The translations under genes were made by a program, and so were the position numbers. A stretch of DNA of 64,000 bases from Zelonia costaricensis (Eukaryota > Euglenozoa > Kinetoplastea > Trypanosomatida > Trypanosomatidae). A model generated the notes under the pieces. That model did no database searches. It worked only from the letters and a program-made list of their open reading frames with translations, and was not told the origin of the DNA. Shown here piece after piece: positions 1 through 64,000 of the stretch (positions are counted from its first letter, which is position 1; each line of letters begins with the position of its first letter). Location: positions 1 through 64,000 of the forward strand of contig JASAOO010003497.1 in assembly GCA_030849075.1 (NCBI GenBank). The letters run 5' to 3'.

Positions 1-758
1 CCCATACAAGGGAGCAGCTCAAACGCGTGCGACGCGCTCGACAACGGGAGGGGGATGGGGTGGGATGGGATGCACACCAGCAGCGGCAAAGTGAAGCAGC
101 GGTGGGGCAGTACGGCGGGCGGGTGGGCTCAAGGAGGGGGGAGGATGCGTCGTGGGCAGAGGAACATCGGAGAAGGAGAAGAGGAGAAGACAAGAAGAGA
201 AAATGCACATATAGTGACACCGCCGCCCGTGCTGCCAGGCAGGACCGCCCACGCTTCCTTCTTGGGGGAAGAGGGGGGCCGTCGTATGATGCGCCTTCGC
301 TGTGTCGGTGTGTTGGTGGGTTCGCCTCCACCACCGCCCCAGGACATGGTGGTCGCTGGAGAAAGCGTGGAGCAGGGGAGGAGAGGGAGGCAAGTCGGCG
401 CACCCTCCAAGGACGGGGGGACGGGAAGCACGGGCGGGTGTTCGAGGGAGGTCGGAGGGAGGGGGGTAACCAAGAAAAAAAAAGGGAAGAGGACGAGCGA
501 AGCGAGGCGCTTTTCGGGAGAGTTGGCGGCGCGCAGGCACACGGGTATGGCCCGAGGAGGGGGGACCCGGAGGGAGAGGTGCGGCACGTGTATATCGAGC
601 CGGCTGCATCTTCGTGGCGGAAAAAAAACAGCGAGAGGGAAGGGGGAAGTGCGGTGCCGCCGATGTCGCCTTGCACGGCTTGCAGCAACCCCCGTTCCAC
701 ACGCGGCGTCTCGACACTTGCGCCTCTCTTCCACAACACACGCGAAAACAGAAACTAC

Positions 759-785
759 CACACACACACACACACACACACACAC
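759..785. repeat. (CA)n microsatellite
   Basis: An uninterrupted CA dinucleotide tract of about 27 bases in the intergenic region. It is (GT)n on the sense strand of the cluster. Confidence 0.95.
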
Positions 786-1188
786 GCGCCAACATGGGAG
801 AAGTGGAAGCAGCGAGGGAGGGACGGTGCGCGAGGAAGGAGGATCGACTTCGAAGAAGACGGGCTGTGCAGGGTCGGGCATGGCGCACGCTATTGTACAT
901 GCGGTAGGAGGGGGAGGGAGGGAGGGAGGGAGGGACACCTGTGTGTGTGTCGCCTCAAGAGCCCCCACCCCCCACCAGTGATCCTGCCTCCCAGTTCCAA
1001 GTCTTCCTTTCCTCACTCCCACCATCCACGTCCCTTCCTCGTGCGAGGATCACGGCACAGTCGTATCGTCAACCCCCCACCCCCGGCCTCACAGATGGAG
1101 AGCCGGCCAAGAGAAGATGCGACTGAGGGTCTCAGAGCACCACATACGCGTTCGAGCTCCGTCGCTGCCAGCACTCAGGGGGGGAGGG

Positions 1189-1189
<1 letters not shown>

Positions 1190-1221
<32 letters not shown>

Positions 1222-1223
1222 CA
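1190..1223. repeat. (CA)n microsatellite in DUF1935 3' flank
   Basis: A nearly perfect CA tract with one AA interruption. It begins about 20 bases past the stop codon of the DUF1935 gene, so the sense transcript would carry a GU tract very early in its 3' UTR. Confidence 0.95.
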
Positions 1224-1245
1224 AGCGGGAGCACGGGCCTACCCA

Positions 1246-2709
1246 CTACGCGGCGCGCTGGCGGCGGCCCGAGAACTGCGACTTGAAGCCCTGCACGTTG
1301 CCCTGCACAAAGGCGACCGTCGCCGCCGGTGGGATGGACACCACGTACTGCGTCTCGCCCTCGTCGTTCTGGCGCACCTCCGTGTCGCCGGTCGCACGCA
1401 TGGCCCCCTCCGCGTCGAAGCTGAAGACCGCAGTGAAGTAGACGTCGGACGTGTCGTTGTAGAAGCCCCACTGGTTGCGCGTCGTGTCGACGAGGCGGTA
1501 GAGGCGGGCATCCGGCTTGTCCTTGAAGCACTGGTAGACGGCGTCGTAGTCCACGACGCTCGTGTCCGGCGCCCCGTTGATGAACTCGGGGTTCGCCTCG
1601 GGCGCGCTCTTGTTGACGCTGTCCGCGACGATCGAAACTTCGTACTTGGTAGGGCGTCCATCAATGAAGAGCACCGTCGTGCACGGCGGCACCTCGACCG
1701 TGGCGACCGTCGTGTCCTCCTCCTCCGGGTCCGGCGCCAGCGACACCGTCGGCCCCGGCTCCACCGCCGCAGCACCGAAGAAGCGCACCGTCGGCTTCAT
1801 GATGTACTCGGTCGTGTCGTTGTAGAAGGCCCAGCGGCCGGCCTTCTCGTCCACGAGGCGGAACAGCAGCCCGTTGCCGTTCTCCTTGAAGCACTTGTAC
1901 ACCTTGCACTGGCTCGCATCGATGACGCTCGCGTCCGGGGCGCTGTTGATGTACTCCACGTCCTTGGGGTCGAGGCAGTTCTCGTCGATGGGATCGGCGC
2001 TGAAGGTCTGGTGGTACGTCGCGGGGCTGCCGGCGATGAACGGCTCGGCGTTGCCGGGCTCGACAGTGATCTGGTAGGCGACCTCGTCGTCGTTGCCCTC
2101 GACCGTGACGGCCTCGGTGTTGCCCAGCGGCTGCACCTCGTCCGCTTTGGGGAAGCTGACGGTGGCCGTCATGCGGAACTCGTGGGTATCGTTGTAGTAG
2201 TACCACTTGCCCTCCTTCTCGTCCACGAGGCGGAAGAAGAGGCCGTTGCCCTCGTTCTTGAAGCACTTGTACGCCTTGTCGTAGCGCGGCAGCACGCGGC
2301 GGCGGTTCATAAACTTGACGTCGTAGGCCGGCATCTGCTCCGTGTGGAACTCCAGCTCAAAGCCGTTCACGTCACCTTTGATGAACGGCTCCGTGGCGAG
2401 CGGGTGCACCTCCAGCGTGACGACCGTCTCGCACAGGTTCGAGTGATCCTCCGTGCCGACCGGCACCGATGTCGCCCGGGCGCGGTTGAGCTTCTCCACC
2501 TTGCAGTCCGGGCTGAAGCGCGCCGTGACGCGCATGATGGTGTCGGTCGTGTCGTTGTAGAAGGCCCACTTCTTCTGCTCGTCGTTCACGAGACGGAAGA
2601 GAAGCCCATTCGCGCGCTCCTTGAAGCAGCGGAAGATGTGGTCGTACTGAAAGCTCGGCTCACCGTTCTCGAACTGCGCCACGGCAGGGGCAACGATCTC
2701 GTCCGTCAT
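1246..2709 (-). CDS. Four-repeat DUF1935 protein (small kinetoplastid calpain-related type)
   Basis: A 487-residue protein built of four tandem copies of the kinetoplastid DUF1935 domain (about residues 10-125, 130-245, 250-365 and 370-480). Each copy carries the family signature 'CFK...NGLLFRLV' followed by 'W.FYNDT'; the fourth copy is the most divergent ('ARLYRLV'). DUF1935 occurs in calpain-like proteins and in small acylated membrane-skeleton proteins such as SMP-1. No papain-like protease domain is present, and the N-terminus (MTDEIVAP) lacks the Met-Gly-Cys dual acylation motif, so a soluble or scaffold role is likelier than a flagellar membrane anchor; that is inference. The frame stays open upstream to an ATG at 3189, but that extension is Pro/Ser/His-rich and UTR-like. 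The chosen ATG is where domain homology begins. Confidence 0.88.
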   Translation of the reverse strand: MTDEIVAPAVAQFENGEPSFQYDHIFRCFKERANGLLFRLVNDEQKKWAFYNDTTDTIMRVTARFSPDCKVEKLNRARATSVPVGTEDHSNLCETVVTLEVHPLATEPFIKGDVNGFELEFHTEQMPAYDVKFMNRRRVLPRYDKAYKCFKNEGNGLFFRLVDEKEGKWYYYNDTHEFRMTATVSFPKADEVQPLGNTEAVTVEGNDDEVAYQITVEPGNAEPFIAGSPATYHQTFSADPIDENCLDPKDVEYINSAPDASVIDASQCKVYKCFKENGNGLLFRLVDEKAGRWAFYNDTTEYIMKPTVRFFGAAAVEPGPTVSLAPDPEEEDTTVATVEVPPCTTVLFIDGRPTKYEVSIVADSVNKSAPEANPEFINGAPDTSVVDYDAVYQCFKDKPDARLYRLVDTTRNQWGFYNDTSDVYFTAVFSFDAEGAMRATGDTEVRQNDEGETQYVVSIPPAATVAFVQGNVQGFKSQFSGRRQRAA

Positions 2710-2711
2710 GG

Positions 2712-2713
2712 CT
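2712..2713 (-). promoter_or_regulatory. Possible spliced-leader acceptor AG for the DUF1935 gene
   Basis: On the minus strand a long C/T-rich tract (about 2725-2805) is followed by its first AG at this position, only two bases before the ATG. Trypanosomatid trans-splicing commonly uses the first AG after a polypyrimidine tract. The implied 5' UTR is extremely short, so an acceptor further upstream may be used instead. Confidence 0.3.
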
Positions 2714-3373
2714 GCAAGGCGTGCAATAAGGTGGGGTGGAGCAGGAGGGTGTAGAGCGAAGGGTGAGGTGGGCGGGAGTGGGGGGGGGGGAGGGAAGAGT
2801 AGGCGGACTGGGAAACACGATGGGAGAGAGAGGCGGAAGCGAAGGGTGGGGTGGCGAAGAAGGGAATGCAGAACTGTACGGAGGAGTGGGTGGGGGGTGT
2901 ATGAGAAGGGGTGGTCGTGGTGGGAGCCACGGGTGCGGCCGGATGGGGGAGGGGAGAGTGGAGGTGGGGACCACGGGTGGAGGGGGTGGGTCGCACGCAC
3001 TCCGTAAAGGCGGGACACACACGCAAAGGGAGGGAGAGGCGGGGAGCGGGGTGTTGGGCCGGCGATGGCGCCCCTGCAGTGCGGTGGAGCACGTGACAAC
3101 AAGGCACAGCCCTGAAGCCGTCGCCAGACACCACACCGGACTGCGGCCGCTTTCGCACTCTCGACGCACTCTCTCGTGCGAGTTGTCATGGTGGTCGGAT
3201 TGCGGCGTTAGTGGCGAAGTCTGTGACAAGTGACGGGATGGGAAAACACACAACAGCAACGGCGGGGGAAGGGCTGCAGTTGACAGAGGACGACACCGGC
3301 GCGGCACACGCCAACGCAGCAACACACACACACACACGAGAAGAGGGGCACGCTTCAACCACGACCTTCGTTG
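2714..3373. other. Intergenic region, polypyrimidine-rich on sense strand
   Basis: About 660 bases between the DUF1935 gene and the methyltransferase-like gene. The plus strand is a near-continuous run of G/A, which gives C/T-rich sequence on the sense strand, as expected for a trans-splicing and polyadenylation region. A short CA tract lies near 3324. No gene is seen. Confidence 0.65.
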
Positions 3374-5782
3374 CTAGTTGTCGTAGTCCTTCAGGTCAAA
3401 GCGGGAGAGCTCATTGAGCAGCTGCAGCTGCGCCGCACCGGACTTGACGAGCTTCTCGTCGATGTACCACTCCTGCCGCTCCAGTGGACTGAGAGCTAGC
3501 TTGCGCAGCTTCGTGCGACGGCGCGTGCGCAGCTCCTGCGCAAAGACGCTGTGGAAGTTGTCCGCCGCGTCGACAGCAGCCGCCTCCACTCCGTCCTGCA
3601 CGCGGCCAAGCTCGTCCACGGAGGCACCAGACACGCCGCCACCTGTCCCCGCTGCCGTCGGCTTCACCGTGTGGCCGACGGCGAGGAAGTTGCCGCTGGC
3701 GCGTGGGCTGTCGAAGAAGTCCGGCTCGAGGTACGAGAAGGACGGCACGAGGTCGGTCCAGTGGTGGCTCGTGTTTGGGGCCGCACCGCGCGGGCGGTAC
3801 TCGTTGAACTCAAACGACTCTTCCCACTCCACCGGTGCCGCCGCCTGTCGCTGCCGACGCGCCGTAGAGCCTGCCACTGCTGGGCTGCTCCGCTGCGCCG
3901 CCCACTCCCGAGCCATCGCCGCGTTGCGCCTCAGCACCAGCACGTCGTGCCACACCTCGTTGCGTGCAATGCGCCTCAGCTCAGCTGGCCAAGCGGCGGC
4001 GCCGTCGGCGTGGGAGTCCCGTCCGGCACTCACCACTTTGAACAGCGCCGCCTCCAGCGCAGCAGCCGATGGTGACGAACCGGCCTCGCCATCGCCGCTG
4101 CCATGCACCGGGCAGCGCCGGCGCAGCACGAGATTGTAGAAACCATCCAACTGCGCCACGACCCAGTCCGCAAGCGCCGGCACGCCGTGCATGTCGCCGC
4201 CACGCAGCAGTTGGTGCGTGTCGTACGTGCGCGGCAGCACCAGCACCACGTAGCCCGCCTCCGCAACGAGCGTGCCGCCCTCCATAACATCAGCACGCAG
4301 CGCACCCACCGCCTGAGTGAGGCCGGAGAGGGTGGCGAGCGGGTGCTGCCGCGACGACGAGGGCTTCGCGGCGCACGGCAAGCAAGGCAACAGCACGTCC
4401 GTGTCGATGCCCTCCGCCGCAGCAGCGGCCTGCAACCCCCGCCACCACATTGTCCGGCGCAAGTCGAGCTCCGCCGCGGCGGCGACAGGCAGGAGGGAGA
4501 CCTCCGTCGGCGGGTGGATGTACACGACGTCGAAGGGGCCGTCTGCGACGCTGGCCGACTCCTCGCGCCCCGCACCACCCGCGGGCCCCACCCCGCTGTA
4601 GCCGCGCCCCTGGTCGCGGGCGCGCTGGCGGCGGCGCGCAGCAGCCATGGCGCTCGTGCGCTGGACAGAGACGGCCGCCACGCCCTCGCCCGGCTCGCTC
4701 CTGTCAACGGGTCGCGCCTCGGTGGGCTGGGGCAGCCCGTCGGCGCGCCGCGTGAACAGCGTCGCGTGGCGGGATGAGCCCTTGGCGTCGCGCAGATACT
4801 CGTGGAACGTGGCCTCGGTGTTGGCCAGTGCGGCGGGGTCCGCGTCGGAGGCGATGACGACGTCGGCGCCGGCGCGGAGGAGGAGGCCGAGCACGTGGCC
4901 GCTCTGGCAGCACACGTCCAGCGCCGTGAATGCGTGGCTGCCGGCACTCGTGCAGCGCGGCTGGAAGGGCTCGAGGGCGCGGTGGCGTTCCCAAAGCGCC
5001 GCAGACGGCATGCCCTCCGCGTCGCTGCTCCCCGCCGGCACGGCCAGCATCCACTGCAGAACGTGAACGAAGGGCATCTGCAGGGCCGTGCCTGCGGGGC
5101 AGTGCACCCCGTGCCAGGGGTGCACGTAGTAGAGCCGCCGGTAGTAGGCAGCGGCAGCGGCGGCCGCGTTCTCTCCACGCGCTGCCCACTCCCCGGCGTT
5201 CCGCGAGGCGCCCCAGCGCACCCCGCGGCGGTACCGGTGGAACGAGTGCAGGAGGCTGGTGAACTGCGCGAAGGAGACCAGCTCGGGCGGGGTCGCGGCG
5301 CCCGGGTCGCCGGCGTCTCCGTCCCGCGCTGCGGGGGCGGGTACCAGGCGTGGCACACTGGACCACACCCACGACTCCCACTCGTCGATGGCGTGCGCCT
5401 CCTGCGCGGCCGCGCCCTGCACCCGCTCCTGCTGTGACGCCTCCACCAGCAGCTGACCGAGGTCGGCAGCAACGACGGGGAGCAGCACGAGCTGCTCCGT
5501 CAGCTGCCACCACTCCTCCGTCACGGCCACAAACGCGCCCAGCGAGGCGGGGGTGCGGTGGCGCAGGAGCCGGACAAGGAGGCAGCTCGCGTGCACGTGG
5601 GCAGACGCGATGGTGTCATGCGTGACGACAGTGTTGATGTCTGCCGGTGGCGGCAGCGGCGCCCTGGAGGCGCAGCTGCGTCGGAGAGAAGTGTGCGCTG
5701 CGCGGAATGCCACGCCAGCCAGTGAAGACGACACAGGTCGTGTAGCGCGCCGCACGAGGGACTGCACCGACGACGCCCTCAT
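3374..5782 (-). CDS. Probable mitochondrial SAM-dependent methyltransferase-like protein
   Basis: An 802-residue protein. The first 40 residues are rich in Arg, Ser and Ala and have no acids, which suggests a mitochondrial presequence. A Rossmann-type SAM motif I ('ALDVCCQSGHVLGLLL', about 287-302) is followed by an acidic residue after strand 2 (Asp 313, 'ASDAD'). Further on, 'FDVVYIHPPTE' sits where class I enzymes carry motif IV, but with His-Pro-Pro rather than the Asn/Asp-Pro-Pro of base N-methyltransferases. A conserved-looking segment 'YYVHPWHGVHCPAG' precedes motif I. The layout recalls RsmB/NSUN-type RNA methyltransferases, and a catalytically dead mitoribosome assembly factor is equally possible. 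I do not recognise a specific orthologue. Presence of a Rossmann methyltransferase fold is fairly secure; the substrate is unknown. Confidence 0.75.
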   Translation of the reverse strand: MRASSVQSLVRRATRPVSSSLAGVAFRAAHTSLRRSCASRAPLPPPADINTVVTHDTIASAHVHASCLLVRLLRHRTPASLGAFVAVTEEWWQLTEQLVLLPVVAADLGQLLVEASQQERVQGAAAQEAHAIDEWESWVWSSVPRLVPAPAARDGDAGDPGAATPPELVSFAQFTSLLHSFHRYRRGVRWGASRNAGEWAARGENAAAAAAAYYRRLYYVHPWHGVHCPAGTALQMPFVHVLQWMLAVPAGSSDAEGMPSAALWERHRALEPFQPRCTSAGSHAFTALDVCCQSGHVLGLLLRAGADVVIASDADPAALANTEATFHEYLRDAKGSSRHATLFTRRADGLPQPTEARPVDRSEPGEGVAAVSVQRTSAMAAARRRQRARDQGRGYSGVGPAGGAGREESASVADGPFDVVYIHPPTEVSLLPVAAAAELDLRRTMWWRGLQAAAAAEGIDTDVLLPCLPCAAKPSSSRQHPLATLSGLTQAVGALRADVMEGGTLVAEAGYVVLVLPRTYDTHQLLRGGDMHGVPALADWVVAQLDGFYNLVLRRRCPVHGSGDGEAGSSPSAAALEAALFKVVSAGRDSHADGAAAWPAELRRIARNEVWHDVLVLRRNAAMAREWAAQRSSPAVAGSTARRQRQAAAPVEWEESFEFNEYRPRGAAPNTSHHWTDLVPSFSYLEPDFFDSPRASGNFLAVGHTVKPTAAGTGGGVSGASVDELGRVQDGVEAAAVDAADNFHSVFAQELRTRRRTKLRKLALSPLERQEWYIDEKLVKSGAAQLQLLNELSRFDLKDYDN

Positions 5783-6370
5783 GGTGGTGGAGTGCGCGTG
5801 TGACGGCGGGCGTGTGAGTTGGTAGGTGCGTGTGTGAGCAGGAGTGGTAGCTTCTGCTAGAGAACGTGAGGTGCGACACCAAGCACCTCTCGTGTGCTGC
5901 TCAAGTGCGGGAGGGAGAGGTGGAGTGTGGGGTAGCGGAGGGAGAACGAGCTGGGCACCTCCGTGGCCGACTCACGCATCTCGAAGCCACCGGCAAAGCG
6001 AGCTGCGGGGAAGGGGGGTAGAGAAGGAGCCGCAACAGCGAAGAACGGGCTCTCTTTCCCCTTCCACAACTGGGGCTCTCGTCATTGGGGAGGGAAGGGG
6101 GGGGGCGTCATGTACACGTTCACACGCACACGTGCACGCCGAGACACCGGCCGCAAAGCGGAGTCAAAGCAGTGTGACGTGGAGGGCGGCGCACCCGTCG
6201 TGGCCCCTGCGTGCGGCGTGGCGTCGACCTATCACCTGCACTGCGTTGAGGGTGGTGGGTGCATCTTGTATTCGTTTGGCAGAAGGGCGATATACAGCTT
6301 GGCTGGGGAAAGGGGAAAGGGAGAAAGGGGAAGGGAGAGGGTTGGGATGTTGACATCAAACACACGAGGA

Positions 6371-6433
6371 CGCACACACACACACACACGCACACGCACA
6401 CACGCACACGCACACATACACACACACACACAC
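6371..6433. repeat. (CA)n compound microsatellite
   Basis: About 60 bases of CA with CG and TA interruptions, one of the longest dinucleotide tracts in the window. Confidence 0.95.
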
Positions 6434-6728
6434 GTGACGAGGGGAAGATAAGAAGAAATCGGGAGTGGAGGAGAACGCATCTGCGCGCCTGCAGGGAGGA
6501 GCAGGGGGGGGGGAGTGGGAGAGACACAGGCAAGTCATTCACGCGTGGCTATGGGGGTGCAGGGCGGGATGGGCTGCGGGGACCGGCCTCACACACAAGG
6601 GATGGTCAGAGGAGCGGGGAGATGGGGAGAGGGCTGAGACAGCGTGGTTGCACAGCCGGAGACGTGAATGAGTACAGGACGGGGAACAGAAGCCGGCGGA
6701 GGGCGACGCGGAGGCAGGCGAAGTGCGC

Positions 6729-6743
6729 GGGGGGGGGGGGGGG
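6729..6743. repeat. G homopolymer of about 15 bases
   Basis: An uninterrupted G run on the plus strand (C on the sense strand). Such runs are common sites of sequencing or assembly length error. Confidence 0.9.
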
Positions 6744-7587
6744 ACAAGGCTAGCTCCGCGATTTCGTAGCCCAGAGTGCGCCGGAGGGGCCGTAGCTGAA
6801 GATCAGCGGGGGGAGGGAGGGAGGGGGAGGCAGGTGAGCACGCACAGCGCCGCGGGGCGCGCGCTCAGAGCCGCAAGCCAGGCCACAACGCTGCACAGCC
6901 GAGTGGAGCCTGGCAGCTGTGGATGATGCTGGATGTTAGTGGCACGCGCACAAAGGGTACGGGCTGGGGAAGGGAAGAAGAGAAACAGAGAAGAAAGAAC
7001 CCTGGAGAAGCATGAAGACACACCGGTGGAGCACGCTGAAGGAACGGGAAGGGAGGGGGGAGGGAATCGAGGGAGGGACGGGGCGAGAAGCCACGCGCAG
7101 CTCCGTTAGACGCACCACAACAAAAATGAGGTCGCACATTGCTCTGAGACATGAGGCGCCAACGCACCTCGCAGCCACGCCAGCTGGGCCGCTCTCAGCT
7201 CCCCTCGTCACGTCACGTGCGCGGCTCCGATGGCGCTGTCGGCTCGCACCGCAGTCTGCGGCGTGCGTGTGTGGGATAAGGAGAGTGGCTTGGCGTGCAC
7301 GTGAGAGCACCGCGAGCCACCGAACAGACGGGGGCGGCGAGTAAAGGAAGAACGTGGCGGCACCGCGACCGCCGCAGGTCTGATGGTGGCGGTTGGTTGC
7401 TCCCTCGCATGATGCCCAGGCACCTCTTGACGGCCCAGGTTGGTTAGGTCGCAAAATGGCTTCCAGAGTGGCCACAGACGCGAAAAGAAGGGGGAGGGTG
7501 CAGGGGTGGCACCGAGGTCGAGCGGTCACGTCCGCACCAGCGCCTGCGCCGCGCTGTTCTCCGTCGCACGCAATGCGTCCAGCGAGA

Positions 7588-7616
7588 GTGGTGGTGGTGG
7601 TGGTGGTGGTGGTGGA
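7588..7616. repeat. (GTG)n trinucleotide repeat
   Basis: About nine consecutive GTG units. A minus-strand frame would encode poly-His or poly-Thr, which explains the spurious homopolymer-bearing open frames here. Confidence 0.95.
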
Positions 7617-8163
7617 CAGGGCGCAGGCACGTCGGAGCGAGTCGTACCGGGCCGACGGCGCCTGCGAGACGGGTGCTGGCATGGCGCTGTGAACGAAGAG
7701 ACGATACAGCGGCGAGAAAACGTGAAGACACGAGTGCGCCGCTCACCGCGGGCGGAGGGGGGGGAGGAGGGCGGCGGCATCAGCGCGGGGGGGGGGAGGG
7801 GTGGAAGGAAGCAGGAGTCGACGCTCCCAGGGGGGAGGGGCGCGTGATGAAGATTCTTAGCGGAGGCGGGGCCGAGTGAGTGAGGGAGAAGGACGGAAAC
7901 GAAGAAAAAAGCACACACGTGGGCACGCACATCAGGCAAAGCGAAATTACACGCCAGGGTACTGGCACAACGGAAGGAGAACACACACACGCCGCATGAG
8001 TATGCGCAAAGGGCAGGCGTGACAAGAGAAGGGAGAGGAGAAACGCATGTATAGACGCGTAAGTAGGGGGAGGAGAGCACGGGTGGGAGAGGGAGGGGGG
8101 AGAAGGAGGGGGGGGGGCGGCGGTCGCGCAGACAACACGCCACGGAGGGTCTAGATAGACAGA

Positions 8164-8197
8164 CACACTCACACACTCACACACACACACACACAGT
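8164..8197. repeat. (CA)n microsatellite
   Basis: A CA tract with two CT interruptions in the large gene-free interval. Confidence 0.9.
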
Positions 8198-8840
8198 ACA
8201 GCCGAGATGTATGAAAGCAGCACAAGGTGAGGGCCGATGACGGGCAAGGAGAGAGGAGAAGGTGCACGAGGAGGGAGGTAGGTATAGAGGTGGGTTGCCA
8301 TGAGAAACGAGGAGGTGGGCGGCAACAAATCTGTTGATGTGAACCAAGAGAAAGCGAAGAAACAGAGACGCAACGCGCTTGCGTAGAACACAGAACAAAG
8401 AGGGAGGAAGGGAAGCATGGCGAGAGTGAGGTAGGGAAGACGGGGATGGTAACGATGAGTACCACCGCCAGCGTAGACATAGGCACGTGAATGATAGAGA
8501 TGCCGTGTCGGTGTCTCGCTCCTCACACATGCGCTGGCTTGCGTCGCGACCGATCCCACCGAATGGGTGCAATGGGGTGAGGGAGGGATCCAGCCAACTG
8601 GGCCGACGGGCGAAGAGAGAGAGAGAGCTATAGAGAAAGAGAGGCGGACGCGGAGACCGGCGCAGACGTGTGCGGCAGGTATAGGAGAGCGGCGTAGTGG
8701 CCACAACAAAGAAACAGCACACACACGCACACAAGTGCTCGTATGCTGTCCACGTCTGGCCCGCCCACAGGCATCAGCCCCCGGCCAGTGCAAAGGCCCC
8801 TTTACACACGCAGCCAGTGCGTCTGACCCGCTCCGGTACT

Positions 8841-8856
8841 CCCCCCCCCCCCCCCC
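8841..8856. repeat. C homopolymer of about 16 bases
   Basis: An uninterrupted C run on the plus strand. It is unusual locally because most homopolymers in this interval are G on the plus strand. Confidence 0.9.
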
Positions 8857-9967
8857 GTGGCCCGGTCCTTGCCGGTCGGCGAATTTTCAGAGAAAGAAGT
8901 GAGGAACTACCGGGGAAGGGGGAGAGAGACGGGGAGAGATGGGCGATGAGGCAGCCGGTGTGATGGCACCGCGAGAGGGCGGGCGGCGTGACGAGGTGGG
9001 GAGGAGGGCGGGAGCGAAGGCGGGGCGTCGCCGAGGATCGGGCCGCGGAGGGAAGCGGGCGGGGTGGGGGGGGGCGAAGACTGAGTCGCGAAGCCGCACT
9101 GGTGAAGGGGCGGCGAGATGAGAACACACGCGGAGAACAAACACGAGCAGAAGGAGCGGAGAGCAAGGTGGGTGGGGGAGGAGACGACGCGCAGCACGCC
9201 CACTGCAGGGGCAGGGGTGGGGAGGGTGGGCGGGGGGAGAAACGCAGACAAGGGACAGGCCGAGGCAGAAGGGAGGCGCTCAGGCGCACGCAAAGACGCG
9301 CTGGCAGGCGGACATCAACAAGAAGGCCGCCGATGGGGGGCGAAAGGGAGGGGAAGGGAGAGGGCAGGGGGAAGTGAAAGGCAGGCAAAGAAAAAGGTGG
9401 AGAGGAAACCGGGGAAGCGGAAAAGTGATGTGGGCGAAGGGACAAGACGAGATAAGAAGGCGTCGTGAACTGGCGAAAGGACAGCACCAACCGGGAAGGG
9501 GGGCGGCCGGCCGAGACGTCTCAGCGATGGTGTGCGCCAGCGCCACACGACTCCGCGAGGGAATTCAGAAGGAGGAGAGAGAGACGTGAGAAAGGAGTGT
9601 CGCACCGCTGGCAAGGGGAGTTCTCTGGCGTTCGCACGTGACGACCAGACAGCCCCTCTCAACACACGCCGCCCCCCCCCCCCGTCCCTCACACGCCACC
9701 ACTCCCCTTCTCCCGCACTCTCCCTTGAACAGGAGAGGCGTGGAGAAGAGCGCAGGGTGGCAGAGGAGAAGGCTGGAGTGGAGAGGGAGGCACGGCGGTG
9801 TGCAAGCCCTCCGTTGCGTGCCGTGAACATTGGGCCATGCAAGAGATGACGGACGTGTAGCGGCGAGGGGCTCGCACACACACGCAAATAAGCCAAAAAC
9901 AAAAGGGAGGCCGAGGGGTGCGGGATGAGAAGTGAAGAGAGGCGCCAATACACACGACAAGGAAGAG

Positions 9968-9970
<3 letters not shown>

Positions 9971-9995
<25 letters not shown>
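9971..9995. repeat. (CA)n microsatellite
   Basis: A perfect CA tract of about 24 bases in the large gene-free interval. Confidence 0.95.
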
Positions 9996-9998
<3 letters not shown>

Positions 9999-12900
9999 GA
10001 GGAGAAGGGAACAGGGCAAGAATTCAAGTGGGGACAGAAGTGAAGCAAGAAGAGAAACACCGTAGCAAAGTGGGGGCCAAAGGAGAAAGGAGCGCAAACG
10101 CACTGGTAGAGGAGGGGGGAGGGAGGATGAGCGGGTGCTTCGAGACCGAAGGAAGGAGGGCAGGGGAGCCGACAGCGGGCTTCACCGCCCTCACCCCCCC
10201 CCCTCACGTCCCCCTGCACCACGCACACAGATACAGACAGACGCACACACAGAGTCAAGACACGCGTCGCGCGGTTGCGCTGCGTCAGGCTAGATGTGTG
10301 CAATAGAGGGAGTACAGGGAATGCTCGTGTGCGGCTCCCTGTGGGTGTGTGGGCTGCGCGTTGTCTCGTTTTGCGGGGCCCGCGACGGAGCTCGTGTCCT
10401 TCGCACGGGAGCACAAGTGGGAAAGCGCGGGGAGAGAAAAGAAATAGACGCACGCATCATAGCAGCAGAGTGTTTGACCAGGCGACGGAAAGGAAGGGAG
10501 GCAAGGGGCACAGAGAAGAGCGAAAAAGCAGGTGGTCGCACCACGTGGCCACCGCGGCGCTTTCTTCGTCGAGAGGCCGGGCTAAGCAGAGCAAGGAATC
10601 GAGGGGGGAGGAAGAGGTACGGCGAGGGGAGCGGGGGGGGGGAGGGAAGAGGAGGGCAGCGGAGGGGCCAACGTGGGCGTGGCTGCGCGGCAGCAAGGGC
10701 GTACGAGGAGAAGAGGTAAAACACAAACGCAAGTCCCGAGCCGGCTCGGAAACACGAGAACAAACGAAGAAGACAAAGACATACACGCGTGGACGCACTC
10801 GTCGCGCACCACACTGGAGACACCCAGATAGAGCAAGATCAAAATCGATGATCCGCAAGTGATTCATACATAACGGTGCACAAGCCACCCCGCCCTGCGA
10901 AGACGCAAGCGCGCGTGAGGGATGCGGGCACCAACGCGGTACTTGTACAGCTGACACACACACAAGGCTGTCCAGGACGCACCACAGAGGGAGTAAAGAA
11001 CTACAAGGAGACAGTGAACATGCGCGCGGCGCGCGTCCCCTTCCGGTGAGACAAGCGCAGCAGCACGGGATTGGGGATAGACGGCCCCACGGCAGCGCGT
11101 GGCAGACAGCCCAGGTGGCAGCGAGGGGAGGGCGGAGGGACTGGCGGCTGGCGGCTGCGAGCGATGCGTGAGCACTCGCACGCGAGGCTGCGTTCCTGCT
11201 TCAGTGAGAAGAGGACCTCATGCGTCCGAGTTCGATTCCCCTCCCCCCCCCTTCCCCATTTTCGCACGCCACGGGACGGTTGGCCACAGTGAGAGGCAGT
11301 GTGACCAACCCGCGCCACGCCATCGTGGGTGAGTGCGCTCACTGGGCCTTTTCGTGTGTGCACCGGGAAGAGAACGGCGTGTGAAGGGCACCGTCACACG
11401 ATAACGCTGCGGCGCGTAGCGTGACACGCAGGGACGCGACAGGACACACAAACTGAGAAAGGACAAACGCGCACACAGACACAGGCGCAGATATACACGC
11501 TCACGCACCGGCACAAACAAAGGCATACCATCATAGACGCTACCAGAAAAGAGAGGTTCACAGAGCGCCTCGAGAAGCAAAGACGAAAGCGAAGAGGTCA
11601 AGTCGCACGTTCAGGCAGTGGCAGCGCAAGCGTGCACACGCACCCGTACACCACGACAAAGATGAACACGCATGCACACAGAGGACGAGAGCCGACGGTG
11701 AGCCGGACGCGAGACACACATACACCCAAACACACACACACACACAGACAGACGCAGTCGCATGACACAGCTGCCCTCATCGAAGGCGTGACAGCCCGGT
11801 AGCAAGCTCGTCCTGCGAAGGACGAAAATGGAGAAGAGGGAAAGGGCAAAGGAAGAGTACATCGAGGGAGACGCGGGTGAGAGAAGCATGGGGCAGTACA
11901 CCGGGGGCCACCCAGGACGGTATACGCGTGGGCGAGGCGGGGTGAGCTGATTGGGAGACGGAGAGCCGAGGGCTCTGGGCACGCGACAAAGGTGGCGTTG
12001 TCTGGGCCGCGTGCGTCTGCCGCGCCGCCCCCCCCCCTTCTTCTCCTCGCAGCACGCTCGGTGGTTCCTCATGCTGTGTGTGCAAACGAAAAGGCCTCAG
12101 ACGGGGAACGGAGTTGGGGGGCGGAGGAGGAGGGGGGAGGAGCAGGGGAAGCGAGGAGGGGCACTCCGGGGTGACGGAGACGGCGGGAACGCGGGAGGCG
12201 TCGAGGGAGGACGACGATGAGCGGCGCAGAGTTCGGAGGGACGAACAGCGGAGCAACTCCCATCCAGCGGACACACACACACACGCACACGAGAGAGAGC
12301 CGGAGGTGATGCGCGGCACTGGACCAACGAGAAGAAGGGGCTGGGCGGGGGCGGAGGAGAAGAGAAAAGGGCGGGGGCAGGAGTGGCGGTGGCGAGGCCG
12401 ACACTTGAGTACATACTCGGGATGAAGCAAGCGGGGGAAGACAGGGAGCCGTGGGGGCGGCTGGACAGGGGGATGCGAGGGCGGCGGGGGACGGCGTGGC
12501 TTGGGAGGGAACACACGACCCCCGCTCGACCTCGGCGTCCGCGCACCGAACCGGCGCAATCGAACAGAGTTCCACCCGCCACACACACACACAAACGCAA
12601 ACACAAACGCAAACAAGAAGCACAATATACGGCAAGACAAGAACAGTTCTTACTTTCAAGGCAGCAAAGTACGCAGGCAGAGAGAGGGAGAGTGAGGGGT
12701 CGCAGAGCGACGCGCCCGGCTCTCCGGTAGCATCGACACACACGCACACACACACACACACAGGGCCCCGTGGCGTCGCTCTCGCAGTCAAACCTTGTCT
12801 GCCTGCCCATTCCACCATATGCCGTCGCCCTCCGCCACAGCAAATACAGGGGGAGGGAGGAGGAAGATAGGACGAATACGGGGGCCTGCTCTGTCCGCGG

Positions 12901-13367
12901 CGGGGTTGTGCAACCTCTACGGCAGACGCGCAGCCAGCATTGCACGGGAAACAGAGGAATAGAGGGCAGCGTACCCTCACGGCACACGTGCGTCAACAAC
13001 GCCGAGTCGAGAGTAGTCCAAGCAAAGCAGTGGGACGAAGGGGAGAGGGGGGGGGGAAGGGGGAGAGTATGGAAGAAGGCGCAGATGCCAAGTTAGAAAG
13101 AAGTAAAAACAGAGAAGACAGAGGAGGAGACACACGAAAACGAACACACACGCACAAACACACACCCAGACACACACGGACACTATGCAGCGCCCGTACA
13201 TGAAACGGCTCGAAATGCGGGGAGGGGGGGAGAACGGGAGCTGCTACTGTGTGGGTGGGCGGTGACGGTGAAGGGAGCACGAAAAGAGAATATGGAAGAC
13301 CGGGGAAGACAAGACAGGACGGGTGTCGAGGCGGCACAGGCCTGCACAGACACGCATAATACATCCT

Positions 13368-14960
13368 TTATAAACTCCGCCCGCGCTGAAGCTCAATGGC
13401 ACCGTCCTGCTGCTGCGACGACTTGCGCCGATTGCGTGACGCTGCAACGCCCTTCAACGCATGCTGCGGCACCTCCGCTGTGCCGTTGACGGAGTTGCGC
13501 TGCTGCTCGGCGGAGAGTCGGTGCAGCATGCAGGTGCGGCGCTGGTCGCTCGTGAGAGAGGTGAACCGACTGTCTCGGTTCATGTCCGGCTCGAGCTGGT
13601 CACCGGACTCCACCGTGTTCGGCGAGAACGCGGTCACACCTCGGAACGCCGGCACACCGGCGAGGGAGCCGCGGGCCCACTGAGACTCCGCGCTGTCCCG
13701 CAGCGCGCTGTCGCCAACGCCGACGATGGCGAACGACGCCGGGACGCCAGTGTGTCGCACCCCCGCCATGGACGGGAGCGACACCTCGGGCTCCTCAGGG
13801 CTCAGCGCCGCGGCACGGAAGTCGCGCCTGTTCGGGGAGCCGGTAGCGACGACCTGCACCGCCGCGTCGAACACCGCGATGGTCGGCGGTGCCTCCGGCG
13901 CCGGCGGCGGCGACGCGAGCGCGGTCCAACGGGGCACGGCCGCGGCTCTGCACGGCCGCACCAGCAGCCACTCCGACTCGACCGAGGCAGCGGAGCGGTG
14001 GCGCGTGGGGCTGAAGGGCATCGGGGAAGTGGGTCCGAGCCCGCCCAGCGCCAGCGCCGCCGGCGACACGGACAGCGAGCTCAGCACTGGGGACTGCGGT
14101 AAAGAGCGCAGCTCGAGCGGCTCAGACGGCAGGCACGACGACGGCGCCGGCGTGATGCTCGTGCCGTTGCCCGCTGCCGTGCGGCTGCCAGTGAAGGCAT
14201 GCGGTGGGGTGGGCAGCGACGCGCCGGAGGCGGGGGAGCACGCGAAGTCCATCATGAAGGGCAGTGGCGAAGGATCGCGTAGCGGTGCGGGGGCGGACCC
14301 GAGAGAGGAGCGGACGGTGCTGCGGCCCTCGGCCAAGAACTCCACGTCGTCCTGCGTGGCGACCGGGAACTGAGGCGTCGGCTCGAGCGTCTCCAGCCTC
14401 CAGTTGACGTGGGCGGTGGCGAACGTGGCGGGGGCCCACGTGTGCTGAAGGGGCACCTCAGCGGGCGGGCGCGCCACCGCAGGGCCGCGCGTCGACCACC
14501 CCGGCTCGTCCGCCGCACCCGGCTGCCACGCCTCGGCTTGGAGGGGCAAGAAGGCGACCCCAAGCAGCGACGACGGCGGCGGCGTCTGCGCGAGGGTGTC
14601 TGACGTGGCGGCTGTGACGGTGAGTCGGCTGCCGCTGCGGGGCCCAGAGGCTGACGTCGGTCGGCCGCGCCGCGAGAACGCGTTGAAGGAGGGCAGCGGG
14701 CCAAAGAGGGCCGCGTTGAGGTCCGCTGTGGGCAGAAGAGACATCGACTCGGAAGGCGGCTCGCGGCTGCCCGGGCGGTGCGATGGGCACTGCGTCAACA
14801 ACACAGTGGGTGGGGTGACGGCACTGTTGGATTGCGAGGACGACGCGGCGCTCTGGGAGCGCGTCTTCCGGGATGGGGTGCGCAACGGAGTGGCGCGGGA
14901 GGTGTGCGAGCTGCCAAGCGTGGACCCCCGCGACACGTTACGGGGCGGTGAAGACGGCAT
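13368..14960 (-). CDS. Hypothetical Ser/Pro/Ala-rich protein
   Basis: A 530-residue protein that starts at the first ATG (MPSSPPRN); the open frame runs further upstream without an ATG. It is dominated by Ser, Pro, Ala and Thr, with many SP/TP dipeptides that could be phosphorylation sites, and shows no folded domain I recognise. Short hydrophobic islands occur ('ASFAIVGVGD', 'EAPPTIAVFDAAVQVVAT'), but there is no membrane segment or signal peptide. The C-terminal ~70 residues are basic ('RNRRKSSQQQ'). Support for coding comes from a long uninterrupted frame in the cluster's direction, typical codon GC bias, and a suitable polypyrimidine/AG signal upstream. Function is unknown; an intrinsically disordered regulatory or cytoskeletal protein is a guess. 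Confidence 0.7.
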   Translation of the reverse strand: MPSSPPRNVSRGSTLGSSHTSRATPLRTPSRKTRSQSAASSSQSNSAVTPPTVLLTQCPSHRPGSREPPSESMSLLPTADLNAALFGPLPSFNAFSRRGRPTSASGPRSGSRLTVTAATSDTLAQTPPPSSLLGVAFLPLQAEAWQPGAADEPGWSTRGPAVARPPAEVPLQHTWAPATFATAHVNWRLETLEPTPQFPVATQDDVEFLAEGRSTVRSSLGSAPAPLRDPSPLPFMMDFACSPASGASLPTPPHAFTGSRTAAGNGTSITPAPSSCLPSEPLELRSLPQSPVLSSLSVSPAALALGGLGPTSPMPFSPTRHRSAASVESEWLLVRPCRAAAVPRWTALASPPPAPEAPPTIAVFDAAVQVVATGSPNRRDFRAAALSPEEPEVSLPSMAGVRHTGVPASFAIVGVGDSALRDSAESQWARGSLAGVPAFRGVTAFSPNTVESGDQLEPDMNRDSRFTSLTSDQRRTCMLHRLSAEQQRNSVNGTAEVPQHALKGVAASRNRRKSSQQQDGAIELQRGRSL

Positions 14961-15003
14961 CGCTGCTCTTGCGCACGCACTGCGGACGTGCTGGCCTACC
15001 TCG

Positions 15004-15005
15004 CT
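15004..15005 (-). promoter_or_regulatory. Possible spliced-leader acceptor AG for the 530-residue gene
   Basis: On the minus strand a C/T tract (about 15025-15052) is followed by an AG here, which gives a 5' UTR of roughly 40 bases before the ATG at 14960. It lies inside the open frame upstream of the ATG and so supports the shorter start. Confidence 0.35.
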
Positions 15006-15017
15006 GGACACGCGCAC

Positions 15018-16127
15018 ACGCGGGGGTGGGGAGAGGGGGGAGGAGGGGAAAGGTATTAGAGGAGGTCGGCGGTGACAAGAACGGCAGAAACCGGCAGTGA
15101 CTGGAGGAGGGGGGAGGGTTGTGTCGATGGGGAAGGACGGGAGAAGACGGTAGACGGAAATGGAGAGTGAATCAAGCGCGGCTTCGGGTCAGCGCCTGCG
15201 AGGCGGCGGGCAGCGAGGCAGACAACCGGCTCTGCTGCTCTCTTCGCTTCGTCTCGTTGGGATCGTGAAGGAGGAAAGGAGGGGGGGGGGGGGAAGGCGC
15301 TGGGAGCGAGGGTGAAGGACGGAAGAGGGAGGGGGGGGGGAGGCGAACCAACCAACAAATCAGCGGAGCTCTTGAGGCGTGTGTGGACGATGGCGGTGGT
15401 GAAAGGGGGATAGGAGGGAGCGGGGGGGTGGCAGGGTGGCAGGGTGGAAAACGTGGAGAACGTGCATTGCTGTTGCGAGGGCGATGTTGCTCCGTCAAGG
15501 GGCTTCTTCGCCCTCTTGCCGAGCAGACAATCAGCACCGGCGCAGTCTCGGAAAAGATGGTGAAGGAGGGGGAAGAGGGGGGGGGGGGCCGCTGCGAGGG
15601 GTTCCGCGGCTACCTCAAGTGCAGTCACGTGGGTAGGTGCCACAACGCCATCGGCCGCGAATGTTGATGCCCCTCTGCGCATGGGAGACGGTAGCTGCGC
15701 TTTTTTTTTTCTCGTCTGGGAGGTTTTCGGCTTCTTTAGCGGGTGTTACTGCAGAGCTGATCGGAGTGGATGACGGGATGGAAGGGAGGGAGGGGGGAGG
15801 GGGAGGGGGGAAGGCGGCGGGGGTCACGGCATTCCACGCGCCAAACGCTCGCATCCGTCCCGCATCTCCGTCCCCTCCCCCTCCCTCCCAGCCCCGCCTT
15901 GCCTCCACGAGTTAGTCGGTCATTAGCGGAGTGAGGCGAGCACCGCCGGCCCACCCCCCCCGTCATCGTAAAACGCAAATCCTACCACCGTCTCAGCGCG
16001 TCGCGCGCGGAAGCGTCGTAGGTGTCAACACGCAGCATTCACGGTGCACGCACACCGGTGCCACCTCCGCGTGGCAGCGTCGTCCGAGGCGCCGATACTG
16101 CCGCGCCCGGGGGTGGCGCCCCCTCAC
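15018..16127. other. Intergenic region
   Basis: About 1.1 kb between the Ser/Pro-rich gene and the NOL12-like gene. It has many G-rich runs on the plus strand and an oligo-T run near 15702-15711 (oligo-A on the sense strand). No gene is seen. Confidence 0.65.
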
Positions 16128-17192
16128 TCACTTCTTGCGGTTCTTGCGCTTGCCCGAGGCCTTGCGCTTGCCGTGGCCCTTGCGCGAGTGCTTGCGGATC
16201 TTCCGAATCTTCTCCAGCTCCTTCATCATGTGCATCCGCGGCTTTGTCTTTGTGGGGCCCTTCGTTTCCTGCCGCAGCCGCCGCAACTCTTGCTGCACTA
16301 CAAGCGGAAGGTCGTCGAAGTTGTTCGACGGCAGCGGCCTCGCACCCGCCCCACCCCGGCGTGCGGCAGCCTCGCTACCTGGGGTCGCACCGCTGCCGAA
16401 GAGTGGCTTCACTTCAACCGTCACGCACCCCTCGTCTACGTCGGCTGCGGCCCGGTGCACCGAGGATGCAGCGGACGACGGGGCAGCCTGTGTAGCGTCA
16501 CCGCCGTGTCCGAGCATCGCGCTCGGCATCGCGTGGGCGCTGTGCGCCTGCGTGGCCAGCCGCTTGGCACGACGGCGCTGACGCTGCTGTGCCACGTCGG
16601 CCTCGTACTGCGCGTTGGCGTCCCGCGCGGCGGCCTCGGGGTCGTCGACGGACATCCACGGCATTTCCGCGTCCCCCTCGTCAGCCTCCCCGGCGGCGTC
16701 GCTCTCGCTTGAGCCGCCGCCGAGGTGCTGCTGCCCATCCTCGCTACCGCCGCCAACCTCGTCGTCCTCACCCGCCTCCTCGTCCTCGCCATCGGCGAAT
16801 CCTTCGTCCTGCACCTTGGGGAGGCGGTACGTGTAGTCGGGCAAGATCGGCACGCGCGCGTAGTTGTTGTACGCCCGCCGCGCCTCCTCGCGCTGCTCGC
16901 GACGTGTCTTGGCGCTGTCCTTGCGCTGCTTCCGCTTCGCGTCCACAAAGGCCTGCACACGCCGCTCGTTTTTCTTCTTGTGCAGCGTCATGAGGTAATC
17001 GCGGCGGGACGCGTCGTCGAAGGTGAGGGCCTTTGGCCGCACCGTGCGCGCCGGGGCCTCCTTCACCTTCTTACCATTCTTCTTGGCCAGCATGCGCTTG
17101 TAGTTCTCGAGGCGGTCCGCCTTGAAGCCCTTGCGCATCTTCTTGTTGCCGCTGCCGGCCGTATCGGCGCCGGCGTCGACATACTTGACCAT
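16128..17192 (-). CDS. NOL12: NOL12/Rrp17 (Nop25)-family nucleolar protein
   Basis: A 354-residue basic protein that starts at the only ATG upstream of the conserved core (MVKYVDAG). Residues about 55-110 ('LTFDDASRRDYLMTLHKKK' followed by a long Lys/Arg/Glu-rich helix) match the Nop25/Rrp17 family, in which a '(V/L)FD...R.(E/D)YL..(F/H)..RK..R' motif leads into a charged coiled coil. Yeast Rrp17 is a nucleolar 5'-exonuclease-like factor needed for 60S pre-rRNA processing, and human NOL12 has related roles. The middle is acidic (Glu/Asp-rich, about 125-170) and the C-terminus is a Lys/Arg cluster ('RKASGKRKNRKK') that should act as a nuclear or nucleolar signal. The family assignment rests on the core motif. 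Nuclease activity is not demonstrable from sequence. Confidence 0.82.
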   Translation of the reverse strand: MVKYVDAGADTAGSGNKKMRKGFKADRLENYKRMLAKKNGKKVKEAPARTVRPKALTFDDASRRDYLMTLHKKKNERRVQAFVDAKRKQRKDSAKTRREQREEARRAYNNYARVPILPDYTYRLPKVQDEGFADGEDEEAGEDDEVGGGSEDGQQHLGGGSSESDAAGEADEGDAEMPWMSVDDPEAAARDANAQYEADVAQQRQRRRAKRLATQAHSAHAMPSAMLGHGGDATQAAPSSAASSVHRAAADVDEGCVTVEVKPLFGSGATPGSEAAARRGGAGARPLPSNNFDDLPLVVQQELRRLRQETKGPTKTKPRMHMMKELEKIRKIRKHSRKGHGKRKASGKRKNRKK

Positions 17193-17702
17193 CGTCAGCG
17201 GGGGCGGGCGCACGCCACGCCCAGCGGGGGTGGGGTGGGGGTGGGGTATGAGAAGCGGTGAGGAGGAGAAGGGCCAGCCAAGACAGCACCACCCTCTACC
17301 AGTGCGCACGTCGCAACTGAAGTGTGTGTGAGGGTGTGTGCGGTGTTCTGTGCTTTACGTGCGTGTGTGTGTGTGTGTGTGATTGTTGAATGGAAATAGG
17401 GCAAGAGAGGGATGCGGCACAGCGAACGAGGGAGTGAACGGAGCTAGTTCACACTGGAAAGGAAAGGCGAGGTGGAGCGAAGCTGTATCGGATGCGATTG
17501 CACGCAGCGGCACTGCCGCGGCACGGGTGCGCGACCGGCTTACGTTGGTGGGTCGAGCCCTCTTCATTTTTTTTTTGGGGGGGGCGACGGTGCGGGAACA
17601 GGTGCCGGGTGCTGCCGGTCCTTTCGACTCGGCTCCGATGGGTCGGCACACAGGAGGCTTGAGGTGCACCGATGTGATGTCCAGCGATCTACCAGCGCTC
17701 CG
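17193..17702. other. Intergenic region with (GT)n and oligo-T
   Basis: About 510 bases. It contains a GT dinucleotide tract at 17360-17381 and an oligo-T run near 17563-17573 on the plus strand. No gene is seen. Confidence 0.65.
17360..17381. repeat. (GT)n microsatellite
   Basis: A perfect GT tract about 170 bases upstream of the NOL12-like start. It is (CA)n on the sense strand, so it may lie in the 5' UTR or in the splicing region. Confidence 0.95.
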
Positions 17703-19004
17703 CTACCCGCCGAACAGGTCGTCCATCCACTTGGTCGCGCTAAACGGCACCGCCGCCGGCAGAGGAGTGGACTGCGGCTGCTGCTGCTGCTGCGACGGGC
17801 ACGCCGTGGGTGCTGACGGCAACGGCACGCTGCTGGCCGACGCAGTGGGCGGCGCCACGTGGGGGCGACTGCGCTCGTTGCCGGAGTCCGAGTCGTCTTC
17901 TGTGGTGTCTGACGTGGCGGAGGAGAGTGCGCGGGGTGCAGGTGCTGCAGAGTCGGGCAGAGTTGCCTCTCGCTCCTCTTCGTCGCTGTCGATAAGGGCG
18001 CCCCGCAGAGCGGTGGACGGTGAGTCGGCAGGCTCGTGCTTCACAACACGCGCACGCGTCCCTGCCGGACTGCGCTGCCGCCTACGGCCTGCACGCGACG
18101 CCTCTGCCTTGACGCCGTGGGCAGCCGCAGCAGAGGGCCGATGCGCCACCGGCCCCGCCGCCGCCGCTGCCGCAGCGCGCTTCACTCGCTCCAGCTCCGC
18201 GGTGAGCTCGCCTATCTTGCGCTTCTTCTCGTTCAAGATGCCCACCGCACTCTGCAGCCACCCCTCCTCACTCTCCCGCGCCGCTGCCACGGCACGCGCC
18301 TCCAGCTCCAGCCGCAGCTGCCGCGTCTCGAGCAGCGCGGAGGTGAGGGCGAGCCGCGTGGTGTGAAGGCGGCGTGACTGGTCGGCGAAGAGGCGGCAGA
18401 AGAACGCGAAGGCGGTCGTGCCGTGGCCCAACACTGCCGCCCGCCGCGTCGCCCTGGAACGCACCTCCGGCTCGGCATACAGCTCCGTGTGAGCGAGCAT
18501 GAAGTGCGGTGCGCCGCCGCTGTTGGTGTCACTCGTGCCCGTCGCCGTCGGCTGCATGGCTAGGCGCAGCTCGACCGCCCCCATGCTGACGCCCGGACGC
18601 GCCGGTGGCACTGAGCAGACCTCCACCACGCTGTTCTCGCCAGTACCAGCGCGGTGCAGCAGCGCGTCCTCCAGCAGGCGCCGGTACAGCGCAGCATCCA
18701 TGCTGGGCGGGGTGAGGGAGGTGACGGCGAGCGCGTCAGGCGCCACGGTAACCGCCGCCGCCCCGCCCACCTCGGCAATGTCGATGACGCAGAAGTCGAC
18801 GAGGTCGGAGGCGCACGTCAGGCGCACCCCTTCACCGTTGGTGCTCAGCAAACTGCCTGGCACCGCTTCCCCCGCTGCGGGGCACGTCGCGTAGCACACA
18901 ACGAGGAGAAAGGTATTGGAACCGGTGCGGTCACAGGGCAGCACTGCGGCCCACCGCGGCTGCTGAAGGGGCGCGGCGCCGTCCGATGTACGCGCCGACG
19001 ACAT
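17703..19004 (-). CDS. XRCC4: XRCC4-like protein (putative NHEJ scaffold)
   Basis: A 433-residue protein that starts at the first ATG (MSSARTSD). Layout as I read it: a globular beta-rich head (about 15-190), a long alpha-helical or coiled-coil stalk (about 197-278), then a disordered acidic/Ser-rich tail. The stalk contains 'WLQSAVGILNEKKRKIGEL' (249-267), which closely resembles the human XRCC4 stalk segment containing 'LNEKKTKI', the region that binds DNA ligase IV. The last residues, 'KWMDDLFGG', recall the 'DLF' end of human XRCC4. The tail has KxEP-type patches and a poly-Gln run. XRCC4 family members dimerise through the stalk and scaffold ligase IV in end joining. Trypanosomatids have Ku but are generally reported to lack classical NHEJ, so this may have another role. 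Other XRCC4-superfamily members (XLF, PAXX, SAS-6) are alternatives. Confidence 0.68.
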   Translation of the reverse strand: MSSARTSDGAAPLQQPRWAAVLPCDRTGSNTFLLVVCYATCPAAGEAVPGSLLSTNGEGVRLTCASDLVDFCVIDIAEVGGAAAVTVAPDALAVTSLTPPSMDAALYRRLLEDALLHRAGTGENSVVEVCSVPPARPGVSMGAVELRLAMQPTATGTSDTNSGGAPHFMLAHTELYAEPEVRSRATRRAAVLGHGTTAFAFFCRLFADQSRRLHTTRLALTSALLETRQLRLELEARAVAAARESEEGWLQSAVGILNEKKRKIGELTAELERVKRAAAAAAAGPVAHRPSAAAAHGVKAEASRAGRRRQRSPAGTRARVVKHEPADSPSTALRGALIDSDEEEREATLPDSAAPAPRALSSATSDTTEDDSDSGNERSRPHVAPPTASASSVPLPSAPTACPSQQQQQPQSTPLPAAVPFSATKWMDDLFGG

Positions 19005-19879
19005 GGTGATGGACGCCGCTGCAGGGCGAAGAGGCAGAGCAAAGGGACGTCTAACGCGCGCTGTTGCTGCCAATGCTTGTGCCTGTCCGTGTATGAGTGT
19101 GCGTCTGTGTCTGCGTATTTGTGTGCGTGGGCGCTGCCCCGTTGCACGCTGATGTCCGTGCAGTCCGTGGACGACGGCCTCTGCGCTCAGCAAAGGGAAG
19201 AACGAGAGGAAGTGAAAGCATAGCACCGGGGCGACATTGAAGGTACAACGAGCTGCGCCAAGACCAACATGAGGTCGCTGCTCGCGTGGCGCCGACGACG
19301 CCAGGAGCCGCGAACGGATGAGGGAGGAGTCGGCCCCTCTCTTCTCCTCCCCGCTGCCGTACGCCGTGCAGGCCCCTACGTGACGACACAGCGAACAAAG
19401 ACGTTGACTGGGTCAGCGTGTGTCGCGCTCTGCCGGAGTCCGTCTTGATGTCGGGCCACACGAATGCTTGTCTGGGCGGGAGGAAGGCCATCAACGTGTG
19501 GGCCTGCGTGTGTTTCTGCCGTGTGTTTTTTTGTGTGTATGTGTGTGTGGTTGGGCCGGTGAAGAGGAAGAGCGCACGCAGGCCCACCATAACGAGGTGG
19601 GCGACGGAGTCGCTGCACGTCCTATCGCTCGTTCTAGGTCTTTGAAGCTCGACGACCTCTCGACACTCGTCTCCCCAGACCCCCCCCCTGCGTGCCATGC
19701 AACACGCACACACACGTGTAGCCGCGACTGCTGCCGCGGCGCCATCGCCAAGTCGCCCAGGAAAAGAAGCAGACAGACCGCAGCGCCGTGCGGAGCACGC
19801 GAGGCACCAGGAGGTGTAGGTACACACGTCCCACCCTCCCTACGCCCCGCCGCAACACGGACTCTCCTCGGCGGCATCC
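19005..19879. other. Intergenic region
   Basis: About 875 bases between the first MDH gene and the XRCC4-like gene, with a GT-rich patch near 19500-19550. No gene is seen. The open frames here are extensions of CA repeat translations. Confidence 0.65.
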
Positions 19880-20857
19880 TCACCCGTCTGGTGCCAGGTG
19901 CGTCTTGACTCCGAAATCGATGCCTTTCCCGATTTCGTCGTGGAGCGCCGGGATGCACTGGGCCAGCAGCGCCTCCTCGTACGCGTTCATCCTCGGCATC
20001 GGCAGCACCCGCTCCACACCGAGCGTGCCCAGCTCCACCGCAGACCCGAAGAAGCGGCACGCGGGCTGCTGCAGGTCGTTCTCCACCAACGCGTACTCGA
20101 CGATGCCCTTGTCGCCGCGGAGTGCCTTGAGAACGGAGAAGGCCCACTCCGACGCGGCGTACGCCATGGACAACGTCGCCGAGCCCTTCCCGGCCTTTGC
20201 CTTCACCACCTCGTCACCGCCGAACTGGATGCGGTGCGTCAGCTGCTGCACCTGCTCCTCCGACAGCGCCGAGAAGGCCGAGAGCAGCGGCACAATAGTC
20301 TCGCCGCTGTGGCCGCCGACGACGGGCACGTCGATGTCGTACGGACTCGCCCCAAGCGCGGCCGCCACGAAGGTGCGAGCCCGCACGACGTCCAGCGTCG
20401 TCACGCCGAAGAGCCGTGCCGGGTCGTACACGCCCAGCTTGCGCATCGTCTCGGCCACCACCGGCACGGTGCTGTTCACCGGGTTGCTGATGACGCCGAT
20501 GATCGCCTTGGGCGCGTGCGCGCCGACCGCGACGGCGAGGTCGCGGACAATGCGGGCGTTTGTGTGGAAGAGGTCGTCGCGGGTCATGCCAGGCTTCCGC
20601 GGGATGCCGGCCACCATCAGCACGAGGTCGGCCCCCTTCACCGCCTCCTCGAGGTCGTCAGCGGCAAAGCCGAGCACCTCCGCAGGGGAGGGTACGTGGG
20701 ACAGGTCGGCGGCCACGCCCGGTGCACCGCGAATGTCATACAGTGAAAGCCCGGACACGAGCGGGCTGCACTTGAGGAGAAGCGATAGGGGCTGGCCAAT
20801 GCCCCCGGCCGCACCGAGTACGGCCACACGTGCCAGCAGCGCGGTGGAGCGGCGCAT
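19880..20857 (-). CDS. MDH: Malate dehydrogenase (copy A of a four-gene array)
   Basis: A 325-residue NAD-dependent L-malate dehydrogenase that interconverts malate and oxaloacetate. Visible family features are the dinucleotide loop 'GAAGGIGQ' (15-22), the NAD-selecting Asp 41, substrate arginines 87 and 93 in '[12 protein letters not shown]', Asn 125 in 'ISNPVN', Asp 156 and Arg 159, and catalytic His 183 in '[13 protein letters not shown]'. The N-terminus is short and basic ([10 protein letters not shown]), compatible with a minimal mitochondrial presequence. The C-terminus (HLAPDG) is not a glycosomal PTS1 and extends a few residues past copy C. It shares near-identical DNA patches with copy C, which indicates gene conversion. 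All catalytic residues are present, so it should be active. Confidence 0.93.
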
Positions 20858-21961
20858 GCCTTGTAAGGAGAAGCGCCCGGCGAGGGAATGAGGAAAGAAA
20901 ACGGTGAATGCGGTTTAACGAATTACGTGTAGGCGAGGCGGCCGAGAAAAGGGAAATGCGAACGGCGACGCACTCGACTGTTGTGAAGGCAGTCGGAGGT
21001 GCGGTGGTGGCCGACGTGGCCGGACACGACACACGTCGCGGTGCCGTTGGGGGGTTGTCGCGCTTGCCCTTTCAGCAGATCCGGTGCACTCAGGCACAGG
21101 CAGCTGGGCGCGAGCAGAAGAGGTGACGCGAAGCGTGTGGTGGTGGTCGTTGCGGGCGAGCGCGGACGGGCTTCGTCGTGAAGCGATTGTAGTGGGAAGT
21201 AAAACAGACGAAAAGAGGAGCCAACCGCTGAGGAGAAGCGGGGGAGGGCACGTGCGTCTTGTGAGATGCTCAGCTCTGTAGTGGCTGAGTGTGTGTGTGA
21301 GGTGCGTGACAGACAGAAGGAGGGTTCACTCGAGGTGGCGCAGCAGTTGATGTGCGCTGCCGCATGCCGTTTTTGTGGTGAGGGTACGGCGGGCGGGGGG
21401 AGGAAGAGGGATAGGGGGCGGGTGACGAGCGGGTAGATGCATGCCTTGCCTCGCAGAAGAGGTGCGCGGCGTGGCTGCATGCGGCGCGCCGGGGACGGTG
21501 CAGTGGAAGTCTACACCGCGCTCGTGCCTTTAGGGCCCAGATGGAACAGAGGAGCTGTGACAGAGTCGCTCGCGAGAAGGAGGTGAAGCGCCTCGGCCGA
21601 GGGCGTGTGCCGACGCATCCATGGCACGCCGTCTTCTCTGGAGTCACGCATGAGGTGTAGAGGGAGCAGCGCTGATGTGGGGGAGTGGAAGAGGAGGAGG
21701 GCTCCATCGCAGGCGGCGTTTTTCTTCTTTCTTGATTCCATTTCGCATGAATATGTGGACCCGAGTGCGGCGTCGCGCGCGCACTGCGCTGATGCTCGGC
21801 GAGCGTGGCTGAGGCGGGGGAAAAAAGGCGATTGTCTCCGAAGAGGCCGCGGGGCGCAGGGAGAGCAGGAGGCCGGCGGGAGGTCCGTCATGGTGTGAAT
21901 AGCAGGAGAAGGATGAAGCATCACGCCAGCAACGGAAGGTCATGACAGCGGCACCGCACGT

Positions 21962-21988
<27 letters not shown>
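21962..21988. repeat. (CA)n microsatellite
   Basis: A perfect CA tract of about 26 bases between MDH copies A and B. Confidence 0.95.
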
Positions 21989-21992
<4 letters not shown>

Positions 21993-22455
21993 CATCTGTG
22001 GAAAAAGAGCACGATTGCGATGCGCAGTGGGAAGGGAGATGAAAGCAAGGGGTGGGAGAAGAGCTGCGGAGAAGGACGGCGCTCTGCAGTGGCGAACTCA
22101 CGCGCGGTCACGACGGCAACGGGGAGGCGACGCGGATCGGCCGGCAGGCCGCAGCGCGCAGACGACACGCGAGGGAGGAGTGGACAGCGGGACCAGAGGC
22201 AGGAACGGGAGACGGGAGCACGCACACACACAAGCAGGAACCTGAGCAGAGGAGGTCATGTACGCGCAACGGCGCATACAGGCCACCTGTGCAGGCAGGA
22301 AAGCTGAGAGCGGTGCCTCTTGAAGGGGAAACGGGTGCGCTGGTGTCACACTGTTCATCCACTTGCGAGCTACGCCTTGGCCCATGCGTGCGCTAGAGCG
22401 CAAGACGAAGAGAAAAGCAAAACAAAGCGGGCAGCTGTGCAACACACGCGCGCGT

Positions 22456-22480
22456 CTGTGTGTGTGTGTGTGTGTGTGTG
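22456..22480. repeat. (GT)n microsatellite
   Basis: A perfect GT tract of about 24 bases about 470 bases from the CA tract at 21962. Being reverse-complementary to that tract, the two could pair in a transcript spanning both. Confidence 0.95.
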
Positions 22481-23000
22481 CATCACCGACGGCAGCAGCC
22501 CAACACCTCCTTGAGGGAAACTAAAAAAACGAAACGGAGAAGGTGCAGAACGGCGAGCGCTGCGCGTGCATGCACACACGCACACTCGAGCAAACGCAGA
22601 AATAAACGATGGCAGCAGGGAAGCACGAAGGGTGGGGCGGGGGAAGGAGGGGGGGGGGGGCAGCGGCACGGTGCTTGCGTTGCCTGCCACACGCAACGCG
22701 CACAGAGACCCTCTCCGTACGCCACGGCGAATTGAAAGGGCGGACGGAGGCGGCAGCGGCGCGTCAGCGGGGACGGCGGCGAGCGCAAACACGAACAAAC
22801 AAGCAAATGCGTAGCACAGGGAGCACGGCGTTTTGGAAGGCAAGGGGGGGGGCAGTGCTGCACCACTCCGCGTGCATAGGTCGTGGAGTGGAGTGCACCG
22901 CGCGTTTGGAGACGAAAGAGGGGGAGAGGCGAGAAGGGGTGGCGGTGACACGCCGCGCGCGACTGAGCCGCTTGACGAGGAGAGTACGACTGGCCGGTGG

Positions 23001-24005
23001 TCACGGCGCGGCAGGCGTGCTTGCGGCGGCGGCAGCGGCAGCGGTGTTGTCCTCGACGAACTGGAGGCCTTTGCGGATGTTCTTCTCCAGGTCCGGGAGG
23101 CAGCGGTCCAACTGCTCCTCCTCGTACTCGTTTAGCGGCGGCAACGGTAGCACCCGCTCCACCCCGTTGCGGCCCACCTCCACCGGGCTGCCGAAGAAGC
23201 GGCACTTGCCGTTGAAGTGCGGACTCTCAACGATAGAGCAGCACACGACGCCGGTCTCGCCGTCGAGAGCTCGCAGGAGACCGTCCGCCCACTCCGCCGC
23301 CGCGAACGCCATCGACAGCGACGACGACCCCTGGCCCTGCTTCGCCTTCACCACGTCGTCGCCGCCCATCCGCACGCGGTGCGTCAGGTACTCCGCCTGC
23401 TCCCGCGTCAGCGTCACGCTGGACTGGGAGAAGAGCGGCACTATTGTCTGCCCGCTGTGCCCGCCAATCACGGGCACGTCGAGCAGCTCCGGGTCCTGAC
23501 CGGTGAACTCGCCGAGCAGCTTGCGGGCCCGCATGAGATCAAGCGACATCAGCCCAAACACCTTGCGCGGGTCGTACACACCAGCGCGCTGCAGCGTCTC
23601 TGCTGCAATGGGCACCATGCTGTTCAGCGGGTTGCTGATCACCGCCACAATCGCGTTTGGCGCGTGCTTCGCGACCGCCGCGCTCAGCTCCTGCACGGTG
23701 AGGGCGTTGGTGTTGAAGAGATCGTCGCGCAGCATCCCCGGTCGGCGCGGCATGCCGGCCGACATCATGACGAGGTCCGCCCCGTTCAGCGCCTTGTGCA
23801 AGCACTTGGAAGGGTGCCCCGTTACCTTCACTTTGCGCGGTATGTGGGAGAGGTCCATGGCGATGCCGCGAGGCTGCACAATGTCGTAGAGCGCTAGCTC
23901 ACTCACCCGGCGGTTCTGAACGAGGGCGAGGGAGAGCGGCTGTCCAATGGCACCGCTGGCCCCCAGCACGGCGACCTTGAACCGCTGCACAGCCGTGCGC
24001 CTCAT
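23001..24005 (-). CDS. Malate dehydrogenase-like protein (copy B, divergent)
   Basis: A 334-residue MDH homologue; the first in-frame ATG gives MRRTAVQRFK. The fold-defining motifs are kept: 'GASGAIGQ' (15-22), Asp 41, Arg 87 and Arg 93 in 'PRRPGMLRDDLF', Asn 125 in 'ISNPLN', Asp 156/Arg 159 and His 183 in 'GGHSGQTIVPLFS'. It is therefore probably a working 2-hydroxyacid dehydrogenase. It diverges from copies A and C in the adenosine side of the NAD fold ('DIVQPRGIAMDL'), in 'GLMSLDLMRAR', and in an added Ala-rich tail (about 320-334) absent from the others. Arg 87 and neighbours match MDH rather than LDH specificity. The compartment is uncertain; the basic N-terminus could direct it to mitochondria. 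Confidence 0.88.
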   Translation of the reverse strand: MRRTAVQRFKVAVLGASGAIGQPLSLALVQNRRVSELALYDIVQPRGIAMDLSHIPRKVKVTGHPSKCLHKALNGADLVMMSAGMPRRPGMLRDDLFNTNALTVQELSAAVAKHAPNAIVAVISNPLNSMVPIAAETLQRAGVYDPRKVFGLMSLDLMRARKLLGEFTGQDPELLDVPVIGGHSGQTIVPLFSQSSVTLTREQAEYLTHRVRMGGDDVVKAKQGQGSSSLSMAFAAAEWADGLLRALDGETGVVCCSIVESPHFNGKCRFFGSPVEVGRNGVERVLPLPPLNEYEEEQLDRCLPDLEKNIRKGLQFVEDNTAAAAAAASTPAAP

Positions 24006-27000
24006 TCGCGTGTTCCTTTGCTGTGCTTGTCGTCCTACAGCGGTGGCGGTGGTCGAGCCGCGGTGGTGGTGGCGGCGCCGCTTGCGGGAAACAGAAGCGG
24101 AGACAAAGGGGGGAGGGGGGCCGTAGACACAGACAGCGGAAGCGCGGCGGCAGCAGCTGAGCAACGCCAAGGCAGCGGGTGTGCTACGCCGGTGCGCTGC
24201 CAGGCGGCAGACGGTAAAAGAGAAATATGCGGTAGCGGGGGTGCGGGGGGTTCGTGTGTATGTGTGTCAGAGTGTATGCGTGTGTGTGTGAGGGAGGAGG
24301 ACGAGTCGAGGAAAGGTGGGGAGAGGGGAGAGGGGTTGCGGGTGTGGGCACGTGCGTGCTTCTGCTTGTGTGGCGTTCGTGAGCGGTGGGAGGCGGGGCC
24401 AGTGGAAGCGTACTGTGGAGCACACACACACACACCAACGCAGACACTGGATGAGAGGTGTGCCGCGAGGCGTGCAGTCTAGCCTGAGGTTTTGTGTGAC
24501 GGTTACTGAAGGCGGGAGGGACAGAGGGGGGGGGACGGATAGTGAAGAGAGTGGTGCCGTGACGCATTGGCGGGGGGTGGGAGCAGAGCCGGCGACTGCC
24601 GATCGTGATGGCCGTGGCGGTCGTGACGGCGTCACCGGCGCCGACACCACGTCGGCCATCCTCAAATAATGCGGTGGTCGAGCCCCTTTGCGCTGTGGCG
24701 TAACGGCGCCGGAGTGCGGTGCCGATGGGTGGTGCGAGGCGTCCGCGTGAGCGCGCCTGGGTCAGCCTCAACCAAACTCGACGTAGCATTGACGTTCTCT
24801 TTCGTTTCTTGTTTCCTGCTTTTCCCTTGGAGGTCCACTATACGGGTTTGGAAGCAACTACAGACTGGGAACCGCACCCACACACTCCTTCACGCCGCTC
24901 GTACAGCTGCCCCGCTCTGCACCTTTCGCGCACGCCCCCCCCCGTCTGCGCGGCGGCGGCTCCTAGAGCGCGCTCGCCGGCAGACAGCCAGCACATTCGC
25001 TGCCCCTGCGTCGTGAGCCGCACAAGTGACTGGAGAGGGCCCGCCGCATGGAGGACTCCATCACTCCATCTGCTGGAGAGCCTGTGCGATGGGTGCGCAC
25101 GTTGCGACTGCGTGGCAATACGCAGAAGCGGCGAGGAGCGCAAACAGGCAGGAGACGAGAAGAGTGCGGGCGGAGGGGGGCGTGTGAGGAAGGGAGAGAC
25201 AGTGCAGAGGACACGGCGCTGCCGTGGGCTGCGGCGTGACGCGTGTGCGGGGCAGCTCGTAGAGTGTGGACACGCGCGGCTGGGGCATGTGCGGTTGATC
25301 AGACCACGCAGACAGGCGGCCCATCAACATCCGTGAGTGGGGTACATAAATATATAGATAAGCGCGGAAACGGGACGAAGTCAGGGAGCACGAGTAGGTG
25401 TCGTACGTCGTCAGGGAAAGCGAGCACTGGCAGGAGATCAGCGGTCGACAGCAAGCAGCGAGGTGGGCAGCTGTGGCAGAGGCGCGCGTAGCACCACCGT
25501 TCATGCAATCACACAAACGCCCGCACACACATGCGCGCCATCGCTCCATTGCCCACACGCACATGCTGTGTCTACACGCGGGATAGAAAAGGGGGGGCTG
25601 CCGTGCATGTCGTGTGGATGCGGCCCTCACCGCTACTGCACCGCGTCTCACACGGCTTGGGGGAGGCGTGAGATGAGGGGACAACTGGGGCGCTGGCACG
25701 ACGGGGGAAAGGCATGAAGAGAAGAAAGAGGGAGAGAGGGGTGAGGGAGACGCACCACGCGCCCGCACCCGCATTCGCTGACCTAAAGCAGGCCGTGGGC
25801 AGAGCTGGAGGGCACGGCGGGAGGCGCGAAGCAACCCGCGCGCCAGAGTCGGCTGTGCGAACGCGGATGCGGGTGACGCGGTGCAAGTCGTGAAAGGAAA
25901 AGAGAAAACAAGAGAGGTGAAGAGACGGGAGGGGAGCGGAGAGGGGGGAGGGGGAAGGGGGAGTGGGCAGCACTCTGGCGGCGCTGCGGTGCCAGAGTGC
26001 TGCCTTGTTCGAGCTTGAGGTGCCCCGGCGCGCGTCGCTGGAGACTCCTGGCAAGTGTGTCGAGGGAGCAGAGAAGGATGAAGGTGCGTGACGCTTGTGA
26101 GTCAGTGGGGAAGCAGAAGGACAAGCGCGGCCCACCATCGCACATTGTGATGAGCGAGCGAGCCGCTGCCACGCCCTTCCGCTGCCACACCATCGACACA
26201 ATAAGGCCGCTCACATGGTCCATCACGCACACGCAATAGAGCTACAGAGCTTGTCGCCTCCGCTGCACAGCTTCTGGGGGAACTGGGACTGGCATGCGCA
26301 CCTTGCGGCCTGGCGCCTCACACGCGCTGCTCGATACTTGGTCCCCCCCCTCCCTCCCCGCCACCCCCCTTCGTCGAAGCGCGGACGTTTTCTTGTTATA
26401 AAGAGAGCTCAGATAGAGAGAGAGACCTTCGCTGGTGTGTGAGGGGTGCGTCGGTGTGTGTGTGTGTATGTGAACGGTCCGGGGAGGGGGGGGGGGCCAC
26501 ACGCCTCCTCCCCACGCGGCGTGGTGCTCAGGTGCGTGGCAGCGTGTCGGGTGGCGCACCGGCGCCTTTCACCTCTGCACGCAAGCACGGCGCTCCAGTC
26601 TCCCACGCCGCAGCTGCCCCTGCCATTGCGCCGCGGGTCGCGCGCGTCTCTGTCGACGTTGTGCAAGACTTGGCAGAAGGTTACCGTCACCAGTACATCT
26701 TGCACGTGCGTGCATGTGCCTGTGTGGGACTGCGACCCGAGAAGCCGGCCGCCGCGATCGGGTGAAGACAAAAACGTAACGAAGAACAGTGCGAGCCGTC
26801 AGCATGGGAGAAGAAAGAAAAGGGAAGAGAGACTGGAGGGCCGCCGGGGGAGACGGGACGTACACACGCACACAGCCACACACGCACACACACGCAGAGA
26901 CACGCACACACGCACCGTTGCGTTTGCAGAGGGCACCATCAGGCATCCCCGGTGGGTGGGAAAGCACGGGCGACACGCACAGGCGCAGGAGTCCGAGCAA

Positions 27001-27206
27001 GAACAAGTGTGTGAGCGCCGGAGCAGGCGGGTCCCGTTGCCTGCTGCGGCTTTGTAGCGGGACGCAGAGGGGAAGGCGAAGAGAGGTTTGCGCGTTGCCG
27101 CGGCCACCTGGGGTCCTCACAGCCATCCGCACATTCACTCAAGCTCTCGCCGCTGCAGTCGTGCGCTGAGGAGACAGCGAGAGAGGTGTGGTGTGACGAG
27201 TTGCGC
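24006..27206. other. Intergenic region between MDH copies B and C
   Basis: About 3.2 kb with scattered CA/GT tracts (near 24421, 26455 and 26870-26910) and G-runs. Open frames of up to about 250 codons are low-complexity or mutually overlapping and show no recognisable domain. I see no MDH remnant. It would contain the 3' UTR of copy C and the 5' region of copy B. Confidence 0.6.
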
Positions 27207-28160
27207 TTACTGGCTGCCGAAGGCGACACCCTTCTTGATGTTGCCCTGGAGGCCCTCGATGCACTTGGCCAGCAGCTTCTCCTCGTACGCATTCATCTTC
27301 GGCACCGGGTGGATCTTCGCCACACCCTCCTTGCCCAGCTCCACCGGTGAGCTGAAGAAGGCACACGACGGCTCCACGGTGCTCTGCACGTATGTGCACT
27401 CGATGACGCCCTTTTCGCCGCTCAGAGCACGCAACACAGCAGTGGCCCACTCGTTGCCGGCCTGCGCCATAGACAGCGTCGCCGAGCCAGCGCCGGCCTT
27501 TGCCTTCACCACCTCGTCACCGCCGAACTGGATGCGGTGCGTCAGCTGCTGCACCTGCTCCTCCGACAGCGACGAGAAGGCCGAGAGCAGCGGCACAATA
27601 GTCTCGCCGCTGTGGCCGCCGACGACGGGCACCTCCATCTCGAGCGGCGACTTGCCCAGCGCGGCCGCCACGAACGTGCGAGCCCGCACAATATCCAGCG
27701 TCGTCACACCGAAGAGCTTGCGCGGGTCGTAGACGCCGAGCTTCTTCAGCGCCTCCGCGGCAACCGGCACGGTGCTGTTCACCGGGTTGCTGATGACGCC
27801 GATGATCGCCTTGGGCGACGCCTTGCCGACCGCCGCCGCGAGGTCGCGCACGATGCCGGCGTTCACGTTGAAGAGGTCGTCGCGGGTCATGCCAGGCTTC
27901 CGGGGCACGCCGGCCGGGATGACAACGAGGTCGACGTCCGCCACCGCCTTGGCGAGCTCCTCCTGCCCGTAGCCGGTCACCTTCGCCGCCGTGCAGATGT
28001 GCGACAGGTCGGCGGCCACGCCCGGCGCGCCCTTGACGTCGTACAGCTTCAGCTCCGAGACGTACTTGTTGTTCTTGAGGAGGAGGGACAGAGGCTGGCC
28101 GATGCCTCCGTTGGCGCCGAGCACGGCGACACGGGACAGGCACGTCTGAGAGCAGCGCAT
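27207..28160 (-). CDS. MDH: Malate dehydrogenase (copy C, probable mitochondrial enzyme)
   Basis: A 317-residue MDH with every expected residue: 'GANGGIGQ' (15-22), Asp 41, Arg 87 and Arg 93 in '[12 protein letters not shown]', Asn 125 in 'ISNPVN', Asp 156/Arg 159 in 'TTLDIVRAR', and His 183 in '[13 protein letters not shown]'. The sequence, including '[17 protein letters not shown]' and the '[15 protein letters not shown]' helix, is the one in this window most like trypanosomatid mitochondrial or glycosomal MDH. The N-terminus is short ([10 protein letters not shown]) and the C-terminus is FGSQ, which is not a canonical PTS1, so a mitochondrial site is favoured. Long pyrimidine tracts precede the ATG with the nearest upstream AG at 28246-28247. 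It is a donor or recipient of gene conversion with copy A. Confidence 0.94.
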
Positions 28161-28741
28161 GGTGGACGCGGAGAGTGGGGGATGCAACGGGGGAAGGAAG
28201 GAGGAGAGTGGTGTGAAGAGAGAAGCGAGGGGAGAAAGTGAAGGGCTGAAGGAGAGCGAGGGGTTGTCGAGGTAGACCTGCGTGTGTGTGGGTTGGTGTG
28301 TGGGGGGGGGGGGGCGAAGCAGCACGAGATGCACGCAACGCGTATGCGTGCGAAAAGGGAAAACGGATGAAGAGGAGGCGCGGGAAGGGGACTGGGATTC
28401 AACGGAGGAGGTCGTTCCGGTTGTTTGTGCGGCAGGGGCCAAGTCCGTCAATGACTGCTCAGCGCTTTTTGTATGTTTGTGGCAGCGCTCGAGACGCCGA
28501 GCTGCTGACTGGAGAGAGGAGGCGCGGGAGACGTGGGCGCCGCAGCCGCACCGACCTCGCAGCGCACTTCAACGGCGCAGACTCGCCTCCTTTTTTCTTG
28601 GTTGTGAAAGCGGCCAAGCACGGCACCGACCAACACAAGATACACGTGCACGCACACACGAGGAGAAGCTCAAACACGCACTTCTGCAAGGCGGCCCACA
28701 CTGCAGGAGCCCGCATCGCGTGTCTGTGGACCGCACTACAT
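28161..28741. other. Intergenic region between MDH copies C and D
   Basis: About 580 bases, strongly C/T-rich on the sense strand just upstream of copy C, with a G run near 28302-28312. No gene is seen. Confidence 0.65.
28246..28247 (-). promoter_or_regulatory. Possible spliced-leader acceptor AG for MDH copy C
   Basis: This is the nearest AG upstream of the copy C ATG on the minus strand, preceded by a C/T-rich stretch. It would give a 5' UTR of about 86 bases that is itself almost pure pyrimidine with a few A residues. Confidence 0.35.
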
Positions 28742-29773
28742 TCAGGTCTTTGCCGTGGCGGCCATGATGCCAGCCTGCACGTCCTCAGCCAGCGCCGGCA
28801 CCGCCGTCTCGATCAGCTCGTGCTCGTACGGGGTCAGCTCGCCCATCGGGAAGATGCGCTGCACCCCGTCCCGGCCGAGCTCGACGCGGGAGCTGAAGAA
28901 GGGCGTCTCGGGCCGCATCGTCGATTCCACCAGCGCGCACTCCACCACGCCGACATCGCCACGCATCGCCTTGAGCAGCGACACGGTGAAGTCGCACGCC
29001 GCGTGGGCGAGACCGAGCGCCACCGGCGGCGCCACCTCCGTGCTGAGGGTGTCGGGCGCGCTCGCCCCGCCGGCCGCCTCGAAAGGGACACCGTAGCGCT
29101 GCACGTCGCCCGTGATGCGAACGATGTCGTCGAGCGACAGCCGCAGCCCCGTCTTGGCGATCAGCGGACACGCCGTCAGCCCGCCACGCCCACCCACCAC
29201 CGGCACGTTCACGTCGTACGGGTTCATCTGCAGCGCCGCCGCGACGAGTTTGCGCGTGCGTATGACGTCGAGAGTGGTGACGCCGAAGAGGCGGCGCGGG
29301 TCGAACTTGCCGGCGGCCCTGAGCAGCTCCGCGCACATCGGCGTGAGGGCGTTCACCGGGCTCGAGACGACCGCTATGTGCGCCTTCGTGTCCGCGGCAG
29401 CCACGGCAGCCATGACCCGCCGCACAGCTGGGGCGACGGCGCGCAGGGCGAGATCGCGGTCCTGCCGCAGCGGGTCGAAGCTGCTCCCAGAGCACACAAG
29501 AATAAGCTGGGCGTCGCGCACGACATCCGGCCACTGCGCCTCGTCCACAGCACAGGAGACCCTGGGCAGCGTGTCCACGTGTGCGAGGTCGGCGGCGATG
29601 CCGGGCGCCGGCATATCGCCGTCACCGTCCGTCCCGCAGCACACCAGCTGCTCGACGTGCGGGTTCATCTTCAGGAGAAGCGAAAGCGGCTGCCCCACCG
29701 TGCTGTTGCACCCGAACAGCACCACCTTGCCGCTGGTCATCGCCACCGGGCCGCGGCGGAAGAAGAAGTTCAT
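28742..29773 (-). CDS. Malate dehydrogenase-like probable pseudoenzyme (copy D)
   Basis: A 343-residue member of the MDH array that starts at the first ATG (MNFFFRRGPVAMTSG). The overall fold is recognisable ('[10 protein letters not shown]', '[20 protein letters not shown]', 'NVPVVGG', 'RVELGRDGVQRIFP'), but the active site is not. The NAD loop reads 'GCNSTVGQ'. The segment that should hold the two substrate arginines is 'GSSFDPLRQDRDLAL', with Phe 99 and Asp 105 in their places. The Asn of 'ISNPVN' is Ser 138, and the catalytic His of 'GGHSG' is Arg 196 ('GGRGG'). Asp/Arg of 'TTLDVIR' remain. There is no stop or frameshift, and length is normal with a small insert near 'PFEAAGGASAPD', so it looks maintained rather than decaying. 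It may be a regulatory subunit or bind another ligand. The N-terminal Phe/Arg patch might be a presequence. Confidence 0.88.
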   Translation of the reverse strand: MNFFFRRGPVAMTSGKVVLFGCNSTVGQPLSLLLKMNPHVEQLVCCGTDGDGDMPAPGIAADLAHVDTLPRVSCAVDEAQWPDVVRDAQLILVCSGSSFDPLRQDRDLALRAVAPAVRRVMAAVAAADTKAHIAVVSSPVNALTPMCAELLRAAGKFDPRRLFGVTTLDVIRTRKLVAAALQMNPYDVNVPVVGGRGGLTACPLIAKTGLRLSLDDIVRITGDVQRYGVPFEAAGGASAPDTLSTEVAPPVALGLAHAACDFTVSLLKAMRGDVGVVECALVESTMRPETPFFSSRVELGRDGVQRIFPMGELTPYEHELIETAVPALAEDVQAGIMAATAKT

Positions 29774-30538
29774 CGCGCCTGCCGAGGTCGTGGTGCTCGC
29801 GGCGAAGATGTGGGCTCCCCACCAAACCGAATACAAGCAGAAGACACAAGGCAACAGCAGAGCCGTACACGTGTGCGTCCTCGGTAAATGCAGAGCGCCA
29901 CTCAGGTCCTAGCGCGCAGAAGTGATTGAGAGTGGTGTGTGTGTGTGTGTGGCCCGCTCGCTCGCAAACGCACCGTGGGGCCGTGCGTTGAGGGCGGGAA
30001 GGGTGACGAGTCCATGCAAGAAGCGGAAAGAGAAGGGTTCAGTTTCACAGACGGAGAGTGGGAGGCGGTGTGCGCGCTCGCACTCTGGTAGATGGAGCGA
30101 GCACAACGCGGGCCGGCTCGCACTCAGCCGGGCACACCCGATACGCGGAGTGGTACTAACGGTCGCGCGCTGCGGTACGTGAGGAATCCAAGGGAGCGGC
30201 CGCACACACGACAAGACCATGCCGCCAGTGTGTGAGGAGTGGTGTGGGCGCCTACAGCACGCTGAGCCACACCACTTTACACCATCCTCACGGCTCGTGA
30301 CGGCGCACATGCTTCCACAAACGCGGTTCGACCGCTTCGATACCGCGCAGGCCACCACCGTGCGCTCCTGCACTTTTTTCGTGTCTTCTCAGGGCACCTC
30401 GTGATGCGCCGCGGCGCAACGCCGGGCCGACAGCACCCACACCCTCGCCGCCAACGTGCACGTATTGCACCCCCTGCAACGCTTGCTGCCACACGTGCGG
30501 CTCTGTGAAAGCGACGCACGCACGCACGCCGGCGCGGC
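29774..30538. other. Intergenic region
   Basis: About 765 bases between adenylate kinase B and MDH copy D with a short GT tract near 29935-29951. No gene is seen. Confidence 0.65.
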
Positions 30539-31228
30539 TCACCAGAACTTCCACCACGGCTTGGTGATGTCGGAGGACGACTGCGCAAAGTACAGCGGGT
30601 CGAGTACGGCAAACACGTTATTGCGCACCGACTCCACGTTGCCGTTAGCCTCGACAGTGAGCCACGCGTCGCTCGAGAAGGTGTTTCGCAGCTCGCTCAG
30701 CTGGCGGCGGTACTGGAACATGCGTTGCATGATCATCTCCGGCTTGTCCTCCGAGTGCTGCTCCAGCGGCTCGCCGGTGTCGTCGTCCTTGCCGGCGGCC
30801 AGGGGCGGGTTGTACAAGGAGTGGTAGACCCGACCCGACTTGCTGTGGTACCAGCGGCCACCAAAGCGGCTTTGCAGCACGTTGTCCGCAATCTCCAGCT
30901 CCACCACCGTGTCGACATGCACGCTCTCCGACTCCTGCATCAGCTTCGACTGCTTCCGCGTGCGCGGGAAGCCATCCAGCACAAAGCCGTTGATGCAGTC
31001 CGGCCGCCGCGTCGCCTCGCTCACCACCTTGACGAGCAGCGAGTCGGGGATGAGCTCGTCGTTGTCGATCAGCTGCTTCAGCTGCCCGCTGTACGCGCTG
31101 TTGCCGAGGTGCACAGCGTTACGCACCGCCTCGCTCGTGGAGACGTAGCACAGCCCGTATCGCTCCTTGACCACCGAGGCCACCGTCGTCTTGCCACCCT
31201 GCGGCGGGCCCTGCACCACGATCTTCAT
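30539..31228 (-). CDS. Adenylate kinase-like protein B (altered P-loop)
   Basis: A 229-residue homologue of long-type adenylate kinase (with LID domain), 31% or so related by eye to its upstream neighbour; the first ATG gives MKIVVQGPPQ. Kept features include the Walker A Gly-Lys-Thr, 'DGFPRTRKQ' (85-93) and a full LID with 'GRWYHSKSGRVYH' and 'PPLAAGKDDDTGEPL'. Changed features: the P-loop is 'GPPQGGKTT' instead of 'GAPGCGKGT'; the AMP-site 'STGDMLREA' is 'STSEAVRNA'; and the Arg of 'RPDD' that binds phosphates in classical enzymes is His 158 ('HSED'). The C-terminus is a distinctive aromatic tail ('KPWWKFW'). It could be a nucleoside monophosphate kinase with altered specificity or a non-catalytic binding protein. 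No targeting signal is obvious. Confidence 0.88.
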   Translation of the reverse strand: MKIVVQGPPQGGKTTVASVVKERYGLCYVSTSEAVRNAVHLGNSAYSGQLKQLIDNDELIPDSLLVKVVSEATRRPDCINGFVLDGFPRTRKQSKLMQESESVHVDTVVELEIADNVLQSRFGGRWYHSKSGRVYHSLYNPPLAAGKDDDTGEPLEQHSEDKPEMIMQRMFQYRRQLSELRNTFSSDAWLTVEANGNVESVRNNVFAVLDPLYFAQSSSDITKPWWKFW

Positions 31229-34200
31229 GAGCGCGGTCGCAGCCCTAAAACGAAAACAAACCCCAGTCAGTTCGCTCGCGCCGCGGCGGGGCACGAAACC
31301 ACGGTGGCGCCGTATGTGTGTGTGTGTGTGTGTTGACGAGCGGCGTGTGGGGGGTGGGGGGGATAAGGGATGCCGCCTCGCCTGTGGGCCCGCTACGGAC
31401 CGAGTTCAATTTGGCGGGCGTACTCACCGCGTCCTGCGAGGAGGGAAGGAGACGAGGCACGAGTGGGAGGCAAAGGCGACGGAGAGGGGGGGGGACTGAT
31501 GGACAGACGGCGAGTAGGGAGGAGTCACAGAAGCGCCGTCTACGCACGCAGGCGTGGCAGACGTGCAGGCGGGGTGTCATGCAATTTGTGTGGAAGCGAG
31601 GGAGGGTGAGAAGGCGGGGGTCTGAGAAGGGGCCGCTGCGTGTTCGCACCACCGCTCCAGCCATCAAGAGGGTGCCTCGCGACGCCAAGGAGCCTCACCC
31701 ACCAGCCGCCTGGGTGAAGAGGCACACGCCGACAGCAGGGTTGCCACTCAGGTCCCTCTCTCTCTCTGGCTTCAGCAGCCACTGACGGCACGCTCGGGTA
31801 TGGGAAAGTGAAGAGCCGCCTTTTCTTTGTGAGAATATCTCGAAGTGGTCGTCCCCCCACCCCACCCCCGCTGCGGTCTCCATCCCCCCGTCACGCACCC
31901 AACCAAGCCGCGGATGCGGGAAGGGCGGGGAGGAGGGGACCCAGGGGGTGGGGGAGAGAGGGGCGGGGCGGCCGCAGTGTGTGGGGGCGCGACTGCCAGC
32001 CCCAATCGGGTGAGTGCTTTCCTTCCTTCACGTACAAGCTCACGCACCGACACACACACGCCCAGACCATCTCAACCCCCTCTCCCGCTTGCTGCTTCAT
32101 GGACCGCGCAGACGCGTTGACGCCCCCCTCCTCCTACCGGCCCTCTGCGCGTCGGATAGCGCCAGAGGCCGCCACACACCGGGAGGGAGGGGGCCGCCAC
32201 ACAAAGAGCATCCGCACGGCGAGCCCGCGGCGAAGTGGGAAGGAAAAACACGCAAGAGGAAGAGAGCATAAAACACGCTCACACACGCACACACCTCCCC
32301 ACACCATCACGCACACAAACGCGAGAGAAGGAAACACTAAGATGTCCGCGGACTCTGAGAAGTCCAGCATATTGAGGAACGTCGCACACACACCCAAACA
32401 CGCAAGCGCCCTCGCACACGCGCTGACGGCGTCAGCGGCAGCCCCCGCGCGAGCCCACCGTGGCGCCCCCGCCCCCTTCCATTGCCTTACCGGATGGCGG
32501 GCGAGGCAGGAGAAGGGGGAGCAGAGGCCACGAGCGCGGAGGGGGGGGGGTGAAGCGTGGGACAGAGACGACAGAACAGGAGAATGAAAAAACGGGCAGG
32601 TCGAGACACAAACAAAGCGAAGAGCCGGAGAAGGCCGCACCACCGACACAAGGGGGTGGCGGGGGGTTGAAGATATAAGGCGCTGTCAAGGTGACCGTCG
32701 ACTCCGACACCCTTCCCGGCTCAGAGACAGTGGCGCTGAAGGGGGTGAGGGGAGGGGGGAGCGGAGGGGGACGGCGAAGTAGGAAAGCAGAACACAAGGA
32801 GAAGGCGGGTATTGAAGGCGAAGACAAAGGGAAGGAGGGAGAGGGGAGGAGAGGCGAGGAGAGGGACTGGTGAGAGCACGTCAGCCTGAGAAATCAAAGC
32901 TACAAACACGCGCTGCCTCCTCCATCCCTCGCACAGAACGCGGCGGCTCGTATCATGAACACTGGAGGGGCCTGGAAACACAGAGAGAAGGGTGGGGCGA
33001 AGTAGGGACGCACGCTCATCAGTGGCAGCGCGCTGTCTTCGAGCAGGTACATCGAGAGCGCCGTAGAGGCGCGAGAGAGCACACGCCGACTTCCTTCTCC
33101 TTGCCGCGCCGGCGTGTGCACTGGCGGCGTTCCATCGACGACTGCACCGCCACGGGGCAGGAGTTCGTGAAGTTCTCTCCGCTCCTCCTTTTCGCAGCGC
33201 ACATTGCGCCCCCCCCCCCCTCCCCTCCGCCCCCCTCCACCGCTCGCAGACGGCACCACAGAGAGCCGCCAAGAGATGCAACCATGCGAGCAGAGCTGAG
33301 AAAAGGGCAAGACAGGAGAGCCGCGTGCGCACAGAGGTCGCAGACAGGGAAACAGAGAAGGACCAAATGCGCAAGAAGAGAGAAACAAAAAGAGCAGATG
33401 GAGGATCTCCTGCAGACACGCACGCACAGACATGCACAACACAACACGCGCACCCGCGCAGAGCCTCTTTCCATTTGTTCGCCGTGTGAGCCCCTCCAAC
33501 ACGCAAAGACAAAAAAAGGGAGAAAAACACAAACGACTGCGACACACACGCACACACACGCACAGACACACAGAGAGTAGCACGTAAATGACGCAACGAG
33601 GCGCACACAACACAACACGAAAACGGAAGCGACCAGAAGGCAGACGCGTGGCATGTGCGTGGTGTGCGCTGAAACTGCCAAGGACAGCGAAGCACGCACG
33701 ACTGGGGGCGAGGATGCTAGAGGGCGGGGTCAAGAGTCCAATGTGCAGCTGAGAAGCTGAAGGTCCGCGTGGGGACAGCCGCCCACACACAGAACCACAA
33801 CAGCTGAACCTTTTCGGAGAGTGGAGAAAGTGCGAGCGCACGCCAGTGCGCCAGCCGAAGAGGGGGCAGCAAAACGCGCCCCTCATGTTTGCAGGCGTAG
33901 GTGTTGCGCATGCTGGCCGGCTCTTCGTGTGGCTCACTGCCAGTGCCCGCCTCCTCTGCCACCCCCGACGCGTTGAGCTTCCTCGCAGTCAGGTGAGCGT
34001 GCACACCCCACGACCACGCCCTCACATTGCCTGCCCCCCCCCCTCGTATTTGCGCGCTTTCTTTTCTCGAAGTCCCCACGTCATTTGCGCGCGCACACGC
34101 ACACCGTCCACCGTCCACCGCCGGCGGCCGCCTCCCCTCCTCCCTACCGCCGCAGCGGAGGCCAACGGCGCCGCAATGAAGTGAGCGAAGAAGAAACAAA

Positions 34201-34498
34201 AGTGAAACCGGAGCTGCGCGAGGCCCAACGCCTCTGCGCTTCTCATCGACGGCGCGACGCACGTAGGCCCATGGCCGGCTAGTCGGCACCTGCCCACGCA
34301 CTGCGTGCACCCTGTTGATTACTCACACGTACACACGCTCGCTAAACTCCTAAGGCATTACCTATCTACTACACCGCTCGCCCGCCGACGCCGGCACGCG
34401 ACACGCCGTCAGCCCAGACCGTGCAAGCGAGCAGACACAAGGCGCACCACAAACGCCCCGGCCCTACCGCTGCCTCATCTCCTCCCCGCCATCGCCAT
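31229..34498. other. Intergenic region between the two adenylate kinase genes
   Basis: About 3.3 kb, unusually long for a tandem pair. It contains GT at about 31315-31333, CA tracts near 32280-32330 and 33541-33570, and G-runs. Open frames are low-complexity. No gene or adenylate kinase fragment is seen. Confidence 0.6.
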
Positions 34499-35155
34499 CT
34501 ACTTGAGACCCGTGGCAATACCGATAGGGTCCAGGAGTGCTGCGATCGTCTTACGCACCTCGTCCACTGTCCGGTTCGCGTTGATCATGGAGTAGACGTC
34601 GCGCCGCGTGAAGTAGTCAGCGAGGGGGCGCGTTTCGCTCTTGTAGATATCCAGGCGCTTCTCGCACACATCGCGGCGGTCGTCCGGCCGCTGGTAAAGG
34701 TCTTCGCCGGTGACGTCGTCCTTGCCGGGGTTCTGCGGCGGGCGGAAGACCTCGTGGTACGTGCGCCCACTTGGCTTGTGAATCCACCGGCCGCTCGTGC
34801 GCTCGAGGATGACGTCGTCTGGCACGCTGAACTCGATTACCTTGTCGATCTTCTCGCCCGCGTTCTCCATCATCTCGGCTTGCTTGATGGTGCGCGGGTA
34901 GCCGTCGAGGATGTACCCGTAGCGGCACTCCGGGTTCTTGATGCTATCCTTGACAATCCCGAACACGATATCGTCGCTGACCAGCTTGCCCGACTCCATC
35001 GCGTCCTTGGCGAGCTTCCCGTTTGCCGTCTTGCGCATCACCGCCTCACGCAGCATGTCGCCGGTGGAGAGGTGGCAGAGGCCGTAGCGCTCCTGTACGT
35101 ACGGGCTTTGCGTACCCTTGCCGCAGCCAGGGGCGCCCATGAGAACAATCTTCAT
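34499..35155 (-). CDS. AK: Adenylate kinase A (canonical)
   Basis: A 218-residue long-type adenylate kinase, catalysing ATP + AMP to 2 ADP. The first ATG lies directly before the P-loop: 'MGAPGCGKGTQ' (6-16). The AMP site 'LSTGDMLREAV' (29-39) and 'YILDGYPRT' (81-89) follow, then the LID with 'GRWIHKPSGRTYH' (122-134), 'NPGKDDVTGEDLYQR' and the phosphate-binding Arg 156 of 'RPDDRRD'. All catalytic residues are present. There is no N-terminal extension and no C-terminal PTS1 (ATGLK), so a cytosolic location is the simplest reading. The neighbouring adenylate kinase B looks like a duplicated and altered copy. Confidence 0.95.
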   Translation of the reverse strand: MKIVLMGAPGCGKGTQSPYVQERYGLCHLSTGDMLREAVMRKTANGKLAKDAMESGKLVSDDIVFGIVKDSIKNPECRYGYILDGYPRTIKQAEMMENAGEKIDKVIEFSVPDDVILERTSGRWIHKPSGRTYHEVFRPPQNPGKDDVTGEDLYQRPDDRRDVCEKRLDIYKSETRPLADYFTRRDVYSMINANRTVDEVRKTIAALLDPIGIATGLK

Positions 35156-36336
35156 TACTATCGCGAAAACAGGCAGCACGAGTGAGAGTGCTACACGACA
35201 AACGGGAGAGAAGCGCGGCGCACAGACGGTACGGCGTGAGCGCGAATGAGCAGCACAAGAGGCGGACGCGGGGAAGCCGGAAGCGGAGATGCGAGGGCTG
35301 AGACAGAGGAGGGGGGGGGCAAAAGAGGCTGCTCGGCAATCCAACTTGTGTGTGTGTGGCGCGGGTTCGCCCGAGTGTGTGGGGTGGGGGGGGAGGGGGC
35401 GGCGTAGAGCATCGAGCAGTGGCAGGTGGGACCAAGCACAAAGGAAGTGAGGGTGCGAGTAGCGGGCGAGGTGCGAGAGCCGCGTAGGCTTGGTTCACAT
35501 GGCGGGGAGGGGGCGTCGCGCCGGCGCCGGTGACCCCAAGGCGATTCTCGAAAAGACGCAGAGGGGTGCTGGAGAAACTCGCACGCCTGCATCACGCGGC
35601 TGAGGTGGCGGAGTCGAAACAGGCTGACAGACAACGAGAGAAAGCGTCATCTCAAGAGGCTTAGTTCGACCCGCATTCCCCCTTCCCGCAGTGGCACCCG
35701 TGACTACGGTGAATGTCGCCGCAGCAGCACCGCTGCTTACTGCGCTCGCTCTCAGCGGTGCAGCCGTGCTGGCCTGGCGTGGGTCACATCATCCACACGC
35801 ACGCCGCAGCGAGCGGTGAGAGTAGAGCAGCACCGCCGCGTCGATCTTGTTCTATCCCGTCGTTGTATCGATGCCGCCGGTTGCCTTTCCTTTTTTCGGC
35901 GGAGGAGGCAGGCGGTGCGTCAGTGTCTGCTCAGCGCCTCCGGCATCCACCGCGAACTCGCCAACACAGCAGAGACGCGCAGCTCTACTCCCTCCCCGCT
36001 TCTCACTCGTGCAGCCCGCGTTCGAAGGCACGGTGCGACAAGCCCCGCAACGAGGGCGTCGGCCGACGTCGCGAGAAGTGGAGGCGACTGGCACGTAGGG
36101 ACGGAGATCGACGCCGGGGAGCAGAGGCGGGCAGGGAGGGGAGGGGAGGGCGGTGCGAGGCCCAACGTCTACTCTATCGTAGAGAATAAAACACACGCAC
36201 CACCGCCGACCGGCCATCGCGGAGCAGAGAGCGAAGTGGTCGGTAAGACAGCGCCAGTGCCGTGCAGCAACAGTCCGCCGCATCCGTACGCTGCGCATCG
36301 ACTGCACCTCCGCCAACGCCGAGGGTGCCACGGCGT
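35156..36336. other. Intergenic region
   Basis: About 1.2 kb between the PrimPol gene and adenylate kinase A. G-rich on the plus strand near 35300-35400 with a short GT tract at 35347-35357. No gene is seen. Confidence 0.65.
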
Positions 36337-38601
36337 CTACGAGGGCTGCACCAGTGCCTTGGTCCCGTAGCGGCGCACCAACTCCTCTGCCGACAGCGGG
36401 GGGAACAGGGCGGCGTGCAGGGCTGCAAGCCGCTCGTACTTCGGGTAGCCGGGGTGGCGCGTCAGCACGGGTGCGGCCCCCTCTGGGGCCTCCCACGGGA
36501 TCACACAGCAGCGTTCGCAGCAATCGTTGGCGTAGCAGCGCAGCTTGATCGACCCAAAGGTCAGGTACAGCTGCGCAAACGTCGATCGGTGGCAGCGGTG
36601 CAGGCGCAGGCAGTACTTGCTCTGCTTCTGCGTGACATAGTACGCCCGAATCGCGTCCTCGTAGTGCGCTGTGATGCGCTCGGCCGCTACGGCAGGGGAG
36701 GTCGCCACGCTTTCCCACGCTGCGGCTGCCGACACCGTCTGGGCTCCTGCGTCGGGGCGGCCGTACTCGGGTGCGATACACCAGAACACCTCGGCGAGCA
36801 GCCGCTTCACCGCCGCGTCATCGACGCGCACGCGCACGCTACGGGGGCGGGGCGGCATGGGCACCTCGAACGGGTTGCCAGACGCACTTGCGGCGGCCTG
36901 CGCCGCCGCCGCGGCGGCAGCGGCAGCGGCAGCGGCCTCATCGCGGAGAAGCCGCAGCGGCCGCCCGCTCGCGGACTGCGGTGTCGAGTCACGCACGATG
37001 CACGCGAGCTCCATCACCCACGCACGCACAACCGCGCGCGCATCTGAGTTGGCGGGCAGGGCCGCTCGGAGCTGAAAGGCGGCGGCGCGCACCTGCGGGG
37101 GTGTCAGGGCGAGGAGGAAGTCGTGCAGCGCCGATGAGGCGAGCGGTGTGGCGCCGGGCAGCACTGGCAGGAGAAAGCGGAAGTACTGCCGCAGGCGCTG
37201 AATGAGGTAGCGCTGCGCCTTGGACGTCTCGGCGTCAGACGAGAGCACGAGGCTCTGCAGCACACTCGGCGCCGCATCACCGACGCTGACGCTTGGCACC
37301 ACCATGCCCAGCTGTGCCGCTTGCTCCGCCAGCAGGTCGTCGCCGGCGCCAATGGCCGGTCCGCTGCCGCAGCCCTCCGCCGTCCCTGCCGCCTTCACGT
37401 TCCACGGCAGGCGGAAGGCGCGCCACCGCGAGTAGACACCAAAGTCGACGCACCGCAGCACGAGAGACGCGAGCTGCGCCTCCTCCAGCGCCACATCGCC
37501 TGAAGTGTCCGCGGCGGTCGCGTGCAGACGGGTGCGCAGAGCCGCCATGAAGGCGTGCAGCTCACGCACCGACTCCAGCGCCGCCCCACCGGCGAGGCGG
37601 AAGTGGACGTGAAAGCTGATCGTCACCGTCTCGAGGCCAGCAACAGGCGATGCGGCGTCACTGCTGCCACGGCGCGCCAGCTGGAAGCTGCTCGTGAGCA
37701 CCACGCACTCCTCCACAGCTGCGTGGAAGGCGGCCTCGACTTCGCGTCGCAGTGCCGTGAGCAGCTTCAGCAGAAGCTCCTCCACAAAGGCCACCGACAA
37801 GGCCGCCGCTGCCGCTCCTCCGCCTCCGCTACACTGCTGCAGCGACGCCAGCGCATCCGTCGCATCGGCGTCGCGACCGTCGCCGCTTGAGTCGCACGCA
37901 AAGTCGATGTCAAAGTACGGGTCCACGGGTGCGTCCTCGTCCACCAGGACGTACAGGTTGCGCGCCGGCGGGTGTCGCACCGCGGCAACGAAATCGGCCA
38001 CGGCGCTGTCGCGGCAGACGCGAGGCACGGCGCCGTCCGCACCTGTGTCGGTCGCGAAGGTCCTGCCGCTCCACATGGGCAGCACGTTGAATGCCTTGCT
38101 GCCCAATCCGCTCGTGCGGTCCAGCGCGAGGGGCACCAGGCCGCGGTTGGGTGCGTAGCCGCGAGCCGCCAGTGCCTCCACCCGGTTGGAATAGAAGGAC
38201 GCTTGCAGACGCCTGGGGTCGGGCACCCGCGGCGGCGCCGCGGGGGCAGCCGTGGCTGCCACGGGCCTGGCCTGCGAGAGGGTCGCGAGGGCGCCGGCGG
38301 CAGCACCGTGCAGCGTCTGCGGGCAGCGCCAGTACCGGTCCGCCGGCACAGCTACGCCGTCCCACGCGTCACACAGGACGTCGAGGACGGCATCGTCAAC
38401 GACGTCTGCGAGGGCGCGCAGTTGGCGCTCACGGCTGCGCGGGTCAATGACGCCGCCGCGAGGGCCGGAGAGCAGAAACAGCGAGTTGATGGAGCTGCCA
38501 AAGCCGTCGTCCTCTGGGTTGGCGTCCTCGCGGCGTCCTTGCGGCCCGCCGTGAGCAGCACGCGCCGCCCCCTCCACGCGGGCGGCCTTGTGTGTTGTCA
38601 T
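36337..38601 (-). CDS. PPL2: PrimPol-like (PPL) archaeo-eukaryotic primase-polymerase
   Basis: A 754-residue protein with an AEP primase core in its middle. Motif I is 'PYFDIDF' with metal ligands Asp 231 and Asp 233. Motif II is 'SFHVHF' (329-334, the SxH). Motif III is 'VDFGVYSRWRAFRLPWNVK' (385-403), with the third Asp at 386 and basic residues for the incoming nucleotide. A C-terminal Cys/His cluster ('CLRLHRCH...CYANDCCERC') fits the zinc-finger primase module of PrimPol. Human PrimPol and trypanosome PPL proteins restart or bypass stalled replication. T. brucei has PPL1 and PPL2, and the neighbourhood (MDH, adenylate kinase, G6PDH) matches what I recall for PPL2, so that name is inferred partly from synteny. 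There are Ala- and Gly-rich inserts (about 255-270 and 560-580). Motif I is DxD where human PrimPol has DxE. Confidence 0.85.
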   Translation of the reverse strand: MTTHKAARVEGAARAAHGGPQGRREDANPEDDGFGSSINSLFLLSGPRGGVIDPRSRERQLRALADVVDDAVLDVLCDAWDGVAVPADRYWRCPQTLHGAAAGALATLSQARPVAATAAPAAPPRVPDPRRLQASFYSNRVEALAARGYAPNRGLVPLALDRTSGLGSKAFNVLPMWSGRTFATDTGADGAVPRVCRDSAVADFVAAVRHPPARNLYVLVDEDAPVDPYFDIDFACDSSGDGRDADATDALASLQQCSGGGGAAAAALSVAFVEELLLKLLTALRREVEAAFHAAVEECVVLTSSFQLARRGSSDAASPVAGLETVTISFHVHFRLAGGAALESVRELHAFMAALRTRLHATAADTSGDVALEEAQLASLVLRCVDFGVYSRWRAFRLPWNVKAAGTAEGCGSGPAIGAGDDLLAEQAAQLGMVVPSVSVGDAAPSVLQSLVLSSDAETSKAQRYLIQRLRQYFRFLLPVLPGATPLASSALHDFLLALTPPQVRAAAFQLRAALPANSDARAVVRAWVMELACIVRDSTPQSASGRPLRLLRDEAAAAAAAAAAAAQAAASASGNPFEVPMPPRPRSVRVRVDDAAVKRLLAEVFWCIAPEYGRPDAGAQTVSAAAAWESVATSPAVAAERITAHYEDAIRAYYVTQKQSKYCLRLHRCHRSTFAQLYLTFGSIKLRCYANDCCERCCVIPWEAPEGAAPVLTRHPGYPKYERLAALHAALFPPLSAEELVRRYGTKALVQPS

Positions 38602-39222
38602 AGGGCCTCGGCGCAGTGGCGGCGCGCCAAACCGTGTGGCCAGTGTGAAGCCTGTGGGACGCGCGCGCCGGAGATGGAAAAACGTGGCGGGGTGTGTGGC
38701 GCAGCGGCGTCACGAGTGTGCGGACCGCGCGTGAGGCGACTCTGGCGTGGCACAACAAACAAACAACAAAGCGTGGCAAGCGAGGCAGACGATGCGTGAC
38801 ATGAGGAGGCGGCGAGTGCTGGAGCGTGGGCCGACACGAGCGGACGCGCCACAGGCAAGCATGCGGCGTGGGCAGTGCGCACTCGATCACGCCGCACTGC
38901 CCACCCACCCGTATCTCTTCCCCTTGCCCCTCCGGCGGAGGACACGACGGGGTTGCGCAGCCATGATGCAATGCAGCGGTGCAGTGCGGCTGCTGCTGCA
39001 CCGAGGCCTGTCAGCTTCGCCTCTCGGCCTCTTCGCCGCTGAGTATGTTAAGGGGGTCGGTAACGGAGGCAGCGGGCGTGCCGCCCATACTTCTAGAGGT
39101 GGGGAAGAAAGACGGAACGTCCAGCAACGCACGGAGCAAGAGGCAGAAGCACTGGAAGGAGGAGAAGGCGGGCGCGAGCGAGGCAGCAGGAGACGGCGCG
39201 GTGCGCCCACATGCCGGCACGG

Positions 39223-39224
<2 letters not shown>

Positions 39225-39257
<33 letters not shown>
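39225..39257. repeat. (CA)n microsatellite
   Basis: A perfect CA tract, (GT)n on the sense strand, in the expected 3' UTR of the PCI-domain gene. Confidence 0.95.
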
Positions 39258-39258
<1 letters not shown>

Positions 39259-39280
39259 CGGTGACTGCCCAGAGAGCAAA

Positions 39281-39313
39281 CATACACACACACACACATA
39301 CACACACACACAC
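39281..39313. repeat. (CA)n microsatellite
   Basis: A second CA tract with one TA interruption, 62 bases past the PCI-domain gene's stop codon. Confidence 0.95.
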
Positions 39314-39374
39314 CGCCAGACACGGGCCAACATACCCGCATGCTTAAATGAGCGGACCACCTCGCCATCGCTGC

Positions 39375-41132
39375 TCACCCGATCTCCGGCACCGCCATCA
39401 AGTTGCGCTCCGCGGAGAGGGCAGCCAGCTGCAGCGAGACAGCCGCAAAGCCGAGGGCCGCGCGCGCGGCTGTCTCGGTCATCACCGTCGCCGCCGCACT
39501 GCCGGTGTTGCGTGGCGCGTCGGTGCACACCGTCCCGTTCACCGCATCGATGCGGGCGCTCACGTGGCCGTCCGAGATGAGCGACACGATGAGCGCGGCT
39601 ACGCTGTCGGGGGACTGGTGGCCCAGCTCCACGGCAGCGTCCGCGAAGTGCACCGTGGTCCGCGCACTCACGTAGTGGTAGCACAGCGCGCGGGCGACGC
39701 TGGATTCAAGCCGGGCAATCACGGCGGGGCTGAGGTGCGGTTCGCGTGACAGGATGCCCCTCACGGCGTCGGTGCAGCACCGCCCAGCGACGCGGAGCTG
39801 GCCTAGCCGTAGCGCAGCGAGGAGGTGGGTGAGCTCCGCGCTGCCCTCCAGCAGCTCGAACAGCTCGGTAGACCGCTGAAGCTGCGTGAGGGCCGTGTCC
39901 AGCGGCAAGGTCGCTATCGCCGACAGCACGACGAGCGCACTGAAGGTTGGCGCCGGCGCTATGACGTGCGCAACGAGCGGCGCAAACTCCATCGCGAAGA
40001 AGTCGGACGACGTCGCGCTGATGTGGGTGCCGCTGCACGGAAAGAGCGCCCCGACGACGGTGTGCACGCACGGCTCCGCCGCACCTTGGCCGGTGGCGGC
40101 GTCGCCGCGCTTCTCGCGTCCATCGGCGTCGGTGACGCAAAAGCGCAGGTTGGGGAAGCGGCTGGCCCCCCACAGGCCCACCTCCGCGCTCGTGCCGTCA
40201 CCCAGAAGCGCCACGGCGCACGCCTCGAAGCGACCCCGCGCGGCGGCGACGTAAGCGGCCACAGTGTTGAAGAACATGCTGTACGACAGCGCGAGCCGCC
40301 AGTACGCCTGGCGCCGCGACAGCGCCGCCCCGGGCGACTCGTGCGACGCGTGCCCGTCCGTACCCTCCCGCTCCTGCGCCTCCGCCCCTTCCAGGAGGGC
40401 GGTGAGGCGGCGCATGTCGTCCTCGTACCGCGACATCTGCAGCACGCGCTCGACGGCCGCGATGCCACCGCGTTGGGCAAAGGCCAGCGTGACGCCCAGC
40501 CGCTGCAACTCGAGAGTTGCGAAGACGGCGACCGGCCCATCGCGGCTGGCGTTGATGTTGACGTGCATGAGGCCGTTCAGCCGCGTGCTGGCTACCACAT
40601 CGTTGTCGCCGATGGCCGCGGCCTCCCGCATCGCGTCCAGGTGCGCGCCGACCAGGGCCAGCGACTCCTTCAGGCAGACAAACGGGTATGCGTCGGCCTC
40701 GCCCGGAGCCGCGGGGGCAGTGCAGGAGGCGGCCGGGGGGAAGGCCCACGGGTCGCCGGCACCCAGCCGCCACCACTGCACGAGCACGGGGGCACCAACA
40801 CGTTCGGCCGGCGCCATGCCAGGGACTCGGCTCTCGCACACCACGGCCAGTTTGCGCTCCGCCACGGCGCTCATCAAGGGCCGCGCGCGCTCCGAAACCC
40901 GCTCCTTGACCGCGGCCATCGCCTCACTGCTGCACTGCCGCAGCGCATCCTCACTGCTGCCGTGGCAGCACCACTGCTCCACCGCCTCCACCTCGCTCAC
41001 GTTGCGGCTCTCCTCCGCGAGGTGGCGCATCAACACCGCGAGCGCCGCACCGGCGCCATCGCTCTGGTCGGGCCACATGGCGGCCGCACTCAGACGCGCA
41101 CACCGTTGCAGCGCCGGCACCGCTGTCGCCAT
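39375..41132 (-). CDS. PCI-domain protein, RPN7/CSN1-like
   Basis: A 585-residue protein starting at the first ATG (MATAVPALQR). The C-terminal third looks like a PCI domain: helical repeats, then a winged helix ending in 'DGHVSARIDAVNGTVCTDAP' (about 521-540). This closely parallels the 'KID.VNGIVET..P' strand-turn motif of proteasome lid RPN7 and COP9 signalosome CSN1. The preceding 'FFNTVAAYVAAARGRFEACAVALL' resembles the TPR-like helices of the same proteins. Such subunits scaffold the proteasome lid, the signalosome or eIF3. The N-terminal region (about 1-250) is divergent and Ala-rich. A CSN1 role fits better than RPN7 because of the divergence, but the two cannot be separated by eye. 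The expected 5' UTR carries a CA tract and the 3' UTR GU tracts. Confidence 0.78.
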   Translation of the reverse strand: MATAVPALQRCARLSAAAMWPDQSDGAGAALAVLMRHLAEESRNVSEVEAVEQWCCHGSSEDALRQCSSEAMAAVKERVSERARPLMSAVAERKLAVVCESRVPGMAPAERVGAPVLVQWWRLGAGDPWAFPPAASCTAPAAPGEADAYPFVCLKESLALVGAHLDAMREAAAIGDNDVVASTRLNGLMHVNINASRDGPVAVFATLELQRLGVTLAFAQRGGIAAVERVLQMSRYEDDMRRLTALLEGAEAQEREGTDGHASHESPGAALSRRQAYWRLALSYSMFFNTVAAYVAAARGRFEACAVALLGDGTSAEVGLWGASRFPNLRFCVTDADGREKRGDAATGQGAAEPCVHTVVGALFPCSGTHISATSSDFFAMEFAPLVAHVIAPAPTFSALVVLSAIATLPLDTALTQLQRSTELFELLEGSAELTHLLAALRLGQLRVAGRCCTDAVRGILSREPHLSPAVIARLESSVARALCYHYVSARTTVHFADAAVELGHQSPDSVAALIVSLISDGHVSARIDAVNGTVCTDAPRNTGSAAATVMTETAARAALGFAAVSLQLAALSAERNLMAVPEIG

Positions 41133-41155
41133 GGTGGTGATTAGGCAGAAGCGTG

Positions 41156-41193
41156 CGTGTGTGTGTGTGTGTGTGTGGGTGGGTGTGGGTGTG
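41156..41193. repeat. (GT)n microsatellite in PCI-gene leader
   Basis: A GT tract that degrades into GGGTGT units, starting 24 bases upstream of the PCI-domain gene's ATG. No AG occurs between the tract and the ATG on the sense strand, so the spliced 5' UTR probably contains it as (CA)n. Confidence 0.9.
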
Positions 41194-41704
41194 TACGAAG
41201 GAACGAGAGTGGGCAGCACAGCAGGGGTGTGCGCTGGACTCACACAAAGAAAAATGAAACGGAAGAGAAAGCGGAGAGCCGCGTGGCGGCAGCGGGGAGT
41301 GCGCTTCTGTCGATTCGTCACGCCCACGCGGCGGCGAGCGAGAAGGCGGCGTCCCCTGCTACTGCGTTGGGAGTGCCGTGTAAGGTCTGACGGACGCAGG
41401 GCAGGCACGCGTGGATTTGACGGCGCTGTCACACGAGAGGCGCTACGCAAGACTCGGGCGGAGGCGGAATCGCAAAAAAGCGCCGTAACTGTGGGGTTGG
41501 GTTGGATGTGTTGCTGTGGCGTGTCGAGGGAGACGGGGAAAAGCGGAGGCCGCAAAGCGGGACGGGAGCAGCAGTCGAGTCGACAAAGCGCAGCACGCAA
41601 CACAGCAGGCCGACAAGGAGGAGGAGGAGGAGGGGACTGGACTGCCGAATGGGGGTCCGGTGCGTCGTCAAGTGCGTCGGCTGTGCGTAGGCCTCTGCCT
41701 CATC

Positions 41705-41720
41705 TTTTTTTTTTTTTTTT
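41705..41720. repeat. T homopolymer of 16 bases (oligo-A on sense strand)
   Basis: The longest A/T homopolymer in this GC-rich window. On the sense strand it is an oligo-A tract, which could be the tail of an old retroposed element such as a SIDER, though I see no diagnostic SIDER sequence. Confidence 0.9.
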
Positions 41721-42734
41721 GATACTCGCCAGCGCACGCGACGACGCGTTCGCCTGTGAGACGGGAGGGCGCGGTGCGGTGCCAAGGTCGGCAGTGGAGG
41801 GGCACCAGAGACGAAATGCAGGTGCCGCACACCGCCGGGGCGCGCCGATGCGACGAGGAGAGGAGCATGAAGCGGCGCGGTGCGCTCGTGCGTTGCACCT
41901 GCGGGCTCGCGATCGCTGGCAGCAGTGATTTGCGTGGTGCGGACGCTGGCAGGCAGAGCAGGCTGACGGACGGAACCGGACTCGTCGGCCGCGCAAGCAC
42001 CAACCACGCCGGTGTGAAGAAACGCGGTAACGAGAAATGGGGGAACACAAGAGCCGCAGCGTCGGCGATGGGGGTCGTGGACGGAGAATCGAGGAGGACG
42101 CGGGCAGCGGCGGTTTGCCGCGACTATAAAGGCAGGAAGGAGAAGTGTAGGACGACACCGCAGAGCGGCCTTTCTGGGTGGGCGAGGGGGGAGGTGCGGC
42201 CGTGTCCGTTGGCGTCGGCGGAGCGCAAGAGGGAGGCCACAAGGCAGCGAGACGCATACCCGCGAACGGCGTGTCCAAGAAAAAGGAGGACACGCACGGC
42301 AGCGCGAGGGGAGGCTGCTCGCTGACACGTAGCGTGGGCCGGAGCGGAGCAAACATGGCTGTTGCCATGCCCGCCGCTCCTCCTCCTCCTCTCAAAGCCT
42401 CCTGCCTCGTCCGCATCTTCCCGTGTCTCGGGCCCGTGACGCTGCACGGCGGCGTCCATGCTGCGGCGAAGCGGACACGAGGGAACTGTCAAAAAGGGTA
42501 AAGAGGTCGAGAGGAAAAGGGTTGGTCGAGACCTTCGTGACAAGTTAGGAGCGGAGGCACTCGTGACAGTCAGGTGGAAACGAAAAACAGCTCGACGTAA
42601 GCGGGTCAAGCAAAGAGGCAAACAGACGTGAGGCACGCGAACGTCGAGGCGTCGCAGGCGTGGTGCCGCAAGTCCTCATCCTTCCACGTGCACGCGCCAA
42701 TCCACGCCACACTACGCATTCCCTCAAGCAGCGC

Positions 42735-43658
42735 TCACCAGTACTGCGGATACGGCGACCGAGACGGGATGAGGTTGTTGAACAGCCACCCGCACACGCT
42801 CGTGAATACGGCGCCGAAGAGGACAGGCGTGATGACAAAGAGGAACCCTTCATCCTTGTAGTAGGCGTTGATCGTGCTCGTCGCGGCGGAGATGACGGTG
42901 GCGCTGGCAGGTGGGTGCATGGTGTTTGTGAACATCATAAGCACCAAGTGCAGCGCCACGCCAATGGCGCCGGCGCAGTGCTGGCCAAACGGCTGCTTCC
43001 CCACTGGGCGAAAGGCGTTGGTGAGGGCGATGCCGATGATCGCGGCCGTGACGTGGGCGACAATCACGTTGCGCGGCTGCGCTATGGGCGCCTTTGGGAC
43101 GGCGAAGATGACGGTGCAGGTGGCGCCAAAGGCCGGGAGGAAGGCAGAGAGGGAGTGGTTGACGAGAGGGTAGAAGCCGTAGTGCTCAATTAGGCCCATC
43201 AAGACGAGAGTGAGACAGACGAAAACAAAAGCGATGAGCTGATCCCACGACGGGTAAAAGCCGTAAACATCCAGCGACTGGTCAAAGCCGGTGAGGCGCC
43301 GCCAGTACCACGACGGGAACCGCCTCACAGACGGCCAACCGTGCGGCGCCTTCACCTCCTTCTTCTCCATCGCCATTCGCGCGGCCTCCACACTTGCCAC
43401 GCTGGCCGCCTCGTTCTCCAGCACGGCGGTGTCACTGCTACCGGCACCGCCTGAGACACCGCCCGGCCGCTCGACTTCATCGACAAACGGTTCGTGCATC
43501 GCCGTATCAGAAACCTCCGACTCGGAAAGCTGCATCCCGCCAGCGCCAACCGACAGCCGCGACTCGACGCGGCGCGGCTCTGCCGCCGCGAAGCGCTGCT
43601 GGTCGTCGCAGCGGGACGCCACATCGGCCTCATCCAACCTGAGAGGCGATCTCGCCAT
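42735..43658 (-). CDS. HPP-family integral membrane protein, copy 1
   Basis: A 307-residue protein. An acidic, disordered cytosolic N-terminus (1-105) is followed by an HPP domain with about five hydrophobic segments (139-157, 170-188, 198-214, 228-244, 272-293). The family's naming motif is intact in 'TNTMHPPASAT' (244-254; His 248, Pro 249, Pro 250). Other hallmarks are 'LPAFGATC' (174-181) and the C-terminal 'GWLFNNLIPSRSPYP'. HPP proteins are widespread in bacteria, algae and plants, where a chloroplast member has been linked to nitrite transport. Their role in trypanosomatids is unknown to me. The next gene upstream encodes a paralogue, so the pair arose by tandem duplication. Confidence 0.9.
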   Translation of the reverse strand: MARSPLRLDEADVASRCDDQQRFAAAEPRRVESRLSVGAGGMQLSESEVSDTAMHEPFVDEVERPGGVSGGAGSSDTAVLENEAASVASVEAARMAMEKKEVKAPHGWPSVRRFPSWYWRRLTGFDQSLDVYGFYPSWDQLIAFVFVCLTLVLMGLIEHYGFYPLVNHSLSAFLPAFGATCTVIFAVPKAPIAQPRNVIVAHVTAAIIGIALTNAFRPVGKQPFGQHCAGAIGVALHLVLMMFTNTMHPPASATVISAATSTINAYYKDEGFLFVITPVLFGAVFTSVCGWLFNNLIPSRSPYPQYW

Positions 43659-44385
43659 CGTCGCACAAGTCCAGCGTGCGCCTGAGGGTTAAGTTGAGTG
43701 AGTGGAGACGGGGAGCCGAGGTGGGCGTAGTGGGTACGGGGGTGGAGTGCTCATGCGACGGGGAGAGCGGTGGGGCGCAAAGCAAACGCGGGCACTGCCG
43801 GGGCGCGTGAGTGGGCGAGTTCACGACGACGGCGCGAGCTCGTGGGGCGCGACGCCGGCATTGTCGCAAATGCGGAGGACAAGTCAGCAAAGGGCGGTGA
43901 GGGCGGCAGTGACAAGGGAGAGTCAGGCATGTCGAGCCGAACGTGCTCGCGCGCGCGACCAGGTGCAGCACTGCCTCCTCGACCGTGCGCGCAAAGGAAA
44001 GAGGCGCGGTGCGNGACTCTGTGCAGCAGGCGCGGCAAAACTTGTCTGGGTGCCCGCGCTGGCAGCGAGCCCTTCCGCACCGTGTGCGGAACGGGAGACT
44101 TTGATGCGTGGCGAGGGACGGCAACGTGACAGCAGGTGGCAAGCGGGACGCAGCGCCGCACGTCCCGCCCATGCCCCGCGTACCTGAAAAGGAGAAAACG
44201 AAAATGCCATGGAATACGCAACGCGGTGAAGCTGCGCCCTCACATAGGGGCACGGGACGGCGCCACACGCACGTAAGAAAAGGGAAAAGCAAGGGCTCGA
44301 ATGACCAACACTGCGGCTGTGCGCACCGCCGGGACCAACGCCGCCCGTTTACGACAAACAGACGTTGAGCACTGCAGCACCGCAG
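43659..44385. other. Intergenic region containing one ambiguous base
   Basis: About 730 bases between the two HPP genes, with an N at 44014. No gene is seen. Frames crossing the N are not credible. Confidence 0.65.
44014..44014. other. Ambiguous base (N) in assembly
   Basis: The only undetermined base in the window, in the spacer between the tandem HPP genes. It may mark an allelic difference or a scaffold join. Confidence 0.95.
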
Positions 44386-45144
44386 CTACAACCAAACCGG
44401 GTAGCAGTGCCGCCAAGGAGTCAAGTTATTGAACAGCCAGCCCAAGAAGACGATGACGCACGGGCCCAGTGTGGCTGGGGTCACCATGAACATGAACCCC
44501 TGGTCATGCATCTGACCATAGAGGTGGAACGCCGCGAGGCATGTCGTCGCCGAGGCCGACGGCTGTAGTGTGCCGGTGAGCATCATGAGCGCTGTGATTA
44601 TCGCCACCGCGAACGCGCAGGCAAGCTGCTGGCTCAGTGGCTTCGGTAGCGAGTTGAATATGTGTGCCCACGCCACCCCGAGGAAAGCGCCGACGATGTG
44701 GGTGAATACGAGCGCGCGGGGCTGCGCGCCTGGCGAGGTGAGGAGGCACATGACAAGACAGCACGATGCGCCAAACGACGGCAGGTAGGAGAGCATGCCC
44801 AGGTCATAAGGCTCCAAGCCGAAGTCTTCGATAACCGCCAGCACAATGAGCGTAATGGCAGTGAACAGGAACGCTGGAACGCCGTCCCACGAGGGGGCGA
44901 ACAGCGCCGGCCCGGGCTGCCCCGCACCCTTCAAGCGGCGCAGATACACTAGCGCGACGTTCTCGTGCTTGCGCTCCACCTCCTCTACCGAGACCTCTGC
45001 GCCGGCGCCGCCACCCTCCAGGTGATTACCGGGCTCACTCGTTGGCGGGATAGACACCATGGGGCTCACTGCCAGCGCGGCATCGTGTGGACTCTGTTCG
45101 GTGGCGGCAGCACACGTGCCGGGGGCCGAATAGGGGTTGGGCAT
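44386..45144 (-). CDS. HPP-family membrane protein, copy 2 (HPP motif lost)
   Basis: A 252-residue paralogue of the neighbouring HPP protein. The fold is preserved ('LPSFGASCCLVMCLL' at 121-135, 'GWLFNNLTPWRHCYPVW' at the C-terminus) with about five membrane segments. The diagnostic motif is changed: 'TGTLQPSASAT' replaces 'TNTMHPPASAT', so His becomes Gln 194 and the second Pro becomes Ser 196. The cytosolic N-terminus is shorter than in copy 1. The frame continues upstream to an ATG at 45642, but that part looks like untranslated sequence. A strong pyrimidine tract and AG sit just before the chosen ATG. If His-Pro-Pro is functional, this copy must work differently. Confidence 0.88.
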   Translation of the reverse strand: MPNPYSAPGTCAAATEQSPHDAALAVSPMVSIPPTSEPGNHLEGGGAGAEVSVEEVERKHENVALVYLRRLKGAGQPGPALFAPSWDGVPAFLFTAITLIVLAVIEDFGLEPYDLGMLSYLPSFGASCCLVMCLLTSPGAQPRALVFTHIVGAFLGVAWAHIFNSLPKPLSQQLACAFAVAIITALMMLTGTLQPSASATTCLAAFHLYGQMHDQGFMFMVTPATLGPCVIVFLGWLFNNLTPWRHCYPVWL

Positions 45145-47564
45145 GCTAGGCAAGGAAGAGAGAAAGCCAGAGCTTGGGAGAGCGGGAGAGGGGCAGTGGC
45201 GCACGACGAGTGTGCGATCCTGAATGCGGGCAGAGCCGGTGCGTGCGCTCCACCTCTTTGGACAAAGCAGCCTGTGGGCCGAGTACCTGCAAGTGGAGAG
45301 TGACGCGGTCGGGTTGGTGCTCGGCACACGCACAACACGGTGGGCAAGAGGGGAGGGAAGAGTGAAGTGGCGGAGCATTAGAGGCGATGATGAAATCCGC
45401 TGCAAGGCTGAGAGGAACCAACAAACACGACGCGACCTCGAGCAGACCATGCGCTGCGGTGCAGCCCTTCCCAGCACGTCCGGCAGTCGCCAGAAAACCC
45501 AGAGGGGATGCGCGCAGCGGCACATGACATCGGCGCCTTGTGGCGACTTCGGAGCGTTCACAGGCCCCTCTCCCAACGCGCTCCCGCACGCGCTCAGCAC
45601 ACGATGGCCCACAACGCGCAGGATGCTACTCCTGTGAAACATGCCGGGCCGCTCGCGCCAGCGACGGCTGTCTCGTCTTCCTTGCGTCAGTCCCCTGCCT
45701 CCTGCTTCACCTTGTTTTTCGTTTGCTGGAGTTCAAAATGCTACGTGACTGCGTTCCCGCGTTAGGCAGAGTGGGCCGGCCAGTCCGTGTAGGCGTCTTA
45801 GTCGTGCGACGGACTGCTGCCCTGAGCGGGTCGTGGTGTCTGCCACCGCGTTGTCGATCGTTCGTCCCCTCTCCGAGCGGCCGGGTGCGTGGCTGCGTCG
45901 CCGTCTTGGTGCGTGTGTAAGTGAAGGAGGTGGTGTCTGTGCGTCCCTGTCCCGATAGGCCAAAAGGGGTGGAGGAGGTTGGGTGGTGTATACACGGGCA
46001 AGGCGACACGAATAGGGAAACAAAGAGAAGCGAGTCCGCGATAGGGAGAGGCGGGCAAGGGAGAAACAAACACAAGAGACACGGTGCTTTGCATTGCTAA
46101 CACACACACAACAGCCAGGCAGAGGTGAGACCAGATCGAGAAGGGGGACAGGCCGTGCTGTGGGAGGGGGGCGGAGAGAGGGAAACAAGAAAAAGAGGAG
46201 ATGGCGTGCAGGCGGGTAGTGAGCTGTGAGGCGGACTGTAAGAGGAGCCACACGCGGACAAACAAGGCGCACGTCTCGTGCAACGGCCACGTAGGAGGGA
46301 GGAGAGGGGGCGGGGGGGGGGGAGTAGGCGCAGAGCGAAAACGGCAGGTCACAGGACGCGCGGCGAGCCGTAGCGGCGGCACAAGTCACCGAGTGAGGGG
46401 GCGCCAGCCACTCCTACGCCTTCGCTCTGTGCCCGCCCCCTCGACGCGCGCTCGCCCACTCGAAGCCGCCGTGCAACCTTCACCTCTTCCCCTCTTCCCC
46501 CCCCTTCCCCACCCGCCTACTGGCACCGACTGTGCTGTTGTCAACCCCGGGGGGCGCGCCTGCACCCGCGCCGGCGTCTGGGCCGGCTGCACAGTCGCCG
46601 CCGCGCTTCACACGCCTCCCTGCCGCGCCGTCCTCATCCCTCCGCAGCCAGGCCCTCCGCGCAGGGCGCCGGGCAGGGGTTCGCTGTCAACGTGGCGCTG
46701 CAACATGCACTTGCCTCTGCCGCCCTCCTCTCCACCTCCAGCGGCGCAGGGAGCGGCAGAAGCGGAGGAGCAGCAGTGCGGCGCACGCATCGCGGTACGG
46801 GGTGGGTTGCGAAGGATTGAGGGGGAGGAGGGTGGTGCCGAGCGGGCACCGTGTCACGAGCGGGGAAGCGCAGCGACACCAAGGTGGCACCCTAAGATTC
46901 ACGCACCCAACACCAACTTGGGGCGCGAGTGAAGCGAAAGCACGAGGAAACTGTGCATCCGTCCGCCAGCTCGCCGAGGCGGGGCGCCGCGCCATTCAAG
47001 ATTAAGCCAGGAGCCCCGCGCCTGAATCCGCGTGCAACACACACGGCAGGGCACGCCTGCACTCATGAACGCGCCCAGAGACAGGTGCAGTACACTGCAG
47101 GGCCGCGGCTGGGCGAGGTGAAGAAGAAAAAAAGAAAGAAGCGCTCGCAGACGACGTCAGGAGCCGCAGAGGAAAGAGGAGGCGGACAAGTGTGGGGGTC
47201 GGGCACGCAAGACAGTCACGAAATCGGCAAGAAGCGTCAGGCAGTGTACATGCCATCTCCCCCCCCCCTCTCGCCGGTCCTCGCTCCACGCGTCCCGAAC
47301 ACCACGTCACGCTATCGCCACGCGCGTCAGCGTGTCCACCCCCCCCTCCCCCTTTCCAGCTGCCAGCTGCGTGGTGGAAGCGCCACATCTTGCTCAGAGC
47401 ACGCGCGCTAGCAGGGGACGCGCGTGTGTGTGTGTGTGGGTGGGTGGGTGCGTGTATAAAGTTGTGCCTGAGGTTGTTGGGCGACGTGAGAGACCGGGTG
47501 GTCGCGAGGTACGGGTAGGACGTTTTTGTGTGCGCCCCGTTCCGGCGGGGTGCCAGGCAGTTCT
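45145..47564. other. Intergenic region
   Basis: About 2.4 kb between G6PDH and HPP copy 2. It has patches of mixed composition and a GT tract near 47424-47440, shortly past the G6PDH stop. Open frames of 120-240 codons are low-complexity. No gene is seen. Confidence 0.6.
45146..45147 (-). promoter_or_regulatory. Possible spliced-leader acceptor AG for HPP copy 2
   Basis: A classic pattern on the minus strand: a C/T tract at about 45149-45165 followed by TAG one base before the ATG. It supports the 252-residue start over the upstream in-frame ATG, although a one-base leader beyond the spliced leader would be unusually short. Confidence 0.35.
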
Positions 47565-49253
47565 CTACAACTTGTTTGCCGGCAGCCAGTGGTAGCCCTT
47601 CTGGTACTTGAAGCCGTTGTTGATGATGAACTCATCGGCCTCCTTCGGCCCGCGGGTGCCGGCCTGGTACGGGATCGGCGCGATCTCGCCGCGGTCGATC
47701 TGGTGCAGCAGCGGCGTGAAGATGCGCCACGCCACGTCAAGCTCGTCCTTGCGCACGAAATTGGTGGAGTTGCCGAGGAGGGCGTCATTGATGAGACTCT
47801 CGTACGCGTCAGGGAGGCGGACGTCGAAGCGGGAGTGGTACGTGAGGTCGAGCTCCGTCTGGTGCGTCTGCCGCAGGTCGTCGTTGAGGCCGGGCACCTT
47901 GGTCGTGATCTTCACGTACATCGCCTCCGACGGCTGGGCACGAATGACAAGCTCGTTGCGTGTCGTCGCGTCGCCGTACGGGCGGATTTCATCCTTGAAC
48001 TGGATGCGGATCGCCACGTACTTCTGCTCGACCGCCTTGCCTGCCTTGAGGATGAAGGGAACGCCGGCCCAGCGGTCGTTGTTGATGTTGAGGCGCAGCA
48101 CTGCGAAGGTGGGGCACTTGCTCTCCTTAGGCACCGTCTCGTCCTCGAGGTAGCCAGGGATCGAGCCGTCGGCGGCGGCCGTGTACTGGCCGAGCACGCA
48201 GTCCTCCTTCGCGATGGGCGCGATGCACTTGAGCACCGACACCTTCTCGTCGCGGATGTTTTCGGCGTCGAGGGAGTGCGGCTTCTCCATCGCCAGCAGC
48301 GCCAGGATCTGCGTGAGATGGTTCTGCATGACGTCGCGGATGATGCCGATACCGTCAAAGTACCCGCCGCGGCCCTCGGTCCCGATGGTCTCCTTGAAGG
48401 TGATCTGCACGCACGCGATGTTGCTGGAATTCCACAGCGCGCTGAAAATGCGGTTGGCGAAGCGAGTCGTGATAATGTTCTGCACCATCTCCTTGCCGAG
48501 GTAGTGGTCGATCCGGTACAGCTGCGACTCGTCGAAGAACGGCTCCAGCGCGTGCGACAGCTCGGCCGAGCTCTTTGTGTCGTGGCCAAACGGCTTCTCA
48601 ATCACGACCCGCACCCAGCCGCCCGCCTCCTGCGGCATCGCGCCCTTGTGAATGCTCTCGCACGCACCGGCAAAGGCAGACGGGGGCAGGGCGAGGTAGA
48701 AAAGACGGTTGCCGCCCTTCTCCGGCCCCTTGAAAGCGTCCTCCTTCTCACGAATGAACTTGTCGAGGTGCTGGAAGTCCTCTGGCTTGTCGTAGGCGCC
48801 GGTGAAGTAGCTGACCTGCTTCAGGAACTCCTCGGCATGGCGGCCATTCTTTGACATGTTGGTGAAGTACTTGGTCAGTGTCTCCTGCTTCCACTTCTCG
48901 ACGTCGTCCTGCTTCGTGCGCGCATAGCCGACGATGTTGACATCCGGCGGGAGAAGGCCGTCGCAGTAGAGCTGGAAGAGCGCCGGAAACGTCTTCTTCT
49001 TGGCAAGGTCGCCGCTGGCACCGAGCACGATGATAGTTGTGGCACGGCTCTTTTGCTCGTCCTTCACCTTGGACACAATGTGCCCCGACTCGTCCTCGTT
49101 TGACTCCAGCTGCAGCGTGAGTGCCGACTTGGAGAGAAACTTGCACACGTCATCCGGCTTCTTCTCCAGCACCTGCGCGCGCAGCGCATCGAGAATGCTG
49201 TCAACGTCCGCCACGTAGGGGTCGCGGTCGACGCAGGAGTGCTCGGAGGCCAT
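47565..49253 (-). CDS. G6PDH: Glucose-6-phosphate dehydrogenase
   Basis: A 562-residue enzyme that oxidises glucose-6-phosphate to 6-phosphogluconolactone with NADP+, the first step of the pentose phosphate pathway. Visible features are the NADP loop 'GASGDLAKKKTFP' (78-90), 'EKPFGHD' (219-225) and the active-site signature 'RIDHYLGKE' (247-255) with the catalytic His 250 region. It has the roughly 60-residue N-terminal extension typical of trypanosomatid G6PDH, which includes Cys 7 and Cys 37. Such cysteines have been proposed to act in redox regulation of related enzymes. The C-terminus 'ANKL' resembles a weak PTS1, in keeping with the reported dual cytosolic/glycosomal distribution. Length fits Leishmania G6PDH. 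The start is the first ATG after a CT-rich leader. The next gene upstream is ascorbate peroxidase. Confidence 0.97.
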   Translation of the reverse strand: MASEHSCVDRDPYVADVDSILDALRAQVLEKKPDDVCKFLSKSALTLQLESNEDESGHIVSKVKDEQKSRATTIIVLGASGDLAKKKTFPALFQLYCDGLLPPDVNIVGYARTKQDDVEKWKQETLTKYFTNMSKNGRHAEEFLKQVSYFTGAYDKPEDFQHLDKFIREKEDAFKGPEKGGNRLFYLALPPSAFAGACESIHKGAMPQEAGGWVRVVIEKPFGHDTKSSAELSHALEPFFDESQLYRIDHYLGKEMVQNIITTRFANRIFSALWNSSNIACVQITFKETIGTEGRGGYFDGIGIIRDVMQNHLTQILALLAMEKPHSLDAENIRDEKVSVLKCIAPIAKEDCVLGQYTAAADGSIPGYLEDETVPKESKCPTFAVLRLNINNDRWAGVPFILKAGKAVEQKYVAIRIQFKDEIRPYGDATTRNELVIRAQPSEAMYVKITTKVPGLNDDLRQTHQTELDLTYHSRFDVRLPDAYESLINDALLGNSTNFVRKDELDVAWRIFTPLLHQIDRGEIAPIPYQAGTRGPKEADEFIINNGFKYQKGYHWLPANKL

Positions 49254-51461
49254 CGTGCTGGTGTGGGAGTGAGGGGGAGGGGGAGGAGGCGGGCTGAGGA
49301 GGGGGAGAAAAGCTGTGAAGTGGGGGAGGGAGGGTTGCGGCTGCGAAGAGGGAGTGCTGGTGTATAGGGGAGAGGGGAGCGGAATATAGAGGCGAAATAC
49401 GGAACAGGCTAATAAGGGGGCAACGCGTGGCACGTCGTGCGAGATGCCTTGACGGTGAAATAAGCAGGTGACTTGCGTGTGGAGGAAGGGGATGGGGATA
49501 ATAGAGTCGTTCGGGATGGCAAGAATCGAGCCGGGTTCAGCGTGTTTTCGGGGTGTCTTGCAACAGCGATGCTATACTGGGGAGCTGGATCAGGCGAGCC
49601 GATGTGGTTGGGGATGGCAGGAGCGAGTGTGGCGTGTCGCAGCCGAGTAGCGAGGAGCAGGACAAGGGCAAAGATGAGCGGCGCACCAGCAGCGTTGTCA
49701 ACGCACCAAGGGGAAAGTAAGGGGAGGACAGAGGACAGGCAAGACATCGTACGCGACGCATTGGCCACCCTCATGTGGGTCACGCATTTTTTGAGGAGGC
49801 TTCCGGTTGCACCCGCCAGCCGGCGAGTCCACCACCGGAGAGCAGCTCGCTGGTTAGGTGACAGGTCCGGCAAGACGCGTGAGAGTGCGGAAAGGCGCGC
49901 TCGCTCTCCTTGGCCAGCAATGCCGTGCGCGGATTCGATCCCTCTTTCTCGTCTATTCGTGTTGAAACAATACACTAAGTCCTAAAGATGTCGTACGATC
50001 AAAGCGCGCAACAGCGCCGCACATCACTGCACGCACGCGCTGAAACGAAAAGAAGAACAAATGCTGCGCCTCACCGCCTTCTTTGCACGAGCGCATTCCC
50101 GAACCCCTCCAACCCGCGATGCGGCGATAACTGCTGGTGAATGCCTCTTGACAGTTTTTTTTTCTTTCTTCGGCGGAGGGCGCCACGCTGCGCTGCGTCT
50201 CTCACTCACCCTCACCCTTTTCCCTTCATTGGCGTCTCAATGCGCAGGCAGCGGCGCGGAGCCCGTGTGCAGGACCAGCACGCCGCGCATGGCCGTCAAC
50301 AGGCTGGCACGAGCATCACCATGAATGCGCGCCGACTGACAGTGGGAGCAGGGGGAGGGGGGGGGAGACTCAACCAGCACCGTCGAACACGTGCCATGGA
50401 GCGGCCGCCGGAAATCGTAAGGTGGAATACAAGTCAAGAAAGGGAAGGCAAGAGAGAAGGGGGAGAGTGGTGCAGGAAATAGCGATGCGAGAAGCGAAGA
50501 TAGAGAAGCTGGGAGGTGACGGCGTTGGCCGGCTGAAGGGAAGCAATCGCTCAGAGAGGCGCGACGGGAAGCAACGGGGGCGACGCAAGAAGGGGAGTGG
50601 GTAGCGTGGGCGGGCAAACTTGACCAGCCGGGGATCACCTTTGCCTGCTGCAACATGACCCCAATGGAAAAGAGTTCAAAAACGTCCTTAGCCATCGGCC
50701 ACTTCCTGTCCGCCCCCTGCAAGACGGGGAGAGAGCGGAAGCCGCGTTGCTGGGGGGGGGGGCAGCTTCGTCACTAGGGGGGCTCGCCAGGTCTTCAACA
50801 TGGCCAGTGGTCCACAACGACGCTTCCTCTCCTCTGCGCACGCCGACTGCACCCTGAAGCAATCCAGGTTGGAGCACGTCTCCTGCTAGGCGGAGGCAAG
50901 GAGGGGCGGAGCGGTACCATGGTGTAAGAGCGAAAACGCGGAGGTACGGCAAGGTGAGGGAAGGGGAGGGGATGCTGCCCACTCTCGACGCTGCAAAAGC
51001 GGAAAGCGCAGCTCCAGAAAGCGGCGAAGAGCCACAGACACAAGCGAAGCCGCGAGAGATTCGGAAGTGGTGACCTCAAACGAGAGGCAGGGCCGTGGGC
51101 GCGGCGCGGTGTCACGCCAGCAGAGCATGCGGGGCAATGCACGAGGAGGAGAAGGCCGCTGACGGCCCACAAACTGCCAGCAGGCAAAGCCGCAGAGAGT
51201 CCGCGAGGATGCAAAGCATGGAGGCATCAAGGGCCGACACGCGATGAGGCCACGCAAGCCCACAGCACTCCGACGTGACGACCAAGCGCCTTTTCCTGCC
51301 CGCCGTTGAAGCACTGCGTACGAGTCAGCGCCACGCTTGCGGAGCGTCCGGTGGCACAGCCTTCTGAGAAACGCCAAGGTGCATCCGCTCTCGTACACTC
51401 CAGCGCGTTCATTGAATAAGATGGCGGAAGAGGGTGAGGTGCGACTTGCGCCACATCGCAC
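49254..51461. other. Intergenic region between ascorbate peroxidase and G6PDH
   Basis: About 2.2 kb, somewhat less repetitive than other gaps, with an oligo-T run near 50154-50163. A minus-strand frame at 50886-51461 abuts the peroxidase stop but shows no domain and looks like 3' UTR. No gene is called. Confidence 0.6.
49258..49259 (-). promoter_or_regulatory. Possible spliced-leader acceptor AG for G6PDH
   Basis: A dense C/T tract (about 49264-49290 on the minus strand) is followed by 'ACACCAG' four bases before the ATG. A second AG after another pyrimidine tract lies about 30 bases further upstream. Confidence 0.35.
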
Positions 51462-52439
51462 CTAGTTTTCCGTGACAGGGGCATTGTGCAACCCCTTAGT
51501 GCCGAGCTCTGTGAGCTTCTTGAACGCCTTGGCGAAGTCGCTGTTGAAGCGGTCGTTGTCCTTCGCGTACATCTCTACGTACTTGCGGTACTTGGGGTCG
51601 AGTATGAGACACATGTCGCTGGGTAGCATCATCAGCCGCGTCGTGGCGCGATCCATCATCTGCATCTTCTCGATCTTCGGATTCACCTCCCACTGTTCGT
51701 CGAGCAGCGCGGTGAAGAAGGAGTTGTCGAAGCCGTTCTTGTCGTGCGTCCACGGGCCATCGAAGCCGGAGTAATTCAAATGGCACTCCCCACACGTGTG
51801 GGCACCAATGAGCGCCACCGTCTCCTGGTCGTTGAAGCCAAGACGCGTGAAGACGGTGCGAACGTGCTTCTGCGTTTGCGCGCCGTCCGGCAGCCGCCCA
51901 TCCGGGCCGCAGGCGGAGCCGTCCTTGGCGTCGGCGCGGCCCCAGCTGTAGGGGATCGCCGGACCACCCATGTACTCGATGGCCACGTAGGCGGCGAGCA
52001 CCCACAAGTCCGCGTACGAGATTTGCGGGTACTTATGCTTGAGCGGCTCCAACACCTTGCGCGGCACCTCCAACCCGTTGTTCCCCGCATACGTGCACTC
52101 CGGCTTGAACCGCATCGACGCAGAGTTGGGCGAGCCGTCTTTAGTGGTGCAGTCGAAGGAGCCCGCCTCGTGCCACGCGAGGCGTACCAGCGACGGGCCA
52201 AGCTCCAGGTTGTCGGAGATCATGTCCTCGATGTCGGCGCGCAAGGCCTTGATGTCGAATGGCGGCTCCTCACCTCGCGCGCTGGCGCTGGCGCACGACA
52301 CGAGCGTCACGCCGCTGACGAACGTGCCGACGGCAACACCGGCAAACAAGCCAGTGGCCCAGCGCCGCCCGCTCGCCAAGCGCGGCGCAAAGCGCGGCAG
52401 CGCGCGCTGCCCAAGGCGAACAGAAGCGTAGCGGAGCAT
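51462..52439 (-). CDS. APX: Ascorbate peroxidase / hybrid haem peroxidase
   Basis: A 325-residue class I haem peroxidase that reduces hydrogen peroxide with ascorbate or cytochrome c. An N-terminal hydrophobic segment (about 28-50) after a basic stretch fits a mitochondrial or membrane-anchored form. The distal site 'LVRLAWHEAG' supplies Arg 86, Trp 89 and His 90. The proximal site 'LIGAHTCGECH' supplies haem-ligand His 214, and 'GFDGPWTHD' supplies Trp 230, the counterpart of cytochrome c peroxidase's radical Trp. The Leishmania enzyme is known to combine ascorbate and cytochrome c peroxidase activity. Leishmania and T. cruzi have this gene, whereas T. brucei lacks it. It lies directly upstream of G6PDH in the transcription unit, which places NADPH supply beside peroxide defence. 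Confidence 0.95.
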   Translation of the reverse strand: MLRYASVRLGQRALPRFAPRLASGRRWATGLFAGVAVGTFVSGVTLVSCASASARGEEPPFDIKALRADIEDMISDNLELGPSLVRLAWHEAGSFDCTTKDGSPNSASMRFKPECTYAGNNGLEVPRKVLEPLKHKYPQISYADLWVLAAYVAIEYMGGPAIPYSWGRADAKDGSACGPDGRLPDGAQTQKHVRTVFTRLGFNDQETVALIGAHTCGECHLNYSGFDGPWTHDKNGFDNSFFTALLDEQWEVNPKIEKMQMMDRATTRLMMLPSDMCLILDPKYRKYVEMYAKDNDRFNSDFAKAFKKLTELGTKGLHNAPVTEN

Positions 52440-53827
52440 TGAGAAGCGACGAATTCGCAAAGACGGTTGGGGGAAGGTGGGTGTGCACAGCAATCCAGTT
52501 TTTGCCCTTGTGCGTGCCAGCTCTCCAACCCTTCAAGTTTCCTCTTTTGTTTTTTTTCGGACACTCAGCCTTGTGATGTGTGATGCAAGACAAATGACGA
52601 GGACAGCAGCGGAGCGCGTGAGAGAGGCGGAGATGCTGGTAGCGCAGCGGGGGTGCACAATCTGTGAGGTGATCTCTTGCCGGAATGCACGGTGGTGGGG
52701 AGGTAGGGCTCCATAAGGGGGGGGGAAAGGAGTTTGAGGGGGGAGGGGGGCGAGGCGAACGACGGCTGCGGCGCACGGCTGCGGAGGAGGAGGGCGACGC
52801 CGCGCAGCCGTCGGGAAGGTGACGTAGACTCACTGGCGCGGTCCGTGCCTGGCGCGTCAGCATTCGTGCCACCACCAGTCAGGTGATGTGAAGCTGGCAA
52901 ACGGCATAGTGCACTCGTCTGATGAAAGCGCGTGGGGCGTGCTCACCGGAGGCGCGCCGGAAGCGGAAAAGCAGTCTTGCGCGAAGTGGCCGTGGGGCGC
53001 TGCGGGTGAACGAAAAGGCCCCGCTATCGCGTTGCCGTCTTTGCCTGTCGCTCACGTTTTAGTTGGTTCAAGGAGAGAGTGCATTCAAATAGACACGAGC
53101 AGAGCGCAGCGTGGGGGAGAGAAGGTGGGGAATGCCGTGGAAAGCGTGAAGCTGCGCGGGCTCTGTAGCAGATTGGAGTGCGGGAGGGAGGGGGTCACAG
53201 ATGCAGCACGTCTCAAGGACGGCAAAGTAGTGCTGTACGTGACTCGCAGCTCACTCATCCACTTGCTAACACACATAGACACACACACACACACGCCCTC
53301 ACTGAGTACGCTCAAACCACTACAGCTCGACTCACCACGCGGCACACTACTGCGCTAGCCGGTGTGACGTACGTGACAGCTTTGGAGAATGCACACGTAG
53401 CCAATATACTGCGACCACTGTGGGGAGAGCGGGAGGGGGGCGCTGGACACACGTGAACGGCAAGATCGGGTGTGCAACGCCAGCAGAGCGCCGGGAGAAC
53501 GGGGCAGAAACGAAAACCAAACGATCCACACACAAACAATGAGGTGCAGGAGACGGTCAGTGACAAGAGACGCGGCGGGGGGGGGGGGACAGCGCGACAG
53601 CAGCTTATCTCCTCACTCGCCCATCGTGAGGGGTGGGAGGACGAGGTCTGGCGTTGCGTGCGTACCTCATGCGTGTGCGGCGGTCGTGCTCGCGGCCGCC
53701 TCGCCCATCTTTTCCGTTGTTGCTGGTGATTGGCTGCCTTCTCATCGCCGGCCACAGCGCACATTGAGCAGGTGCAGTGCATTGCCGGCAACCACGGAAA
53801 TGGAGTTCCACACAAGCCGGTTTCTGC
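52440..53827. other. Intergenic region
   Basis: About 1.4 kb between the large membrane protein gene and APX. It contains an oligo-T run (52550-52558), G-runs near 52718-52750 and 53576-53589, and a CA tract near 53280-53295. No gene is seen. Confidence 0.6.
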
Positions 53828-56800
53828 TCACCGTTTGGCCCTGACCGACTTGTCTGTCGCAGGGCCCCGGGCAGCAGAAACGCGCGCCGCGCTCAGCCTA
53901 GGATCAGGGCTCTCCTCTCGATCGTCGCGAGGGAGCGGCAGCCCGCGCGGGCCGCCGTTGCTTGTGGCCTCCAGCACCGGTGGCTCCCCGAGCGCGCCGT
54001 TCGGGAAGGAGGCGCGGTCGACGGAGACCGCGCTTGACAACTCGGAGGCGGGCTTCGCCGTGGGCAGCTCCGGTGCCGCGGCAGGGGGGAGGTGCATTGG
54101 CACCGCAAGGCCGACGTTGGCCTCGCGTGCGGCGGCGGTGCGAAACGAGCTCGGGTCGCCGCGCGTCGCGCCGGCGTTTCCGGCACCGCTGCCGAAGCCG
54201 CCACCCGCCACGGTCGTCGACATCTGCGGGGAGCCGGTGAGGTGTGTCGCGGCGTTGCGGGGCTGCGGCTGGTGGCGCGGCATCGGTGACAGAGAGGCGA
54301 GGACGTTGCGGATTGGATTGCGCTGCGGCGGGCTCGTGAAGGGCGTCTCGGCTGCGGCTGTGGGATCGTGGCGAACGGCAGGGCGCACCGCCGACGCCGC
54401 CGAGCCGCCGCCATCCCAGAAGTCCTTGTACACCGTGATGATCTGCAAGACTGCGTCTGCGTTGAAGTAGACCTCTTTGCCCGCCCCCGACGCGTCGCTT
54501 GACTCGCCACGCCACACGGAGTCTAGCGTGTTGAGAAGGTCAACCGGGCACGGGTTGGGCTGTGGGAAGCGCTCGATGCGGTTACCCGGGGCGAGGAGTG
54601 GCAGCACCGTGGCGCAGCCGCTCGAGGACACGTACACCGACAGGCGCGCCCCCTGCAAGAGATACGCCGCGTAGAGCGCAATGACCCGCCCGCTGACCTC
54701 AACAGCGCTACCGTTGCTGAACTTGCCCACCATCGGCGGGTTCGCCAGCGTCTGCAGACGCGCCATCAGAGCCTTGGTAACGCCGTCGTCCTCGCCGGCG
54801 TCAACGAGGGACTGCGGCTGCGCCAGCACCGTCACGCTGCGCATGCTGTCGGCGGCGCACTTGGTCGTGCTAGACTGCGTCACGTACGCGTGGCACGTCC
54901 ACTGGTTGCGCAGGTACGAGAGCAAGGCGAGGGTGCACTGGAAGTGCGCCTGGAAAGCCTCCTGCACCTCCTTGGACACGGCCGGCGTCTTCGCGTCCAT
55001 GTTCATGGTCGAAGTCTGCTGCGTGAAGACGACAGAGCACGCATTAGCGGGGAGGCTGTTGGACTGCTGCAACTCTGACGTCACCATATGGTTGACGAGG
55101 CGCGCGTGCCGGAGCTGCTCGCACAGGCGGCGCTGCAGCAGTGCGGTGGACGGTGGCCTGCGCATACCGCCATTCGTGCTCGCCGTCGCCGCCTGCTCTG
55201 CCCCGCTCGGGGAGAAGCACAGCGCCACAAAGTACCGCATGACGTGCGTGACTTGGAAGCGGTCCAGCGTGGTGGCGAAGTTGACCGACGTGGCGGCGAG
55301 GAGGTCGAAGTCGGTCGTCCGCGCGCGCCGGTGCATTGGCGAGCTGCTGTTTTCACGTGTCTTCAGCGACGTCTCCGACTGCTCCGACGGCGATCGCAGC
55401 CCCATCGACTCGGTGCGCTGCCGTATGCAGTTGAGGAAGTTCTGCTGCACGCTTTCTGGGGTGGAGCCGGTCACGGACTCGTTCTGCGACGGCAGCACCG
55501 CCGGCCGGGCACGCACCACGGACACGTGGACGACGCGAATGACCTGGTAGCGCCGCGGCGCGTGCACCGCGCCGACCACGGTGCGAAACCCGGCAAGCAG
55601 TCCTCCTTTTCGCTTGCGGCTCCGCCGGCGTGTGGCGGGCACGTTCATGAAGAGAGGAAACACCGTAAAGACGCCAAGCGTCAGCAGTATGACGACGGTC
55701 CCCATGGAAAGCAGGACAAATCCGCAGCACACAGCAACACCGAAGCTGGCTAGCGTGCGGCGGTGGCGCCGTGCCAGGTGCGCCACCAGGGCGAGCTCCA
55801 GGTAGGTGTCCTCCATCAGCCCGCGGGAGAAGAAGATGCGCGCGCGCAGCAGACTGTTCAGCAACGCGTTGTCGCGGCTGTATAGAAAGGGCTGAAAGTT
55901 GTTCACGCCGCCGCCGACCACAGGCGACGTACTCGACCCCGACGGAGCGGAATCGCTGAACGGGACACTGTAGAAGAGCGAGATGCTGCGCACCACGCAC
56001 AGCGAGGCGAGAGCGGCGGCCAGCACAAAGAGCACGTCGAAGAGATCCGCGTAGAGGGCGACGACCACAGTGAGAAGCGCCATGCCTGTCTTGCGCCGCA
56101 CGCGCCACGAGGCGACGTCGACGACGCGGAGTACCGCATCGGCGAGAGCCACGTACGGGATGAGCACCAGTCGAATTGCGGGGGAGTTGAGAGGCTCCGT
56201 GTCCACGTCCATGTCCGCCTCACCGCCCATGGTGCTCGAAACGCTGGGGGCGGCGTTGCTCAGCGTGTCGGAGCCGCCCGCCGCGGTAGTGCGCCGCGCA
56301 ACGTCAACACCGTCCTTGCCGCGCTCTGGAATCCCGCGAGGCACACGGCCGAAGGTGTAGCCGTTCACCTGCACAGACAGCAGCGCGCTGCCGCTGCTCT
56401 CCCCGCGGCCAAACATTGCGTTGGTGATGAGAGTGTCGAGATTGTGCGCCTCGACGCCGCTCACAACGCTGCGCTTTGCCTGCATCGCGATGCGCACGGT
56501 CCGGCGCGCCGACATGAGCTCGCGCAGGCTTATCTTGGTGACACCGATGCACAGCGGCGTGTCGTGGCGGTGCTCGTTCACCTTTGTGCCGCTCATCGCG
56601 CGCTTCACTACTTGCTGAGAGTCGTAGTCCAGCGGCGGTGGCAACTGCAGCAGGCGTATCTTTACGACACTATCGGCGGCGGCCAGGGGTAAGGCAGCGA
56701 GAATGACCTCGCCGACCACCGCGCTGTGGTACGCCGTGCCGACGGCGCTGTTGTTCCAGTTGCTCTTGACGCGAGCCTCGTGCTGCCGCTTGTCCACCTT

Positions 56801-57049
56801 GGCAGGGAAGCAGGTGCTCTCCATCTCAATGAGGCGCTCCATCACAACCTGCAACTTCAGCTCGGGAGTGAACGGGGCAGTCTGCCGCAGACGCAGCAGC
56901 GATCCAGCGACCGCGCCGCGCTTCGCCGGCTCCTCGTCGCCGTTTCCCACCCCGGCCATGCAGGAGAGGAGTTGCTTCACGCGGTAAAAGCTCTGCGGAT
57001 CAAAGGCGCACGCCTGCTCCACCTCGCAAAGACGGATCTCGACGTGCAT
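53828..57049 (-). CDS. Large hypothetical membrane protein (two hydrophobic regions)
   Basis: A 1073-residue protein that starts at the first ATG (MHVEIRLCEV). Residues 1-235 look globular and might be a C2-like or beta-sandwich unit, which is only an impression. Two long hydrophobic stretches lie at about 322-352 and 433-468, the second followed by an Arg/Lys cluster ('RRRSRKRKGG'), which suggests a membrane hairpin with both ends in the cytosol. The segment between them and the region around 490-800 appear folded, while the last ~200 residues are Pro/Ala/Gly-rich and disordered. The arrangement is reminiscent of C2-plus-membrane (MCTP- or reticulon-like) proteins, but no diagnostic residue supports that. 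I do not recognise the protein. Confidence 0.8.
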   Translation of the reverse strand: MHVEIRLCEVEQACAFDPQSFYRVKQLLSCMAGVGNGDEEPAKRGAVAGSLLRLRQTAPFTPELKLQVVMERLIEMESTCFPAKVDKRQHEARVKSNWNNSAVGTAYHSAVVGEVILAALPLAAADSVVKIRLLQLPPPLDYDSQQVVKRAMSGTKVNEHRHDTPLCIGVTKISLRELMSARRTVRIAMQAKRSVVSGVEAHNLDTLITNAMFGRGESSGSALLSVQVNGYTFGRVPRGIPERGKDGVDVARRTTAAGGSDTLSNAAPSVSSTMGGEADMDVDTEPLNSPAIRLVLIPYVALADAVLRVVDVASWRVRRKTGMALLTVVVALYADLFDVLFVLAAALASLCVVRSISLFYSVPFSDSAPSGSSTSPVVGGGVNNFQPFLYSRDNALLNSLLRARIFFSRGLMEDTYLELALVAHLARRHRRTLASFGVAVCCGFVLLSMGTVVILLTLGVFTVFPLFMNVPATRRRSRKRKGGLLAGFRTVVGAVHAPRRYQVIRVVHVSVVRARPAVLPSQNESVTGSTPESVQQNFLNCIRQRTESMGLRSPSEQSETSLKTRENSSSPMHRRARTTDFDLLAATSVNFATTLDRFQVTHVMRYFVALCFSPSGAEQAATASTNGGMRRPPSTALLQRRLCEQLRHARLVNHMVTSELQQSNSLPANACSVVFTQQTSTMNMDAKTPAVSKEVQEAFQAHFQCTLALLSYLRNQWTCHAYVTQSSTTKCAADSMRSVTVLAQPQSLVDAGEDDGVTKALMARLQTLANPPMVGKFSNGSAVEVSGRVIALYAAYLLQGARLSVYVSSSGCATVLPLLAPGNRIERFPQPNPCPVDLLNTLDSVWRGESSDASGAGKEVYFNADAVLQIITVYKDFWDGGGSAASAVRPAVRHDPTAAAETPFTSPPQRNPIRNVLASLSPMPRHQPQPRNAATHLTGSPQMSTTVAGGGFGSGAGNAGATRGDPSSFRTAAAREANVGLAVPMHLPPAAAPELPTAKPASELSSAVSVDRASFPNGALGEPPVLEATSNGGPRGLPLPRDDREESPDPRLSAARVSAARGPATDKSVRAKR

Positions 57050-57750
57050 CGTGTCCAGGCGCTGAGCAGAAGCGTTTGTGGTGCAAGCGTGTGGCCGCGA
57101 GGCGCAGGGGAAAAGAGTGGGGACTGCCGGGGCGCACCTGTGGTGCTTCCGTGGCTTCGCTTCTTCGTTTGCTTGTTTCTTCCTCCTCGTAGTGAAGGCT
57201 AGGGTGTGGTGAAGAGCAAAGCCGGTGCTGTGGCGTGATGCCGCAGCGCGTGCGACAAGATTCGTGAAAGCGGTGGGCAAAGAAACGTGTCGAGGGTAGG
57301 TGGGAGTGCTTTAGCGGTGAAGCAGGGTCGCAAACGACGAGCAGCTCGTAGAGCACGGCAAGGAGCGTGAGAGCGACGCTCACCCCACCCCCACCCCTCC
57401 CGCCCTCCGCGGATGGGAGTCCACGCACACCTGCAGCCGGCAACTGCTTTGGTCGAGGACCAGTAGGGCCGAAGCGTGCAGCACAGAGTCCGAGCGGAAG
57501 CGTCATGAGGGCGACACGCGGCACCACCTAGGAGCCATGCAGTTGTCCTTTCCCCCGTTTTTCATTGGCTTTTCACGCACGCTGCGGTTTTCTATGTGAT
57601 TGAATTCTCTACCAGCAGTCAAAGCGTCGCACTCCTATCTCTCGCGTGTTCCCACGTACGCCATGGCTTGAACGCGTGCGTCAAGCAGTGTCTTCTTGGT
57701 CGCGCGCCTACCCCGTTGCGCCCCTCGCGATTCGCGCGGTGAAGCGCGCT
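57050..57750. other. Intergenic region
   Basis: About 700 bases upstream of the large membrane protein gene. The frame of that gene stays open to 57280 without an ATG. No separate gene is seen. Confidence 0.65.
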
Positions 57751-58464
57751 TCACAGGACGTGCGGAGTCAGTGTGACGCGGCAGACAAAGCACGAGACGA
57801 TCTCGGTGACTTGCGTGAATTCGTCAAACACGATGCGCTGGCGCGTCTCAAACTCGCAGGCGACAATGCGCGCAGCTTCGACGTAAAATCGCGCTGCGAG
57901 GGCAGCACCTCGCCTGCACGTACCGAGGTCAAGCTCCGTTGCCGCGACACGCGCGTCCGGCGGCAGGCGCGTTGACCGATCGAGCGGGGCAGCGCCAGCA
58001 AAAGGTGCGAGAGCGCGGCAAGCTTCCGACGACGTCGCGGCCGTGCTGCCGTCGCTGGACCAGGACGAGGTCGAAAGCGCCTCCACGAGCGCCTCAACGG
58101 CCCGCGAGCTCCCGGTTGCCACAGCTGGCGTCTGTCCTCTGTGACGGTCTTCCGCCGACGTGGCGGCAAGCGACCCCGCGACAGCAAAAGCGTGGCTTTC
58201 ACTCTCGCGCGCGTGCCGACTTGGCTGTCGGTCAGGGCTGGGGGAGATCAGCGCTTTTGACGGTGTCGGCCGGGCCGCGGTGCGACTCCACGGCGGTGAG
58301 CGCGAAGCATCACCTGCGCTCGCCACAGCCACGGGCGACGGGCAGCGACTGTCGCCATCCGCCTCCCCCGCGGGGTGCAGGAGGTCCTCGATGAGCTGCT
58401 GCTGCACCGTCACTTCTGCGAGAACGTCCCGCCACGGGCTTCTTCGTGAGACCCTTTGACTCAT
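57751..58464 (-). CDS. Small hypothetical protein
   Basis: A 237-residue predicted protein (MSQRVSRRSPWRD). The N-terminus is basic and then helical ('LAEVTVQQQLIEDLLHPA'), the middle is Ser/Ala/Pro-rich and likely disordered, and the C-terminal ~65 residues are the most structured ('AALAARFYVEAARIVACEFETR'), ending in a hydrophobic Cys-containing segment. There is no recognisable domain. Coding support is its position, its strand, and lower repetitiveness than the surrounding spacers; the evidence is weaker than for its neighbours. It could be a lineage-specific protein. Confidence 0.55.
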   Translation of the reverse strand: MSQRVSRRSPWRDVLAEVTVQQQLIEDLLHPAGEADGDSRCPSPVAVASAGDASRSPPWSRTAARPTPSKALISPSPDRQPSRHARESESHAFAVAGSLAATSAEDRHRGQTPAVATGSSRAVEALVEALSTSSWSSDGSTAATSSEACRALAPFAGAAPLDRSTRLPPDARVAATELDLGTCRRGAALAARFYVEAARIVACEFETRQRIVFDEFTQVTEIVSCFVCRVTLTPHVL

Positions 58465-59445
58465 GCTGATGCATCGACACGCTGCCTGGCCACTACGAAC
58501 ACCTCCTCAGCGATGCGCAAAGCAGAGGCCCGCGTGCGCGTGTGCGAATGTGTGCGCGGGGCGGTTCGGGGTGTCACCGAGGAGTGCGACCCCTGCATCC
58601 GCCGCAGTGGGAGGCAACGCTCAGATAGGCAACAAATGAGACAGAGAAAGAGAGTTGTCGAAGCGGTTGAGCGCCAGCCCGCGCAACTCAGCATAACTAG
58701 AGGCGGCTCCCTGGCCCGCTATCTACGTGCGCGCGTGTTGCTGCCCCGCACCGCGCATGCATAACACGGCCGTGAACGCGCGTTTGTTTCCCGCCTCGGA
58801 CCCCTCTCCGTGCTTGTTGGCTGCCTCATCAGCTAGACACGGAGGACAGCAGGAGCGGATTCGCGCCAGCGGTCGCCCCTGCCCCCACCTACCGTTGCGA
58901 CTACACCAAAAGAAAACCCGTTGAGGCGCCAAGAATATGCCGCCCTTCTCCCTGCACTTCTCACTGCCTTGCGTGCACACATCGGTGCACTGCTCTTCTC
59001 TTCCTTCTTCTCCTCTTTTTGGAAGGGACCCACGTCGTTTCCCTTTACAGGCAAGTGCACGCAGGCAGCGGTGAGCCACTGGCGTCAGGTTGAACGGGTC
59101 AAGACGCTTCAGCAACCGTACACACACACACGCACACATACACAGACAGACACAAAGAGAGGAAGAGAGAGAGAGAGACAACCCCACAGAGAGGAGCTCC
59201 GTTTATGTATCCTCGACGGCAAAGCGAGGAGAAGAGGATCGCGTCTTTTTACAAAACTGCACGAGACGGAGCGGGTACGCGGCACTCCGTCGGCGCTTCT
59301 GCTACTCCCTCCCCCTTCCGTACACCGCCCACCCCCACCCCCTCCCCTCGCCGCCGTTTAAGGTGGCGCCTTGTCAACTTGCCACGAGCGGGAGAGAGCA
59401 GCAAATGCACGGCGCTCCACGGCATGCGGGCGAGCGCACAGGGCT
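58465..59445. other. Intergenic region
   Basis: About 980 bases between CLPTM1 and the small hypothetical gene, with a CA tract near 59120-59150 and AGAG runs near 59155-59180. No gene is seen. Confidence 0.65.
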
Positions 59446-61230
59446 TCACTGGTTTTTCTTCTCCGCCTCCACCGCCGGTGCTGGCGCCGACGCCGGTGAC
59501 TCCTCCGCCGCATCGGCACCGCTTTCACCGTCGAAGCGGGACAGGTCGACCGGGTAAATCCATCGCTGGTAGAGGAGAATGGCAAAGACGACGTCGTCCT
59601 GGAAGCATGCAAGGCGGTGCAACCACGGCATCTTAATCACAAACGCGAACAGGTCGTCGATGACGGTGTTGAGCGATTTGTAGATGAACGTGCGCCATGG
59701 CAGCTGGCCGACGCTCTTCATTTTGTAGTTGATGAAGATCTGCGGCGTCATCTGTGCAAAGCCGAAGCTGTAGATGAACTGAACCTGCGTGGAGACGAGG
59801 AATGAGTACCAGTTGCGGTGCGTCTTGTACAGCACCGAGTACACGGCGTAGCCCGCCAGGAGGGGGATCATGGCATAGATGAGGTACCGCACCGCCACAT
59901 CGTCGTGCTTCTGCGTGCGGGAGTCGTACGACTCGTTGAAACCGATTTCATACCCCGCAATCTGCCACCCTCGCTTCTTCACCGCCGCCGCCTTCTCCTT
60001 GGCTGCCTCCCCAGCCTGCTTCGCATCGCCCGTGCGGCGCTCGACCTTTGCTATCTTGAGCGTCTTGGCGAGCTTCCAGTACTCCATGAGCGCGTTCATG
60101 CCAGACGGCAACAACACCGCCCACGACGCCTCGCTGCTTTCAAGGAGGTAGAGAAAGATGATGGACTGAAAGTAGCAGTTGATGACGAGGCTGCGCACGG
60201 AGAGACCGCGGAAGTCCTTGCGCCCCCTCCAAAACTTCACGTCGTTCGAAAAAGCGAGGAACTCAAAGACAGAGTGCAGCACTGTGACGACGGCGGTGAC
60301 AGCGAGGAGGAGCGGGTTCTTGGTGCTGATGTCGACCAGCATCCGCTTAGTCTCCTCCGCCTCCGACTCCTTCGCCAGACCGACCGAGGCTTGCGTCACC
60401 AGCGTCCTATCGAACAGAGTGTACAGCAGCACCTTCCAGCGCGTGGCTGGGGTGATGTAGACGGTGAAGTTGAGCGGGCTCGCCGCGCTGCTCGCATTCA
60501 GTTCCACGTAGCTCTCACGCAGCATCCAAAAATTGTTGATGTAGAGCGCTGGCCCGTACAGCCCAGGCGTCGACTCCACGACGGGCGTGAACTCCAAGCA
60601 GGGGTCCGCGAGCGGGGAGTCGAAGAAGACGACGGGGCTCAGCGTCACCTCTGGTTGGAAGTACTGCTTGTAGACCGGTCCGTCAGCCGCCGCCGCTCCT
60701 GCCGCTGCCTCCTCCTCACTGCCGTTTCCGAAGAGATACTTCTTGTGCACCGCCGTGTCACGGAAAAAGTGCACGAGCGGCGTCGTCGCCGTGAAGGTGT
60801 GGCCGCGCATCGACCAGCGCACCGTCATGGTGATGCTGCAGTTGGACGCAACGCACGCCGCGAGGTCAACGGGAAGCGTGGCGCTGAGGTTGGCCGCAGC
60901 AAGGGCGTCATGGTCAAAGAAGAGCTTGTCAAAGTGGAGCGGCTCAAAGAGCGGCGGCTCAGTCGTCACGTCCACGGTGAACCGCTCGCGTGGTCGAGCC
61001 AGCGCCTTCAGCGCGGAAAACGATACTGTCGGCGTCGCCGGAGCTGCTGAGGAGACCTCGCGGCGCGCCGTGCCGCTCTCAACCTCCGACGGCGGCGGCC
61101 TGCTGCTCAACGTGTTCACGACGGCCAGCAGCATAATGCCGAAGAGAAAGGCGTTGTAGAGCAACGAGCGCCCGCCGCCCTGATTGCCGCGGCTGCCTTC
61201 CTGCGGCTGCGCGGCGCCGGTGGCGAACAT
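59446..61230 (-). CDS. CLPTM1: CLPTM1-family transmembrane protein
   Basis: A 594-residue polytopic membrane protein that starts at the first ATG (MFATGAAQPQ). An N-terminal membrane segment (23-41) precedes a luminal domain with Asn-X-Ser/Thr sites (about 45-300), then several membrane helices. Family hallmarks are dense: 'RKDFRGLSVRSL' (337-348), 'IIFLYLLESSEASW' (357-370), 'LLPSGMNALMEYWKLAK' (373-389), 'FAQMTPQIFINYKMKSV' (491-507), 'IDDLFAFVIKMPWLHRLACF' (524-543) and 'LYQRWIYPVD' (553-562). Animal CLPTM1 retains GABA-A receptors in the ER and CLPTM1L has been reported as a lipid scramblase for GPI synthesis. GPI anchors are abundant in trypanosomatids, so a related lipid role is plausible but unproven. 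The upstream neighbour encodes a J-domain protein with a CLPTM1-like stretch. Confidence 0.95.
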   Translation of the reverse strand: MFATGAAQPQEGSRGNQGGGRSLLYNAFLFGIMLLAVVNTLSSRPPPSEVESGTARREVSSAAPATPTVSFSALKALARPRERFTVDVTTEPPLFEPLHFDKLFFDHDALAAANLSATLPVDLAACVASNCSITMTVRWSMRGHTFTATTPLVHFFRDTAVHKKYLFGNGSEEEAAAGAAAADGPVYKQYFQPEVTLSPVVFFDSPLADPCLEFTPVVESTPGLYGPALYINNFWMLRESYVELNASSAASPLNFTVYITPATRWKVLLYTLFDRTLVTQASVGLAKESEAEETKRMLVDISTKNPLLLAVTAVVTVLHSVFEFLAFSNDVKFWRGRKDFRGLSVRSLVINCYFQSIIFLYLLESSEASWAVLLPSGMNALMEYWKLAKTLKIAKVERRTGDAKQAGEAAKEKAAAVKKRGWQIAGYEIGFNESYDSRTQKHDDVAVRYLIYAMIPLLAGYAVYSVLYKTHRNWYSFLVSTQVQFIYSFGFAQMTPQIFINYKMKSVGQLPWRTFIYKSLNTVIDDLFAFVIKMPWLHRLACFQDDVVFAILLYQRWIYPVDLSRFDGESGADAAEESPASAPAPAVEAEKKNQ

Positions 61231-61825
61231 GGTGAAGATCGGTACAAGCGTGAAGAGGATGCTAAAGAGCGGCGGATGGCGTGCTGGTGGGTAGACGTCC
61301 GTGAAGTAGCTGTCCCAGCCCGCCAGTGTGCGCGAGTGGTTTTCATATCGCGAGAGTGGATGGAGGGGGGGGCAAACAAACAAACAAAAAAGTGAAGGGG
61401 GCCAGATGGAGAGCGTGGCAAACACAAAAAAGACGACTGTAGAGCAGGGCTCCAGAGCTTCCGAGCCCCAACTCGCACGTTGTGGCGCGCATACAACGAC
61501 TTTTGACTCACTGCTTCCGTTTTTTTTTCCTTGTTTGCGCCCCTTCCCCTCGCCCCACACAGCTTCTTTTTTCTTTGTTGTACACCGGAAGTGAGAAAAG
61601 GCGTCGTAACAAGACGACGACTACGCTTAGAGCGGGCGTGCAGGGTGCGAGTTGGGCAGGTCAGCCGCGCGTGCGTCGTGGCAGCTGCGCACTCGTGGGT
61701 GGTGCCCGGTACCTTCAGCAGTGTCGGGTCCCCGACGAGAGTTTCGTTTTCGAGCGGTTGAGGAACACCGCGGCCCAACGCGGGGGCGCCTTCGTGGACG
61801 CTGAAGACGCGAGCCAGACGGCTCG
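61231..61825. other. Intergenic region
   Basis: About 595 bases between the J-domain gene and CLPTM1, with oligo-T near 61520-61528. No gene is seen. Confidence 0.65.
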
Positions 61826-63976
61826 CTAGCGCACAAAGCCAAGCGTCGCCCCGACATCCCACCAATCCAGCGTGCACACAGGCACGCGCAGCACCGTCAG
61901 CAGGCCGCCAGACAGGGCGTTTACAAAGTTGTCCGCCGGCAGCGCACCCACATAGCGGGCGAACAACTGCGGACGTAGCGAGCCGTCAAGCCCCTTCGAG
62001 CTTCGCACGACGTCGTGGGGAGAGGGGGTCCCGGCGGCCGCAATCGCCGCCACAGCGGTGCACACGCCAACTGCGACGAGCAGCTGCGACAACGGTCGCG
62101 ACGCCGGCGGCGATACGCGCCTCCGCCACACCTGCGCGTTCGTCAGCGCCGCCATTGCACCGAGGCCTTTTTCGTACTCCGCACGGGCCAAATCGAGGCT
62201 CCACGGCGCGTTGGGGCGCGGAGGAGTCATCATGGCTGGCCCCCGCTCCATCGCAACAAGCCGGCACATCTCTGGGTCACGAACTTGGCAGAGCACATCG
62301 AAGCGCTGCTGCGTAGCTGCCGAGCCAGCGCCCATGCCGCGCGAGAAGGCGACCACCACCACATTCTGCCAGTCAGCGCTCGCCGCGATGTGTACGGCGT
62401 CGGCAGACTGGCCGCGCTGCTGGGCGAAGCGAAGGCTCAGCGCAACGACGAGCGCCTTGTACTTGACAGACGCGATGTCGAGCCACGAGACCGCTTCGCC
62501 GTCCAAGTTGGCCACCACGTCCTCCTCCTCCTTGGTGATGAACGACTCCGTGACGGCGGTTTGCGGCGCTGTCGAGAGTGCGTCGCCGCCGTCAGGTCCG
62601 GCAGTCTTCGGCGTGGCGGGGCCCGCTGCGGGGGATTGCGACTCAGCCGCGCGCGCAGCGCTTTTCTTGGCAGCTGCCTTCGCGTTGATCATCGGGGCGT
62701 CCCACGGAAGCATGAATAGTTGGCAAAGGGAGACAAAGTGCGTCACGTAGACCACCACGCGGTAGGCGCTGGGAATGCGGCACGTGAAGACGAAAAGGTC
62801 GTCGACGAGAAACAGCAGCTCGCTGGCCGCAAAGCGCCACCACGTGAACCTCGCGCTTGTCATGTCCATGTACGTCATCGGCAGCGAGAACTTCCGCATC
62901 ACCACGTTGTCGTACGTGTTGGGCGAGAACCGGTAGAGAAAGGAGAGGACGTACACGCTGCCGTACAGCATGCGAAACACCTCCTCGACCGACAGACGAC
63001 TCTTTTCGACCCAGTGCAACGCTGCACTTGCCACACCGCCGCACCCGAGCAGCACGACGGCGTCGCGTACCACATCGAAGTACGAGTTGCGCTGAATCTC
63101 CTCTATGCTCTGCTGCTGCGCCGACGCCTTGGCCATTGACAGAGCGTGGTAGACCAGCTGCACCGCCGTCACAAAACTGAAGCCACTGACGAAGAGCGTT
63201 TCGTGCGCCGCGCAAAAGAGGAGGATGAGCACGCTGCACGCCAACCGCAGCGACGCGCTGCGGCGCCCCAGCGCGGGACGCAGCCGCAGCAGCATCATGA
63301 ACACGTTCATCGCTGCGTCGCCCGAGATCTGGAAACCGCGGAACGACAGCAGAGAGCGCAGCGACATCAGACCCTCATGGTACTGATTAGCCAGCGTCAG
63401 CCGATGCTCGCCGCGCGAGAGCAGCATGTCGTACGCTTCCTTGATGCGCTCTGTCTTTTCGCGGCAGAGCTGCCCACAGTTTGGGTTGTGGTCAGGGTGC
63501 CACCGCTTCATCATCGCGCGATAGGCCCGCGTAATCTCCGTCGAAGACGCTGTTGAAGGCACCTCTAGTGCCTTGTAGTACGCGTCCGTCTCCACATCGA
63601 TCAGCACGCGCCACATGGGCCACACCGCCCATAACGCGGCCAGAAAGACAACAAGCAAGCCAGCAATGCGTACCATCATCTGCGCACGGCTCCGGTACCG
63701 GTTGTCGAACAGCCGCTTCCGCTCCAGGTACTCGCGTAAGCAGCAGTCCAGCCACTCCCCGTCCCCGTCCGCGCCAGCCGCGCCATCGTCGCTCGGTGGC
63801 ACAATGACGCGGGGAGCCGCGTCCGTCTTCGTCTTGACAGCGAAGACACGTCCCATGCCTTTCATCCGCTCAGTGAAGCGGCGGAAGTCAGCATTCTTGT
63901 CTAGCACTACACCGGAGACGCCGCGAGAGTCCTCGCCGGTATCGCTCTCCATGAGCTTTACGTTGGCTGGCAACAT
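61826..63976 (-). CDS. Membrane J-domain (DnaJ) protein with CLPTM1-like region
   Basis: A 716-residue protein. A cytosolic N-terminus (1-98) leads to a membrane segment (101-120), then a J domain (about 131-188) with the essential 'HPD' at 160-162 in 'RWHPDHNPNCG'. Several hydrophobic segments follow (about 223-236, 247-280, 307-328, 337-350, 383-398, 405-425), then a Ser/Ala-rich linker (about 432-490) and a C-terminal domain with one or two more hydrophobic stretches. J domains stimulate Hsp70 ATPase, and this one may recruit it to the ER membrane. Residues 344-402 align by eye with CLPTM1: 'LSFLYRFSPN...M...SLP', then 'WWR' and 'VDDLFVFTCRIPSAYR' against 'IDDLFAFVIKMPWLHR'. A second ATG at codon 9 is a possible start. 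The window edge lies only 24 bases upstream. Confidence 0.88.
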   Translation of the reverse strand: MLPANVKLMESDTGEDSRGVSGVVLDKNADFRRFTERMKGMGRVFAVKTKTDAAPRVIVPPSDDGAAGADGDGEWLDCCLREYLERKRLFDNRYRSRAQMMVRIAGLLVVFLAALWAVWPMWRVLIDVETDAYYKALEVPSTASSTEITRAYRAMMKRWHPDHNPNCGQLCREKTERIKEAYDMLLSRGEHRLTLANQYHEGLMSLRSLLSFRGFQISGDAAMNVFMMLLRLRPALGRRSASLRLACSVLILLFCAAHETLFVSGFSFVTAVQLVYHALSMAKASAQQQSIEEIQRNSYFDVVRDAVVLLGCGGVASAALHWVEKSRLSVEEVFRMLYGSVYVLSFLYRFSPNTYDNVVMRKFSLPMTYMDMTSARFTWWRFAASELLFLVDDLFVFTCRIPSAYRVVVYVTHFVSLCQLFMLPWDAPMINAKAAAKKSAARAAESQSPAAGPATPKTAGPDGGDALSTAPQTAVTESFITKEEEDVVANLDGEAVSWLDIASVKYKALVVALSLRFAQQRGQSADAVHIAASADWQNVVVVAFSRGMGAGSAATQQRFDVLCQVRDPEMCRLVAMERGPAMMTPPRPNAPWSLDLARAEYEKGLGAMAALTNAQVWRRRVSPPASRPLSQLLVAVGVCTAVAAIAAAGTPSPHDVVRSSKGLDGSLRPQLFARYVGALPADNFVNALSGGLLTVLRVPVCTLDWWDVGATLGFVR

Positions 63977-64000
63977 CCCCGCGCGTCACAGCTGAGCTGG

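Follow-up and report, generated by a model that had tools for sequence, protein, structure and literature searches.

Trypanosomatids are usually described as organisms without DNA ligase IV (Lig4). Lig4 is reported as absent and Ku as kept in all species examined, except in the jaculum lineage, which also lost Ku, and the retention of Ku without the other components is called a notable anomaly (PMC6635534). Likewise, it is stated that Leishmania has neither ligase IV nor XRCC4 (PMC9241504), that Lig4 is missing from T. cruzi, T. brucei and Leishmania (PMC12578213), and that canonical end-joining activities seem absent in trypanosomatids (PMC8085331). Passages of two further papers (PMC8377203, PMC12153298) have no direct bearing on ligase IV or XRCC4 in this family, and our searches of the open-licence PMC literature showed no report of either protein in a trypanosomatid.

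We analyzed a window (i.e., the whole stretch of 64,000 nucleotides) from an assembly of Zelonia costaricensis (28.67 Mb in 755 contigs), in which one gene probably encodes a divergent XRCC4 that would serve the ligase IV of the same genome in classical end joining. The candidate gene is a real gene (Table 1). Its frame of 433 codons starts with ATG, an AG following a pyrimidine-rich stretch can be read directly 14 bases upstream of that ATG and is likely a trans-splice acceptor, and its neighbours on the same strand encode a Nop25-like protein and a malate dehydrogenase. When the candidate protein (P0001) was searched against all six frames of the 28.67-Mb assembly, it matched itself and one other, weak sequence (E 0.7, 22% identity), and no second copy was seen. 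A protein search with residues 10-272 found P0002 as the sole relative among the approximately 8,000 candidates with most shared words that were scored in the searches giving P0002. This protein of 386 aa, from another dataset, is 93% identical across 89% of the candidate (141/147 in the covered part of the head, 77/85 in the stalk and 140/153 in the tail), a pair too similar to tell which parts of the protein are conserved. Among viral contigs, eight stretches matched the search pattern, none of them encoding a relative.

Table 1. Features of the XRCC4 candidate gene (positions in the window)
Feature	Position	Strand	Remarks
XRCC4 candidate coding sequence (P0001)	17703..19004	minus	433 aa, open frame; single copy seen; relative P0002
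Putative head, residues 1-195	18420..19004	minus	AF2 prediction, pLDDT <50 throughout
Putative coiled-coil stalk, residues 196-283	18156..18419	minus	one long predicted helix 197-283
LNEKKRKI motif, residues 257-264	18213..18236	minus	human XRCC4 counterpart LNEKKTKI at 184-191
Tail of low complexity, residues 284-433, including basic (GRRRQR) and acidic-serine runs	17706..18155	minus	direct reading
C-terminal DDLF, residues 428-431	17712..17723	minus	human XRCC4 ends EDLFDEI
Pyrimidine-rich stretch and AG, likely trans-splice acceptor	19019..19046	minus	direct reading

The origin of the window fits a trypanosomatid close to Leishmania. The G6PD matched presumed Leishmania entries at 1094 bits and presumed Trypanosoma cruzi entries at 791 bits; a DUF1935 domain, typical of kinetoplastids, is present, and a spliced-leader pattern gave 0 matches. 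The window also carries two adjoining genes for HPP transmembrane domains on the minus strand (42735-43658 and 44386-45642).

The likeness to human XRCC4 (PDB 1ik9, 3ii6, 7lsy) is clearest at the end of the stalk. The segment 249-267 with ILNEKKRKI, singled out by the sequence-only reading, was confirmed by direct reading (residues WLQSAVGILNEKKRKIGEL), and it places LNEKKRKI at the ligase IV-binding stalk end, as the same reading had held for its best conserved part; human XRCC4 has LVLNEKKTKI at 182-191. In addition, the tails of both proteins contain basic and acidic stretches, and the C-termini are similar, DDLF in the candidate (whose end, KWMDDLFGG, was also as first reported) and EDLF in human XRCC4. 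When the stalks were compared without gaps over 72 residues back from the motif, 15/72 residues of P0001 and 17/72 of P0002 were identical to the human protein, of which 10 and 12, respectively, lay in the last 27 residues. The human sequence used has 334 residues; compared to chain 7lsy_F (336 residues), two residues are missing and one is different. A DNA pattern for LNEKKxKI matched once in the 28.7-Mb genome, at the candidate gene, and the backward pattern gave 0 matches. A putative ligase IV-binding stretch is recognized at the level of the motif, i.e., LNEKKxKI at the human position. The claim that the protein closely matches XRCC4 overstates the case, as the resemblance is weak outside the motif, where stalk identity is 15/72 and the head scores no better than shuffled sequences (1216/3000 shuffles reached the score of the head against human XRCC4, i.e., chance level). 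Unlike human XRCC4, the candidate has a head that is unrecognisable by sequence and a length of 433 rather than 336 aa.

We compared the stalk scores against those of shuffled sequences and of other frames. The score was reached by 23/5000 class-keeping and 13/5000 free shuffles for P0001, and by 2/5000 and 1/5000, respectively, for P0002. Genuine coiled coils score alike, as four of 784 frames with at least 150 aa reached 56, 52, 47 and 46, compared to 43 for P0001 and 53 for P0002. With hhalign to human XRCC4, the candidate ranked first of 197 frames (25.05, next other frame 23.75; the list holds the candidate's own frame twice), at a probability of only 3.3%. That generic coils encoded by this genome resemble the XRCC4 stalk equally or better by plain scores favours an unrelated coiled-coil protein in which LNEKKRKI is coincidental, the true XRCC4 then lying elsewhere, being too diverged or being absent. 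The unrecognised head points the same way, as does a weak Pfam CENPU match that also falls on the coil (E 0.091, 12.8 bits against a cut-off of 27.8; CENPU itself was rejected as the identity of the candidate). We nevertheless consider coincidence unlikely, as LNEKKxKI is unique in the genome and stands at its XRCC4 place in the stalk, the protein ends in DDLF, and a ligase IV with an XRCC4-binding linker (see below) makes an XRCC4 expected.

The sequence-only reading had named a missing hit to the XRCC4 superfamily as evidence against itself, and the Pfam XRCC4 head profile (PF06632) indeed gave no match to P0001, which counts against the XRCC4 reading. With human XRCC4, PF06632, PF21924 and PF21925 all exceed their cut-offs, but none of them does so with P0001 or P0002. 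The best curated profile was XRCC4_CC (PF21924) on the P0002 stalk alone (E = 7.7e-4, 20.0 bits, cut-off 27), with E 0.013 for the whole of P0002 and no match on P0001. Human residues 117-194 correspond to positions 1-78 of this profile, and the human LNEKK begins at position 68; the P0002 match places residues 28-69 on positions 38-78 with one inserted residue, and the LNEKK of P0002 also falls on position 68 if the insertion lies earlier, as in the pairwise alignment. Searched over the genome, PF21924 lists a kinesin by Pfam (L008) and another coiled frame (L009, presumably prefoldin-like), both with higher scores, and the candidate gene is absent from that list; the profile also matched below cut-off in 1/14 control genomes, a bacterium. 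PF21924 alone was thus rejected as an identifier of the gene. Searches of the Protein Data Bank with the candidate and with the P0002 stalk, and of NCBIfam, returned nothing informative.

The strand and helix order of the XRCC4 head and stalk served as the comparison for an AF2 model of the candidate, which was built from two sequences only (pLDDT 41.8, pTM 0.22) and is confident only for the helix from about residue 221. The predicted elements are strands 18-23, 31-38 and 71-78, a helix 104-116 and strands 144-149 and 169-174 (all pLDDT <50), followed by the stalk helix, with block pLDDT values of 68-92 from residue 221 onward and lower ones before. This predicted order (three strands, helix, two strands, helix 197-283) would fit XRCC4 if two strands were missed. 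Of the head-stalk-tail layout put forward earlier, the putative stalk is predicted as one long helix and the tail was read directly, while the head is modelled too poorly to decide whether it has the XRCC4 fold. The layout fits the wider XRCC4 superfamily as well, so that the protein might be an XLF-, PAXX- or SAS-6-like member, or an XRCC4 repurposed without a role for ligase IV. We regard this as very improbable: the XLF profile was without match in the genome (no control genome matched either), which would leave room for such a member, but the piece that matches best corresponds to the end of XRCC4 that binds the ligase, and a ligase IV is present. The XLF head profile (PF09302) was not among the matches of P0001.

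The assumption of a missing ligase IV proved wrong for Z. costaricensis, as contig C34 carries a DNA ligase IV gene (L004:249-4214, minus strand). Like human DNA ligase IV, its product has the catalytic domains, BRCT1 and an XRCC4-binding linker, and it resembles Lig4 more than Lig1 or Lig3; unlike in the human enzyme, the second BRCT is unrecognised by Pfam, and it has low confidence in the model. Pfam BRCT matched below cut-off only (18.4 of 21.3 bits), and PF11411 gave no match on the linker or over the genome (no control genome matched in the genome run). A protein search that scored 7,991 candidates found 35 proteins, five of which carry the name DNA ligase 4 or LIG4 (one from Diplonema). 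Among the 35 are P0003 (96% identical) and the Novymonas esmeraldas ligase IV (P0004; 64%), whose deposited name is DNA ligase-like protein and which is the nearest named relative in the tree. The naming style of P0006 is presumably that of Angomonas. In a midpoint-rooted tree of 38 rows (the 35 matches plus ligases I, III and IV of this genome), this ligase IV grouped with P0003 and Novymonas (100/100), nested among six rows with support of 98/97; the six fall in the part with the Lig4-named rows, away from ligases I and III of this genome. The deep branches are unsure, with ten long end branches and unusual composition in several rows, including the own ligase IV. Overall, the tree fits descent within Euglenozoa. 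Codon usage values were 0.965 for ligase IV, 0.921-0.969 among seven window genes and only 0.900 for the XRCC4 candidate. Codon usage and the tree led us to reject contamination as the simplest explanation for the ligase IV gene; a mixed culture of two trypanosomatids is still compatible with them, C34 comprising only 10,958 bases. Besides ligase I, the genome encodes a 1228-aa enzyme similar to ligase III (L005:4072-7758, plus strand, contig C745).

Both Ku subunits were found in the genome, as had been expected. Ku80 (L006, 796-3132, plus strand) has Ku_N, Ku and a C-terminal Ku_PK_bind domain (PF08785, 1.5e-21), which binds DNA-PKcs in animals, and it matched only Ku80 among solved structures (11/11 rows); its end is acidic (DDWMDGIL). 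Ku70 (L007) has Ku_N and Ku domains and matched only Ku70 structures (9/9 rows). Over the genome, the profiles for XRCC4, XLF (PF09302), Artemis-type DRMBL and DNAPKcs_CC3 gave no match; no control genome matched any of them either, so absence does not follow. XRCC1_N also matched neither this genome nor any control genome.

Sequence alone does not prove that the candidate is XRCC4, given no profile at cut-off, a head at chance level and a poor predicted model. XRCC4 is the best reading, and a partly supported one, because the short LNEKKRKI motif stands at the XRCC4 position of the stalk and the layout agrees, but mainly because ligase IV and both Ku subunits are encoded in the same genome, and not because of a significant profile match. 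We infer a protein whose head would be followed by a coiled-coil stalk pairing two copies and by a flexible tail. In the proposed complex, the linker that follows BRCT1 in the ligase IV of this genome would clasp the LNEKKRKI end of the stalk, which would stabilise the ligase and recruit it to DNA ends bound by Ku for joining by the classical pathway.

As ligase IV is present, neither the new ligase partner nor the repurposed fold proposed by the sequence-only reading is required; a lineage that still has ligase IV and, probably, its XRCC4 is the simpler meaning, the XRCC4 identity being the weakest part of this picture. We consider it fairly likely that a complete set of Ku, ligase IV and XRCC4, passed on vertically, persists in some Leishmania-like trypanosomatids and that these perform classical end joining, which would imply several losses within the family rather than one before its origin. 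The candidate also suggests that XRCC4 can escape profile searches in trypanosomatid genomes. A lineage with ligase IV and a probable XRCC4 would provide the missing comparison by which one could test directly when the loss occurred, how it affected genome structure and what the older role of Ku was.
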